64,000 bases of DNA from Artemia franciscana (taxonomy: Eukaryota > Arthropoda > Branchiopoda > Anostraca > Artemiidae). The stretch covers positions 38,494,867 through 38,558,866 of the forward strand of contig NC_088868.1 in assembly GCF_032884065.1 (NCBI RefSeq). Direction: 5' to 3'. A program made the translations under genes and the position numbers. Below, one piece after another: positions 1 to 64,000 of the stretch (within the stretch, counting starts at the first letter, position 1; each line of letters starts with the position of its first letter). The notes under the pieces were generated by a model. It was not told where the DNA came from, did not search any database, and saw only the letters and a list, made by a program, of their open reading frames with translations.

Positions 1-149
1 ACAATTAGTGGTCCCACTCAGGTACATATCAAATGGAAAAGTAGTGGGACGACCGATCGGCTGCTATCACATGCAGAAATTAGACACCGAGAGCTTGTCC
101 ACCTCAGTTTGTGAAACTATAAAAAGGCTAGTTGTAGATTTGATGTTGT

Positions 150-1455
150 GTATTGCCCAATGATATAACGGCACATCCGTTATGAGTGGGGAATTTAACG
201 GAGTTCAAGAAAAGTTTAGGGAGAAGGTGCCTCACGCAGTTTATGTACACTGTCACGCCCACAGATTAAACTTGGGTTTGACTGACTGCTTAAAAAATAA
301 ATGTGAATTTTCGGAATTTTTCTATCTGGTGCAAAGACTTTGCGCATTTATATCATGCAGCAATACCCGACATGAGCTATTTGGGGAATCCCAGCGTGTT
401 AGTGGGCAAAAAGTCTTGGTGCTTTAGAGGACCGTCCAGACTCGCTGGTTTTACGCATTCCGCTCTATTTTGAAGGTAAAGGCGAGGTTTGATTGTATTG
501 TTGCTGTACTTGGTGCAGTCTGATAGTTTCAACGGCGAGGCAGCGTTTAAAGCAAATGGACTACGAAACAAAATCAACTCTGCCCCTTTTGTCTCAGCTG
601 CACATATTGGAAAAAGTATGAGTCATTGTAAATTGTTTATCAGAGCAACTTCAATCTGAGAGTTTGTTGATTTATTAGGTACTCGCACTGATTTCTGGAA
701 CACATGAAACACTCCATAAGCTGATAAATGATCACGAATGGAACAGCTTAAGTAAAAACACACTCGAATTCTTGGCTTTATACGATATCTAGGAATCGAA
801 ATATCTACACTCTAAGACCGGCACTCAAAGCACCAGAAGTCAAGTCACTTTAATTCGTCTCAAAGACTTTCTTTCAAATTCAGCAACCAGTCAACGCAAT
901 ACCAGTCAGCCAGTTCAATCAGACTTCGATAAACTTGCGTATTTTGAGGTAACGGACCGTTTCACGAGCGAGATGACAAAGTTTTATACAAAATATTCGA
1001 CACTTTATCTGCCATTGGCCCCTCAAGTTCTGATTTTCTCGAACTTTCAAAAGTTGAAAGGGTTATGTGTCATTATCAAGGGATTCTCGATGTCGGTGAC
1101 CATACCATAGAATCCTAGCTTTCTCTTGCAAAGCTGTATCTGTCAAAAGGTGATATTTCAAAACGGATCTTCTTTGAGCTATTGAAATCTTATCCGACCT
1201 CCCAGTTGTCTATTCTAGTGTGTTAAAAGTGAGGAAGCTAGTTGCTACTTTGCCTATGACTACTGCCAGCAATGAGCGTTTCCTCTCAGTATTATGGCGT
1301 GCGAAGGACTATCTGCGATCGACGATGTGAAAGGACAGACTCAGTGGATCTCATGACAATGGCCGTTGAAAAAGAGTAGGTTAAGAAACTAGACTCGGAT
1401 AAATTAGTACACGATTTTGCCAAGCAGCGACATCGCCGCTATCCATTGTCTTAAG
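150..1455 (+). pseudogene. hAT-superfamily transposase relic (ZMYM1-like type)
   Basis: Decayed DNA-transposon transposase. Near 163 the frame reads YNGTSVMSGEFNGVQ, followed by HCHAHRLNLGL (about 250-285), which resembles the conserved block of ZMYM1/DUF4371-type hAT proteins. TRWFYAFRSILK follows at about 449-484. The C-terminal dimerisation block TTASNERFLSVLWRAKDYLR lies at about 1259-1320, and after a frameshift DLMTMAVEKE and LDSDKLVHDFAKQRHRRYPL run to a stop at 1455. Several frameshifts and stops between these blocks rule out function. The order and spacing fit one element read left to right. Terminal inverted repeats were not found, and the left end may lie outside the window. The family call is fairly secure; the subfamily is inferred from motifs only. 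Confidence 0.75.
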
Positions 1456-1565
1456 TATGTTTGTTTTTTCTAGCATCTTCATTTAAAAATATGTCGAAAA
1501 AATTCCTTACCCCCACTCCTACCTTTTTCTTGAATTTGCGCCACTGCTTGTGTGTCTGACTCAAT

Positions 1566-1690
1566 GTGTTTGTACTTTTTTTTTGTCTCTCCTCTCTCCC
1601 CGTTCCTGTGTATCTGTTTGTCTCTCTTTGTCTGAGTCTTTGTGTGTTTGTGTCTGACTCGTGTCTTTGTTTGTGTTTTTGTCTCGGTCA
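1566..1690. repeat. Degenerate pyrimidine/TG-rich simple repeat
   Basis: T-rich stretch built from variations of TCTCTCTTTGTCTGAG and TGTGTTTGTGTC. The open frames on both strands here consist only of these repeats and are not taken as genes. Confidence 0.7.
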
Positions 1691-2262
1691 CCGTGCCATG
1701 GAAAGGCTCTGCCGCGTAACCCCCCCCCCCACCAGAAAAATCCCTCCGAAAAGTTCATACTTCCCAATAACCATTACTCTATGTAAACTATGTGCAAAGT
1801 TCATAACTTTCAACCCTTCTCGCGGGGAATGTGGGTGTTTGTGTCATCCTCTTTGCTGAACAAATGACTCTCTAAGTTTTGGTCGGGCGACTTTAGGAAA
1901 AAATGTGCGTGGCCTCGCGTAGTTGCCCTCCAATTTTTTTATCTCTTAAAAAAGCACTAGAGCTTTTAATTTCTGTCCGAATGAGCCCTCTCACAATATT
2001 CGCGATGGCAAAAAACACAAACTTTTGCGTTTTTGCCGATAGGAGCTTGAAACTTCTACAGTAGTGTTCTTTGATTCGTTTAATCCGATGGTGTAATTTT
2101 GATTAAAATTATATGACTTAAGGGAGTTTATATATTTGAAATCTGCATAAAAATTCGACCCTTTTGATGCATCTATTGGTGTCAAAATTTTATTTTTTAG
2201 AGTTTCGTTTATTATTGTGACGGTTCGCTCCTTATTTGCAGTTTGTTACCACGAACTGTTTG
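1691..2262 (+). repeat. Family A repeat, old degenerate copy (right part)
   Basis: It aligns by eye to the right two thirds of the better copy at 16087-17797: the cccaataaccattact block, the ggagcttgaaacttctacagtag block, and a right end with a decayed hairpin (TTTGTTACCACGAACTG). It carries many substitutions and internal deletions, so it is older than the copies at 16, 27, 47 and 62 kb. No coding capacity is seen. Confidence 0.75.
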
Positions 2263-2395
2263 TTTTCTGTTTCTTTTTAGATTTTATTTATTTATTGATG
2301 CTGATTTATGGTAGTTTTACACATGGTAGATTATTTGATTCAGTTTTTACTCATTTTTGTTTTAATGGAGTTGTTTACTTTCTTCGAAAAATCTT
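2258..2395 (+). repeat. Family C repeat fragment
   Basis: A segment including ggtagattatttgattc and ttttaatggagttgttta recurs at 34735-34880 (same strand) and, reversed, at 54290-54420. It directly follows the right end of a family A copy here. It has no coding potential, and its element class is unknown to me. Confidence 0.6.
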
Positions 2396-2967
2396 TTTTA
2401 TTGAAAACTTTTTTAGATTAATTAAATTAAAATACGCTCAGTGCAACCTTTCTGTCAAAACATGTATCAGCTATACCTCAAGAATTGTTGAAGGTTTTAA
2501 GTTGAAATTTTCAGTGAATTTAAGGGGGGTGTTGAAATAGCCAAAAAAAAATGAACCTCTAGCTGCTATGGGTATTAAATTGAAATAAAAAAAAAAAATT
2601 TAATCTAAAAAAAGTATGTGTCCAGGTTGTTAAATTGGCGTTTCTTGAACCTCTCAGGAACAGCTTAGGTTGTGAATTTGAAACGTTAAGAGAATAAAGA
2701 GGGAGATGTTGACATAGAGCAGAAAAGTGAGCAGACATAGAGCAGAGCAGATGTGCATCCAGGTTGTCAAAATGGTGCTTTTACACTACATCAAACTAAG
2801 GATCCTAAGTTGAAAGTTTCAGGTAGCACTTAAAGGGTGCTGAACTATTATAAATCGAAAGGTACTATGTGAATAGAAGCTATCAAAATGCTACATATCT
2901 GCAATATACCAGGAGCGGCTAATGGTATAACAATATCCTTTTTATTTACTACGGTTTTTTTTTTCAG

Positions 2968-3129
2968 AATTAGAAGAAGGTGAAACGCCAACGAATTATG
3001 ATGGATTCAACAATTTTAAATATTCTGAGTTGCCAGTTAAACAAGAATTTAATTCATCGGCCATTTTGACAGGATTGAAGCCCGAGCTTGAATTTCCTGG
3101 GACTAGTGTCTCTGATGTCCAAAATAAAG
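2968..3129 (+). CDS. Internal coding exon of zinc-finger gene 1
   Basis: Pyrimidine-rich acceptor ending tttcag at 2967 and donor AAAG|gtaata at 3130 bound an open 162-nt segment. It reads LEEGETPTNYDGFNNFKYSE, then LPVKQEF, and later LKPELEFPGTSVSDVQNK. VKQE and LKPE fit the SUMO-acceptor consensus psi-K-x-E, common in linkers of zinc-finger regulators. The exon ends one base into a codon (G). The exon at 6031 begins AT, rebuilding a GAT codon and keeping frame into the finger array. That phase match is the main evidence that the two belong together. The upstream exon with the start codon was not found and may lie outside the window. The role (linker of a DNA-binding transcription factor) is inferred. 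Confidence 0.6.
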
Positions 3130-4080
3130 GTAATATTTGATAGTAATACGGTTCATCTTTTTATTTCTTGTGTGATTGTTTATCTTGTTCCTCCATTTGT
3201 TACCTTAGTTTATTTTCATTAAAAAAAATTTCACTAAATGAAAAAAAAAATTACAAAAACAAAAATTAGTTTTCTTATAGTCCCTTTTTTTAGATTTTTG
3301 ACATTAATGTTAGGATTAACATTAGTAAAATAAAACAAATAAAGTGAAGTTAATATGCAAGTTGAGAATATTTCCAGGAAATGGGTGAAGGGGCCTCTCG
3401 CGCAAAGTTTCCGAGTTTATTTACAAATTTTACTGCTTTTTGATGCAAAATAATTAGAATGGTTTACTTGCTGCAAATTCACCAGCACTGTCAAATATAC
3501 TAAGAAAAAAGAGATTCTTGCACCAGAGTGGGGAGGTGGGAATCCAGAGCTCGTCTTTGATTATTTACCTGCTCGAGTAAATCGGGAACTTGTATTTACT
3601 CAATCAACACTTCAAAAAACTCGTACTAAAAATTTAACCTAAAAAAATTCTCAAATTTGTGAGAGATAGAGTGATAACCTTTGAATTTTAGGGAAGCTCT
3701 TTAACAGAATTTTTTTGTGTTGCCAACTTTTTTTTCTCTTTTCTCAAAGAGATAAAAATCTCTTTTTTTTTCTTTTTTCGTCTTTGAACTTCCCCTTCTT
3801 TTCCTCATTCGTACTTTTTCATAATTGAAGGTTTCAGTTATACTGGATTTTATCTGGACCCAGTTCTAAAGGCTACCACAGGCTCGACTCCAACTGTTTT
3901 GCCATGAACCAAGTTTGACCCATGCTTGCAAACCCTACCTCTCCCTCAACTTCACTCCACCTCAGAGCATTGAGTCCCAAACAATTCTCTTGATATCAAA
4001 TATTTAGTTTCTTGTTCATTAGTTTAATATTCATATTTGATCACGTTTGATTGTATTTACTCAGTCAAAACTTCAAAAAA

Positions 4081-4492
4081 TTCGAACTAAAAATTTAACC
4101 TAAAAAACTCAAATTTGTGAGAGATAGAATGGTAACCTTCGAATTTGGAATCAAGACATAAAAATTCGTACTAAATATTTAACCAAAAAACACAAATTTG
4201 TAAGAGATAGAGTGGTAACCTTCGAATTTGGAATCAAGACATAAAAATTCGTACTAAAAATTTAATCTAAAAAAACTCGAATTTGTTAGAGATCGAGTGT
4301 CAACCTTCAAATTTGGAATCTAGACATAAATATTCGTACTAAATATTTAACCTAAAAAAACCTCAAATCTGTAAGAGATAGAGAGGTAACCTTCAAATTT
4401 GGAATCAAGACATAAAATTCGTACTAAAAACTTAACCTTAAAAAAACTCAAATTTGTGAGAGATAGAGTGGTAACCTTCGAATTTGGAATCT
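4081..4492. repeat. ~84-bp tandem repeat, five copies
   Basis: Unit starts at 4081, 4165, 4248, 4333 and 4418 (periods 83-85). Each begins ttcgtactaaa, contains gagagatagagtggtaacc, and ends ggaatcaagacataaa. A diverged sixth unit lies near 3617-3695, preceded by a related ttgtatttactca leader, suggesting a larger ancestral duplication. Confidence 0.85.
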
Positions 4493-5525
4493 ATATATAT
4501 ATTCTTCGGTTGGTCAGAAAGAATTTTCTATTTTGGATTTTTTCGCAGTTTTCACTGTTTTAATTTATAACATCTGATGCATTTGTAAATTCATCAGTTA
4601 AATTACTAATATCAGGCTTAGTTGCAACTCAGTGTATCCATAATGCTGGATATTCTGTGAGTTTGACTGATTTTCCTTTCACCTGATTTTAGTCTTTGTT
4701 ACTTGCTCGTGTGCATACTCAATTCGTATTGAAGAAAAATGATTATTGTTTATCGCTTGTGACCTATGTTTTCAGAAGTTTTTCTGTTGCAGCTACAATA
4801 ATCTGATGAGTTTTCGGGGACTTCAATGCTTTGAGAAATGGCTTTAACTGTTGCTAGAGTTCACAGCTTTGGTAAGGTCTTTTGGACATGATTCAAGGGA
4901 TAAATGTCCTAATAAATATACTTGAAAAATAAGTTAAATGAATATACTTTTTCATATCATACAGCTGTTGGCTAAGCTAAAGACAGTGTTGGTTTCAAAC
5001 TTTTTAATTTGTTTTGCTACATAAATCCCATGGTGGATCAACCTTTATGTGGTTTCTTTATCATAAAAAAAAATAGAAAATGATTTCTAAAATTTTGCCA
5101 CTTCTCCCCCCCCTCCCCAATAATAAGCTCTGTCAATTCTTAATATATAACAAGTAACTTGTTGAAAACTGAAAGAGATTTTATTATTGCCTTGAAGGCA
5201 CCATTTGAATGTTTGAAAAATACTTTTACCCAAAATATAAACAGTAAAAGAAAAAGTTATAATGACATCTGAATTATGTTTTTTTTTTAATCATTTGTTT
5301 TGAAAAATTTAGTTTCAAACATCCATAAAATAAGTTTGCTCTGAATAATCGTGATTATGGGTTCTTTTACTTATGGGTGTATAGTTAATTTATGTATGGG
5401 GTATATAGGTGTTAATTTCAGTACACATATTGATAAATATTTTAAATAAATCCATTTATAATAATTATAATATTATTATATTAATTGCTTATATTGCTAT
5501 TATATTAATTGCCATTATAATAATT

Positions 5526-5551
5526 GCAAATCCTGCAAATGCAGGATTTGC
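5526..5551. repeat. Perfect 11-bp-arm hairpin, 4-nt loop
   Basis: GCAAATCCTGC, then AAAT, then GCAGGATTTGC: a perfect inverted repeat inside the intron, in a TTAATTGC-rich context. It could be the tip of a small foldback element or a chance structure. Confidence 0.6.
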
Positions 5552-6030
5552 TTCATCAATATTTTTTTTTTTACATATTTTTTCTCCATAATTTTTTTTT
5601 CAACAAGGAGACCACTCTTAGATTGATGCTTTGTAACTTTTATATTCATAGCCCCTTCTTGTGGCTATGATTCAGATCCACTTCTAGTCGACTATTCCAA
5701 TTTTAAAGCTTTGTTTTATGACTCTGTTTTTGCGATTATTTGTTGTTTCCAAGCATCAATTTTAGATCATCGTCACTTTTCAATTTGAAATGACATTCCT
5801 CGTACAGTAAAGTCAATAGGAGTAAATTTTAGAATAAAGTATTTTAAAAAATGTTTATGCTTCTTTCAAATAGTGGCTTGTTTTAAACAATTCAGCATTG
5901 TTTATCTAATTAAGTTTACAGAATATTCAAGTCTCATTTTTTCTTCTTTTTTTGTGTTTACTTTCACTTTTTGGAAGTCCTTTTTGCCTTGTTTTTATAC
6001 TTTTGAAGTTTAAATGTGTCTCTATTCTAG

Positions 6031-6998
6031 ATGACAAAATTTCAATTTTGGATTACAAGTATGGATTTCCTGAATTTAGATCATGCAGCATGGATTATCA
6101 ATTAAAAAAGCGTTTAGTCTATCAACCCACTTTGGAAAGCAACAGTGATTTGGAAGACACTCATAAAAAAGAAAACCTTTCTGGGGGAGAACAATATGAG
6201 TGTCATATTTGTGAGAAAAAATTTGCCAAAATGCACAAATTGAAATTGCATCAAAGAATTCACCCAGGGGAAAAACCTTACGAGTGTGAGATTTGTGAGA
6301 AAAAATTCTCCCATACGCAGAAATTGAAATTGCATGAAAGAATTCATTCGGGTGAAAAACCCTATGAGTGTAAGATTTGTGAGAAAAAATTTTCCCAGAC
6401 GGGTAGTTTGAAATTGCATGAAAGAATTCATTCAGGTGAAAAACCCTATGAGTGTAGGGTTTGTGAGAAAAAATTTTCCATATTGCACAGTTTTAAAACG
6501 CATCAACGCATTCACTCGGGGGAAAAACCCCATGAATGTAAAATTTGTGAGAAAAAATTCTCCCAGGCGAGTAATTTGAAATCTCATGAAAAAATTCACT
6601 CAGGGGAAAAGCCCTATGAGTGTAAGATTTGTGAGAAAAAATTTTCTCAGATGGGTAGCTTGAAATTACATGAAAGAATTCACTCGGGTGAAAAACCCTA
6701 TGAATGTAAGATTTGTGAGAAAAAATTTTCTCAGGCAGCTAGTTTGAAATTGCATGAAAGAATTCACACGGGGGAAAAACCCTACGAGTGCAAAATTTGT
6801 GGGAAAAAATTCTCCCAGACGAGTAATTTGAAGTATCATGGAAGAATTCACTCTGGGGAAAAGCCCTTTGAGTGTAAAATTTGTAAGGAAAAATTCTCTC
6901 AAATGCACAAATTAAAAAAGCATCGAAGAATTCACTCTTGTGAAAACCCTACGAGTGCAAAATTTGTGAGAAAAAAATATCCCAAGCGCACGAATTGA
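6031..6998 (+). CDS. C2H2 zinc-finger protein 1, finger exon (nine fingers)
   Basis: Likely sequence-specific DNA-binding nuclear regulator. After the acceptor at 6030 the frame reads DDKISILDYKYGFPEF and then a short acidic linker. Nine consecutive C2H2 fingers run from about 6194 to 6940 (CxxC-x12-HxxxH, 84 nt each), joined by SGEKP/TGEKP-type linkers. Most share the body ECKICEKKFSQ and differ at the helix positions (TGSLKLH, ASNLKSH, AASLKLH), so they are tandem duplicates with diverged specificity. The frame stays open upstream to 5952, but that part reads as intron because the splice phase fits at 6031. The last finger has SCENP in place of SGEKP. A single-base loss just after it shifts the frame, giving a short non-finger tail and a stop at 6998. 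Expression is not testable here. Confidence 0.85.
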
Positions 6999-7249
6999 AA
7001 TTGCATGAAGGAATTTCACTCCGGTTAAAAACTCTACGAGTGTAAGATTTATGTGAAAAAAATCTCCCGAATGGGCAGTTTGAAATTGGATCAGAGAATT
7101 CACTCGGGGGCAAAACCCTATAAATGTTAAGATTGCGAAAAAAAAAATCCCCATACTGGTAGTTTGAAATTGCATGAAAAAATTTACTTGGGTGAAAAAC
7201 CCTATGAGCGTAAGATTTGTGAGACGAAATTTTCGCAGAAGGGTATTTT
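6951..7249 (+). pseudogene. Decayed fingers 10-13 of zinc-finger gene 1
   Basis: In shifted frames the DNA still encodes finger pieces: ECKICEKKYPQAHELKLHEG, then SRMGSLKLDQRIHSGAKP, then PHTGSLKLHEKIYLGEKP, then a piece ending about 7249. Frameshifts and a stop (TGTTAAGAT at about 7125) break them. The array therefore once had at least thirteen fingers. A missing A in the run at 6942-6947 (tgaaaacc against gaaaaacc in other fingers) removed the distal part from the protein. Confidence 0.75.
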
Positions 7250-7783
7250 GATATCAAACAGTTCGTGGTAACGAGTTGTAGTAAGGAGCAACACGGCTCA
7301 ATAGGAATTGCAACTCTAAAAAACGAATTTTGATACTAATAGATACATCAAAAGAATCGGATTCTTATGCTGATTTCAATTATATAAGTTTCATCAAATT
7401 TAGTCTTACCCATCAAAAGTTACGAGATCTAGTGCCCTTTTAAAGTGACTAAAAAAATTGGAGGGCACCTAGGCCCTCTCCCACGCTAATTTTTTCCCCA
7501 AGTCACCGGATCAAAATTTTAAGATAACCAATTTGTTCAAACATAGTCGAAAAATCTAATAACTATGTCATTGGGGACGACTTATTCCCCTTCAGTCCCC
7601 GGGGGAGGCGCTGCAAGTTACTAACTTTGACCATTGTATATACATAGTAATGGCTATTGGGAACTGTACAGACGTTTTCAGGGGGATTTTTGGTTTGGGT
7701 GGGTCAAGGGGAGGGGGTTATGTGTGAGGGTCTTTCCATGGAGAATTTACCATGGGGGAAGAGAATTTCCATGAATTGCCATT
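7250..7783 (-). repeat. Family A repeat inserted in the decayed finger array
   Basis: A reversed copy starts with the right-end hairpin at about 7255-7275 (CAGTTCGTGGTAACGAGTTG) and runs to the ccatgggggaagagaatttcc block. It lacks the left palindrome and has a deletion of about 250 bases near 7430. Finger-derived sequence occurs on both sides, so the element landed inside the array. Confidence 0.8.
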
Positions 7784-7905
7784 ATGTAAAATTGTGAGAA
7801 CAAATTTTCTGAGCTTGAAATTATATTAAAGATTACACTTCGGGAAAAGCACTAAGAGTATGACATTTGTGAGAAAAATTCTCTTATAGACACTTAGAAA
7901 TGGCG
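7784..7905 (+). pseudogene. Finger-array remnant beyond the family A insertion
   Basis: tgtaaaattgtgagaacaaa and gacatttgtgagaaaaattc match the repeated finger core (tgtaaaatttgtgagaaaaa), and acttcgggaaaagcac matches the SGEKP linker. It is degraded, with no open frame. Confidence 0.55.
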
Positions 7906-8250
7906 TAGTTTTTCAGATATTATTTTAATAGGTGAAAAAAAGAGATTTGAAGATGATGAGGAGGAGCCGTCTCATATTTAAATTTTCAGATAAACCTACT
8001 CTTAATTCACCATTTATTATTAAGGAAGTAAACAATGAACTAAACTTAGGAAGCCGACTGGCCCTCATTCGTGACAAACATGTTTTCGGAGCATTATTCG
8101 AGTTTAGCATTAGATTCACTAATAGTCTTTTTAAGTTCCTTTTTTCGTGTAATTTCATTGCAATAAAATCCTGAAATAGCCAGGATTTGTGTTTTTTGGC
8201 TGTGTTTTCTTATAGGGTTTAATCATTAAAGTTTCGCTTTCTGCGTTAAA
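7906..8250. other. No recognised gene
   Basis: An 80-codon + frame (7932-8174) and an overlapping - frame are present. Neither has a recognisable domain or splice context, and I see nothing supporting either as a gene. Confidence 0.4.
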
Positions 8251-8425
8251 TTCCATTTTATGTCGAGGAATTTTATTTTTTCTTTGTGCTTAGTTCAAGT
8301 ATTATTTAATAATCGTCGTTATTAGTTAGTCTCATTAATTTCATTAGTCTTAACTTCCATTTTAAGTCGAAGAATTTCATTTTTTTTTACACTTAGTCTA
8401 AACATTATTTTCGTTGTTAATAGTT
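8251..8425. repeat. ~104-bp direct duplication
   Basis: ttccattttatgtcgaggaa (8251) recurs as ttccattttaagtcgaagaa (8355), followed by matching cttagtt/cttagtc and gtcgttatta/tcgttgttaa. Two diverged copies. Confidence 0.6.
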
Positions 8426-8589
8426 CATTGAATGAGTGTTCTCATGTTGCCGTTCAAAAAACGTCCATTACTGCTGTCTGCATATAAACAAGATAAGATT
8501 ATTTCTTATTATATTTCTATATATTTATATATATATTTCTTATCATTTACGTCTTACCCTAATAAAGATTATTTCTACACTACCCTGTA

Positions 8590-8960
8590 TATTACGGTGT
8601 ATGTCTGCGGTAATTTGTGTATACCAGCAAGAGTGAATGATAATATAGACTAACCTGCTGCCATATTACGGTGTATGTCTGCGGTAATGTGTGTCTACCA
8701 GCAAGAGTGAATGATAATATAGACTAACTTGCTGCCATATTACGGTGTATGTCTGCGGTAATGTGTGTATACTAGCAAGAGTGAATGATAATATAGACTA
8801 ACCTGCTGCCATATTATGGTGTATGTCTGCGGTAATGTGTGTATACCAGCAAGAGTGAATGATGATATAGACTAACCTGCTGCCATATTACGGTAAAAGT
8901 CTGCGGTGCTGGCTATATACCAACAAGAGTGGGTACTAATAAAGATTATTTCTGTACTAA
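8590..8960. repeat. 74-bp tandem repeat, about five copies
   Basis: tattacggtgtatgtctgcg recurs at 8590, 8664, 8738, 8812 and 8886 (last copy diverged), a constant 74-base period. The first four copies are nearly identical. The open frames across it are repeat-derived. Confidence 0.9.
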
Positions 8961-9099
8961 CCTTCATATTACAGTGTTAAAATGCTCAAAACGAAACTTC
9001 GTCATTTTAGCGGATGATTGGAATTCCCGGATCTGCCAATAAGATCCAAATTTAATTCTGTATTGTTAGTCCGTTGTCCTCCCATTCAATCAGACTATT

Positions 9100-10040
9100 T
9101 TAAGTTCACTAGAGATCATCCTTACCATTGCCAACACCATATTACAGCACCTCAAAAAGGATAACTTGGTACTCAAATGATGGTTCCACGAATGGTCAAA
9201 TTGATTATATATTGATCCGTCTATGTTGGTATTCCTCTCTTTGTTTTTCGACTTTATAGAGATGCCTGCACAGGATCAACATCTAGGAAATGATCATTCG
9301 CTTGTTGTTGCGAATGTACTCATGTCCCAAAGAAGGAGCACCCCCCTACAAAGGAAGTCCGACGTGGAGAAATTGAAATCTCAAGCTGTAAAAGAAGAAT
9401 TCTATCTGAACTTGAAACGACTATTGACTAAATTCATTCAAGTGCAGGAGGATTACTATGAACATTCCCAATTGATTTTAAATGTTCTTAGTGAAGATTT
9501 CTAGTAGGAACATTCGAGTTTTCACAGTGTCCCTATAGAATTTGGCAGATCTAGACTACGTGGATGACATTAACGCTGTTGCTGCTGATCCGCAAAATGC
9601 CTAAGTAATTCTAAGTAAAATAGAATATTTCTCTGTTCTACTGGGTAAGAAGATCAACACGGCCAAAATTAAAGTCATTGACCTAATATACAGTTGGAGT
9701 ATCCGCTTGTACCTTACTTATAAGTGCTGGAGAAAGTTGATTGTTTTACTTACATTTGATTGCTAAAAGACTCTAGTTGTGGCTGTGATTTTAAGCTAAG
9801 AGCAGAAGCAACAAAGCTCGACAGCTCTACCATTTGTGGAACCACGATCAGCATGATCAGTCTGTGATCGCATGAATTCACATCATGAATTCATGATGTC
9901 CATCCAGCATTCACCATCCAGGTGAATTCCAGCATGAATTCACAGGACGATCAGCATGAACATAAGGATTTGCGTCTATTAAGCCAATGTTAGATCTCAT
10001 CCATGCAGCTGAGACTTGGCAGTTGGAAGGCACTTCATTT
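9100..10040 (+). pseudogene. LINE remnant, RTE/BovB-like endonuclease-RT
   Basis: Collapsed non-LTR retrotransposon. Near 9160-9225 the translation reads ITWYSNDGSTNGQIDYILIR, matching the end of the APE endonuclease of RTE-like elements (W.SpDG..rNQIDyIL). It continues with NDHSLVVANVLMSQRR and the connector VEKLKSQAVKEEFYLNLKR to a stop at 9504. FADLDYVDDINAVAADPQNA follows at about 9541-9600, the RT catalytic block with Y-V-D-D. KKINTAKIKVI follows at about 9640-9675, and DLIHAAETWQLEG near 9990-10030 resembles the post-RT YGAETW motif. The core of the RT between endonuclease and active site is deleted, so this is a heavily shortened, inactive copy. Clade call is moderate. Confidence 0.65.
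9881..9898. repeat. 18-bp perfect palindrome with nearby partial copies
   Basis: CATCATGAATTCATGATG is its own reverse complement. Fragments gcatgaattcaca recur on both sides within 9869-9945, and catccagcattcaccatcca lies between. It looks like local slippage rather than a regulatory site. Confidence 0.6.
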
Positions 10041-10344
10041 CCATGATTTGGAAGTGATCACCTCTGTTTATAATGAAGTCTGAGACTACGATACTCTAAC
10101 AAGACATGTCAAACTGTAAAAACATGTTCTTGATGCCATTGGGGCTAGTAAAACTGGGTCAGAGCTTTTTGAAATTCCTTTCATCACAATCACTCTGATT
10201 TTAACTTCATTAAGAATAACAAATATAAGAACCAACGAAAAGTAATCAGCAATAAGGCAAGTGAAAACTATTGCCATAGGAATGAACCTCATTCACATAT
10301 GCGAACATATTTTAAAAAAAAGGTATAAATCAATGAGAGCAACC
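10041..10344. other. No recognised gene
   Basis: Possible further decayed LINE sequence downstream of the RTE-like remnant, but no motif could be identified. Confidence 0.35.
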
Positions 10345-10865
10345 ACAGGAAAAACTGGAAACTTCCCGACACGACTCATAAGGGCGTTGACTGATGGCAG
10401 TGTTGGCAGAGGAGAAATTGGTATTGTCCCCAACTCGAAAACACCCATTTAGAAGAAGATATCTGACTGTCAGTGACATATCTGAAATATCTCACTTATA
10501 CCTGAATGATAAAAGAAAGACTAACTTTCATTTAACTTCATGACACGATTCATGAGGGTTTTAAATGATGGCAGAGAGGAGTATTGTATCGTCTCCAACA
10601 CAAAAACTATCATTTAAAAGAAAATATCTGACTGTCAGTAACATATATGAAGATGTCTCACTTATATCTGAATGATTAAAGAAAACTGTGAACTTACTGT
10701 AAACTTCCCGACACGATTCATGAGGGCTTTGATTGATGGCAGTGCTGGTAGAGAGGAGAGTGATATTTTCTCCAAGTCAAAAACCACCATTTAGAAGAAG
10801 ATATCTGACTGTCAGTAACATATCTGAAGATGTCTCACTTATATCTGAATGATAAAAGAAATATG
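10345..10865. repeat. 165-177-bp tandem repeat, three copies
   Basis: Units share acttcccgacacgattcatg at the start, ctgactgtcagtaacatatc at 10463, 10628 and 10805, and cacttatatctgaatgat at the end. The copies carry small indels, so the array is older than the 74-bp one. Confidence 0.85.
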
Positions 10866-11420
10866 GCTGTCAGAACCCAGTAATATATTACGGTCAATCT
10901 TCTAGACTAAATAAAGAAGACAACATCGAAGAATAATGGACCTCGGTTCTGGACCTCAAAGCATCCCTAATTTTTTTTTTCAGGTTTGCACCTGACTGTA
11001 AGACATCTGTGGTGTAATTTTCAAGCATGTTTCTATTCCTTTTGACTCCCAATCCTGCAAAGTGTTAATAGATAAAAACTAATGAATTTCGTCATGTCCG
11101 GCTATAATGGACCAACACTTCTAAATTCGTCGGAATTGCTCCGTGCTCTGCGGAAAGTATGAAATAATATAAACTAGAAAGGGAATAAGAAAAGCTGAGG
11201 CATATTTAGGTTGAATGAAGGGATGCAACCAAATTCATTATTTCGGCCATTAGAATAAATTTCAAGATGGTCAAAGAATTATTAGATATCTCATTTGGAA
11301 TTATTTAAAGTTCTTGATTTGATCAATGACGTTGGGGTTGAGATCAAACAAAGTAGCAACTCTACAAAAGAGCATTTAGTATAGACCTAGTAGCTATACC
11401 TCTTTACTTAATAAATAAAG
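10866..11420. other. Intergenic, nothing identified
   Basis: AT-rich sequence with no open frame of note and no repeat match inside the window. Confidence 0.4.
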
Positions 11421-12177
11421 AAAAACTAGTTTTTTTAACTGAAAGTAAGGAGCGACATTAAAACTTAAAACGAACAGAAATTAATCCGTATATGAAATGG
11501 GTTGTCCCCTCTGCAATCCCTCGCTCTTTACGCTAAAGCTTTTAATTGTTTTAAAAAGTAGAATTGTGGCAAAGCGTCAAACTTTAGCGTAAAGAGCGAG
11601 GGATTGCGGAGGGGACAACCCATTTCATATACGGAGTAATTTCTGTTCGTTTTAAGTTTTAATGTTGCTCCTTGCTTTCAGTTAAAAAAAACTAGTTTTT
11701 TTTATTTAATTTCTCAACGTTTTTCAATTAATTCATGTTTGATTTTGGCTCTCCGCACATAAATTATTAAAATGAAATTTGTAAATTAATTCTTTTTTTG
11801 TCTAAATGGCTTTCTCATAGTTTTGATCAAACGATTTTAAGAAAAAAGGGGTGGGGAAGGAGGCCTATTGCCCTCCAATTTTTCGGTTACTTAAAAAGGC
11901 AACTAGAACTTTTAATTTTTAACGAACGTTTTTATTAGTAAAAAATATACGTAACTTAAAAATTAACTTACGTAACAAACTTTTATATTCTTATATTTTT
12001 TATTATGTATACGAGAGGGTTTGTACCCTCGTTAATACCTTGCTCTTTACACTAAATCTTTACACTAAAAATTTTTATGTATCTTTTAGCATCAAAATTC
12101 CGTTTTTAGAGTTTCGTTTTCTGTTGAGCCGGGTCGCTCCTTACTACAGTTCGTTACCACGAACTGTTTGAAAACCT
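11421..12177 (+). repeat. Family A repeat, copy with divergent palindrome arms
   Basis: Left palindrome at about 11421-11712: arm tgaaagtaaggagcgac near 11440, mirrored by gttgctccttgctttca near 11680. Then comes the ctctccgcacataaatta body and a right end with CAGTTCGTTACCACGAACTG at about 12144. The middle of the standard element is deleted. Arm sequence (ttgtcccctctgcaatccct) differs strongly from other copies, but the opposite arm matches it. The right end is the seed of the 266-bp array at 12078-12762. Confidence 0.85.
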
Positions 12178-12762
12178 GACTAAGCAAAAGCTCAGTAACT
12201 TGCCTCTAAAATCCTCAAATTAATAGTCTCCACCTCTTTTCCAAAATAAGGCAAATTTTCTCAGGCTCGTAACTTTTGATGAAAAAGATTAAATTTGATG
12301 AAACTTATATATTTAGAATCAGCATGAACATTCTATTTTTTTTATGTATCTTTTAGCATCAAAATTCCGTTTTTAGAGTTTCGTTTTCTATTGAGCCGAG
12401 TCGCTCCTTACTACAGTTCGTTACCACGAACTGTTTGAAAACCTGACTAAGCAAAAGCTCAGTAACTTGCCTCTAAAATCCTCAAATTAATAGTCTCCCC
12501 CTCTTTTCCAAAATAAGGCAAATTTTCTCAGGCTCGTAACTTTTGATGAAAAAGATTAAATTTGATGAAACTTATATATTTAGAATCAGCATGAACATTC
12601 TATTTTTTTTATGTATCTTTTAGCATCAAAATTCTGTTTTTAGAGTTTCGTTTTCTGTTGAGCCGGGTCGCTCCTTACTACAGTTCGTTACCACGAACTG
12701 TTTGAAAACCTGACTAAGCAAAAGCTCAGTAACTTGCCTCTAAAATCCTCAAATTAATAGTC
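12078..12762 (+). repeat. 266-bp tandem array made from the right end of family A
   Basis: atgtatcttttagcatcaaa recurs at 12078, 12344 and 12611 (periods 266 and 267). Each unit holds the last ~90 bases of family A including the hairpin, about 60 bases of non-element sequence (starting aaaacctgactaagc), then an upstream part of family A (aggcaaattttctcaggctc). Units are almost identical (for example gccgggtcg against gccgagtcg), so expansion is recent. Confidence 0.9.
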
Positions 12763-14499
12763 TCCGAGAAATATCCTTTATAATATATAGAGATCCAATT
12801 ACTCGGTTGAAAATGACAAGAAAGTGCCAGTCATACAATCATTTACTAGTGACCTCATAGAAATTTTTCTTGTATTATTGCTTTTTGAGAATGGAAATAC
12901 GATTTCCAAGAGGCCCCTGAGAGCAGTTAGATTTTTGTTTTAGTGTTTAACGCCGTATTTGTGCATATTACAGTGTTTTGGAAGAGGCTTGAGCACATTC
13001 AAACCAATGAAATCTGTCTTTTTAAGAGTGCTTGAAAAGAAGTAAGTCTTCCAATACTCACTTTCGATGCTTATTTAGGTGTCAAATACATTTTATCTAG
13101 AACCTCTTGCAACTCTTCTAAATGCTCTTTTATTTCTTAGAAATAATACAGTTCTTGTAATCTCCCCAATCTTTAATGTGCTATTATACTAGTGACCTAC
13201 ATGCTTGTAAGTGAGAAATTTTTTGTCTAGAAGTGTGGTGAGAGTTTACCCCATGAATTGGTCAAAACCAGGCTCTAAGAAACATGAAGGATCACAATCA
13301 TGTACTTACGGGCACAATAGGCGGGAAAGAGTTATTGAGTGTTGTCAGGGAAGTTACCTGATTGGGGAGGCATGGGTTACCAGGAACATATTTTGAACGA
13401 GAGAACCTAAGCCAATGGGCAGACAAAATTAGCTAACCTAACAAAAATTTGCTCCATTTATTGGAAAAGGGGGTACACTTTTGCAACCATGTTCTTTCAT
13501 TAGTGAATTGAACTCAGTTTCGAATTCATCACAGTAAAATTTTTTAGTTGCAATTTGAAATTTGCATCTTTGAAAGGAATAAGACCCAACCGTTGCGTTG
13601 GGGCAAGGTGGGGCAACCAAGGAAATTAGTTAGTGGATGTCAATGAACTTTTAAGGGAAATACTAGTGAGGGTTCAAATAGTATTTTTTGTATTCTCGAA
13701 TGCTATTTATTTTCTCAGACGAAGGGTGTTTTTATACTGGTTTCACCAGTATGAGTATGTGATTTTTTTTTGGGGAGGGGGCGGCCATTTATATTTTTTC
13801 TCCCCCCGGATTATAAATAGCGGTATTTAATAGCTCCATTAAAGTACCTTTTTTTGGTATTTTTATTGAAAATAATTGAGGAAACAACATAGCTTCGCTC
13901 TTATTTTAACATTACATTGGACCTATACCCTCCCATTTATGGGAATCACTGTATTTAGGGGAGGCTTAGTAAACGTTTTAGCGGTTTATATTTATTATTT
14001 TTTGCCATGGTGTTCAGTGTAAAAAAAAAATGGTTAAAAACTGAGAGATCTAGTGTTCGTTTAAAGGCAAATCACATATGAAAACAGATCCTACGATTCT
14101 TGGTAAATCCACCGTTTAGATTGCCGCAATAGGAAACCCGGTTTATGAGAGTGCTGACAATGGAAATATATGCCTCTATCCTATGATTAGACTTTTACTC
14201 CTGGATTTATTAACTCCTAACCCAGTAATACTTGGGAGAAAAACAAAAGATATGGAGGGTGGTTGAAAATTATAAAGTTCTTACCCCAATGTTTGTTTAT
14301 TCTGGAAAAGAACGAACATACGGAAACATAATACTAAAAAAAATTCCTAGTATATCTACAAGTTTAGTTTAATCAACCTGGTTTTTCAGCATTTTTATCT
14401 CCCCTCCGACACCGCTAAAAAAAAGTAGAAAAGATAAAAAAAAGTAGGACATTTAGGGGCTGTCTGCTCTGAGAAATCATATACACCAGGTTGCACATG
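12763..14499. other. Intergenic, nothing identified
   Basis: AT-rich single-copy sequence. A 60-codon - frame at 13438-13620 (KFYCDEFETEFNSLMKE) and 60-65 codon + frames near 13211 and 13633 show no domain or splice support. Confidence 0.4.
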
Positions 14500-14599
14500 C
14501 CAAGCATGATGGAAGTGTTCCAATCGTAATGGAATTGTACCAAGATTGTTGGAACTGTGCCAGGCATGGCGAAATTATTCCAAAAATGACGGATGTTCG
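14500..14599. repeat. 20-bp minisatellite, five degenerate units
   Basis: Consecutive 20-base units beginning at 14500, 14520, 14540, 14560 and 14580 follow the pattern CCAAGCATGNTGGAANTGTN. The period is kept exactly although units differ at many positions. Confidence 0.75.
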
Positions 14600-15800
14600 T
14601 GAAACATGAGCACAACGCTAACCATAATAACAATAAGGGAAAGCATAATAGATACTTATTGAGTTAAGTGATTAAAAATTAAAGAGCCATTTAAACCTTA
14701 ATTACTTTTTCGCGTGCTGGTCTGCATAGTGACAGTAGCAATCTCATGATTTTCTGTCTTCGGCTGGGCATCAAAGGCCGATAATTTTCGTAAATTGGGT
14801 AAACTGTTCTTACTTTTTTAATTATTAAAAGATCCACAAAATAAGCATTTTCACAGAAAAATGAAAAACTACACTAAACTAAAAATGCCCAGAAATAAGT
14901 TTAATAATTTTCAAAGCGTAAAATTAAAACAAACCACCATCAATTAATAACTAAAATCCAAAACGAACAGAAATTAAAATAAGTGACCGACAAAAAAACA
15001 AGCCAAATTGACATGATTAGTTTTGATGCCCACCCTGCCTTTCGAAGACCAGAACATAATTTCCACTTAAATAAAAAAGAAGTAAACGACTGAATGTGGA
15101 TCTACAGTTCGATATACATATACTAATATTTATTCTTTAGAGTCTCAATAATTTAGATTTTTTAAAGTTAAGAAATTGAAAACATTTGAAATTTGTAAGC
15201 AGTTAAAAATTGAAATTATTTTAAATTTTGCCATTTGGCTAGTTCAGAATTTCAGACAACAAGCCCTGTAAGTTTCATCTTCGCATACCAAATAATTCCT
15301 AGGATATTGCTGATACACCTTTGTAACAGCCGGCATATGCCAGGCGTGTTTTAATTCAGTTCAACTTTCCCCCTAAAATTTTCCTGAATATTTCCCCTTT
15401 ATGTCCTTGGGTATAGTTGTAATAATAGTCATAGTAGTAGGATTGGTTTTACTAATTGTAGGACTAGTAGTAGTATCAACAATAATATCACTAGTACTAG
15501 CAGCAGCAGTAGCATTAACATATTACCTTTTGATCAGCTGAAACTATCCATCATCAAGCCCTGAGAGTTTCAAATTAATAGAATTAGCCGTTACTACGAC
15601 ATTGTCGATATGCAATTTGAATAATCTCTATGTTCAAAGTTCAAATTCACCTAATTTAGTTAAAATTCCCCTCTCAGCACTTCCGAAAATTGTCATTTAA
15701 AGGTTCTTAGCCGTGCAAGTAGTTGCAGCAGAAGTAGCTCTAATAGTAGCATTAGTGGTGGTGTGCACAAATTGCCTTTTGGTACAAATACAGAAGAGAG
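14600..15800. other. Intergenic with AGT/AGC-type degenerate triplet runs
   Basis: No gene seen. 15415-15522 and 15715-15765 hold degenerate (TAG/CAG)-type triplets (for example agtagtaggattgg, agcagcagtagcatt). A ccaaaacgaacagaaatt piece near 14955 resembles the edge of family C/A sequence. Confidence 0.45.
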
Positions 15801-15804
15801 AATA

Positions 15805-16086
15805 ATGAGGACTTTTTTCCCAGAGCAGTGAACGAACAAAACCTATTTGAATATTTCGGCCCTATATCTAAGGGCCGTCTTCAGCAAAGAAAATAATAAA
15901 TAATAACACACTTACAATAAAAGCTTTCGGTTAAAAATCCATTCTTTAAAATAACCTTGGCAGCGTTACTTCTTAACGAAAAGTTCAGCCAAAACTGTGT
16001 GATAAAAGCTAACATTTTACAAGCTAAAATGGTTCATTCATTTCACTAACTGTATTTATTAAAAATTGGAATAATTTCTTATTGCG
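15805..16086 (-). mobile_element. PLE terminal repeat with hammerhead ribozyme
   Basis: Read on the - strand, the core CTGAAGA, stem GGCCC/GGGCC, GAA, ATAT, T occurs within 15848-15890. The bases before CTGAAGA (CTTTG) pair with CAAAT after the predicted cleavage point to form stem I. This is the type-I hammerhead layout known from Penelope-like elements, in which the very short palindromic stem III favours dimeric folding. A sister copy lies inverted at 20435-20690, alike over about 250 bases. A family A element is inserted at its right edge. Confidence 0.7.
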
Positions 16087-17797
16087 ATTAAATAAAAAAA
16101 AACAAGTTTTTTTCAACTGAAAGTAAGGAGCGACATTAAAACTTAAAACGAATAGAAATTACTTCGTATATGAAAGGGGCTGCTTCCTCATCAACGCCCC
16201 GCTCTTTACGCCAAAGTTTGACGCTTTCTCTCAACTCTTCTTTTTAAAACAGTAAAAAACTTTAGCGTAAAGAGCGGGGCGTTGATGAGGAAGCAGCCCC
16301 TTTCATATACGAAGTAATTTCTGTTCGTTTTAAGTTTTAATGTCGCTCCTTACTTTCAGCTGAAAAAACTTGTTGTTTTTTTTTATTTAATTTCTGAACG
16401 TCTTTGAATCAATGCATGTTTTGATTTTGGGTCTCCGCAGAGAAATAATTAAAACGAAATTTGCATATTTTTTTTTTTTTTTGCTAAATGGCTTTCTCAT
16501 AATTTTGATCGAATGATTTTGATAAAAAAAAGAGCGGGGGAGGAAGCCTAGTTGCCCTCCAATTTTTTGGTTAATAAAAAAGGCAACTAGAACTTTTAAT
16601 TTTTTACGAATCTTTTTATTAGTAAAAGATATACGTAACTTATAAACTAGCTTACGTAAAAAATTTTTTATTCTTATGTTTTTATTACACATATGAGAGG
16701 GTTCGCCCCCTCGTCAGTACCTCTCTCTTTACACTAAATCTTAAATTTTGGCCCAATTCATTAAGAATGAGCCCTGAATCACAAAAGCCGTAGAATAAAT
16801 AGTTGACATTACTAAAAATACTTTAGCGTAAAGAGCAAGGTATTAGGAGGAGGTGAGACCCTCATATGGGTATTAATTTCTGTTCGATTTAAGTTTTAAT
16901 GCTGATCCTTACTTCCAGCTGAAAAAAACTTCATATTTATTTTTTCGTTGTTTTTTTTTCAAATAATGCTGGTAAATCATGCGCTCCCTTCATGGAAATT
17001 TTCTTCCCCCATGATAAATTCCTCGATGGAAAGTTCCCCCAGTATATCCCCCTCTTTTCAAACCCTCCCCCAACCAAAAAATCCTCCTGAAAACACCTGT
17101 ACATTTCCCAATAGCCATTACTATATGTAAGCACTGGTCAAAGTTTGTAACTTGTAGCCCCTCCCACGGTGACTGTGGAGGAGTAAGTCGTCCCCAAAGA
17201 CATAGTTATAAGGTTTGTCGACTACGCTGAATAAAATGGCTATCTCAGAATTTTGATCCGTTGACTTTGGGAAAATAATTAGCTTGGGAGGGGGCCTAGG
17301 TGCCCTCCAATTTTTTTGGTCACTTAAAAAGGGCACTAGAACTTTTCATTTCCGTTAGAATGAACCCTCTCGCAACATTCTAGGACAACTGGGTCGATAC
17401 GATCACCCCTGGGAAAAAAAAAACAAATAAACACGCATCCGTGATCTGCCTTCTGGCAAAAAATACAAAATTCCACATTTTTGTAGATAGGAGCTTGAAA
17501 CTTTTACAGTAGGGTTCTCTGATTCGCTGAATCTGATGGTGTAATTTTCGTTAAGATTCTATGACTTTTAGGGGGTGTTTCCCCCTATTTTCTAAAATAG
17601 CACACATTTTCTCAGGCTCGTAACTTTTGATGCGTAGTACTAAACTTGATGAAACTTATATATTTAAAATCAGCATTAAAATGCGATTCTTTTGATGTAG
17701 CTATTGGTATCTTTAGATATTATTATATTTTTTAGAGTTTTGGTTTCTATTGAGCCGGGTCGCTCCTTACTACAGTTCGTTACCACGAACTGTTTGA
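16087..17797 (+). mobile_element. Family A repeat, reference full-length copy
   Basis: About 1.7 kb, non-coding. It starts taaataaaaaaaaacaag and has a near-perfect palindrome at 16087-16398 whose arms contain agtaaggagcgac and its complement, plus cttcctcatcaacgccccgc and its complement. The body follows. The right end reads gccgggtcgctccttact and then the hairpin CAGTTCGTTACCACGAACTG and TTTGA. The 13-mer AGTAAGGAGCGAC near the left end is therefore repeated inverted near the right end. No transposase is encoded, so it depends on another element. A terminal 8-bp hairpin with variable flanks is reminiscent of Helitron/Helentron right ends, but no rolling-circle protein is visible in the window. 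It appears inserted between a PLE terminal repeat (15805-16086) and PLE coding sequence (17935 on). Confidence 0.85.
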
Positions 17798-17934
17798 TAT
17801 TTGCCTTCTCTGCAGCTAATCTTGTAGTTCTTTTGATTGGGCTTGTTTTTATTCGTTCCTATTTTTTTCATTTTGAATTAGATTATTTTCTATAATTCGT
17901 TTATTGCACATAGGGTTGAGCGTGTAGTCACCCA

Positions 17935-18260
17935 AGTCTCTATTTAGAGATGTATTATTATTTAAGTTTCATTTGATTTCGATTACCTCGCGGACAGTTT
18001 GTTTGATTCCTAGGTCATTGCTAATTAGAATTGTTTCGTCAAATAGAACATAATGGTTTGGATTTTCAAAAATATGATTTCTTAAAGCTGAATCGAAAGA
18101 TATGGAGTTATCTTTAGATTTTAATGCTTTCTCAATACTTTCTTTGTGTTGCTGTAATCTTGTACCTAAATCTTGGTGGGTTCGACAATTTAATAATCTC
18201 CACAACTACATGGTATTTGATACACCCTTCTTAGACCAGTAACTGGGGTTTTATCCCTAA
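17935..18260 (-). pseudogene. PLE GIY-YIG endonuclease domain
   Basis: The - strand reads GVYQIPCSCGDY (about 18195-18230), then after a frameshift NCRTHQDLGTRLQQHKESI, FDSALRNHIFENPNHYVLF, and the C-terminal tail VREVIEIK and SLNRDLGDYTLNP near 17900-17955. This is the GIY-YIG nuclease of Penelope-like elements with the embedded Cys-Cys/His-His motif (CSC ... NHIFENPNH). It nicks target DNA for integration. One frameshift falls in the position of the second Y-I-G, so the copy is dead. It lies directly downstream of the RT part on the same strand, as in canonical PLEs. Confidence 0.8.
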
Positions 18261-19120
18261 AAAGAATTGAGAAGATTCATTATACTTAAATTACTTGTAA
18301 ATACAACACGTAAATTGTTCTTTAAACAAATTTTTTTCAGTTTTGAAGTAATTTTCTGAATATAAGGTAGGTAAATCGTGCTTGTGGGTTTATTCGAATC
18401 GTTTACTGGTGTGGGATTTAAGGCTTTAGAAGAATGCATCTTTAATCTTTGAGCAATAACAGTATTTATGAGAGAAATTGGGTACCCGTTGTCAAAAAGT
18501 ATGTCTGTAATAAAGTTTAATTCTTTTTTAATATACGGCTCTGAACAGATATTAAGTACTCTATCCACAAGAGATATTGCCACACCTCTTTTAACCAGTG
18601 GATGATGGTTAGATTTGAAGTGAAGGTATCTATTATTAGAGATTTTATTAGATTTTATCTATTATTCTATATAGATTATATACTATTATTCTATTATTCT
18701 TAGATTTTATTCTATTATTAGATTTTATTCACACTACGTATTATCAATACATCTAAAAAATGTATGTTTCCATCTGTTTCGGTCTCTAGAGTGAATTGCA
18801 GGTTTCTATCGTAAGTATTTAAATGTTCTAGAAAACCTTTAAGCTCACTTTCGCCATAATTCCAAACTGAAATTACGTCGTCTATGAAACGTCCCCAAAA
18901 CACATGATTAAGAAAATGCGAATCCAGGGCCCAATTTTCAGGATTCTCGACGAAAATATTTGCGAGTAGGCCTGATAGAGGTGCTCCAATAGGAAAGCCC
19001 CTTACCTGTTTGTAATATTAATCTTGAAACTGGAAGTGCATGGAATAGTTGTTAAATAATTTAATCAAATGCATGAGAACATCAATATCTAGACCTATCG
19101 CTGACTCTTATACCCCCTTT
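18257..19120 (-). pseudogene. PLE reverse transcriptase fragment
   Basis: The - strand order is GLDIDVLMHLIKLFNNYS (about 19060), GFPIGAPLSGLLANIFVEN (about 18960-19015), then FWGRFIDDVISVWNYGESEL and FLEHLNTYDRNLQFTLE (18718-18903). A downstream part ends LPYIQKITSKLKKICLKNN (about 18310-18370). F-I-D-D-V is the catalytic palm motif in PLE RTs, which are related to telomerase. The 5' third of the RT is missing. A tandem agattttattctatta-type A/T repeat (about 18625-18730) interrupts the frame between palm and thumb. Same family as the copy at 25440-26376, with which it shares the FWGR..DD.ISVWNYG block. Confidence 0.85.
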
Positions 19121-19184
19121 CTTGACCCCCTTTTCATGTTAATACCTTTAGCGTTACAAGTAGTTGCATTAGAAACAATAGTTT

Positions 19185-19749
19185 TATTAAAGGGGTTGCC
19201 TCCTCCTTAAGACTTTGTTCTTTAAGCTAAAGTTTTTTTTTTCATATAATTGTTTTTAAACATTTTGTTTCAGGAATCATTCTTAAACTATAAGGAATCA
19301 TTTTTAAACTTCTCTCACGGGCCCTCTCACGGAATAAAAGGACCACTGAGTCGATACGATCACCCCTGGGAAAAAAAAGATAAAAAAAACACGCTTCCGC
19401 GATCTGTCTTCTGGCGAAAAATGCGAAATTCCACATTTTTGTATATAGGAGCTTGAAACTTCTACAATAAGGTTCTCTGATACGCTGAATCTGTTGGTTT
19501 GATTTTCGTTAAAAATTGTATTACTTTTAGAGGGTGTTTCCCCCTATTTTCTAAAACGAGGCAAATTTTCTCAGGCTCGTAACTTTTGATGGGTATAACT
19601 GATCTTGATGAAACTTACATATTTAAAATCAGCATAAAAATGCAATTCTTTTGATGTAACTATTGGTATCAAAATTCCGCTTCTTAGAGTTTCGGTTACT
19701 ATTGAGCCGGGTCGCTCCTTACTACGGTTCGTTACCACGAACTGTTTGA
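19185..19749 (+). repeat. Family A repeat, internally deleted copy
   Basis: It begins with remnants of the palindrome (gttgcctcctccttaagac, gctaaagttttttt), then jumps to the tcgatacgatcacccctggg block. It ends gccgggtcgctccttactac and the hairpin (CGGTTCGTTACCACGAACTG) at about 19727. Its right edge abuts and truncates the PWWP copy at 19750. Confidence 0.8.
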
Positions 19750-20061
19750 CTGAGTTAGACCCTAATTTATCGTTTGCTTTCAGGGTTAAAAAAGTCTTAG
19801 AAAGAATTTCATAAATTTCAGTGGTATTATCAAGCTCCACAATTGCTTTTTTGACAGCAGGCGTGGATGAATCTTTCGTTTTAGGTTGTATTCTTGAAGA
19901 TTTGCATCTATTAACCCAAATTTATCGTGACTACCGTAACAAAAGACCAGATAAGTGGGCTTTCCGTGCGAATCCTTTCTTATTTGCATAATTTTAACGG
20001 GCCATAGGGGGTAGTTCTTGAATTTAGCTAGCGCAACATCAAACTGCTTGAAACGCTGCAT
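19750..20061 (-). pseudogene. Second PWWP-domain copy, truncated
   Basis: From ATG at 20061 the - strand reads MQRFKQFDVALAKFKNYPLW, P, then PTYLVFCYGSHDKF and LIDANLQEYNL. This is a PWWP domain with the signature Y-P-L-W-P and the beta-strand LVFCYGS. After a frameshift, VKKAIVELDNTTEIYEIL continues and aligns with VNKAFQELEIFPEIYL in the copy at 20699-21520, so both derive from the same kind of protein. The rest is cut off by the family A right end at 19749. PWWP domains bind DNA and methylated histone H3 (often K36me). A possible short intron upstream (donor-like aaaggtgag near 20115) was noted but not relied on. Confidence 0.65.
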
Positions 20062-20434
20062 AATTAACAGTATCTCATTTTTAGAAGTCGATAAACAGAG
20101 CAAAAAGACTCACCTTTAAGTGAGAGCCGAGCCTCCCTATTGCATCCAAGTGTATTCCAATCCAACCTGTGTAAAGTCGGCCTAAAAGACTTTCCTGCGT
20201 ATCACTGAGCTGTGCACTTTCCCAAAGAGGGCGTACAATTTGCCAATTCCACGATAAGTAATCCTCCAAAAAATTTCAGTCCCAATTTGCAAAACTTATT
20301 TCAGTAATTGCAAGTTACTTCGTAACAGCACATTTAATTCAAAGCAGTAGGTATTTCAGATCATGAACAATGTATAAAGATAATCCGGTTAGTTTATATG
20401 TTGTAACCTTGAAAACTAGTTCAGTACTAGTTCA
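20062..20434. other. Unassigned sequence between PWWP copy and PLE repeat
   Basis: A 62-codon - frame (20081-20269, WNWQIVRPLWESAQLSDTQE) precedes the PWWP copy. It could be a leader exon or 5' element sequence. No domain is recognised. Confidence 0.3.
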
Positions 20435-20690
20435 GTATTCCAATTTTTAATAAATACAGTTAGTTCAATGAATGAACCTTTTTAGCTTGTAAAATGTTAG
20501 CTTTTATCACACAGTCGTGGCTGAACTTTTGTTTAAGAAGTAATGATGCCAAGGCTATTTAAAAAAAAGTGGATTTTTAGCCGAGAGCTTTTATTGTAAG
20601 TGTTTTATTGTTTATTATTTTATTTGCTGAAAACAGCCCTCAGAATTAGGGCCAAAATATTCAAATAGGTTTTGTTGGTTATATATATAT
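20435..20690 (+). mobile_element. PLE terminal repeat with broken hammerhead
   Basis: Inverted sister of 15805-16086: ttgtaaaatgttagctttta, cttttattgtaagtgtttta. At 20627-20662 the ribozyme region reads CTGAAAA, CAGCCC, loop, GGGCC, AAAATATTC. Stem I (TATTTG/CAAATA, 6 bp) and stem II survive. The invariant core G in CTGANGA and the G of GAAA are both changed to A, so self-cleavage is expected to be lost. Confidence 0.65.
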
Positions 20691-20698
20691 AATTTTAG

Positions 20699-21520
20699 TT
20701 AAGACATTTTCAGGGGGAAAACCTTTATCTCCACTAAGAGAGCTGTAGGGTTGGGTAAACGAAAATGTTGAATAGAAAGAATTTGATCACTCATAAGAGC
20801 ACTCAAGTCCATCTTGCCCCTTATAATATAGTGCATCGTTACTTTAGGGTCAACACCAGGGGCCTGTTTGACCCCTACAAATACAAGGGAATCAAGCTGA
20901 GCTTCTTGTTGATATTCATCAAGGCTGTCTTCTATTTTTTCAATACGATTTTCAAGCGGCTCTATTTGAGCTCTTAACTCGTTAAGTACTTTGCCAATCT
21001 TATCAAATTTTCCATTGTATTCTACTGAAAATCCATCATAAACTTGGGATATTATCTGTTCCGCGGTACCTGGGTTGATGCTATTTTTTTGTGCTACCTT
21101 TTCAGTGACCAATTTCTCGATGTCTTTGAGCATATTTTGCTTTGTCTATGCTAACTCTTGTTCCGTAGAAACTAACTTTTCAACAACAACAGCTACCGAT
21201 GATATTTCAGAATTTAAGCCAGTTATAGCGGAGGGAGTGAGTTTTTTTTTATACTATAAGTAGATTTCCGGGAAAATCTCCAGTTCTTGAAATGCCTTGT
21301 TAACGCTTTTTTCTGTTTTCTGTGATGCTTCTTTAGACTTTTCCACATAGAGAACTAAATTTACTTCTAAAACTGTCTGAAGATTGTAGGATCCATAACA
21401 AAAAACTAGAAATTTTGGTACTTTTTCTAATTGGGCATTAACGTCTACAATTCTTTCTGGCCAAAGTGGGTAATTTCTGAATTTTGCCAACGCCAATTCC
21501 CCTTTCTTGAACTTGCTCAT
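20699..21520 (-). pseudogene. PWWP domain + coiled coil + ORF1-like C-terminus, two TAG stops
   Basis: A single - strand frame of 274 codons from ATG (21520) to TAA (20699). Only two in-frame TAG codons break it, at about 21254-21256 and near 21146. Residues 1-60 form a PWWP domain (GELALAKFRNYPLWPERIVD, then KFLVFCYGSYNL). A linker follows (VNKAFQELEIFPEIYL). Residues ~130-205 are heptad-rich (KIGKVLNELRAQIEPLENRI, EKIEDSLDEYQQEA). The last ~70 residues (LDSLVFVGVKQAPGVDP, SDQILSIQHFRLPNPTALLV) resemble in pattern the RNA-binding C-terminus of LINE ORF1 or baculovirus-FP-like transposon proteins (L-EQY-RR---l-I-Gvpe...dI...hRl). The reading is a retroelement-type nucleic-acid chaperone carrying a chromatin reader. 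The PWWP call is solid; the ORF1-like call is inference. Its 3' end abuts the PLE repeat at 20690, and a LINE 3' end lies 730 bases upstream. Confidence 0.65.
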
Positions 21521-21862
21521 TTTAAACTTCAGAACTGGCTAACTTAACTTAAGAAAAATAAGAAGTCAAGTATCAAATTTCAGACCTTCTAGAAATTTCT
21601 GCCGTACTCTTATATCCAAAGCTGCTATCCAGTAAACCACAAAATAGTCCATAAATAACAATGAGTTATTGCAACTTAATAATAACAATGTGTTATAACA
21701 TTGTAATAAGCAGCAATCCAGTTCAAATACGATAATTAAATATAGCCAGAAACTGGTTTTTCACATAGGTAACTCTCCAAGTACGCAGAGATGTTCACTG
21801 AATGAATGCTACTGTAGTAGTACATGTGTCCGCGAGGATTGATTTTTTTGTCCTCTTTTTAG
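21521..21862. other. Sequence upstream of the PWWP frame, nothing identified
   Basis: AT-rich and non-coding. Tandem-like aataacaatgagttat/aataacaatgtgttat occurs near 21655-21700. Confidence 0.35.
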
Positions 21863-22102
21863 TATAAGAGCCGAGTGGCAAAAACAAGAAAAAAAGGTCA
21901 GTCACCAAGATGGGGAGTTAAAAGTATCGAAGCTTTTATGGACCAGTTGAAGGAATTGGCTGAAGAAGAAACCACGCAATCTTGTACAAAATTCTCGATA
22001 ACCATGTGTGAGTTGACCTTTAAGCAGCAAACATGTTCGGGAAAATGTGAGAATTGTTCAACTTGGAAAACCCATCTTAAAGAAATCTGGCATAGTCTTT
22101 AG
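21863..22102 (+). CDS. Possible terminal exon, unknown protein
   Basis: Open from directly after an acceptor-like tgtcctctttttag (ending 21862) to TAG at 22102. It reads YKSRVAKTRKKGQSPRWGVK, then later FMDQLKELAEEE, ELTFKQQTCSGKCENCSTWK and HLKEIWHSL. A basic start, an acidic helix and four clustered cysteines (CSGKCENC plus CTKF and MCEL nearby) are visible, but I recognise no family. No ATG is available in a good position, so it would need an upstream exon, which I did not find. Retroelement-derived sequence surrounds it on both sides, so it may be a piece of one. Confidence 0.25.
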   Translation, partial: YKSRVAKTRKKGQSPRWGVKSIEAFMDQLKELAEEETTQSCTKFSITMCELTFKQQTCSGKCENCSTWKTHLKEIWHSL

Positions 22103-22251
22103 CCAGAGTATATGAAGCACAAGTATCAAACTTTAATTTGTTGAACTTTGCTTCTTAATTCTAATTTTGTGATGTAATAAGATAAATATTATGCGTGGTT
22201 ATATATGTTATTGCATTTTCTCTGATTATACAAAGCTGAATTGAAAGATAA

Positions 22252-24610
22252 TTCTTATTTCTTATTTATTTATTTTCTTTATTTCCCTCAAAAATGAGGA
22301 GTACGCTACAATATAATATAAAGAAAAGACAAATTATAACACTTACAATCAAAACCTATCAAATACTGATCAAACACTTAAAAAGAGAAAAAAAGATACA
22401 AAAACACTTGCTAAATAGTTTAGCCTATGAATCATCAAGACCCAGAACTGTTACTAAAAACGGAAATAAATTGTGGCCTAAAAGGTTAATTTTTGCCATA
22501 TCTTCAAATGTTTTATATTTTTTCTTTATACAGACAACAGGATCCTTCACTTTGAGCTTTAAAACAATCTCAATGTTAATAAAAGAAAGGGGAAAACCAA
22601 GTATAAATTTACAAAATTTTAAATAAGAAACTTTAATAGGCGAAAGATCAGAAGTTCTGAAATTACGAAAGAGGAGGGACGGGAACAATACGTGAGGCAG
22701 AGCAATAGCGATATACATACTACCATGGACGTCACGACGGTAAAGACCCCGAAAACGACTTAAAAGACCAAATGTCTTGCGTAGTTTCATCTGAACATGC
22801 TGAACCAGGACTAGTTTAAAATCTCTTTTTGAAGCAGAATAAGGTAATCCCAAATAAGTGACTATTGGCGACGACTGAAAAATAACACGATTGCCGCAAT
22901 CGAGAGTTGCCCTGACATTATCCTCTGAACAATTTACAACAAAAAATTGACATTTTTCAAAACTGATAGAAAGGCCAAAACCTTTTAAACAATTAATTAA
23001 AATATTAAAACTAGAAACAAGACTAGACTTGGACCGGCTTAGAAGGATAATGTCATCACCATATGCAATGTAAGACAGATTTCGAGATAATGAAACAAAA
23101 GAGCAGGAAAGAGAATTAAGGGCAGTAGCTAAACATGAATTGAATATATAAGGAGAAATAATTCCTCCTTGTCTAATTCCTCTACCCACTTGAGTTAATT
23201 TGGACTGAGATGAAGAGGAACTCGGACAAATACGGATCTTTAATCCAGAATACCAAGAGCGAAGGACTCGAATGACAGCTAGGGGCAATCTAGCATGGAT
23301 TAAAGTGAGCAGTGTAAATGTATGAGAAATGATATCAAAGGCCCCTATGATATCAATCAAGAGGGCGTATAGCGGTTGACCAGAGATTCTCGCTTCTTCC
23401 ATAACTTTGCTGAAAGATGCATGGGCGTGGTCACATCCCAAACCTCTCTTGAAACCAACTTGATTAGAACCAGCGCCAAGAATTTCAAGAAGATCCTTCA
23501 AACACAACTCTATGCCAATATAGAATGGCGATGGTACTAAACCAGCAATAAGTAAAAGGTTGAAAAATGCCAGTAGAGTAAAAAGAAAAGAAGAAGGAGC
23601 AAATTTGAGGTGATTAGCAAATACGTCATCATGATCCTTAGCCGACTGCACCTTTAAGGTTTTGATTGCTCTACGTAATATATCCTCGGAAATCCTGTAA
23701 TCAGTTGAAAAATTCTTCAACCTTTCATCTAATTGCAACACAACACTGTTAGAATCGTGTGAAGTCGACAACTTAGAAAAATAATTTTCCCACTCTTTTA
23801 GCGATGGTGTGGAATTAGTATCAGGCATGTTAGTCCGCCTATTGCCCCGGAAAACATTCCAAAGGAGATTCTTGTCCTTGTCGTTATCAATGTTTGAAGA
23901 AGCTTCTTCTATGATCAGGTTATTATGACGACGGAGCTCCGCTTGGAATTTGGCCTTTCTCTTTTTCAGTAGCAAAAAAGCTGGATGCGAGTCTCTAGGC
24001 TTACCTAGCGCCCGCCATTCCCAATACACTTGTTTTGCCACCTTATTAGAATGTACTAAAAAGGATAGAGGCTCCAAAAAGGTTTCTGTGCGCCCAATCT
24101 TATCCTATTAGTAGGAAAAACTGCTGCAGCACCATACTTTAAGCGATGGATTAATTCAAAATAAAGACAATTAATAGTCAAAGAGGGATTACTGTCCATT
24201 GAATCCAAACTATCAGGAATAAAAACTTTATCAATTTAAGTCCCAACTCTTTCTTGGTGAAGTGGTTTAAAATTTGGATTCCAATCAACCCGATTAAAAA
24301 ATTTAGTAAGCTTATTCCCAGAAAAACGAACTAGGGAAGGACGAGAAGGCAAAAGGGGTAAAAGGAACTGAAGTGGCATGTGGTCACTAACGGGAAAGTC
24401 TTCAATTACAATAACCACAGGCAAAGGATCACTTGGGTTAGAAGAAAAAACGTGATCAATATTAATTGTACTACTACTCCAATGAATATAAGTAAAATCC
24501 TGGGACTTCGGTAAAACAGAAAAACTAGAAGACAAGATGATAAAATTGTACCCCTTTCATTTGCTATGTTTGGATCACAGTTACCATCACCTAAAATATA
24601 AATAACTTCG
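22252..24610 (-). pseudogene. LINE (APE-type non-LTR retrotransposon), 5'-truncated, nearly open ORF2
   Basis: Encodes endonuclease plus reverse transcriptase for target-primed reverse transcription. The - strand starts at GDGNCDPNIANERGT (about 24550-24600), then YIHWSSSTINIDHVFSSN and PVSDHMPLQF (APE domain end with S-D-H). An in-frame TAA falls at 24236, and a frameshift near 24085 separates DKVFIPDSLDSMDSNPSLT and RLKYGAAAVFPTNRIRLGAQ from the 550-codon frame 22425-24077. That frame holds QVGFKRGLGCDHAHASF, motif A LLIDIIGAFDIISH, motif B GRGIRQGGIISPYIFN, motif C YIAYGDDIILL and motif E YLGLPYS. Active-site Asp residues are intact. The 3' tail is A-rich with aataaataaataag repeats at 22252-22290. 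The 5' end is cut by the PLE end at 24611. Exact clade is uncertain (CR1/Jockey/I-like range). Confidence 0.85.
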
Positions 24611-24800
24611 AAGACCGCCCTGCCTTTCCATGACGAAAGTAAAACAGTTCAAAATGGGGATGAAACCTTTTAATTGACAGTGAATATAAAAATTGTTTAA
24701 CTGGATATTTCAAACATATATTCAGTGTTCATCATCAGCAGTAAAACTAAAAGACATGAATAAAAATAAACAAAATTTATACTTAATAAACTAATTACAT
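24611..24800 (-). mobile_element. PLE 3' end with complete hammerhead core
   Basis: The - strand reads CAGTAAAACT-complement sequence AGTTTTACTG, then CTGATGA, stem II GAACA/TGTTT, then GAA, ATAT, C, within 24703-24742. The bases after the cleavage position (CAGTTAAAC) pair with AGTTTTACTG over about eight of ten positions (stem I). The element ends at about 24611 with GGAAAGGCAGGGCGGTCTTCG-like sequence, also seen near 58218 and 52905. It directly abuts LINE coding sequence at 24610. Confidence 0.75.
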
Positions 24801-25450
24801 ATAGTTTATTGCTCTTATTTTTTTCAAAGCAACAGTGGAAGCAAATCTCCTTGACCTTTTCGGTTCCGGTTCATTAGATTTATCTGACATATTACGTGGA
24901 CAGAGGTCATAGCTCTGAGGTGAGGTAATATTTACTTTATTTGACCTCAGTAAATTATCAAAAATTGAATTTAATCTAAGTTTGCCTGTATCTCTGTTTA
25001 TGGAATTATTCTTGAATAATTTTTTTATAATTTCGATTGTTTCCCTGAAAATTTTTTTTTAAACCTTGGTCCCTAGAAATCAAAGAAACATTTTCAAACA
25101 AAACAAAATGATTTGGAAAATTATAGATATGTTCCGAGAGGGCCGACGTGAAATCTTCAGGTTTGGTATTTTGCTTTAAAGACGATGAAATAGAATTATG
25201 ATGTTGTAGCAATCTCAATTTTAAATTCTGGTTAGTACGTCCCACAGAAGAGCTTCCACAAGTACATGGGATTTTATAAACCCCACTTTGTTGCTCTACG
25301 GAAGTCCGATTCTTTTCAGAATTTAAAAAACTGGCCAAAGTATTACTACCTCTTAAAGCTATCTTTAAGCCATTATTTTGTAAAATTCTTTTGAGTTTTC
25401 AACTCAAACCTGGAACATATGGTAGATTAAAATCTCTTTTAACAACAATA
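24794..25450 (-). pseudogene. PLE thumb and GIY-YIG endonuclease, 3' part of ORF
   Basis: From about 25450 the - strand has the RT thumb piece (LPYVPGLS-like, then LKRILQNNGLK). ALRGSNTLASFLNSEKNRTS and the nuclease start SGVYKIPCTCGSSSVGRTNQ follow. FTSALSEHIYNFPNHFVLF carries the His-His half of the Cys-Cys/His-His motif. A poly-A frameshift near 25060 leads into ETIEIIKKLFKNNSINRDTG and a Lys/Arg-rich tail (KRSRRFASTVALKKIRAINY) ending at about 24794. The second YIG is SVG, and stops occur in the thumb, so it is inactive. This is the most complete PLE C-terminus in the window. Confidence 0.85.
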
Positions 25451-26376
25451 ATTCCTTTTACATTAAGAATTCGTCAGAACTTGTAAAAAAACTAAAAGAA
25501 GCGAAGATTTATTCAAATTCTATAATTTCAAGTTTCGACAATGTGTCAATGTATACGAGCATCGATTTAAAAGCCGCAGAAATTCTTCTTGAAAGAAAGA
25601 TACTAAGAAATTTGGACTTAATTAGTGGTGAAACAGTTTTGGAAGTCGATGTAATTATGAATTTAGTTAGGTTGTGCAACATGTTCTCTTACTTTTTTCA
25701 ATTCAGAGGGAGTTTTTTCGAACAAGTAAATGGTTTACCCATGGGGGCCCCTTTAAGTCCTTTATTAGCAAATTGTTTTGTAGAAAATATTGAAACAATA
25801 GCGTTAGATTCATACTTTTTAAAACATAAATTTTGGGGGAGATATATGGATGACATAATTTCAGTATGGAATTATGGAGTGGAGGAATTAAAAAGTTTTT
25901 TAGAACATCTTAATTTTTGGGGAGGTGATTTAAAATTTACAGTAAAATTAGAAGAGGATAATAAACTTCCTTTTCTGGATGTTCTTCTTTAAAAAAATAA
26001 AAATAGTCTGGATTTTAAGATTTACAGAAAACCTACCAACAATAACAGATTTTTGTCGTTTTTTCTCCGATCATGCAAGCCAAGTAAAAATTAGTTTAAT
26101 CATATCATTAACTGACCGCATTTTTAGAATTTGCTCTCCAAAATTCATTGACAGGAATTATTGTTGTTAAAAGAGATTTTAATAAGTAACCATTATCCTG
26201 GTTGGTTAATTGACCAGACTTTTTCGAAAAGAAGGAAAAAATTTCAAGAATTTTCTAACGATATTCTGGAAACAACAGAAAAGAAAAATATTTTTTGTTC
26301 TCTACCATATGTTCCAGGTTTGAGTGAAAAACTTAAAAGAATTTTACAAAATAATGGCTTAAAGGTAGGCACTTGA
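25443..26376 (+). pseudogene. PLE reverse transcriptase, opposite strand to the adjoining endonuclease
   Basis: The + frame 25543-25992 reads MYTSIDLKAAEILLERKILR (palm motif A with S-I-D), then VNGLPMGAPLSPLLANCFVE (motif B), then KFWGRYMDDIISVWNYGVEE (motif C, M-D-D), and DNKLPFLDVLL. A frameshift near 25985 continues into FCRFFSDHASQVKISLIISL and the thumb WLIDQTFSKRRKKFQEFSND, IFCSLPYVPGLSEKLKRIL, ending at 26376. Palm motifs are intact. The copy meets a - strand copy of the same family head to head at about 25440-25460, and both contain the LKRILQNNGLK segment. They are therefore two insertions or one inverted rearrangement, not one ORF. The + copy stops abruptly where another LINE begins. 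Confidence 0.85.
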
Positions 26377-27344
26377 TGAGGGTAAAATTCCAGTTGCGAT
26401 TTTCCTTGATGTCAAAAAGCGTTTTACAGCACATCACATTAGTATGTGGTCACGTGTCCAAAATGAAACACATAGGGATACGAGGAAACAATTATCATCG
26501 GTTTGTAACTTATTTGTCTGAAAGGTCTGTGCATATTGTCCCCAAGCTTCAAGATCACCACAGTGTTGATTTTGATATCCCACAAGGGTCTATCCCATAA
26601 CCTCTTTTATTTCTTATATCCATCAATATTTTTTCATTGCTGCATCGGAACAAACTAAACCAAGTTGCTGTAGTATTTGTGATCAAAACTGTGTCCCACC
26701 TGGTGAGGCAGCTCACCCAGTGCGATCGCAATTTGCGGATAATTGTACTCTAGGGTGTTCAGAATTTAAGGAATCTTCCCTTATCATCAAAATATATTCT
26801 GTCCTAGAAAGAACTTAGCTTGGCTTAATGCTACTCGACTTGCCCTAAATCTTTCTAAACTCAGTCTTCTTTTATCCATATCAGCTGCTTCGTGTCCTTT
26901 GTTTCAAACTATTTCTACAACTCACGGTGAAGGAACTCGTCCCCCTGACAGACATGTTCGATTCCTGAGTATTTTATTGGATGAAAATCTTTCTTTTAAA
27001 CATAGCTGTGCTCTTGTCAAACTTAAGGTCTACAGAAAAATGGTTCAGTAATAAAGTTCCTCTTTCACTGTCTCATTCAGCCTTATATTTACTACTATCC
27101 AACAGTATGGTAATCGACATTCACTTCTTGTACCTTCCCAGTTTTCAAAACATATTATAGAGCAATTAAATTAGTAGCTGAGGTGACAGAATAGCTCAGC
27201 ATTAATGTATTAAATAGTCAATCCAAATATATCTTTCTTTCCTCTTGTTTCATTGTCAAGTATTTTCATGGGCTACTCCCTAAATTCTTCAAACAATTAT
27301 ATCTTTTAAATCCTGAAATACGAAACGAAACTTGTGTTTCTTTC
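26377..27344 (+). pseudogene. Jockey-like LINE RT fragment, part 1
   Basis: Decayed non-LTR RT: DEGKIPVAIFLDVKKRF (motif A region), GIRGNNYHRFVTYLSERSVH, VDFDIPQGSIP (motif B), then QFADNCTL near 26730 (motif C, the second Asp replaced by Asn). RHVRFLSILLDENLSFK-like sequence follows, then KQLYLLNPEIRNETCVSFK up to 27344. It has multiple stops and frameshifts. A family A element is inserted at 27345 and the LINE resumes at 28887. Confidence 0.75.
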
Positions 27345-28886
27345 AAACAGTTCGTGGTAACGAACTGCAGTAAGGAGCGACCCGGCTCAATAGTAACCAA
27401 AAAGTCTAAAAAATAACGAAAATCACACCATCAGATTCAGCGTATCAGAGAACACTACTGTAGAAGTTTCAAGCTCCTATCTACAAAAATGTGGAATTTT
27501 ATATTTTTTGCCAGAGGGCAGATCACGGATGCGTGTTTATTTGTTTGTTTTTTTTTCTGTTTGTTTTTTTTTCCCAGGGGTGATCGTATCGACCCAGTTG
27601 TCCTAGAATGTTGCGAGAGGGTTCATTCTAATGGAAATGAAAAGTTCTAGTGCCCTTTTTAAGTGACCAAAAAAATTGGAGGGCACCTAGGCCCCCTCCC
27701 ACGCTAATTATTTTCCCAAAGTCAACGGATCAAAATTCTGAGATAGGCATTTTATTCAACATAGTCGAAAAACCTTGTAACTATGTCTTTTGGGACGACT
27801 TACTCCCCCACAGTCCCCGTGGGAGGGGTTACAAGTTCAAAACTTTGACCAGTGCTTACATATAGTAATGGTTATTGGGAAGTGTACAGGCGTTTTCAGG
27901 AGGATTTTTTGAATGGAGGCAGGGGTTGAGAAGAGGGGGATATGCTGGGGGAACTTTCCATCGAGGAATTTGTCATGGGAGAAGAAATTTTCCATGAAGG
28001 GAGCGCAGGATTTACTTACATTACTTAAAAAAAAACAATGAAAAAGTTTTTTTTCATCTGGAAGTAAGCAGCAGCATTAAAACTTAAAACAAACAGAAAT
28101 TATTGCCCATATGAGGGGCTCACCTCCTCCTAATACTTCGGTTTTTATGCTAAAGTATTTTTAGTAATGTCAACTATTTATTCTGCGGCTTTTGTGATTC
28201 AGGGGTCATTCTAAATGAATTGGGACAAAATTTAAGCTTTGGTGTAAAGAGCAAGGTACTGACGAGGGGGCGAACCCCCTCATATATGTAATAAAAATAT
28301 AAGCATACAAAAGTTTTTACGTAAGCTAATTTATAAGTTACGTATATCTTTTGCTTATAAAAACATTCGTAAAAAATTTAAAGTTCTAGTTGCCTTTTTA
28401 ATTAACCGAAAATCAGAGGGCAACTAGGCTTCCTCCCCGCTCTTTTTTTCTCAAAATCATTCGATCAAATTTATGAGAAAGCCATTTAGCCAAAAAAAAA
28501 TATATACAAATTTAGTTTTAATTATTCCTCTGCGGAGAGCCATAATCAAAACATGCATTGATTCAAAAACGTTCAGAAATTAAATAAAAAAAACAAGTTT
28601 TTTAAATGAAAGTAAGGAGCGACATTAAAGCTTAAAACGAACAGAAATTACTCCGTATATGAAAGGGGCTTTTCCTTCTCAACGCCCCGCTCTTTACGCT
28701 AAAGTTTTTTTACTGTTTTAAAATGTAGAGTTAAGAGAAAGAGTCAAACTTTAGCGTAAAGAGTGGGGCGTTGAGAAGGAAAAGCCCCTTTCATATACGG
28801 AATAATTTCTGTTCGTTTTAAGTTTTAATGTCGCTCCTTGCTTTCATTTAAAAAACTTGTTTTTTTTTATTTAATTTCTCTCAGAA
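27345..28886 (-). mobile_element. Family A repeat, near full-length reversed copy in a LINE
   Basis: Right-end hairpin at about 27350-27369 (CAGTTCGTGGTAACGAACTG), full body, and palindrome at about 28590-28886. The arms read ggggcttttccttctcaacg and its complement with one mismatch seen (agagtgggg). LINE sequence continues on both sides, so the insertion point is defined. No clear target-site duplication was found. Confidence 0.9.
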
Positions 28887-29275
28887 CTAACATAGATATT
28901 TTCATTCATAAAACTAAAGTCATAAGATCAGAGTTTAATCCAGTTTTGTGTTGTGCCTCCTTGGAATTCCCTACCTATTGAAATAACAGTTATACCCTTC
29001 TTATGAACAATGTAAAAAAGAGCTAACTGGCCCCCTCCTATACCCAGGGATTAGTTCTCCTCCCTCTTCTCTTTTTGTCCTCTATCTTTCCTTTTCAATT
29101 TTTTAAATCCATTTATTTTTATTGGCATGGTATGTTTTTTCTTTTCCTACTGTTGATTTTAGAGCTATTGTTTAATGTAATGTTTGGTCTCCCACTCTCA
29201 CGGCCAACGTGCCTTTGAGGAGGGTCTAAAGCTTTGTAATTTTTTCTCTTTTTTTCTCTCAATACATTGAATGAT
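28887..29275 (+). pseudogene. Jockey-like LINE, part 2 (3' end)
   Basis: It resumes with LRTNIDIFIHKTKVIRSEFN, PVLCCASLEFPTY and LMNNVKKS, resembling the post-RT stretch of Jockey-type elements that normally reads P..WNSLP. It ends in a pyrimidine-rich 3' UTR with ctctcaatacattgaatgat at about 29255-29275. Confidence 0.6.
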
Positions 29276-30549
29276 TGACGGTAAATCAGCAGTATATCCC
29301 CACAACCCTAGCTCTAAGTATTGAAATCCACATCATTCACAAGAGAACCGCTTGTCAATAGTGAATGGTTAGGCTACAAGGGGGTGGTTGGGCTTTAGCG
29401 GCCATATTAAGCAGCTGGATATGAGCGCTTGCGTTCCGAATCTTACAGCTTTTGATATTTTTGAAAAATATTTAGTGCAAATAAAACAACAATTAAACTG
29501 AAAATGCAACTCTTGCCAAAAAAAAAACTATGTATTCTCAATATTTGCAAAAAAAAGGATGTTAAACGTTGGGTTTGAGCCAATAGGCCTGTACAAAAAA
29601 AATATTTGCATTTATGCAAAAGGTTTTGCTGAAGAAATGAAATAAAAATTCCCCCCAAAAATTATTTTTACACCAAGCAGTTTTGTGCCTTGGTACGATA
29701 ACTTAAGTCTGGTTACTAATTTCAAAAAAAAAGAGTTATAAGCAACAAAAAATAAAAATAGATTGCATAGGATATTCAAACTCAGTTTGGAATATAGTTA
29801 AAATAATCCACAATCCCTTTTTTCATTATTTTCATTTACTTTCTTTACAAAGGAAAAGGTAAGTTTTACTTTCCCTTTGGCTGTTCAACTTTACATGTGG
29901 AATTTTTCATTGAAAATTGTCTGAGGAGAACTTTACAGAGTGAGGGGGGGGGTCACGGGTAAGAATATGTCAGACACCGATTTATGCTTAACATTCAATT
30001 CATTAAGAGAAACTTTGCCTTCTCCTAAGACTTTCTATACATATAACGGAAAACTTACGCTAAAGATATGAATTCTGTATCAATTTCGTTACTATATTCA
30101 CCAGCATTTACTGTATATATTGCATGACTCTAATTAAAATTCAGAAATGCTTATATGCATGTACTTGACAATTGATAACTTCCATTTCCAACCTACCAAG
30201 CTCCAGATCACAACAGAAATGTCATTGGTGCTGGATATTAACATCGTAAAAAATAATTACCACCTTAGCAGAACTAATTAAAAACTTACAACTCAATCAA
30301 AAATGTGTTACAATAAAGTTAGTCAGTTAGTCCTTTTGCTTTCTTTGATCCTACTGTGTGTATCATTTACAAAACTCTTTTTATCCCATACTCGGTGCAG
30401 TGAAAACTGTAAGTCGTCATCAAATGTACCAATAAAATGCAGCAAAATATGTAAAATACATGAAATGGGTAAAATGCCAATTTTACATTGATCCATATAA
30501 TGCCCAATTTTATCTTGTACAACACTAGTTTCAAAACAAATTAATATAC
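29276..30549. other. Intergenic or intron, nothing identified
   Basis: AT-rich. Short open frames (29443-29658 on the - strand, 30303-30491 on the + strand) show no domain. If the exon at 30550-30718 is real, this lies in its first intron. Confidence 0.35.
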
Positions 30550-30718
30550 CTTCATTATTGCCATTGATTATGTTAGTTTCATTAAAATCAGGATCTACCT
30601 TCAACTGAGTTGAAATACTGGGGGGGGGGGGGAGGTCATACAAGCATCTTCAAATTGTGATGATAAAACTGAATTTGGGTAACGAAAACTGACATTTTCA
30701 GCTGCCATTTTCCTTCAA
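30550..30718 (-). CDS. Putative first coding exon, unknown protein
   Basis: On the - strand ATG at 30718 opens MAAENVSFRYPNSVLSSQFE, then DACMTS, then a run of 13 C (30620-30632), then SISTQLKVDPDFNETNI and NGNNE. A donor-like GAAG|gtatat lies at 30549. With 13 C the two halves are one base out of frame; 14 (or 11) would join them through a proline run. LKVDP fits a SUMO-type psi-K-x-D/E motif. The exon would end one base into a codon, the same phase as the exon junctions of both zinc-finger genes, suggesting a leader exon of a related gene. No downstream exon was found on this strand. The C-run could be a sequencing error. Confidence 0.35.
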
Positions 30719-31312
30719 ATTCCAAAATAAAAGAAAAACAGGAATCACTTTGAGGAATTCTCCAAAATAGCCTAATACATAAAAGTCACATAAAATGAGA
30801 CAATAAAAAAATAATGAGACAATAAAAAAAAGTCACAAGTCCATGAGAAAGGGTCTGAAAATAAGCATACTATGAAAACCAGAAATACTAAATAGTAGTG
30901 CAATTCTTTGATATCTTGAGGCCTACCCCCCCCCCCCAAAAAAAAATAATTGTCTATCCTAATAAATAAACAGCAAACGGTTACTTCAGATAAACTACTA
31001 AAAAACAGTCCTCAATTTTCCATCTAATTATTGAAAAATCCCCTTCTTTTATTTCAACATCCTTAAAAAACATTAGTGTAGACAAAATTACAGGTCACTT
31101 TACTTTTTAATTAACAAAATTGCAGCTCATCTGGAACCATACAATTTTGCCTCTTTATAAACTGTCAGTTAGAGACTGTACTATTTAAGCCTAGGCTAAA
31201 AGAGAGCAGGTCATATCAATGAAGGAATTTAGCTGTATTAAGCCCCAATCTTACCTATTATGAGCAGATTCACTACATTAGTTATAACCATAAAAAAATA
31301 TATACCGGTTTT
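30719..31312. other. Upstream sequence, nothing identified
   Basis: AT-rich. A duplicated aatgagacaataaaaaa occurs at about 30795-30825 and a run of C at about 30927. No promoter motif can be claimed. Confidence 0.35.
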
Positions 31313-32165
31313 TATGGCACTTGGTATTTACCAAGTGACATATAGCAATCGCAATTTCTGTCCGTCGGTCTCCCTGGCTGTCTGTCGGTCCTGGTTTTGC
31401 TGATTCAGACACTTCCAGATAAGCTAGGACAATGAAAGTTGGCAGGCGTATCAGGGACCAGACCAGATAAAATTGGAAATAGTTTCTTCCCCGATTCGAC
31501 GATCTGAGGGGGAGTGAGCGAACAATATAATTGAGAAGAATTTTTTTTGCTGATAAAACAAATGATTGTTCTTCTTAATCTTGCTGGTCTATGGGTATAA
31601 TTCTCGCTTACGTTGCGAGAGGTCTCAGGTTCGATTCCCGGACCATCCCCAATTTTTACATGAAGAAGATCCGAAACTAGATATGGGATCAATGTAGCGA
31701 TCGCTGAAAGTTGGTAGGCGTATCAGGGGCCAGATTATATTAAATTAGAAATAGTTGCTTCCCCCATTCGACTATCTGGGGGGGGGGAGTGAAAGGACGG
31801 TTAATTTGGAAAAATTAGAAAAAATGAGGTATTTTTAAGTTACGAACGGGTTATAGAATCTTAATGAATTTGATATTTACAAGGACCTCGTGTCTCGGAG
31901 CTTTTTTTACTTCCAACCGGATCCGGTGACATTGGAGGGATTTGGAGGGGGTAATCAAAAATATTTGAAAACACTTAGATTGGAGAGATTGGGATGAAAC
32001 TGATATTAGCAAGTTTATCTTTGTAATAATTGTCAATACACAATGAATAGCAAAATCGATAACTCTAGTACCGAGTCTAACTTTAGGCTTTGACCTCGTC
32101 ACTTGTGCCATATGATCTCTTGACTTATCCAACCTCATCACAATTGGCATATGAGCTCTTGTTAT
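31313..32165 (+). repeat. Family B repeat, with a tRNA-like insert
   Basis: Starts TATGGCACTTGGTATTTACC (hairpin CACTTGGT/ACCAAGTG, loop ATTT here and ATTA in the 45.7-kb copy), followed by tatagcaatcgcaatttctg. It ends with two copies of a gccatatgatctcttgac-like motif about 47 bases apart (32107 and 32148). Start and end share an inverted TATGGCACTTG/CAAGTGCCATA. No coding capacity. About 190 bases at 31515-31705 are absent from other copies and hold the tRNA-like sequence. Confidence 0.8.
31578..31650 (+). tRNA. tRNA-derived sequence (pseudo-tRNA or SINE head)
   Basis: A-box-like TGGTCTATGGG, anticodon stem CTCGC/GCGAG around a 7-base loop TTACGTT, and a perfect B-box GGTTCGATTCC. The body resembles tRNA-Pro, but the loop centre reads ACG. 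The T stem has one mismatch. The 5' acceptor side does not pair with GACCATCCC, so it is not a working tRNA. Position inside a family B copy suggests a SINE insertion. Confidence 0.65.
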
Positions 32166-34312
32166 GTATCAGTGATGTTTTCACCACTAAATCTAGGATC
32201 TCTTCTAAGACTTTGAATCTGTCCCTAATTTGGTTTTTTAAATAATTACTAAAATGCTAGCTCAAAACCTAACTTTCCTTTTCATTGGCTAGCTGCATGA
32301 TTCAAGTGAAATATTAAGCACAATTGACTGCGTAATGCATCCAGACTGAGCAGATAAATATGACAAAATCAAAAGTCATAGGAACGCCATTCCTTTAGAT
32401 GATTTCAGAGCTTAAAAAAGGACAGTAATCACCTAGAGCAGGCAACACCAATGCCTCCCTAAAATAATTAGATAATGTGTTATATAGAACGCTCTCAGAC
32501 TCACCAAAAATCAGGGACCAGAATGGTGATACACCAGTACAACCCTAATTTGAGCAATAAGATATAAACTTAACACCTATATGAAATTGTTACAGTATTT
32601 CAGGCAATATTGTTTGAACAACAGGATGGAAAGAGATGGATTTAAATAGGAAGCACAAATGGGGACAACCTGATACAACAGCCCCCATGATACTCAAACC
32701 TATTTGGTAAGTTTGCTGTTATTGACTAAATCTTAAGAAAACATATAAATGAAATTACTCTTAATACCATGAGATTCCTTATTTTTTCTCTTTCCAAATA
32801 ACATTACAGCTTTTCTCACACTGCCCACCCCACTCCCATCCCCTTCCTATCAATAGTAGAACTAATTTAATTTCAAAATAGTTTTCTTCACATCCTGATG
32901 AGTAATTTTGTGAAACGAAAAAAATTTCCCAGAAGGGACAAAATCATCAGGATCAGGGGGATCTGGAATCGACTGCACACTAAATTTCAGCTTAGATCCT
33001 TCAGTATTGAAAAAAAAAGAAAAAATTACTTATAATTATTTTATGGTCTCAAATATTCCCCCCATTAACTTCAGGACAATCAACACTGATACTTGAATAT
33101 TGGTATGGTCGATTCTTTATATTGATAAAGTGCCATTTCTTTCTCTGTCACATTTATATTGGTCTAATTTATCTTATTAATATTTCCGTTTAGTAAACCT
33201 TATAATAGAATTCAATTTATTTCTAAATAAACGATAATCTTGAAACAGACCCTCTGTTTTAACTGATAAATATTTTTTTTACTTTTTATTTTAATACTAA
33301 TTAACGAAACAATCCCATCAGAAATCCATGCGTTCAAATTTCTGTAAATAACTGTTATGCATAAAACCAAGACGAAGTGGCAACGTTTTTAAACAAACCC
33401 ATTTGGCTGACATAGCACAAAAGGGCTTTATTTTAAACAGAACGCTTATCATCAAAAACGGAAAAATAAAACATAAATTCATTCAAAAACAGAATACTCA
33501 TGATTATTGAAGAGGAAAACGAAGACTTGTGATAACGTATGAACGAGTAAAATATTCTAGCCATAATAATACTCTCACTTTTACTTCATTTCTGATAGCA
33601 AATTCAGGTTCCACAAGAGTAAAAGACTATTACTAAAATAATGGCTATAAAAAAGCCCTAATATAATCCGATGATACCCTCAAAAGCATTACTTAACAAA
33701 CAGGTACATATCAAATAAGTAACCCATTTCTAGTAATTAATTTTCTCCCCTGCGTGTCAATTATTGCAGACAAAGGAAAACAAGAAATCCATTAAATCAT
33801 TCTAGAAAGCGAAACAGAAAATTGTCCGTGCCTTGGAATAGGTTATAGCACCGAAAGTATTTCCCTTTTAATAATATTAGGAAGGCTTTCATAGTCCAGC
33901 TGTCTAGTACGCAATTCCATTGCAAGGAAATCTCTTTTGAATCCTAATGCGACCAAAAATCTTTAGATTTCAAAAGTTCCCTGAAAAAAAATGCCTTGAA
34001 AGTAAATGAAATCCTGAAGAAAAAACACCTTGATAGAAAAAATTTCCTGAAAGAAAACTATTTAGTAGCACCAATGTGTGTATCGTCAGTGCGGAACACC
34101 CATTTGTACGCTGAAATTACGAAACATCCCATGTCTGTGCTGTCGTTAGGTGACACCCACGTGGGCACCGTCATTACGTAACACCCATGTGTGTGCTGTG
34201 TTCAGTTACAAGTGCGGATTCCCTACGAGGCCCTTACCTCTAAAAAGTCATGCAAGATTAGATAACCCCCAATAAATCCATCATGTCACTCAAGATTGCT
34301 TCGTCGCTCAAT
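32166..34312. other. Intergenic, nothing identified except a small degenerate repeat
   Basis: AT-rich single-copy sequence. At 34068-34200 a degenerate motif near acacccatgtgtgtgctgt recurs about three times and gives a 61-codon frame without domain support. Confidence 0.4.
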
Positions 34313-34485
34313 ATAAGTAAACAATCGCTATTATGCAACAAGCACCTGCATGCATTTTCATAAGTAAACAAACCCTATAACGAAACAGACACCTGTACCT
34401 CTTAGAAAACAATCTTTATTATTTAATAAACAGCTGTTTTTCTTAGAAAACATCCCTTATTAGGTAGCAAGTACCTGCGTTTTGT
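34313..34485. repeat. ~40-46-bp degenerate tandem repeat, four units
   Basis: Units open with agtaaacaatc, agtaaacaaac, agaaaacaatc and agaaaacatcc and each carries an agcacctg/agacacctg/aacagctg/aagtacctg core. Strongly diverged. Confidence 0.5.
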
Positions 34486-34734
34486 CCTGAGGGGAATGGC
34501 CATTAAACTTCTTCGTCATCTTAAATCATTGTGAAAGAAAAGAGTAGCAGCTATGGGTCTGCCTAAAAGAATTGAGGCCTCACTAATAATATCAGCATAT
34601 GCATCTTAAACTGATATTTTGAATTCATTTATTACAGTAAATCGCAAATATGTTCTGACCTTTGGAATGCACTGGAAGCTTTGAGCCCTACTCATTTTAA
34701 TTTTTCTCTTTTTGAGTTTGACTCAGTTTTTCAT

Positions 34735-34880
34735 TGTAATTTCTGTTCGTTTTGGGTTTCTTTTATTTTCGACGCTGATTCGTGGTAGTTTTATGCTTGG
34801 TAGATTATTTGATTCTATATTTTCTCATTTTTGGTTTAATGGAGTTCTTTACTTTTTTTGAAAAGCTTATTTTGCGGAGA
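34735..34880 (+). repeat. Family C repeat fragment
   Basis: ggtagattatttgattctat and ttttggtttaatggagttct match 2258-2395. It is followed at once by a family D segment. Confidence 0.6.
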
Positions 34881-35735
34881 AAGGTTTTTTGTAATTATAC
34901 TATGTGTAAACACTGAAAAAATTACTCAACTTACAGCCGTTGTACTGAGGGGTTGCGTCTACCCTGAAGATATTGCTATTCGCTCTTTGGATTATTGGTA
35001 ACAAAATAGCTATCTCACAGGTTCGATGAAATTCTTTTGGGGAAATAGATGTTAGGAAGGTGAAAGACGGTTAGTTGCTTCCATAACTTTTGACTCTTGG
35101 AAGGGGACTAGAAATATACACTTCCAATAAAATGAGCCTCCTCTGAAGTCCACTCGAGCTCCATTCCACGAAAACCGTGCATGCCCCAAGGGCAAAACTC
35201 ATAACCTTTGCACCCCACACCGGGATGTGGTGTCAACACCATAAGGCCTTGTTATGTAATTCTTGGACTCTTTTTGAAAAAATTGTAGTCTAAAAATTTC
35301 TATCGTGTCCATTAGGATAAATACCTAATGGGATGAAGGAATCAGTCCCACGGGCTCTTTGACTCATAAAAAAGGCACTAGAACTTCTGATTGCCAATTC
35401 AACAAGCCCCCTCCGAAGTTTATATGATTTTTCTTCCCCTACAAACCTTATAAGCCCTCGGAGTATAATTTATATCTTTTGTCTTGAGAGCTCTCCGGGA
35501 AGAGGGGGGTTGTCCTGCTTATACACATAATTTCTGGATTTTTCAACCAAGGTGAACAAAATGACAACTTAAAAATTTTGATTGGATGCTTTTGGGGAAA
35601 TGATGGTCGTGGTGGGTGGGGAGTTTCCCTCCGATCTTCTTCGACTATTAAAAAGGGTCTTAGAGCTTTCAATATGCAATAGAATGAGTCCCTTTTAAAG
35701 TTTCTATGACAAATACTTACACAGGTCTTGGTCTA
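34881..35735 (+). repeat. Family D repeat (distant relative of family A modules)
   Basis: Repeated modules with taaaaaagg(g)cactagaact, gccctc-type runs and caaaatgacaacttaaaaat. The same order is found in the centre of the 48.6-52.5 kb palindrome (attaaaaagggcactagccc, aattggatgtgttagagg) and, more distantly, in family A (acttaaaaagggcactagaa). Non-coding. Confidence 0.55.
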
Positions 35736-36361
35736 AAAAAAAAAAATAAAAAAAAAAGTTCTTATACTTTTCTTATAATTGTCTTATATTTCGTTTTATA
35801 AGTTCTTATCGGTTATAAAATAGACACTGGGGAAGTGGAGTTTGATTAACGCTAATGAAATGAAACAAAATATGATGAATATTTAATAACAAATATGGGC
35901 TATATATTTGCACATTAGGGGGGGGGGAAGGATAGCATATAATAAATGCATAAACTAACCATTGCTGTATTAGATATATGTTTTACTTTACCCTCCCTAA
36001 CCCCATTGGGGGTTACTTCACCCACCAATGTCTATTATATAACCGATAAGTACAGAAAAATAATAATAGTACAGTTTCCCCACATCGCTCTTTCCTTAGG
36101 CAGCGGTATTGTAGTGCATGTGGTAATAGTAAGTGGATACCAAAAACGCGGAATTATTGTGAAAAATTGAGTTTTCTTTGAATCCAAACATTATTAACAA
36201 TTAAGAAAGCGTTAAAACTCTCAGCTTTTTGTCAAATTAGCTTCCTTTTTTGCTTTTATGTTCACTTTTTCAATATGAGCCACCTGGAAAAAAATATACA
36301 CAAGTCCTTTCGCCCTTTACTAAGTCACCTTTAAAAGGCGCAGGGATAAAAAATGTTGTTA
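35736..36361. other. Intergenic, nothing identified
   Basis: Poly-A/T and short G runs. A 74-codon + frame (35946-36170) has no recognisable domain. Confidence 0.35.
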
Positions 36362-36715
36362 ACTTTACTTTTTAAAACAGTAAAAAACTTGAGCGTAAAG
36401 AGCGGGGCGTTGAGGAGGAAAAGCTCTTTTCATATACGGAGTAAGTTCTATTCGTTTTAAGTTTTAATGTCACTCCTTACTTTCAGTTAAAAAAAAACCT
36501 GTTGTTTTTATTTAATTTCTGAACGTTTTTGAATTAATGCATGGTTTGATTTTGGCTCTCCGCACATACAAAATTAAAACAAAATTTGCATATCAATTTT
36601 TTTTGGGCTAAATAGCTTTCTCATAGTTTTAATCGAATATTCTTAAAAAAAGAAGCGAGATATGAGGCCCTCCAATGTTTGATTACTTCAAAAGCCAACT
36701 AGAAATTTTTATTTG
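36362..36715 (+). repeat. Family A repeat, left part (half palindrome), interrupted
   Basis: Begins inside the palindrome at ttaaaacagtaaaaaacttg and keeps only its right arm. It runs to the caactagaaatttttatttg block, where family B is inserted. Continues at 37568. Confidence 0.8.
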
Positions 36716-37567
36716 CATGGCACTTGGTATTAATAAAGTGACATATAGCGATCGCAAATTCTGTCTGTCGGTCTGTTTGTCCCGGTTTTGCTACTTTAGG
36801 TACTTCCAGGTAAGCTAGGACGATGAAATTTGGCAGGCGTATTAGGAATCATTTTCCCGATTTGACCATCTGTGGGGAGTGGGGGCCGGTTATTTCGGAA
36901 AAATAGAAAAAATGAAGGATTTTTAACTTACGAACGGGTGATCAGATCTTAATGAAATTTGATGATTGGAAGGATATTGCGTCTCAGAGCTCTTATTTCA
37001 AATCCCGATCAGATCCGGTGACAGCGGGGGAAGATGAAGGGGGGGACCTAAAATCTTGGAAAACGCTTAGAGTGGAGGAATCGGGATGAAACTCTGTTGG
37101 TAGGATAAGCAAATGTCGTAAATACATGATTGACGTAACTGTACTGGATGTGCTCTCTTTGGGGGAGTTACGGGGTGGGGTTCAGTGCTTTGGCAAGTTT
37201 GGTGCTTCTGGACGTGCTAGGATGATGAAAATTGGTAGGCGTGTCAGGGAGCTGTACAAATTGACTTGATAAAGCCGTTTTCCCTTATTCGACCATCTGG
37301 GGGGCTTAAGGGAGAGGAAAATTAGAAAAAATGAGGTATTTATAACTTACGAGTTGGTGATCCGATCTTAGTAAATTTTGATATTTAGAAGGAAATCGTG
37401 ACTTAGAGCTCTTATTTTAAATCCCAACCGGCATTAAGCCTCTGATATTCCTTTTAAATCAATCTATTGATTCTTATAATTTTGTTAGAGCTCATACCAC
37501 ATGAGCTCTTGACTTTTGTCTCTTCTGGCCTCGTAACAAGTGCCATATGAGCTCTTAGCTCTTGTTT
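36716..37567 (+). repeat. Family B repeat nested in family A
   Basis: catggcacttggtattaata at the left edge and cgtaacaagtgccatatgag at the right edge, about 850 bases. The flanking family A sequence joins correctly when it is removed, so family B is the younger insertion. Here the start hairpin has one altered position (AATAAAGTG). Confidence 0.8.
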
Positions 37568-38728
37568 AAGAACGGTTTCATTAGTAAAAACTATACGTAA
37601 CTTACAAATTAACCTACGTAATGAATTTTTATATTCGTATGTTTTTATTACGTATATGATGGGGTTCAGCCCCTCGTCAATACCTCGCTCTTTGCACTAA
37701 AGCTTAAATTTTATCCCAATTTCATAAGAATGACCCCTGAATCAAAAAGACCGTGGAATTAATAGTTGAAATTACTAAGAATATCTTAACGTAAAGAGTG
37801 AGGTATTACGAGGAGGTGAACCCCTCATATGCGTATTAATTTATGTTTGTTTTAAGTTTTAATGCTGCTTCTTACTTTCAGCTGAAAAAAAAAATTTCAT
37901 ATTTATTTTATCATTATTTTTTTCAATAATGCTTGAAAATCCTGCATCCCCTTCATTGAAATTCTCTTCCCCCATGACAAATTCCTCATGGAAAGATCAT
38001 CCCACGTAACCTTCCCCTCTCAACTTCTCCCCCCTCCCAGCAAAGGAATCCCCCCGAAAATGTCTGTACGCTTCCCAATAACTATTACTATATGTAGACA
38101 CTGGTCAATGTGTGTAGCTTGAAGCCTCTCCCACGGGGACTGTGGGGGAGCAAGTCGTCCCCGAAGACATACTTGTTAGGATTTTTGACTATGGTGAATA
38201 AAATGGGCATCATTGAATTTTGATCCGGTGATTTTAGGGGGGATTCCAGCATGGGAGGGGACGTAGATATCCCCCAACTTTTTGATCGCTTAAAAAGGAC
38301 ACTAGAACTCTTAGTATCCGTTAAAATGAGCCCTCTTGTGACATTCTAGGACTACTGAGCCGATACGGTCACCCCTAGGAAAAAACAAAAACAAAAAAAA
38401 AAGATAATTCCACATTTTTGTAGACATGAGCTTAAAACTTATACATAAGGTTTTTCAGACACGCTGAATCTGATCACGTGATTTTTGTTATGATTGTATG
38501 ACTTTTAGGAGGGTTTTCCCACTATTTTCTAAAATAAGACAAATTTTCTCAGGCTTGTAAATTCTCATGGGTAGGATTAAAGTTAATGAAACTTATATCT
38601 TTAAAATAAGCATTAAAATGCAATCCTTTTGATATAACTATTGGTTTCAAAATTTTATTTTCTTAGTCTCTGTTACAATTGAGCTGGGTTGCTCCTTACC
38701 ACAGTTCGTTACCACGAGCTATTTAATA
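37568..38728 (+). repeat. Family A repeat, right part of the interrupted copy
   Basis: Runs from aagaacggtttcattagtaa to a decayed right end (CAGTTCGTTACCACGAGCTA) at about 38702. Body blocks are in standard order. Confidence 0.8.
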
Positions 38729-38814
38729 GTGATTTATGCCCCTTATCCTAAATCTAAAAGCTAAAATAAAATGAAAATAATGCCTTAACATGTAAAACTT
38801 TTAATCAAGACTGT

Positions 38815-39431
38815 GAACGCTGGGGAAAAAAATACCTTGTGGCCCCTCCCACGGGGACTGTGGGGAGTAAGTCGTCCCCAAAGACATAGTTATAAGGTTT
38901 TCTGACTACGATAAAATGGCTATCTCAGAATTTTGATTTTGTGACTTTGGGAAAATAATTAGCGTGGGAGGGGGCCTAGGTACCCTCCAATTTTTTTGGT
39001 CACTTAAAAAGGGCACTAGAACTTTTCATTTCCTTTAGAATGAGTCCTCTCGTAAAATTCTAGGACCACTTGGTCGACACGATCACCCGTGGAAAAAAAA
39101 AACAAATAAACACACATCCGTGATCTGCCATCTGGCAAAATATACAAAATTCTACATTTTTGTAGATAGGAGCTTGAAACTTCTACAACAGGCTTCTCCA
39201 ATACGCTGAATCTGATGGTGTGATTTTTGTTAAGATTATATGACTTTTAGGGGTTGTTTCTCCCTATTTTCAAAAATAAGGCAAATTTTCTCAGGCTCGT
39301 AACTTTTGACAGGTAAGACTAAACATGATTAAACTTATATATTTAAATTCAGCATTAAAATGCGATTCTTTTGATGTAGCTATTGATATCAAAATTCTAT
39401 TTTTTAGAGTTTTGGTTACTATTGAGCCGGG
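38815..39431 (+). repeat. Family A repeat, fragment lacking both ends
   Basis: From ggcccctcccacggggactg to attgagccgggtg, cut just before the terminal hairpin. Confidence 0.8.
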
Positions 39432-41179
39432 TGAATGTTACATAATAGAGAATGTTTATGATTTCTTTGAATGTTACAGAATAGGGTTTGAGGTGTGACG
39501 TAAATAGGGCTTGTTAGAGTCCACTAGTCAAGCAGGGAAGTTTTTTAGGACATTTTTATTCAAGACGTTTTCTAAAGACGTCTTGAGACATTCCAAGACC
39601 TTTTTAATGTATTTTTCTTTACTACATATCAAAATGTCTTGGCTCGATTAAATGATTTCCAACCCGTTTCACATCAGAGCGCATAAGCATGTTAGATGTT
39701 CATCAACATCGACATCGACATAAGCATGTCGATGTTAACCATTATTTTGTGGGATTACCTGCCCCTTTTAGAAATGAATGCGCTACCGTACGGCATTACT
39801 CCCTCTGAAACTCAAGGCTCAATAAATGAATAATTTATTGGTGATTCTAAATCAATTGGCTATCTCAGAATTTTCAAGCGGTAGCTTTTCGGCCTTCTTT
39901 TTGCTAGAATTGTTGTTTTGCATCGCAAATTGGCTGCAAATACCACTTTTCTGTGGGACAGTCTCTTATGAATAAAATAAATTAAGAACACCGATCTGAA
40001 AAATCAAAGCTAGGAGTAAGAAGGGTGACTCTTTGAGTGTCATATTGAGAAGATTTTTCTGATTTGCACTTTTTAAAAACAAAATAAAACTGTAACCCTG
40101 GTCACCACCTTGCGCTTAGCTTCATCTTAAGAGTTAGAAATAGGAAACTAAGAGGAGGGGGGAGAAACCTTAAATCTGGCTATCTCCATGTGGAACAAGT
40201 TTGAATTGTGAAATATTTAAACCCGTGGCAAAAATTACCTTCCAGACAAGATGAAGGATACAAGATATTGGGATTAGAAAACCAAAATTCAATGCAACAA
40301 ATCTATTATAATACAATGTGCCATAGTTCTATTCTGAAACAAAAGAAATGTGGGCAAACTATTTAAATAAAAAAAAAATGTAAAATGTTCCTCTTGTATT
40401 TCTTAAGTAAAATAGGGAAAAAATAAATTAAGTTAACAAAAAAACATCGTACACTGTAAGTATGGCTGCAAAGGACTCTGATAAATTGAGTAGGTTTCAA
40501 TGTTAATACAAACTAAGGGAAGTTACTAATACCACCAAAAGTTACTAAGGCCTTTCTACTGATGATAGCTGTTCTCTTTAAGTTCTCTAAATTTTCTGTT
40601 ATAAGCGTCAGCAACGATTATAGAAGCGACGCGATTGAGGATGTTCAGATACTATCAAGTATTACGATAAAATATAAAACAGTACAATTTACAAGTCTAT
40701 TCAACAATTCCTTTGGACTCAGAACTAAATCTTACGCTTTCACTGGATTTTCCTTCTTACTAGATTTGTCAGATTATGCAACCGATTATTCTAGTTCGAA
40801 GAAAAAGTCTAACAACTTGTCCAAAACAAAACCATAAAGCTGTTTTGAACTAAAAAACAATAACGTTTATATACCACGTTTGCATTTGTGTCAGTATTTT
40901 TTGGATAGATTTATAACTGCCTTTAGAATGGAAAACTGGGAGACATGTAGTAGTCCTTACTATTTGAGTACACTCTTAAGTACTGTCTCTCAGTTTTCTG
41001 TCGCACATTTCTAAAAAAAAAGTCGAATGCAGATGCTTTTCAACTTTTTCAGTTATCTGTTTTCAACTGAATATTCTTCTGCATTTTCTTCATATTACTA
41101 GCCATAAAAAAACCAAATATAATGAAACTTCAGATAATTTCGTAAAAATAAGGCTGCAGATATCCCTTCCTCAAAAAAT
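39432..41179. other. Intergenic, nothing firmly identified
   Basis: AT-rich. A 91-codon + frame at 40562-40837 (FSVISVSNDYRSDAIEDVQI) ends in a Ser/Lys-rich tail and shows no domain or splice signals I trust. A short cgacatcgacataagcatgt duplication occurs near 39710. Confidence 0.4.
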
Positions 41180-41567
41180 GTAAGGAAGTTAAATTTTAGA
41201 AAGGTCGGTAGAGCGCGAACAAAAATTGCTTACCAGCGTTTTGTGCATCCTCTTTTCAAGACTGAGGTCTTTAATATGTTCTATTATGAGCTAAAAGCCG
41301 GAACTACATTACTTAAAGCTGGTCTTTTTAAATGAGGAATCCATTACACCCGCCTATGCAGACATAGCTATCAGATTTTGGAAAATGCACAGCATATTTT
41401 TTTGGAATGCAACTGAATGGGCCAAGTTTGGAGGAGATTGAGAAATTACTGTCATCGATTGAAAATCCTGTATCATTTGATGCTCTTATTAATTGCTCTC
41501 TTTCACATGATTTGGAAGCCACAATTTATAGGTTGACGAAAACGATCCTAAGAAGACGACATTATTA
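41180..41567 (+). pseudogene. LINE ORF2 C-terminal fragment
   Basis: GRARTKIAYQRFVHPLFKTE and later RHSYQILENAQHIFLECN resemble the Cys/His motif after the RT in many LINEs (C..C...E...H...EC). After a frameshift, EIEKLLSSIENPVSFDALIN, CSLSHDLEATIYRLTKTI and LRRRHY run to a TAA at 41567. It has no RT domain of its own and was cut on the 5' side. Clade not determinable. Confidence 0.5.
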
Positions 41568-44399
41568 ATAGCAGCCAGCTGATTGTAATCAATTGGTAGA
41601 TATTTTTGGAGGACTTTGGATTCTTTGGCAGATAATTTCTTTTTGAATATAGCCAGAATAATTCAGTAGGCAATCAATGTTTTCCTGGACTTCCATGGAG
41701 GTGAATGGATCTCCCCGTGGATCTACAGAATTCGCAGATTTATGAAGAAGAAGTTGTACTAAAACTATCTAACAACAGCAACAAAGCTCAACAGCTTCCT
41801 ATCCAGAATAACTTTGCAGGTATGATGTGACTTCTTGCTTATTTGTAATGTAGCTAATAACATTATTTTTGGGTAGCCTAGAAGCCCGTGCTCTCATAGT
41901 TTTCTGTAAATGGATTCCTGCTTAAAAATAGGAAATGTTGACATGGTAGGCCTAGTTTAGGGCATAGGCCAATCTGTTGCAATGGTGGTGATTTTAATAG
42001 AAAAACTGTCAGTAATGAGCTTTCAGAAAATATAGAATATACTAGATCTTTTCTATTCTTGGCCAAGAAATAAAGTGAACCTCCTAGGCTAATGCAAGTA
42101 AATTTTTTGGTGTATGTCAAGGAGCAGTCCAGTACATAAGGAAACATAAGAAGAAAACAACTTTTACTTCATAATATGTAATAAATCCTGGTTAACATAC
42201 TTTGCTGAAGGAGAAGCTTTATCTTCACTTCTTTCACTGTTGTGCATTTTGTTTTAATTCTGAAAATAAACATGAATTTGTCTACAATTGCTGTTTTCAA
42301 ATAGGTTAATCTATATTTGAGTAAATGTATAATTTCTTAGAGCTCAAAAAGTTGTGATGTGTTACTCTATAACACTATATATTACACTATTGTGATGTGT
42401 ATTACATATATGATGTAATACACTATATTTGTAGATAGATACCCTCAATGCCATGTAGCAAAAACATTAATAGACAAATAGGCTGCTGATAATTTAGGTT
42501 AGGTAAGGTTAGTTAGATGACACTGAAGTGTTTTTTTTTTAAACAGTTTTCAAGACTTAGAGAATAGAGGCAAAAAGTTAAAATGTGATAGAAAAACTTG
42601 AAAAAGAAGTGAAGATGTTCTCTCCCTGTAAAATATGTTTACTATGATTACTCTGCATATTATGAAGTAAGAATTGTACTCTTGACATGTTTCCTTTTGC
42701 ACTGGAATGCCCCTAGTCTTACACCCAAAATATTACAGGTAAATAGGGTTATGGCCTAGAATAGTATCTCTTCAGAAGGAGACAGGCTAGAATATTTAGA
42801 GAGGTTGGTAAGTGCTTTCTAAATTTCAAAATGGTTTATTGTTTAGTTTGGTTTTCCAACATTTATCACAGTAACACTCTTTTTTCTCATATATGCTTAA
42901 GCATATCCCATATAATTAACTAACCAAAAATAGAAAGGCATCATATTTATTCTACAATATGCAACAGTATCAATGAATTATTTGTTACTATTTGAGCCCA
43001 TTTTTATCTTTTTAAATAAATTTTCATCAGTTAATATGTTGGTTTATCAGTTTTAAGATCCCTTAGCAAACATATAGGCAAAATCAGCACTGAGCTACTC
43101 AATTCTCTTTTTATATGTTTTCTTCTGATCTGTATCAATTCATTTTCAACCCACCCCCACCCCTTCTTCATACTCTACTAAATTTGTAGTTTAAAACACA
43201 ATTTAGTCAGATGAAAGTTATCACTTAAGCCCTTTAAGGAGCCCCAAAGGCATCTTAATTTTTTAACCACAGATAAAGTTAACAACAGTTGTAAAAATTT
43301 AAAAAGGGGTTAATAACATATCATTAGTTTATAAATAAGTTGGTCAATACTAATATGCTCTGTAACAATAAAATATTTCCAATTCTAATGTAAAACTTTT
43401 ACAAGATGTTTGTATGTAATGGTGTGTTTTCAGAACAATAAACTAGGCCATCACATAACAAAAGCACTGAATTGGCTGGGAAATGTCTATGTTTTTGAAA
43501 TACTGTGTTTTTCATTGAAAAAATTGTTTTACTTCCAGCTAACAAGTAGATTACTTGGATATTTCCAATAATTTATTTAGTGAAATACCTTAAAACTTCC
43601 TTGCTAGTATCCTAAAACTGTACTTCAGACATAATAGCATTAGTAGAATTAATTGTACAATCTCTTCAATACACAACACAAACACAATATATTGATTCAG
43701 AGTTCAAAATGAACTCCCCTGTCTTAAATTGGATATTTCATCAACATTATCAAACCAGTAAGCTTTTTAAGTGAAATTTTATCCCTGTGAAGCTAGCCAG
43801 ATTTTGCAGTCTTTGGCAAATGATTATTGTTCCTGACCTGAATAAAATTATTAATTAGCATTTCAAGAATTGAGTGATAATCATATGCCAATATTTTTTA
43901 ATTAGTTAAACCAGTTATTTATTTTTGCCAATTCTACTAATAAGAGAGCAGGCAAGAGGAGGTTTTTCTGTTGCAAATGTTGTCATACCTGCCAGGAGTG
44001 GTGTCTCCCTTATACTGCAGATAATGGATAGCAGAAGCCTATGCTTTCCCTGCTTATTGGTATTTGAGGTTCTTAAATTACCCTATTGCTTTCCATTAAT
44101 ATCTAATTACCTTCTGATATCACTTTCCCTTCAGTTTTGTGATGTATTTTTCATCTTTAGATTTTCATGTTTCTTAGATTATGTTTGATCTCTGAAAGAC
44201 AAGTATAATTGAAAAACTTGTTTTGAATACTGTACAGAATTTGTTTAGGCAACTGCTATCCAAGGGTGTTAAAATAGAATGCATTGGAACCTTGGCTGTG
44301 AGTTTTTTTTCCACATAGTGCAATCTTATTAGCAAAGAAACTTCTTTATTCTGAACTTAATATGCAAGGCTGAGTCATCAGTTGTGTCAAAGATGACAA
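41568..44399. other. Long AT-rich stretch, nothing identified
   Basis: No convincing open frame (the 87-89 codon frames at 41878 and 43925 lack domains). Short ttaggttagg at 42494 and an atattacactattgtgatgt-type local repeat near 42360-42430 are the only structures seen. No match to other repeats in the window. Confidence 0.4.
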
Positions 44400-45670
44400 A
44401 ATATTATTTACCTGTGTAAGCTCCTCACAGCAGCCACCAAAGAGAAGGAAAACATACTGTGCTTTGTTATTTTTTTTATCCCTGTGAACCCCCAATCATT
44501 GACAATGCTGTTTCTGTTACACAAGCAGCAAAATTAAATGAGATTCCTCAAAAGCTAGATGGATTTATTGACATCATGACTGTTAAAAGTGAACTTTTCA
44601 ACCACTGAAAAAGTTGGTAACAAAGGCCTCTGCTACCTACAAATTTGTAAAGCATAAACCCATCATATTCTTTAGTGTTAAATAATTGTCCACAAGAAAT
44701 CAGGGATCATCATGACCACAGGCAGTTTACTGGCAGCTTATGCAAAGAAGCTTCTAGTGATCTTATGTATCTTAAGCAATCAAATAATGACTGGAAAAGC
44801 ATTTAGCACTCCAAATCAGCAGCCAATAAAATAGTTGAGTGTGCAAGCTGCTCAGTCATCTATAAGTGCTTCTATGAAAGAACCAGTCTTTGCAGCCATT
44901 GTTTAGAAAGTCCCCCAGTCCTTAGACTTTTCTGACCTTCAGCAAATAATCCCCAAGAATATAAAAATAAGCCAGTTTGGTAATTCCTGCACCTTTAAAG
45001 TGCAGGTTAAGACACATAGTAACCTTGATTTTTTCCTAAAAGAATCAGTGCACATTTTTTTTATGAATATTTGACTGTTCAGGAATCTCTCTTTCTTTGT
45101 TTTCTACACTTCAAGTGTCACAAGGTAGGTCACCTAGCAGTGAATTGGCAATCAGGTGCTATTTATGATTGATATGGTTCTACTAATAATGTATCTAGCC
45201 ATTCAAACACATGCATATATATTATGCTCTATGTGTCATGCAAGGCTGCTGACCACATCTGTTATATTGTGAAATGTCCAATTTGTCCAGTCTATATTCA
45301 GCTTAACACATATGGTCAAAGTGCCAACAGTTAGCTTAACTCTAAACATTAACAGTGAGCTCATTCAAAAGTCTTCAGATCTTGTGAGGCTGTTTCAAAA
45401 TCTGATGTGATTTGCTTATAAATGCATCTTTTAAGTCAGTTAAGCTTTAGTCTTTTGGATACCAGATATAAATTCACTTGGTATGCATCTCCTGCAATGC
45501 AAAATAGGGCTGGTGGTAGACCATCAGGCGGTCTTATGACTAACATGAATTCCACTTTATGTTTGCTGCTTGTAGAATCCTGTGATGTCTTTCTTACTGT
45601 TAAAAGTTGATATGTTTAACTATAATGTTTATTTGCCAACTGATTACCGTCATGATATGTCTGAATGCCT
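44400..45670 (+). pseudogene. LINE 5' remnant: PHD-like/zinc-knuckle ORF1 and endonuclease start
   Basis: Broken frames read in order. ECASCSVIYKCFYERTSLCS with HC (about 44840-44905) resembles PHD-type zinc fingers found in some CR1/Jockey-like ORF1 proteins. FKCHKVGHLAVNW (about 45110-45150) looks like a degenerate CCHC knuckle. GRPSGGLMTNMNSTLC (about 45510-45560) with ESCDVFLTVK and NVYLPTDYRHDMSE (about 45620-45665) matches the APE endonuclease pattern grPsGGla..., vyLPtDy. Family B interrupts at 45674 and no RT follows. It is a 5' half-element, dead. Confidence 0.55.
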
Positions 45671-45673
45671 TTT

Positions 45674-46984
45674 TATGGCACTTGGTATTAACCAAGTGAC
45701 ATATAGCAATCACAAATTCTGTCAGTCTGTCTGTTGCTCCTAGTTTTGCTACTTTAGACACTTCTAGGTAAGCTAGGACAATGAAATTTGGCAGGCATAT
45801 CAGGGACTGGATCAGATTAAATTAGAAATAGTTAAATTTGATATTTGAAGGATATCGTGTCTCAGAGTTGTTATTTTAAATCCCGACCGGATCTGGTGAC
45901 ATTTGGGGGGGGGGTGGGAGGGGGAAACCTAAAATCTTGGAAAACACTTAGAGTGGAGGGATCAGGATGAAACTTGGGGAGAAAAATAAGCACAAGTCCT
46001 AGATACATGATTGACATAACTGGAACAGATCCGCTCTCTTTGAGGTAGTTGGGGGGGGGGAAGTTAATTCTGAAAAAATGAGGTATTTTTAACTTATGAG
46101 TGGGTGATCAGATCTCAATGAAATTTGATATTTAGAAGGATATTGTGTCTCAAAGCTCATATTTTAAATTCCGACCAGAGCTGGTGATATCAGGGGGAGT
46201 TTGGGGGGGACCTAAAATCATGGAAAACGCTTAGATTGGAGGGATCAGGATGAAACTTGGTGGAAAAAATATGCAGAAGTCTTAGATACGTGATTTACAT
46301 AATTGGAACGGATCCGCTCTATCGGGGGGCGGGGTTAATTCTGAAAAATTAGAAAAAATGACGTATATTTAACTTACGAAGGAGTGATCGGATCTTCATG
46401 AAATTTGGCAGGCATATCAGGGACCGGACCAGATTAAATTAGAAATAGTCGTTTTCCCAATTTGACCATCTGGGGGGAGTGGGGGGCCTGTTAATCCGGA
46501 AAAAATAGAAAAAATTAAGTATTTTTAACTTACAAACAGTTGACTAGATCTTAATGAAATTTAATATTTGGAAGGATATCGTGTCTCTATCGGGATCCGC
46601 TCTATCGGGGGGGGGGGGAATTAATTCTGAAAAATTAGAAAAAATTACATATATTTAACTTACAAAGGAGTGATTGGATCTTCATGAAACTTCATATTTA
46701 GAAGGACCTCGTAACTCAGATCTCTTGTTTTAAGTCTCAACCCGATCCAGCGTCATTGGGGGGGGGGGCAGTTGGGGGGGGGGGGGACCAGAAATCTTAG
46801 AAAATACTTAAAGCAGAGAAATCAGTATTAAACTGGATGGAAAGAATAAAAACCTGTCTAAGATACATGAATGATAAGCGAACCGGATCTGCTCTCTTTG
46901 GTGGAGTTGGGGAGGAGGGTAATTTGGAAAAATGAGGTAGGCTATTTGTAACTTACAAAAGGGTGACCAGATCTTAATGAAACT
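45674..46984 (+). repeat. Family B repeat, internally tandem copy
   Basis: Starts TATGGCACTTGGTATTAACC with an intact hairpin. Internal modules (ggatatcgtgtctcagag, gtggagggatcaggatgaaa, cttacgaaggagtgatcgg) recur about four times with G-rich runs between. The 3' end is replaced by a family A insertion at about 46985. Confidence 0.8.
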
Positions 46985-48575
46985 AAATAAAAAAAAAACA
47001 AGTTTTTTTTAACTGAAAGTAAGGGGCGACATTAAAACTTAAAACGAACAGAAATTACTTCGTATGTGAAAGGGGCTGCTTCCTCATCAACGCCCCGCTC
47101 TTTGCGCTGAAGTTTGACTCTTCTTCTTTTTAAAATAGTAAAAAACTTGACTCTTCTTCTCAATTCTTCTTTTTAAAATAGTAAAAAACTTTAGCGTAAA
47201 GAGCGGGGCGTTGATGAGGAAGCAGCCCCTTTCACATACGAAGTAATTTCTGTTCGTTTTAAGTTTTAATGTCGCTCCTTACTTTCAGTTAAAAAAAACT
47301 TTTTTTCTCCGCAGAGGAATAATTAAAACGAAATTTGTATATTTTTTTTTGGCTAAATGGCTTTCTCATAGTTTTGATCGAATGATTTTGAGAAAAAAAG
47401 AGCGGGGAGGAAGTCTAGTTGCCCTCCGATTTTTTGGGTAATTAAAAAGGCAACTAAAACTTAATTTTTCACGAATCTTTTTATTTGTAAAAGATTTACG
47501 TAACTTATAAATTAGCTTACGTAAAGAACTTTTGTATTCTCATGTTTTTATTACATATATGAGGGGGTTCGCCCCCTCGTCAGTACATCGCTCTTTACAC
47601 TAAAGCTTAAATTTTGTCCCAATTCATTAAGAATGACCCCTGAATCACAAAAGCTATAGAATAATAGTTGAAATTACTAAAAATACTTTAGCGTAAAGAG
47701 CGAGGTATTAGGAGGAGGTGAGCCCCTTATATGGGGAATAATATCTGTTTGTTTTAAGTTTTAATGCTGCTCCTTACTTCCCGCTGAAAAAACTCCAGCT
47801 GAAAATTTATTTTTTAATTTTTTTTTAGATAATGCTAGTAAATCCTGCGCTCCCTTCATGGAAATTTTCTTCCCCCATGACAAATTCTCGATGGAAAGTT
47901 CCCCCAGCATATCCCCGTCTTCTCAATCCATCCCCCAACCAAAAAAATCCTCCTGAAAATGCCTGTACATTTCCCAATAACCATTACTATATGTAAGCAC
48001 TGGTCAAAGTTTGTAACTTGTTGCCCCTCCCACGGGGATTCTGGTGGAGTAAGTCGTCCCCAAAGACATAGTTATAAGGTTTTTCGACTACGCTGAATAA
48101 AATGGCTATCTCAGAATTTTGATCCGTTGACTTTGGGAAAATAATTAGCGTGGGAGGGGGCCTAGGTGCCCTCGAATTTTTTGGTCACTTAAAAAGGGCA
48201 CTAGAACTTTTCACATCCGTTAGAATGAGCTCTCTCGCAACATTCTAGGACAACTGGGTCGATACGATCACCCCTGGGGAAATAAACAAACAAATAAATA
48301 CGCATCCGTGATCTGCCTTCTGGCAAAAAATGTAAAATTCCACATTTTTGTAGATAGGAGCTTGAAACTTCTACAGTACGGTTCTCTGATACGCTGAATC
48401 TGATGGTGTGATTTTTGTTAAGATTCTATGACTTTTAGGGGGTGTTTCACCATATTTTCTTTAAAAAAAACGCAAATTTTCTTAGGCTCGTATTTTTTGA
48501 TGGGTAAAATTAAACTTGATGAAACTTATATATTTAAAATCAGCATTAAAATGCGATTCTTTTGATGGCTATTGG
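46985..48575 (+). mobile_element. Family A repeat, 3'-truncated copy
   Basis: Left end taaataaaaaaaaaacaag. Palindrome at about 46985-47305 with a duplicated cttgactcttcttc spacer and a short deletion after the right arm. Full body, stopping at tttgatggctattgg (48575) without the terminal hairpin. It inserted into family B on its left and is fused to the outer end of the giant palindrome on its right. Confidence 0.85.
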
Positions 48576-51500
48576 AAGGTCAGTGTGGTCATGGAAAAAA
48601 TACCCTACTTCAGGTTGTTAAAATCAATCATTTTTAAAAAGAGCATAGGTGTAACCTATTGAAGAGTTAAAGAAAAAACATTAAATTTAAATAACTTCAC
48701 CCTTTGATATATGTATAGAAAGCTACTATGCAATGCAGAATGACAAAATCGCTTCTACTTAGAAAGACTGTCGAAGTTTCTATTACTATCAAGCAACATT
48801 TCTGTCATTATTATCAGCTAACTATATCACCCTTTTTTAAGGAGTTCTTTTGAGGGAGTAAAAAAGGAGGGGCATTAAGTCTCAAGTTAAGAGTCTTTGA
48901 CGATTTAGAGTGTCAGATTATTCTTTTCATGCTTTCCAGCCATTTCATTCAAAAAATGGCAACAAATAGTATTGTTTTTGGGCAGTACATAATCAAGTCA
49001 AACTTATTAAAAGGAACTAGATATAAGAATTACTTTCAAAAAACCCTTAAAGAGCTCTCTACGATGTTCTAGTGCCCCACTAACGGTAATAAAAACAAAC
49101 TGTGGTACATTAAACAAACAGACAGGTATTACAGTACATCCGTCTGAAATTCCTCTATGGGATTGAATCTTTCATTTACAACAATATAAGTTGAAATCAT
49201 TTTAAAAGTGTATAACAATGGAAACATCTTAATTTAATTAATTTGGTGTTAATCTAACTCATTAATCCAGATAATAAAAATCTAATTAAAATATGTTGTA
49301 TATTCTAAAGTAAGAATTTCAATGTCTCAATTTTTTTGGTTTTATATATTCTATAGCAGAGCTGGATCTAGAGGGAAAACATCCCTGGTGGCGTGACAGG
49401 GGGGAAGGGGCAAAACATGCCTAAGAAAAACTTTAGGAAAGAATTTAGCATTTGAAATTAGCCTACCTAAATTATAATATCCAAGTGTTTTGTCAAGCAT
49501 GTTTTTAGTAGCCACTGGCCTTCCCCTCCTGCTTTACATTAATATTTCATTTGTGCATTGAGATGATAGAGCAAAGTAATGGGTTTGGATGAGGTTTTCA
49601 TGGTTGTCCACTGCCCAGCTTGGTAAGAATACTAGGTAAGTCCCCCATTAACAGCTTTAAGAGTCTCCAGTGGCATTAATTCATGAAAAAGAAAAGAGGC
49701 AACAATTTTCTTTATTTTTAAAGAACATATAAAAGTGTTTTAGGAATACACAGAAAATACATTCCATCAAATGTGTCTAATAACTTATGTCATTATTTTT
49801 TAAATAAAAGGGGGAGTTTTACGCTGCAAAAACCAACATTAATTGTTGCCAGGCAAAGTAAACATAATCATAGCTTTGCCTACATTTTTCTTTAATTTAC
49901 CTTTAATGCTTAAGAGACTCAGTGTAAGTGACAGAGCCAAATAAAAGTTCTTCTAACGGCTAAAAGCATGCTCTAATTGGCATTGTGGCTACCATTAATT
50001 AATGGATAATTGCATTAAGGTTTCAAACAAAGATTTCTGGGTATCAGAGGAAGCACAATAACACTGCTCAAGTAAAGAACGATGTTGGCACAATGTAACT
50101 TTTTTTTGGTTTGTTTTACACCAGGGCGTTTCTTATAGGAGTTGTCCAAGAAACTTCAAAAATAGCTCATTCGATTTGAAATTGAAAGGACTAGTGCCCT
50201 TTTTAATAGTCAAGAGTGATTAGAGGGCAACTATACCCCCTTCCCCGCGGCTATCATTTCCTCTAACACATCCAATTAAAATTTTGACCATTTTGTTAAG
50301 CGTATTTCAAAGTTCCAGAAGTTACATCTTGAGGATTCCCCCCCCCAAGCCCTCAATACATGGGTTTTACGTTATGCCCTGGGGCCATATATAGTTTTTA
50401 CAAAAAGAACGGCTGCATAAACTTCGAATGGGGTCATCGGATTGGTAATCAGAATTTTTAGTGCCCTTTTTAGGAAAACAGTGATCAGAGGGCAGCACCC
50501 TCCCCTCCCCCCTACAAACAAGCATTGTTCCAAATTTTGGTTTAGAAATCTTATTCAAAATAGTCCAACGATCATATAACAAGGCCTTACAACAGTTACA
50601 ACAGTTGCCTCCTGGCTCTTGGGGTTTATTTTAAACCCAAAGGCCTTGTTATATGATCGTTGGACCATTTTGAATAAGATTTCTAAACCAAAATTTGGGA
50701 CAATGCTTGTTTGTAGGGGGGGGGGAGGTTGCTGCCCTCTGATCACTGTTTTCCTAAAAAGGGCATTAAAAATTCCGATGACCCCCATTTGAAGCTTATG
50801 CAACCGTTCTTTTTGTAAAAACTATATATAGCCCCAGGGCATAACGTAAAACCCATGTATTGAGGGCTTGGGGGGGGGGTAATCCTCAAGATGTAACTTC
50901 TGGAACTTTGAAATACGCTTAACAAAAGTTTAATTGGATGTGTTAGAGGAAATGATAGCCACGGGGAAAGGGGGTATAGTTGCCCTCTAATCACTCTTGA
51001 CTATTAAAAAGGGCACTAGCCCTTTCAATTTCCAATCGAATGAGCTATTTTTGAAGTTTCTTGGACAACTCCTATAAGAAACACCCTGGTGTAAAACAAA
51101 CCAAAAAAAAGTTACATTGTGCCAACATCGTTCTTTACTTGAGCAGTGCTATTGTGCTTCCTCTGATACCCAGAAATCTTTGTTTGAAACCTTAATGCAA
51201 TTATCCATTAATTAATGGTAGCCACAATGCCAATTAGAGCATGCTTTTAGCCGTTAGAAGAACTTTTATTTGGCTCTATTACTTACACTGAGTCTCTTAA
51301 GCATTAAAGGTAAATTAAAGAAAAATGTAGGCAAAGCTATGATTATGTTTACTTTGCCTGGCAACAATTAATGTTGGTTTTTGCAGCGTAAAACTCCCCC
51401 TTTTATTTAAAAAATAATGACATAAGTTATTAGACACATTTGATGGAATGTATTTTCTGTGTATTCCTAAAACACTTTTATATGTTCTTTAAAAATCAAG

Positions 51501-52497
51501 AAAATTGTTGCCTCCTTTCTTTTTCGTGAATTAATGCCACTGGAGACTCTTAAAGCTGTTAATGGGGGACTTACCTAGTATTCTTACCAAGCTGGGCAGT
51601 GGACAACCATGAAAACCTCATCCAAACCCATTACTTTGTTCTATCATATCAATGCAGAAATGAAATATTAATGTAAAGCAGGAGGGGAAGGCCAGTGGCT
51701 ACTAAAAACATGTTTGACAAAACACTTGGATATTATAATTTAGGTAGGCTAATTTCAAATGCTAAATTCTTTCCTAAAGTTTTTCTTAGTAATTTTTCTT
51801 AGGCATGTTTTGAATTAAGTTTAAATTATGTTTTTAAATTAAGATGTTTCCATTGTTATACACTTTAAAATGATTTCAACTTATATTGTGGTAAATGAAA
51901 GATTAAATCCCACAGAGGAATTTCAGACGGATGTACTGTAATACCTGTCTGTTTGTTTAATGTACCACAGTTTGTTTTTATTACCGTTAGTGGGGCACTA
52001 GAACACCGTAGAGAGCTCTTTAAGGGTTTTTTGAAAGTAAATCTTATATCTAGTTCCTTTTAATAAGTTTGACTTGATTATGTACTGCCCAAAAACAATA
52101 CTATTTGTTGCCATTTTTTGAATGAAATGGCTGGAAAGCATGAAAAGAATAATCTGACACTCTAAATCGTCAAAGACTCTTAACTTGAGACTTAATGCCC
52201 CTCCTTCTTGTTTACTCCCTTATAAGAACTCCTTAAAAAAGGGTGATATAGGTTGCTGATAATAATGACAGAAATGTTGCTTGATAGTAATAGAAACTTC
52301 GACAGTCTTTCTAAGTAGAAGCGATTTTGTCATTCTGCATTGCATAGTAGCTTTCTATACATATATCAAAGGGTGAAGTTATTTAAATTTAATGTTTTTT
52401 CTTTAACTCTTCAATAGGTTACACCTATGCTCTTTTTAAAAATGATTGATTTTAACAACCTGAAGTATAGTATTTTTTCCATGACCACACTGACCTT
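48576..52497. repeat. ~3.9 kb inverted duplication (giant palindrome)
   Basis: Left arm 48576-50588 and right arm 50640-52497 are reverse complements around a 51-nt centre (50589-50639). Outer edge aaggtcagtgtggtcatgg at 48576 mirrors ccatgaccacactgacctt ending 52497. Inner edge gatcatataacaaggcctt mirrors aaggccttgttatatgatc. In sampled stretches the arms differ at only a few bases per hundred (for example taccctacttc against atactatactt). The left arm is about 155 bases longer, mainly an extra block in about 49225-49400. Arms are non-coding, with family D-like modules next to the centre. Confidence 0.92.
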
Positions 52498-53040
52498 CTA
52501 TAACAAACAAATAAAGTTCGAATGGGGTTAAGTCCTTTTATTAGACAGTGGAAATAAATCTGGATATTTCGACCACAAACAATAGCAGTCATCATCAGCA
52601 GAAGAACTAATGCATTTATAATTAAAACAAACGTGTTTATATAGAACAAAATAATTACTTTCGTGTCACAAATAGTTTCGGATTCATTCACTAGATTTGT
52701 CTGAAAGAGTTCATTAACAGGTTTCATTAAAAGTCTTTGAATTGCAAATTTTTCTTCATTAACATTGCCAGAATGTAAGGTGAATCTGTAAGGAAGGGGG
52801 CCCATTCTTCTTCTTCTTCCAATAGCAAAAGAAATGTTGAATTTATAGTCATATACTTGATTGGTCAAATCATCCCCATGTGTACAATGTAGGGTACTTT
52901 TTCCAAGACTACACTGCCTTTCTATGATGAACAAATAAAAATTCAAACAAGTGCAAGTCGTTTTATAATACAGTGAAAACGCAAAAAAAATCCGGATATT
53001 TCGACCACATACAATAATTGTCGTCATCAGCAGTAAAACT
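52480..53040 (-). mobile_element. Tandem PLE 3' ends with two hammerhead ribozymes
   Basis: On the - strand, ribozyme 1 (52997-53032) reads ACTG, CTGATGA, GAC...GTC, GAA, ATAT, C. Ribozyme 2 (52565-52600) reads TTCTG, CTGATGA, GACTG...TGGTC, GAA, ATAT, C, and then CAGA, pairing with TCTG as stem I. Each is followed by an element terminus (gaaaggcagtgtagtcttgg at 52905-52925; gaaggtcagtgtggtcatgg at 52480-52499). The two are about 430 bases apart in the same direction, as expected for tandem PLE terminal repeats. A 191-codon - frame crosses both but is a by-product. Confidence 0.7.
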
Positions 53041-54289
53041 ACAGCAAACTCTTGTTTCCTTTTAAAAGAAAAAAAGGGAACTCATCTTTAAAAATACAGC
53101 CTTTGAGTGAGTGACTTCGATAAAACAACTGCATCATTCTATCTCGGAATCCTGAAAGGAATCATCATATTTTACAAGAATCTTGCGCCCCTTGCAAAAT
53201 AACCCAAGGGCTTTACGAGCCAAAATGTTGAATCCTCATCTTGAAGTCAAAAGCATGAGCTGTTGAGTTTGAATTTCTTGCCAGAAATTCTTTGTAGGTA
53301 TCTAAAAACGAAGAATTCTTAATAATACTTTTGTAGTCACACTTTTAGTGAACTGAGAATCCGTTTGTAAAAAAAAAGTTTAAAGTAAGTTAAGAATTAT
53401 AAACACATCGGCAAAATCTACTTATTAGTTAGATAGTAAAGTAAATCCAGCGAGACTTTTAGTAAGAGTTTCTTAGTCAACTTTTTATGAACTAAGAATC
53501 TGTTTGTCAAAAACAAACGTTCAAAGTTAAATAAGGATTACAAAAAACCGGAAAAGCTGCTTATTACTTAATCAGCAACTAAATCACATGAGGCTCTAAG
53601 TGAAGTTAGATTTTAAATACAGTTTATTGTTCCAATTGTAAAACGAATTTCATTTCTAATTCTTTGACTTCTGAAGCAGTGGAACCTTATAGCGTTATTA
53701 TAGCTTGAGTATTTTAAAAACTTTGTGCTTCGACTCTTCTTAGTAAAACATGAGTACCTAGTATTTCATTAGTGTATTAACTCTTTTCAGAGACTATATT
53801 GTGGACTTCCCTCAAATTCTAAATATGACTGCACTCCTCACTTCTTCTAAGGATTCTGATACTATAAAGGGTAAGTAATCCAATGAAATTTCTGGTGGCA
53901 GGATAAAAAGGAAACTGCTTTGCTTTTGGAAATGATTTTCTGTACTATTCTTGTATATACTTACAAGGAGTACCTTAGGAAAAAATAAGAAAATAAGGAC
54001 AATACATAAAGGCAATACAAAACTAAAGGTGTGATTTTAATCTTGATTTCTTGATTTCTTAATCTTTCTTGATTTTAATAAAGAAAAATCGAGCCCTATT
54101 GAACTTTAATGATTAAGACAAAAGTCAGGTTTGAGTCAGATCTGAAATTCTGCTGAATTTAAATGACAAATAAAATTTGAGACAAGACTAATGTAAAATA
54201 TATGAATACCTTTAAAATAGAATTAAACTGGTGAGTAGTATTTGCTGGAAGATTTTCACCTTTTACAAGATTATTTGAAAAAAAAACTC
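53041..54289. other. Intergenic with a ~141-bp direct duplication
   Basis: gaactgagaatccgtttgt (about 53349) recurs as gaactaagaatctgtttgt (about 53490), with following blocks also matching to about 53620. No gene seen in the remainder. Confidence 0.5.
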
Positions 54290-54425
54290 CAAAATTCAAA
54301 GACAATAAAGAACACCATTAAACCAAAAATGAGCAGAAATAAAGTCAAATAATACTCCGAGCGCAAAGCTTCCATAACTTACCGTCAATAAATAAATGAA
54401 ACCCCAAAACGAGCGAAGAATTAAA
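54290..54425 (-). repeat. Family C repeat, reversed fragment
   Basis: accattaaaccaaaaatgag is the complement of the ctcatttttggtttaatgg block at 34840, and ccaaaacgagcgaagaatta corresponds to its tttctgttcgttttgg edge. Confidence 0.55.
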
Positions 54426-54624
54426 ATAAACAACTGGGTCAATCTTAAAACAAGCAAAAATTAATACGAGGTGTGCTGCCAACCCCTATGGCCTCTCAAG
54501 ACCAGGAGTTTATGTGTACTTAACTGCAAAAAGTAATACATTTTAAATATTTGCACTTTCTTGATTTTAATAAATAAAAAATAGGAATAAATAGTAGTAT
54601 ACTACTACTACTAAAAACTCACCG

Positions 54625-55250
54625 CAGCACCAAGCCGCTTGATGTAAAAGCAGTTACGCACGCTCCTCCTCCATCCCAGTCTATTCAAAGCCTCTCTCTT
54701 TACACCCTCCCAGGAAGTTTTTATTTCCTTAAAAATTTCTTTTTGACATCCTCTCACCCCAGACGAGGACGACCTGCTTTCCGTTTAGCCCTAGACGGTT
54801 GGCCGAAAAGGACAATCTGTCATCCTTCATCCGCAGAACGTGCCCAAGCCATCTCAACTTTTCTTTCATTATATCCCTAGAAAGCGGGATTGAACCACAT
54901 TTTCGTACAGCGTACTATTTGAAATACGGTCAGTCAGCCGGGTACCCAGAACAATCCATAAGCAATTTATCTGGAAAATATATTGCAAATCCTCATCCGC
55001 TTTTCGGAGCGCGCCCATGCTTCAGAGCTATATTTCCCACTCTCATCGCTGTAGCTTTCAATATTCTAACCTGTGTTGGCAGACTTGTCCTTCTGTTCTT
55101 CCAGACCTTTTTTTTAACTCTGAAAAAACACGGTGAGCCTCGGCTATTTTACTTTTAACATCTTCACTCCTCCCACTGTCTTTACTAATAGTACTACCTA
55201 GGTAAGTGAAACTGCCCACCTGATCAATCTTTTTGTTACCCAACGTAATT
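54625..55250 (-). pseudogene. RTE-like LINE, C-terminal fragment
   Basis: The - strand reads GNKKIDQVGSFTYLGSTISK, DSGRSEDVKSKIAEAHRVF and SELKKRSGRTEGQVC (55058-55243). Further frames give WLGHVLRMKDDRLSFSANRL (about 54790-54850) and LGGCKERGFE. This is the post-RT part of an RTE/BovB-type ORF2 (YLGS.isKDG...E...RI..A, then GHVLRM.d.RLp). It has frameshifts and no RT catalytic core. A related remnant lies at 61045-61285, and a different RTE-type element at 56150-58975. Confidence 0.75.
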
Positions 55251-55892
<642 letters not shown>

Positions 55893-56115
55893 TACCTCCT
55901 TGTGTACTTTTTGTTCATTTGAAGGTTCAACTTTACATCAAAAGTTAATGCTATTTATTTATTGCTTATTGATATTATTATATCTTCTTGTTATGTTATA
56001 AGGTACCCCCTGGTCCACTTTTTGTTCATTCGAAGTTTCAACGTTACATCAAAAAGTTGATACTATTTATTTATTATTTATTTATATTATTACATTTTTT
56101 TATTACATAATGAGA
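55893..56115. repeat. 111-bp direct duplication
   Basis: actttttgttcatttgaagg (55906) recurs as actttttgttcattcgaagt (56017), followed by matching acatcaaaagtt and ctatttatttatt blocks. Confidence 0.75.
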
Positions 56116-56149
56116 TAATTACTTATTTTTTGTATAATTTATCTTACCT

Positions 56150-57719
56150 TACCTTAGGTTCTCCTGAGCCATCAGCGGCACTTAGGGCATCGACAAAGTC
56201 TCTCCATTCGTCACGAAGCTCTGCCGCTGCAGTGATATCTTCCCATTGTATCGTGAGGGAAATGTTGGCCTCTTTCGGGTACCGATTTTACTGCCTCCGT
56301 AGTGTGTGCTTTGGTCGGCCTCGTCTTCCTTCAGATTGCCACTGATACACTCTTGAGGGCAGTCTGTCTTCGGGCATGCGTAAAACCTGACCCAAATATG
56401 TTCATCTCCATTTCTTGATAGCTTCGGTCACTATGGGCTGGTTCGTTTTCAGTCGGATTTCCCTATTAGTAATTTTCTGATGCCAACTCATATTGAGGAT
56501 CCTTCGAAGGAGAGTGTTTTTGAATGAATGGATATGTTTTTCCAGTTGTTGGTTGAGTTTCCAACATTCAGTGGTGTACATCAATATAGACATCACAATG
56601 CTGTCGAATAACCGTAATTTTAAACGAAGCGAGTACCTGTTACATCTCCATATTGGTGCCAGTCTTGGTGCTTGTCCAATCCTTCTCTTGATTTCAAATG
56701 TTACATCTCCAGTATTCTCTATCAAGCTTCCTAAGCATTGAAATTCTTGGACCTGTTCAGCAGTTTTATCGGAGCATTGAAGAGCTAGGGGGAGCCGGAT
56801 GTGGACATACTTTTCGATTTGTTGACGTTAATTGGCAATCCGACCTCTCGGGCTTTTTATTAGATTTCATCAAATAGCAGCTGTAATCGATCTTTGGTGT
56901 CTTCTAGCAGTTCTATATCATCTGCAAAGTCAAGAGCTGGAAGTTGCTTGCTGCTGAGGTTTACTCCATAGCCTGTAGACTCTCTGAGTACGTAGTCCAT
57001 TACTATTATGGTGATAATACACAATGTGATAATAAAAGTGCTGATATTACACATCCTTGTTTGACATGAGTCATTATTTTGAAGTATCTTGTAACTCCGT
57101 TTTCTGTTCGTACACAGCATTCTGTTTCTTTGTACAGGGTGATAATCAGTTCTACTGTCTTGGAAGGTGTTCCACAGCATTTGAGGGTATTTCGTAGTAT
57201 TTGAGGATTTTTCATAAGATTTCCTGGTCAAGTGAATCAAAGGGCTTTTCTATGTCAATGAAAAGAAGATACAATTTTTATTCCATTCCTTTGAGTCTTT
57301 AACCAGAATTTTCAATGTAAAAATTAGGTCTGCAGATGATCTTCTAGGTCGGAACCCGTGTTGTCCATCTTGAAGATGCTGGTCCAGTTTCTGTTGTAGG
57401 TGCTGTAGCATAATAATTGAAATAAGTTTACTAGGTATTGGCATTATGCTAATGCCACTCCAGTTGCCAAAAAGCGCTTCACCTTTTTTGAAGAGCTTAA
57501 TAATGGTTCCTTTTGTCCAGTTACTGGGCACTTTCTGGTCGCTCCCTATCTGAGTTAGTAGCTCAACCTAAACTTTCATGCAGTCGCGAACTAAAGTTTT
57601 CAGCATCTCAGATGTAATGCCATCTACTCCCAGCATTCTTCCGTTCTTTAGCTTTCTGACGGTGGCTATGATTTCTTCTGAAGACGGTGGATCATCATTG
57701 CATCGAGAATCATAAATGG
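56150..57719 (-). pseudogene. RTE-like LINE ORF2, reverse transcriptase and C-terminus
   Basis: Reads leftwards: EIIATVRKLKNGRMLGVDGI (about 57660), PSNWTKGTIIKLFKKGE, GISIMPIPSKLIS, QHGFRPRRSSADLIFTLKIL (RT fingers and palm), then VTRYFKIMTHVKQGCVIS (motif B) and LDFADDIELLEDTKDRLQLL (motif C, F-A-D-D intact). ENTGDVTFEIKRRIGQA and YTTECWKLNQQLEKHIHSF follow. The C-terminus carries a WKWIGHVLRMpeD-like region in shifted frames down to about 56150. Most motifs are present, but at least four frameshifts split it. Together with 58244-58975 it forms one element interrupted by a PLE piece. Confidence 0.85.
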
Positions 57720-58243
57720 AGTGTTAGGAATTAAATTTGGGTATACAGTGAATATTCTCCGAAGTCCCTATTTAAGGAAATATTATTATTAATTCTAAGT
57801 CTGATTTTAATTGCTTCTTTAATTAAAAATGACCTTACGAAATATTATAAAAAATCAATAGATATAAATACAGAACCTGTCACAAATAGACCTATGAGAT
57901 CTGCAGCCATAAAAGCAAGGCTGGTATTAAAAACATCTTTTTAAATCATTATCTTTCATTTCAATGAATTGCCTCGTTTTATCACAATTTACTTATCAAT
58001 CCTGGTTGAACTTCGCTGAGGTAAGGATGCTGGGACTGTTTTGACAAAAATTTCATTTTAGTTTTATTGATTTTATCCTGTTGTATGCTGTTTCTTCTTA
58101 TATATTTTTGTTTTGCTGAGGATGGCCCTTGGGACATAGGGCCAAAATATTCATTCGAATTGGTTTCCCACTGTCTTGAGAAATTCCCTATTGTTCTTCT
58201 TGTTTTTGGTGTTTGTGATGGAAAGGCAGTGTGGTCTTCGTCG
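57720..58243. mobile_element. PLE fragment inserted in the RTE-like LINE
   Basis: The - strand at 57725-57800 carries a PLE ORF tail (EAIKIRLRINNNISLNRDFG, then YSLYTQI and a stop). The + strand at 58116-58152 carries a hammerhead-like region (CTGAGGA, GGCCC/GGGCC, AAAATATTC) with the G of GAAA lost. It ends with gaaaggcagtgtggtcttcg at about 58218-58240, the PLE terminus. Tail and ribozyme lie on opposite strands, so the piece is rearranged. LINE reading frames meet when it is removed. Confidence 0.7.
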
Positions 58244-58975
58244 CTATTTATTTATGTTCATGTCACCCATTTCATGTTGTTCCATTGCTTCAGGATAGTA
58301 ACTGTGACAAGATCCTACTTTCGCATTTAGATCACCTACGACACATGTGATATCGTGTCTAGGAATTTCTGCAACAACAGTTTGTAGTGTTTCATAAAAG
58401 TTGTCTTTTTCTTTTTCATCCGCTTCGTTAGTTGGTGCTTAGTAGGCAACAATTGAAAGTTTTCCAAGGGCTGACCAGAATCGTGTGTAAATAATTCTTT
58501 CGTTTACAGGTGTCTATTTTAGCATCGCTCGCCTAGCTGTGGGTGACATCAGTACACCTGCTTGGCGTCTGCTTTCATGTCTGCTGTGTGCGAGGATATA
58601 GCCATCTTGTAGGGATTCCATCCCACTACCAAGCCATCTAGTTTTACTAATAACTGTTACGACTATATTGTACTGCATCACTTCTTTCAGTATCTGTTCA
58701 GTTTTTGAGATCTGGCTCATCGTCCTCATATTCCAAAATCCGATATTCAGTTGTTGCTTTCTAGTCAAAAATCAGGTCCGGGGACATGCTGAAGTTGTTA
58801 GGGGAGTAGTAGTCATATCCGAGGATAATGTCGACGATTCAGTTGCTGGTTTCTTTTTTACAGGGACAGGTATCAACCCTATCGCCCAACCCTCTTCCTT
58901 TCGCAACTGGACTTGGGACCGGCTATGGTGGAGTTCAATCATTGAATATTGGGGCCGACTATGGTAGAGCACATT
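58244..58975 (-). pseudogene. RTE-like LINE ORF2, leader and APE endonuclease
   Basis: Reads leftwards from about 58970: a Pro/Ser/Thr-rich leader (HHSRSQVQLRKEEGW, ESSTLSSDMTTTPLTTSACP), then RKQQLNIGFWNMRTM (endonuclease start, N-x-R-T-M), TVISKTRWLGSG, GYILAHSRHESRRQAGVL, ERIIYTRFWSALGKLSIV, APTNEADEKEKDNFYETLQ, ITCVVGDLNAKVGS and EAMEQHEMGDMNI, where the PLE insertion begins. GD-L-NA and the R-W pair are typical of the APE fold. A stop after IVAY and frameshifts inactivate it. Confidence 0.85.
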
Positions 58976-59238
58976 AAATAGACTATTTAAACGTAAGTCA
59001 AGCGACCGGCGATATTAACCCAACAACTAGTATACCCTAGTAAAATCCTTATAAAAAAAAACAACCAGATAGACATAAGGAAATTATTTGTTAAAACCTT
59101 TTTAAATATAATATGAAAAAAAAAACTATGCATTTCATGCTTGCAGAACGCTCAGTTTTCCTTTATAATTGCTACAAGGCCTTTTCTATTTAACCATTAT
59201 AAAATTTATTGAATTAAAATGATTTATTTATACTATAG
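58976..59238 (+). other. Upstream or intron sequence of zinc-finger gene 2
   Basis: AT-rich, ending ttatttatactatag just before the first coding sequence. It could be an intron end or promoter-proximal region. No defined promoter motif. Confidence 0.4.
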
Positions 59239-60533
59239 GGATAATGAATTCTACAATGCACAGTTCAGATGACGTGGCTTTATGGCAAATTTCAGGCCCA
59301 AAACTGATAGTTGTAGTTTGTAAGCTGAAAGAGAAGACTATAGAAGAAATAACAGCAGGCATTTGGCGTTGTGACTCCTGTGGGAAAGCAGAAAAATCAT
59401 ATCTGATGCTTGATCTTCACCGAGACACAGGCTGTGAAGAGCTTTCACCTATAGAGTGTGATATTTGTCCAGCAGTAATTCGTGATTACAGAGATTTTGT
59501 CGCCCACATTATGGAACACAAAATGGGAGAGTCAAGAAAATGTCCCGTTTGTCTGCGACAGTTTATTGGTGATATGAGACAACATCTATTTTTAGAGGGT
59601 CACTTTTCACCGAATGAGTCCGAACTAGACTTACTGGGTAATGTATCGCTGTTTGATTCACAGAATCCATCTACAAGGTTTTTATTAAATTCAATTGAAA
59701 GAAAAGGCTTAAACAGTCAGAAAACTTGTGTGAGTAGTCGGTTGTTTAAGAAAACGCACAGAAAATTGAAAGGAGATAAAAGATTACATACAAAGAAAAA
59801 AACACATAAATGTGGTATATGTAAGAAGAGCTTTTCTCTACTGGGCAATCTCAATGTACATCAAAGACTGCATACAGGAGAAAGATCATATACATGTGAT
59901 GTATGCCAGAAGAGTTTTTCCCAACTGGGCAATTTCAAAAGACATCAAATACTGCATACAGGCGTGAAACCGTTTAACTGTGATGTTTGTCAGAAGAGCT
60001 TTTCTGAATCAGTTTATTTGAAGAAGCACCAAAGAGTACATACATGTGATATCTGTCAGAAGAGATTTTCTGCATCAGGTACTTTGAAGAAGCACCAAAG
60101 AGTACATACAGGTGAGAGACCATATACATGTGATATTTGTCAGAAGAAGTTTTCTGCATCAGGTACTTTGAAGAAGCACCAAAGAGTACATACAGGTGAG
60201 AGGCCATATACATGTGATATTTGTCAGAAGAAGTTTTCTGAATCAGGTGCTTTGAAGAAGCACCAAAGAGTACATACAGGTGAGAGACCATATACATGTG
60301 ATATCTGTCAGAAGAGATTTTCTGCATCAGGTACTTTGAAGAAGCACCAAAGAGTACATACAGGTGAGAGACCATATACATGTGATATTTGTCAGAAGAA
60401 GTTTTCTGAATCAGGTGCTTTGAAGAAGCACCAAAGAGTACATACAGGTGAGAGACCATATAAATGTGATATCTGTAAGAAGAGCTTTTCTCAATCAAGC
60501 TCTTTGAATAAGCACCAAAGATTGCACATTTAA
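59239..60533 (+). CDS. C2H2 zinc-finger protein 2 (array of nine plus three N-terminal motifs)
   Basis: Likely DNA-binding nuclear regulator, 429 residues if started at ATG 59244. An acceptor-like tatag at 59238 in phase with the frame makes an upstream exon possible. N-terminal half: CDSCGKAEKSYLMLDLHRDT with GC (residues ~43-65), ECDICPAVIRDYRDFVAHIM with EH (~72-93), and KCPVCLRQFIGDMRQHLFLE with GH (~100-121), three C2H2-like motifs. After a basic linker (KKTHRKLKGDKRLHTKKKTH) nine C2H2 fingers with TGERP linkers run to the end. Fingers 4-8 are near-identical, alternating FSASGTLKKHQRVH and FSESGALKKHQRVH. Between fingers 3 and 4 the linker is missing six residues (HQRVHTCDIC), an 18-nt in-frame deletion near 60045. 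Frame intact, stop TAA at 60533. No clear AATAAA seen directly downstream. Confidence 0.88.
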
Positions 60534-61044
60534 ATTGAATTAGAATTATTACTAAAAACCGAGTTTAATTTTTCACCTGATAACCCATGCATTTGCAAAA
60601 CTGCGATGGCTGTGATCTATTAGTGTTGTTTGTAACAAAATATTTTCTCTTAAATGGGCAATGTGAACAGAAATAGAAGTGTGTAGTTGTGAAAGTGTAA
60701 TTATCGGGAATTTGGAAGTATGCAAAAATTAACCAACAAAGTAAAAAAGACAACAAAGTAACCCTCGAAAAGGTGTCCTCATTATGAAATTTTGGCAAAA
60801 GAGAATGAAAGGTAAAGGCCCAAAGAAAGAGGAAACAAAGAAGAAAAAATAACTGATCCGTGTTGAAATTTTGTTGGGTTGCTAGTACTTGATTTGTCAG
60901 GATAAATGGTATCAAAAATATATGTCTATTTTGGAAACTTTTTCGAGTTAGAGTAAAGCCTCTTTTCTCTGATGATATCATTTTCTTTATTTAATTATTG
61001 ATAATTCATTCTTACTGACTTCAACCTGTTATATAAAAAAATCG
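60534..61044. other. 3' flank of zinc-finger gene 2
   Basis: Presumed 3' UTR and flank. A 138-codon - frame (60565-60981) is Phe/Leu/Ser-rich without a domain and is considered fortuitous. Confidence 0.4.
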
Positions 61045-61285
61045 AATTCACAACAGTGCAAAGATGCCTGAGGCCAACACAGACGACTATGCTTCTCCTC
61101 AATCTAATCAAAGCCCTCACTTTTTGCATCCTCCCAAGAAGTTTCTATGTCTCCGAAATCTTTCCTTGTGGCATCCCCCCGCCCATTCGGGAACGGCCCT
61201 CTTTTTGTTTGGCATTAGATGGTTGACCGACAAGGACAATCTTGGGCCATCTGTCATCCACAGAATGTGTTGGTAGATTGCAATC
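61045..61285 (-). pseudogene. RTE-like LINE, C-terminal scrap
   Basis: The - strand frames give MTDGPRLSLSVNHLMPNKKR, AVPEWAGGCHKERFRRHRNF and LGGCKK, parallel to RMKDDRLSFSANRL and LGGCKERGFE in the fragment at 54625-55250. Heavily decayed. Confidence 0.6.
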
Positions 61286-61654
61286 ATAAAAGCTTGCGAC
61301 TCATTGATTCGTGATTATTATTCTCGGTCATAGAAACAAATTGAAATTTGACTAGGTTTAGCTTTTCTATGGGTTTTTTGTTAGTTCAGTTTCTTTAACA
61401 TTTCTTTTATTGGCATTGCCAAAAAAGTAATACAAGCCTAATTTTACATGGATAGTAAAAAATGTATCTCATGATGAATACTTATGCCTTTTCTTGAATA
61501 ACAAAATTCATATTTGGCAAATATAGTGATTTTTTTGCTTTAGGCCTACTCCATCGGACTTAACCATTTTTTTTCCTACGTCTTTTTTTTCTAACTGTAA
61601 GTTTCAGTATTGTCTTATTTAATTAAATAGTTATTATTTGATAAAAGTCTTTCA
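61286..61654. other. Intergenic, nothing identified
   Basis: AT-rich with T runs. No repeats shared with the rest of the window up to the family A hairpin at about 61658. Confidence 0.4.
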
Positions 61655-61830
61655 AATTGTTCGTGGTAACGAACTGTAGTAAGGAGCGACCCGGCTCAAT
61701 AGTAACCGAAACTCTAAAAGATGGAATTTTGATACCAATAGTTACATCAAAAGAATCGTATTTTAATGCTGATTTTAAATATACAAGTTTCATCAAGATC
61801 AGTTATACCCATCAAAAGTTACGACCCTGA
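61655..61830 (-). repeat. Family A repeat, right-end part of a split outer copy
   Basis: Reversed right end: hairpin TTGTTCGTGGTAACGAACTG, agtaaggagcgacccggctc, through catcaaaagttacgaccctg. The same copy resumes at 63529 after a nested insertion. Confidence 0.85.
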
Positions 61831-63528
61831 GAGAATTAAATAAAAAAAACAAGTTTTTTTAACTGAAAGTAAGGAGCGACATTAAAACTTAAAACGAACA
61901 GAAATTACTTCGTATATGAAAGAGGCTGCTTCCTCATCAACGCCCCGCTCTTTACGCTAAAGTTTGACTCTGTCTATCAATTCTTCTTTTTAAAACAGTA
62001 AAAAACTTTAGCGTAAAGAGCGGGGCGTTGATGAGGAAGCAGCCTCTTTCATATACGAAGTAATTTCTGTTCGTTTTAAGTTTTAATGTCGCTCCTTACT
62101 TTCAGTTAAAAAAACTTGTTTTTTTTATTTAATTTCTGAACGTTTTTGAATCAATACATGTTTTGATTTTGGCTCTCCGCAGAGGAATAATTAAAACGAA
62201 ATTTGCATTTTTTTTTTTTTTTTTGGCTAAATGGCTTTCTCATAATTTTGATCGAATGATTTTGAGAAAAAAAGAGCGGGGGAGGAAGCCTAGTTGCCCT
62301 CCGATTTTTTGGTTAATTAAAAAGGCAACTAGAACTTTTAATTTTTTACGAATATTTTTATTAGTAAGAGATTTACGTAACTAATAAATTAGCTTACGTA
62401 AAGAACTTTTGTATTCTCATATTTTTATTACATATATGAGGGGGTTCGCCCCCTTGTCAGATCCTCGCTCTTTACAATAAAAGCTTAAATTTTGTCCCAA
62501 TTCATTAAGAATGACCCCAGAATCACAAAAGCCGTAGAATAAATAGTTGAAATTACTAAAAATACTTTAACGTAAAGAGCGAGGTATTAGGAGGAGGTGA
62601 GCCCCTCAAATGGGTAATAATTTCTGTTTGTTTTAAGTTTTAATGCTGTTCCTTACTTCCAGGTGAAAGTACTTTTTCATATTTATTTTTTCATTGTGTT
62701 TTTAAATAATGCTAGTAAATCCTGCGCTCCCTTCATGGAGATTTTCATCCCCCATGATAAATTATCGATGGAAAGTTCCCCCAGCATATCCCCTTCTTCT
62801 CAACCCCTCCCCCAACCAAAAAAATCCTCCTGAAAACGCCTGTACACTTCCCAATAACCATTACTATATGTAAGCATTGGTCAAAGTTTGTAACTTGTTG
62901 CCCCTCCCACGGGGACTGTGGGGGAGTAAGTCGTCCCTAAAGACATAGTTATAAGGTTTTTCGACTACGCTGAATAAAATGGCTATCTCAGAATTTTGAT
63001 CCGTTGACTTTGGTAAAATAATTAGCGTGGGAGGGGGCCTAGGTGCCCTCCAATTTTTTTGGTCACTTAAAAAGGGCACTAGAACTTTTCATTTCCGTTA
63101 GAATGAGCCCTCTTGCAACATTCTAGGACAACTGGGTCTATACGATCACCCCTGGGAAAAAGAAAAAAAAAAAAACAAATAAACACGCATCCGTGATCTG
63201 CCTTCTGGCAAAAAATACAAAATTCCACATTTTTGTAGATAGGAGCTTGAAACTTCTACAGTAGGGTTCTCTGATACGCTGAATCTGATGGTGTGATTTT
63301 CGTTAAGATTCTATGACTTCTAGGGGGCGTTTCCCCCTATTTTCTAAAATAACGCGAATTTTCTCAGGCTCGTAACTTTTGATGGGTAAGACTAAACTTG
63401 ATGAAACTTATATATTTAAAATCAGCATTAAAATGCGATTCTTTTGATGTAGGTATTGGTATCAAAATTCCATTTTTTAGAGTTTTGGTTACTATTGAGC
63501 CGGGTCGCTCCTTACTACAGTTCGTTAA
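61831..63528 (+). mobile_element. Family A repeat nested within another family A copy
   Basis: Complete left end (aattaaataaaaaaaacaag) and palindrome (61831-62128). Both arms carry the copy-specific change aaagaggct/agcctcttt. Full body and right end to cagttcgtta, missing only the last 10-15 bases of the hairpin. It is flanked on both sides by one reversed family A copy. Confidence 0.9.
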
Positions 63529-64000
63529 AAGTCATACAATCTTAACGAAAATCACACCATCAAATTCAGCGTATCAGAGAACCTTATTGTAGAAGTTTCA
63601 AGCTCCTATCTACAAAAATGTGGAATTTTGCATTTTTTGCCAGAAGACAGATCACGGATGCGTGTTTATTTGTTTTCTTGTTTTTTTTTGTGTTTTTGTT
63701 TTGTTTGTTTTTTCCCAGGGGTGATCGTATCGACTCAGTGGTCCTAGAATGCCGCGAGAGGGCCCATTCTAACGGAAATTAAAAGTTCTAGTGCCCTTTT
63801 TAAGTGACCAAAAAAATTGGAGGGCCCCTCCCACGCTCATTTTTCCCCAAAGTCACCAGATCAAAATTCTGAGATAGCCATTTTATTCACATTAGTCGAA
63901 AAACCTAATAACTATGTCTTTAGGGACGACTTACTCCCCCGCAGTCCCCGTGAGAGGGGCTGCAAGTTGAAAACTTTGACCTGTGTTTACATGTAGTAAT
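63529..64000 (-). repeat. Family A repeat, left part of the split outer copy (runs off the window)
   Basis: Begins aaaagtcatacaatcttaac and continues in reversed standard order (ggagggcccctcccacgctc, gggacgacttactcccccgc) to the window edge. Compared with intact copies, about 40 bases are missing at the nested insertion site. Confidence 0.85.

Follow-up and report, generated by a model that had tools for sequence, protein, structure and literature searches.

Retroelements that carry a chromatin reader of their own are known, an example being the chromodomain-bearing LTR retrotransposons, whose reader is thought to steer integration. Among host proteins, HDGF, HRP2, HRP3 and LEDGF are known readers of methylated H3K36, and LEDGF tethers HIV integrase to chromatin. 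This tethering is mentioned also in PMC6877644, which, like PMC3978060, concerns host proteins. As for LINEs, Metcalfe and Casane (2014; PMC4120745) described ORF1s with PHD, esterase, RRM and CCHC domains and a reticulate evolution of these elements, and the PHD domains there raised the question of whether LINEs find their insertion sites by reading chromatin, without a functional test.

The window analysed here, a stretch of 64,000 nucleotides of Artemia franciscana DNA, contains a frame that is almost certainly the ORF1 of a LINE bearing a PWWP domain.

Results

The PWWP frame in the window

The frame lies on the minus strand (21538-20699) and is read as one frame with two internal in-frame stops, both TAG. 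An earlier note, made from the letters of the window, had described 274 codons with two TAG interruptions, giving no strand, and had picked out the PWWP motifs ALAKFRNYPLWP and LVFCYGS; both the frame and the motifs are there, and the domain matches Pfam PF00855 with 33.5 bits (E 6.2e-8; cut-off 25.6). Positions 21549-20740 align at the DNA level with positions 454-1260 of L042, a stretch of the same genome that carries a full family B copy, with 90.4% identity over 810 bp and three gap positions, so the frame is not a product of chance and represents a repeat fragment. Its protein is 84% identical to residues 1-269 of the L042 ORF1. The copy breaks off inside the RRM and lacks roughly the 80 C-terminal residues of the complete protein; the final codons before 20699 continue the open frame, but they lie beyond the homologous DNA, which ends at 20740. 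A tblastn search of the window for the family B ORF2 gave nothing beyond a match of 22% over 108 aa in an unrelated neighbouring LINE. Window 21549-20740 is thus a dead fragment of a family B LINE ORF1, and it and its neighbours are laid out as follows.

20740..21549, minus strand: family B LINE fragment with a few bases of 5' flank, PWWP, coiled coil and RRM start, no ORF2 (90.4% DNA identity to L042)
21254..21520, minus strand: PWWP with the helix region after it, running from the Met of ORF1 as far as the first in-frame stop (PF00855 E 6.2e-8; ORF1 alignment)
20740..21145, minus strand: coiled coil, then the beginning of the L1-ORF1p-like RRM (ORF1 alignment; domains from the model of a family B relative)
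19749..20053, minus strand: second PWWP-ORF1 fragment, family G, frameshifted (90.2% DNA identity to L073 over 306 bp; PWWP 25.2 bits, cut-off 25.6)
18718-19017, minus strand: reverse transcriptase (RT) piece
25426-25992, plus strand: RT piece
22425-24104, minus strand: RT of another LINE, the element spanning about 22425-24556

The two RT pieces at 18718-19017 and 25426-25992 are presumably Penelope-like. The earlier note had set the frame between a PLE repeat and a LINE. The adjoining LINE is not the partner of this ORF1; as a candidate it was rejected, since no ORF2 of a PWWP family comes closer to it than 22-25% identity, in matches of 108-170 aa. The second PWWP copy, said to lie about 640 bases away, is real by its DNA identity to family G, although its score stays just below the cut-off, and the fragment stops where another repeat (19321-19749) starts. 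A tandem duplication was considered for the two copies and rejected, because they belong to different families, B and G.

Weak pieces akin to the ORF2s of the PWWP LINEs are seen elsewhere in the window, at 26372-27284 on the plus strand (30-47% to family D) and at 57170-57723 on the minus strand (26-41% to family C). A repeat of about 1 kb recurs in both orientations with 76-85% identity (16774-17798, 27419-28202, 37737-38727, 47640-48575 and 62520-63527), and the same repeat stands downstream of L042 (5156-6195). Rfam gave no match at gathering score in the window or in five elements.

Full-length elements and their copies

Three of the 12 stretches fetched from the genome (L042, L043 and L049) carry an ORF1 frame of 354 codons (348 aa from the Met) followed by an ORF2 of 1014 codons, and they are 96.7-99.2% identical over about 5.1 kb; in each of the remaining fetched copies ORF1 or ORF2 is damaged by one or more stops, frameshifts or truncations. 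The L042 ORF2 matches RVT_1 (8.3e-33) and Exo_endo_phos (1.2e-8), with Exo_endo_phos_2 below the cut-off, and a Pfam search of it up to E 0.1 gave no further family and no RNase H domain. The guess that the window frame is a transposon ORF1 is thereby borne out, the full family B copies pairing the same ORF1 with an ORF2 of APE endonuclease and RT.

Copy numbers were estimated by searching the genome with its own ORF1s, and all counts are lower bounds. For family B, at least 16 full-length stop-free copies, 97-100% identical, were found with 116 of 3496 candidates scored (120 matches), the window copy appearing in the same search at 84%; for family A, at least 13 such copies were found with 112 of 3081 candidates scored (119 matches). 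When the junction of ORF1 and ORF2 served as query, all 40 matches listed for family D (181 candidates) cover at least 496 of 500 bases, and 38 of the 40 listed for family C (L044; 69 candidates) cover the whole query. The 3' ends of families A, B and D show AATAAA-like strings together with short tandem tails, which vary from family to family. Two of ten elements (L049 and L046) are flanked by target-site duplications, of 16 and 17 bp; in the other eight a crude search gave no clear duplication, which we count against our best explanation. The elements therefore show what characterises APE-type LINEs, namely an ORF2 with endonuclease and RT, an ORF1 directly upstream of it in many dispersed copies, and target-site duplication with a 3' tail, and their recent amplification is supported by the likeness of the copies. 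The earlier note had asked whether the PWWP and C-terminal parts recur together next to one RT family. They do recur together beside an RT, in the three family B copies with the 1014-codon ORF2 and in the junction matches, but more than one RT lineage is involved.

Similar strings (TCATGGTGT/TCACGGTGT) occur at the 5' ends of families B, C and D (L042:201, L044:54, L045:246), the bodies of which have diverged. Apart from the LINEs, 75 COX1 matches were seen in the genome, many on chromosome-sized contigs (e.g. G000 C4:9980752-9982092) and with open frames of about 466 aa when TGA is read mitochondrially; mitochondrial DNA has apparently been copied into the nucleus many times in large pieces. 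In the mitochondrial contig itself some 43 bases lie between cox1 and cox2, which leaves no room for a tRNA gene; such a spacing would be more in keeping with a chelicerate or myriapod than with a crustacean or insect. ARAGORN, with the bacterial code, gave nothing on part of that contig.

Architecture of the ORF1 protein

An ORF1 composed of an HDGF/LEDGF-type PWWP domain, a long coiled coil, and an RRM and C-terminal domain like those of L1 ORF1p and FP25K is supported by profile comparison and by the predicted structure. A profile of 19 ORF1 rows found the HDGF PWWP as its best match in the PDB (3.7e-13), with LEDGF at 4.5e-12, and the LINE-1 ORF1p chains weakly (0.02-0.19). The AlphaFold2 model built from the ORF1 alignment (mean pLDDT 83.1) has a barrel, helices at 107-143 and 152-207, an RRM and a C-terminal domain, the relative placement of which is uncertain because the pTM is 0.53; the PWWP alone, modelled without an alignment, reached a pLDDT of 43.7. 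In Foldseek the top match of the full model was the HDGF PWWP (9.1e-7), with the LINE-1 ORF1p trimer in fourth place (6.7e-6), and in the viral library baculovirus FP25K came second (1.7e-5), behind a first row of poor superposition (rmsd 20.8). The predicted model accordingly has the type II layout, in which RRM and C-terminal domain come after a coiled coil, and its Foldseek matches include 2ykq and 2yko. By Pfam, Baculo_FP_2nd scored 23.1 bits (6.3e-5) in the family C ORF1, where 24 is the cut-off and was narrowly missed; PF02994, the model for L1-ORF1p, had no match in the ORF1s scanned. The end of the window frame had been likened to LINE ORF1 or FP-like proteins; in the model of the family B relative this resemblance is recovered by structure for both LINE-1 ORF1p and FP25K.

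Nine lineages

As far as they could be read, nine lineages (A, A2, B, C, D, E, F, G and H) share this ORF1 layout, the copies of E and F being frameshifted and read in pieces. Full-length ORF1 pairs between lineages are about 30-60% identical. PF00855 scores above its cut-off in A, A2, B, C, D, E, F and H and below it in G (23.4 bits). Across lineages A-F conservation is about equal in the PWWP (34-59% identity) and in the RRM and C-terminal domain (33-63%), and the PWWP of A against A2 gives a dN/dS of about 0.20, with silent sites near saturation. Among the 13 stop-free copies of family A, pN/pS is 0.32 for the whole ORF1, 0.26-0.30 for the rest and 0.58 for the PWWP, the last computed from 7 silent and 14 replacement variants and so weak evidence, which leans against strong recent constraint on the domain in these sequences.

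Two family E stretches (L068 and L069) show two PWWP starts about 640-650 bases apart, as if part of the ORF1 had been duplicated. The family C ORF1 found no relative in GTDB or IMG/VR. The genome search with PF00855 returned matches that are not all LINEs among the 150 scored (733 candidates): L001 and L005 look like host genes, which we take to be NSD-like and ZMYND-like. Two partial PWWP exons were considered as host relatives, and neither looked like an HDGF gene.

Exchange of ORF1 between ORF2 lineages

Throughout the 5' UTR and ORF1 (38-1633) element L044 agrees with L050 at 98.2% identity. Beyond that the two share no similarity, the break falling after the stop of ORF1 and before the start of ORF2. 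Five of the 40 matches listed for the L050 junction (128 candidates) span it, and the other 35 cover the ORF2 side only. Three stretches were fetched from those 35: L051 has a coiled-coil ORF1 of 322 codons upstream, with no PWWP match, L052 has pieces of an ORF1 of the L051 type, and L053 has neither ORF1. Since the junction is spanned in five copies and a non-PWWP ORF1 stands in others, it appears that a PWWP ORF1 replaced another ORF1 in an L050-type element and that the hybrid then multiplied to at least five copies.

A second and older exchange is supported by the sequences of A2, whose ORF1 is A-like (60%) and whose ORF2 is D-like (58% in RT and 56% in EN, against 31-36% to A). Tree tests with 9 and 10 rows rejected the grouping of A with A2 in ORF2 (p 2.8e-11) and of D with A2 in ORF1 (p 9.3e-61), the groupings having been chosen after the identities were seen and E and F being long branches. 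The ORF1 and ORF2 pieces of A2 stand together in L003, L007 and L048. Taken with the first exchange, these comparisons support the movement of whole ORF1s between ORF2 lineages.

The reading face of the PWWP

In PSIP1 the methyl-lysine cage consists of M15, Y18, W21 and F44, H48 and E49 affect specificity, and F44A abolished binding, perhaps through misfolding (PMC3663649). We surveyed the corresponding positions in 18 aligned rows, which are not independent because several come from one family. The M15 position is F in 18 of 18, the Y18 position Y or F in all 18 and the W21 position W in all 18; at the F44 position 16 of the 18 rows carry Cys, the exceptions being L039 (W) and L067 (Y). The His of H48 is retained by 13 rows, and an acidic residue, D or E, stands at E49 in 13. 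The positions of the DNA-contact residues K14 and K16 hold K or R in 14 and 12 of the 18 rows, family D having S and Q. Families G and H also read VFCYG. The pocket is probably altered on one wall and not lost.

Discussion

The overall explanation that we favour, a LINE with a PWWP-bearing ORF1 whose RNP is tethered to chromatin, is in our judgement quite probable. ORF1p would trimerise through its coiled coil, and its RRM and C-terminal domain would coat the LINE RNA. The PWWP domains of the trimer might then bind nucleosomes, either at the methylated H3K36 tail or at DNA whose AT-rich minor groove is narrow, and the RNP would be held on the chosen chromatin, where the ORF2 endonuclease would nick. 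That the PWWP acts as a chromatin tether seems fairly likely; a preference for H3K36 methylation could well exist, and we propose it only tentatively. We may go a step further and picture a self-tethering LINE, which brings its own LEDGF-like reader on ORF1p to deliver its RNP to a chosen class of chromatin, the ORF1 serving as a swappable targeting cassette for unrelated ORF2s and the near-invariant cage Cys perhaps marking a changed preference; we offer this as a possibility, somewhat less likely than not. Counted against the favoured explanation, besides the scarcity of clear target-site duplications, are the Cys at F44 (16/18), the lack of the K14/K16 basic residues in family D, the pN/pS of 0.58 for the family A PWWP, the score of G below the cut-off and the pTM of 0.53.

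Some of the same observations bear on other readings. The PWWP of the same LINE ORF1 might be a general nucleic-acid-binding aid, serving packaging, nuclear retention or as a chaperone of reverse transcription, with no choice of target. PWWP domains do bind DNA, the HRP3 PWWP reading minor-groove shape (PMC6547440), JASPer binds nucleic acids (PMC6877644), and the Cys at one cage position would be in keeping with such a role; however, the H48/E49 face and the rest of the cage are for the most part retained, and DNA binding as the sole role fits poorly with family D, which is abundant yet without both basic residues, so that we consider this reading unlikely, if worth bearing in mind. Alternatively, the PWWP may be directed at something besides H3K36 methylation, another methyl-lysine or silent chromatin, with the Cys forming part of a changed pocket. 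Being common to nine lineages, the Cys looks fixed and not decayed, and the remaining pocket is kept; against this, the closest solved relatives, HDGF, HRP2, HRP3 and LEDGF, are known H3K36me readers (for LEDGF and HRP3 see PMC3663649 and PMC6547440), and we regard a different target as improbable.

That we have here a host HDGF/LEDGF-family gene next to transposons, or retrocopies of such a gene, is scarcely credible, even though HDGF and LEDGF provide the closest solved PWWP structures, because the copies are dispersed, are joined to ORF2 at a fixed junction and have element ends and duplications. The copies are many, dispersed and intronless, where a host orthologue would have been single-copy and intron-bearing. 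An integrase-binding domain as in LEDGF was also considered for the C-terminus and rejected, Foldseek finding none there and the C-terminus being L1-ORF1p-like.

We return, then, to the PWWP-ORF1 LINE with a chromatin-tethering RNP, and to how it stands among described systems. None of the papers listed by our literature searches deals with a PWWP in the ORF1 of a LINE; the layout may be recorded in Repbase, in preprints or in the subscription literature, most of which lies outside those searches. The nearest described elements are LINEs of the L2/CR1 lineages with PHD-bearing type II ORF1s (type IIC), in which, as here, a chromatin reader has been added to an L1-ORF1p-like ORF1 and ORF1s have been exchanged (PMC4120745); the word PWWP does not occur in the main text of that paper. 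The reader of type IIC is a PHD and here it is a PWWP, and the exchange here, unlike that of type IIC, involves a recent hybrid of at least five copies. What is new, as far as those searches reach, is the PWWP as reader, reader-bearing LINE ORF1s being already known with PHD. The exchange is shown in copies still 97-99% alike, and one ORF2 lineage with both non-PWWP and PWWP ORF1s provides a comparison for ORF1-directed targeting.

Human LINE-1 ORF1p (2ykq, 2yko) likewise combines a coiled coil with an RRM and a C-terminal domain (Foldseek 6.7e-6; TM normalised by target length 0.62, 192 columns), with weak sequence similarity (best 0.02), and to our knowledge it has no PWWP. Baculovirus FP25K resembles the C-terminal half of the PWWP-ORF1 (Foldseek 1.7e-5), and we know of neither a PWWP nor an ORF2 accompanying it. 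LEDGF/p75 (PSIP1), the HDGF-related proteins and fly JASPer have a PWWP of the same subgroup, but these are host proteins with other C-termini, whereas here the element itself encodes the reader. The chromodomain LTR elements bear their reader on the integrase, and here it sits on the ORF1p of a LINE. If the tethering proposed above is true, these elements may choose their place of insertion by reading chromatin, as an element-encoded parallel to LEDGF-guided HIV integration.
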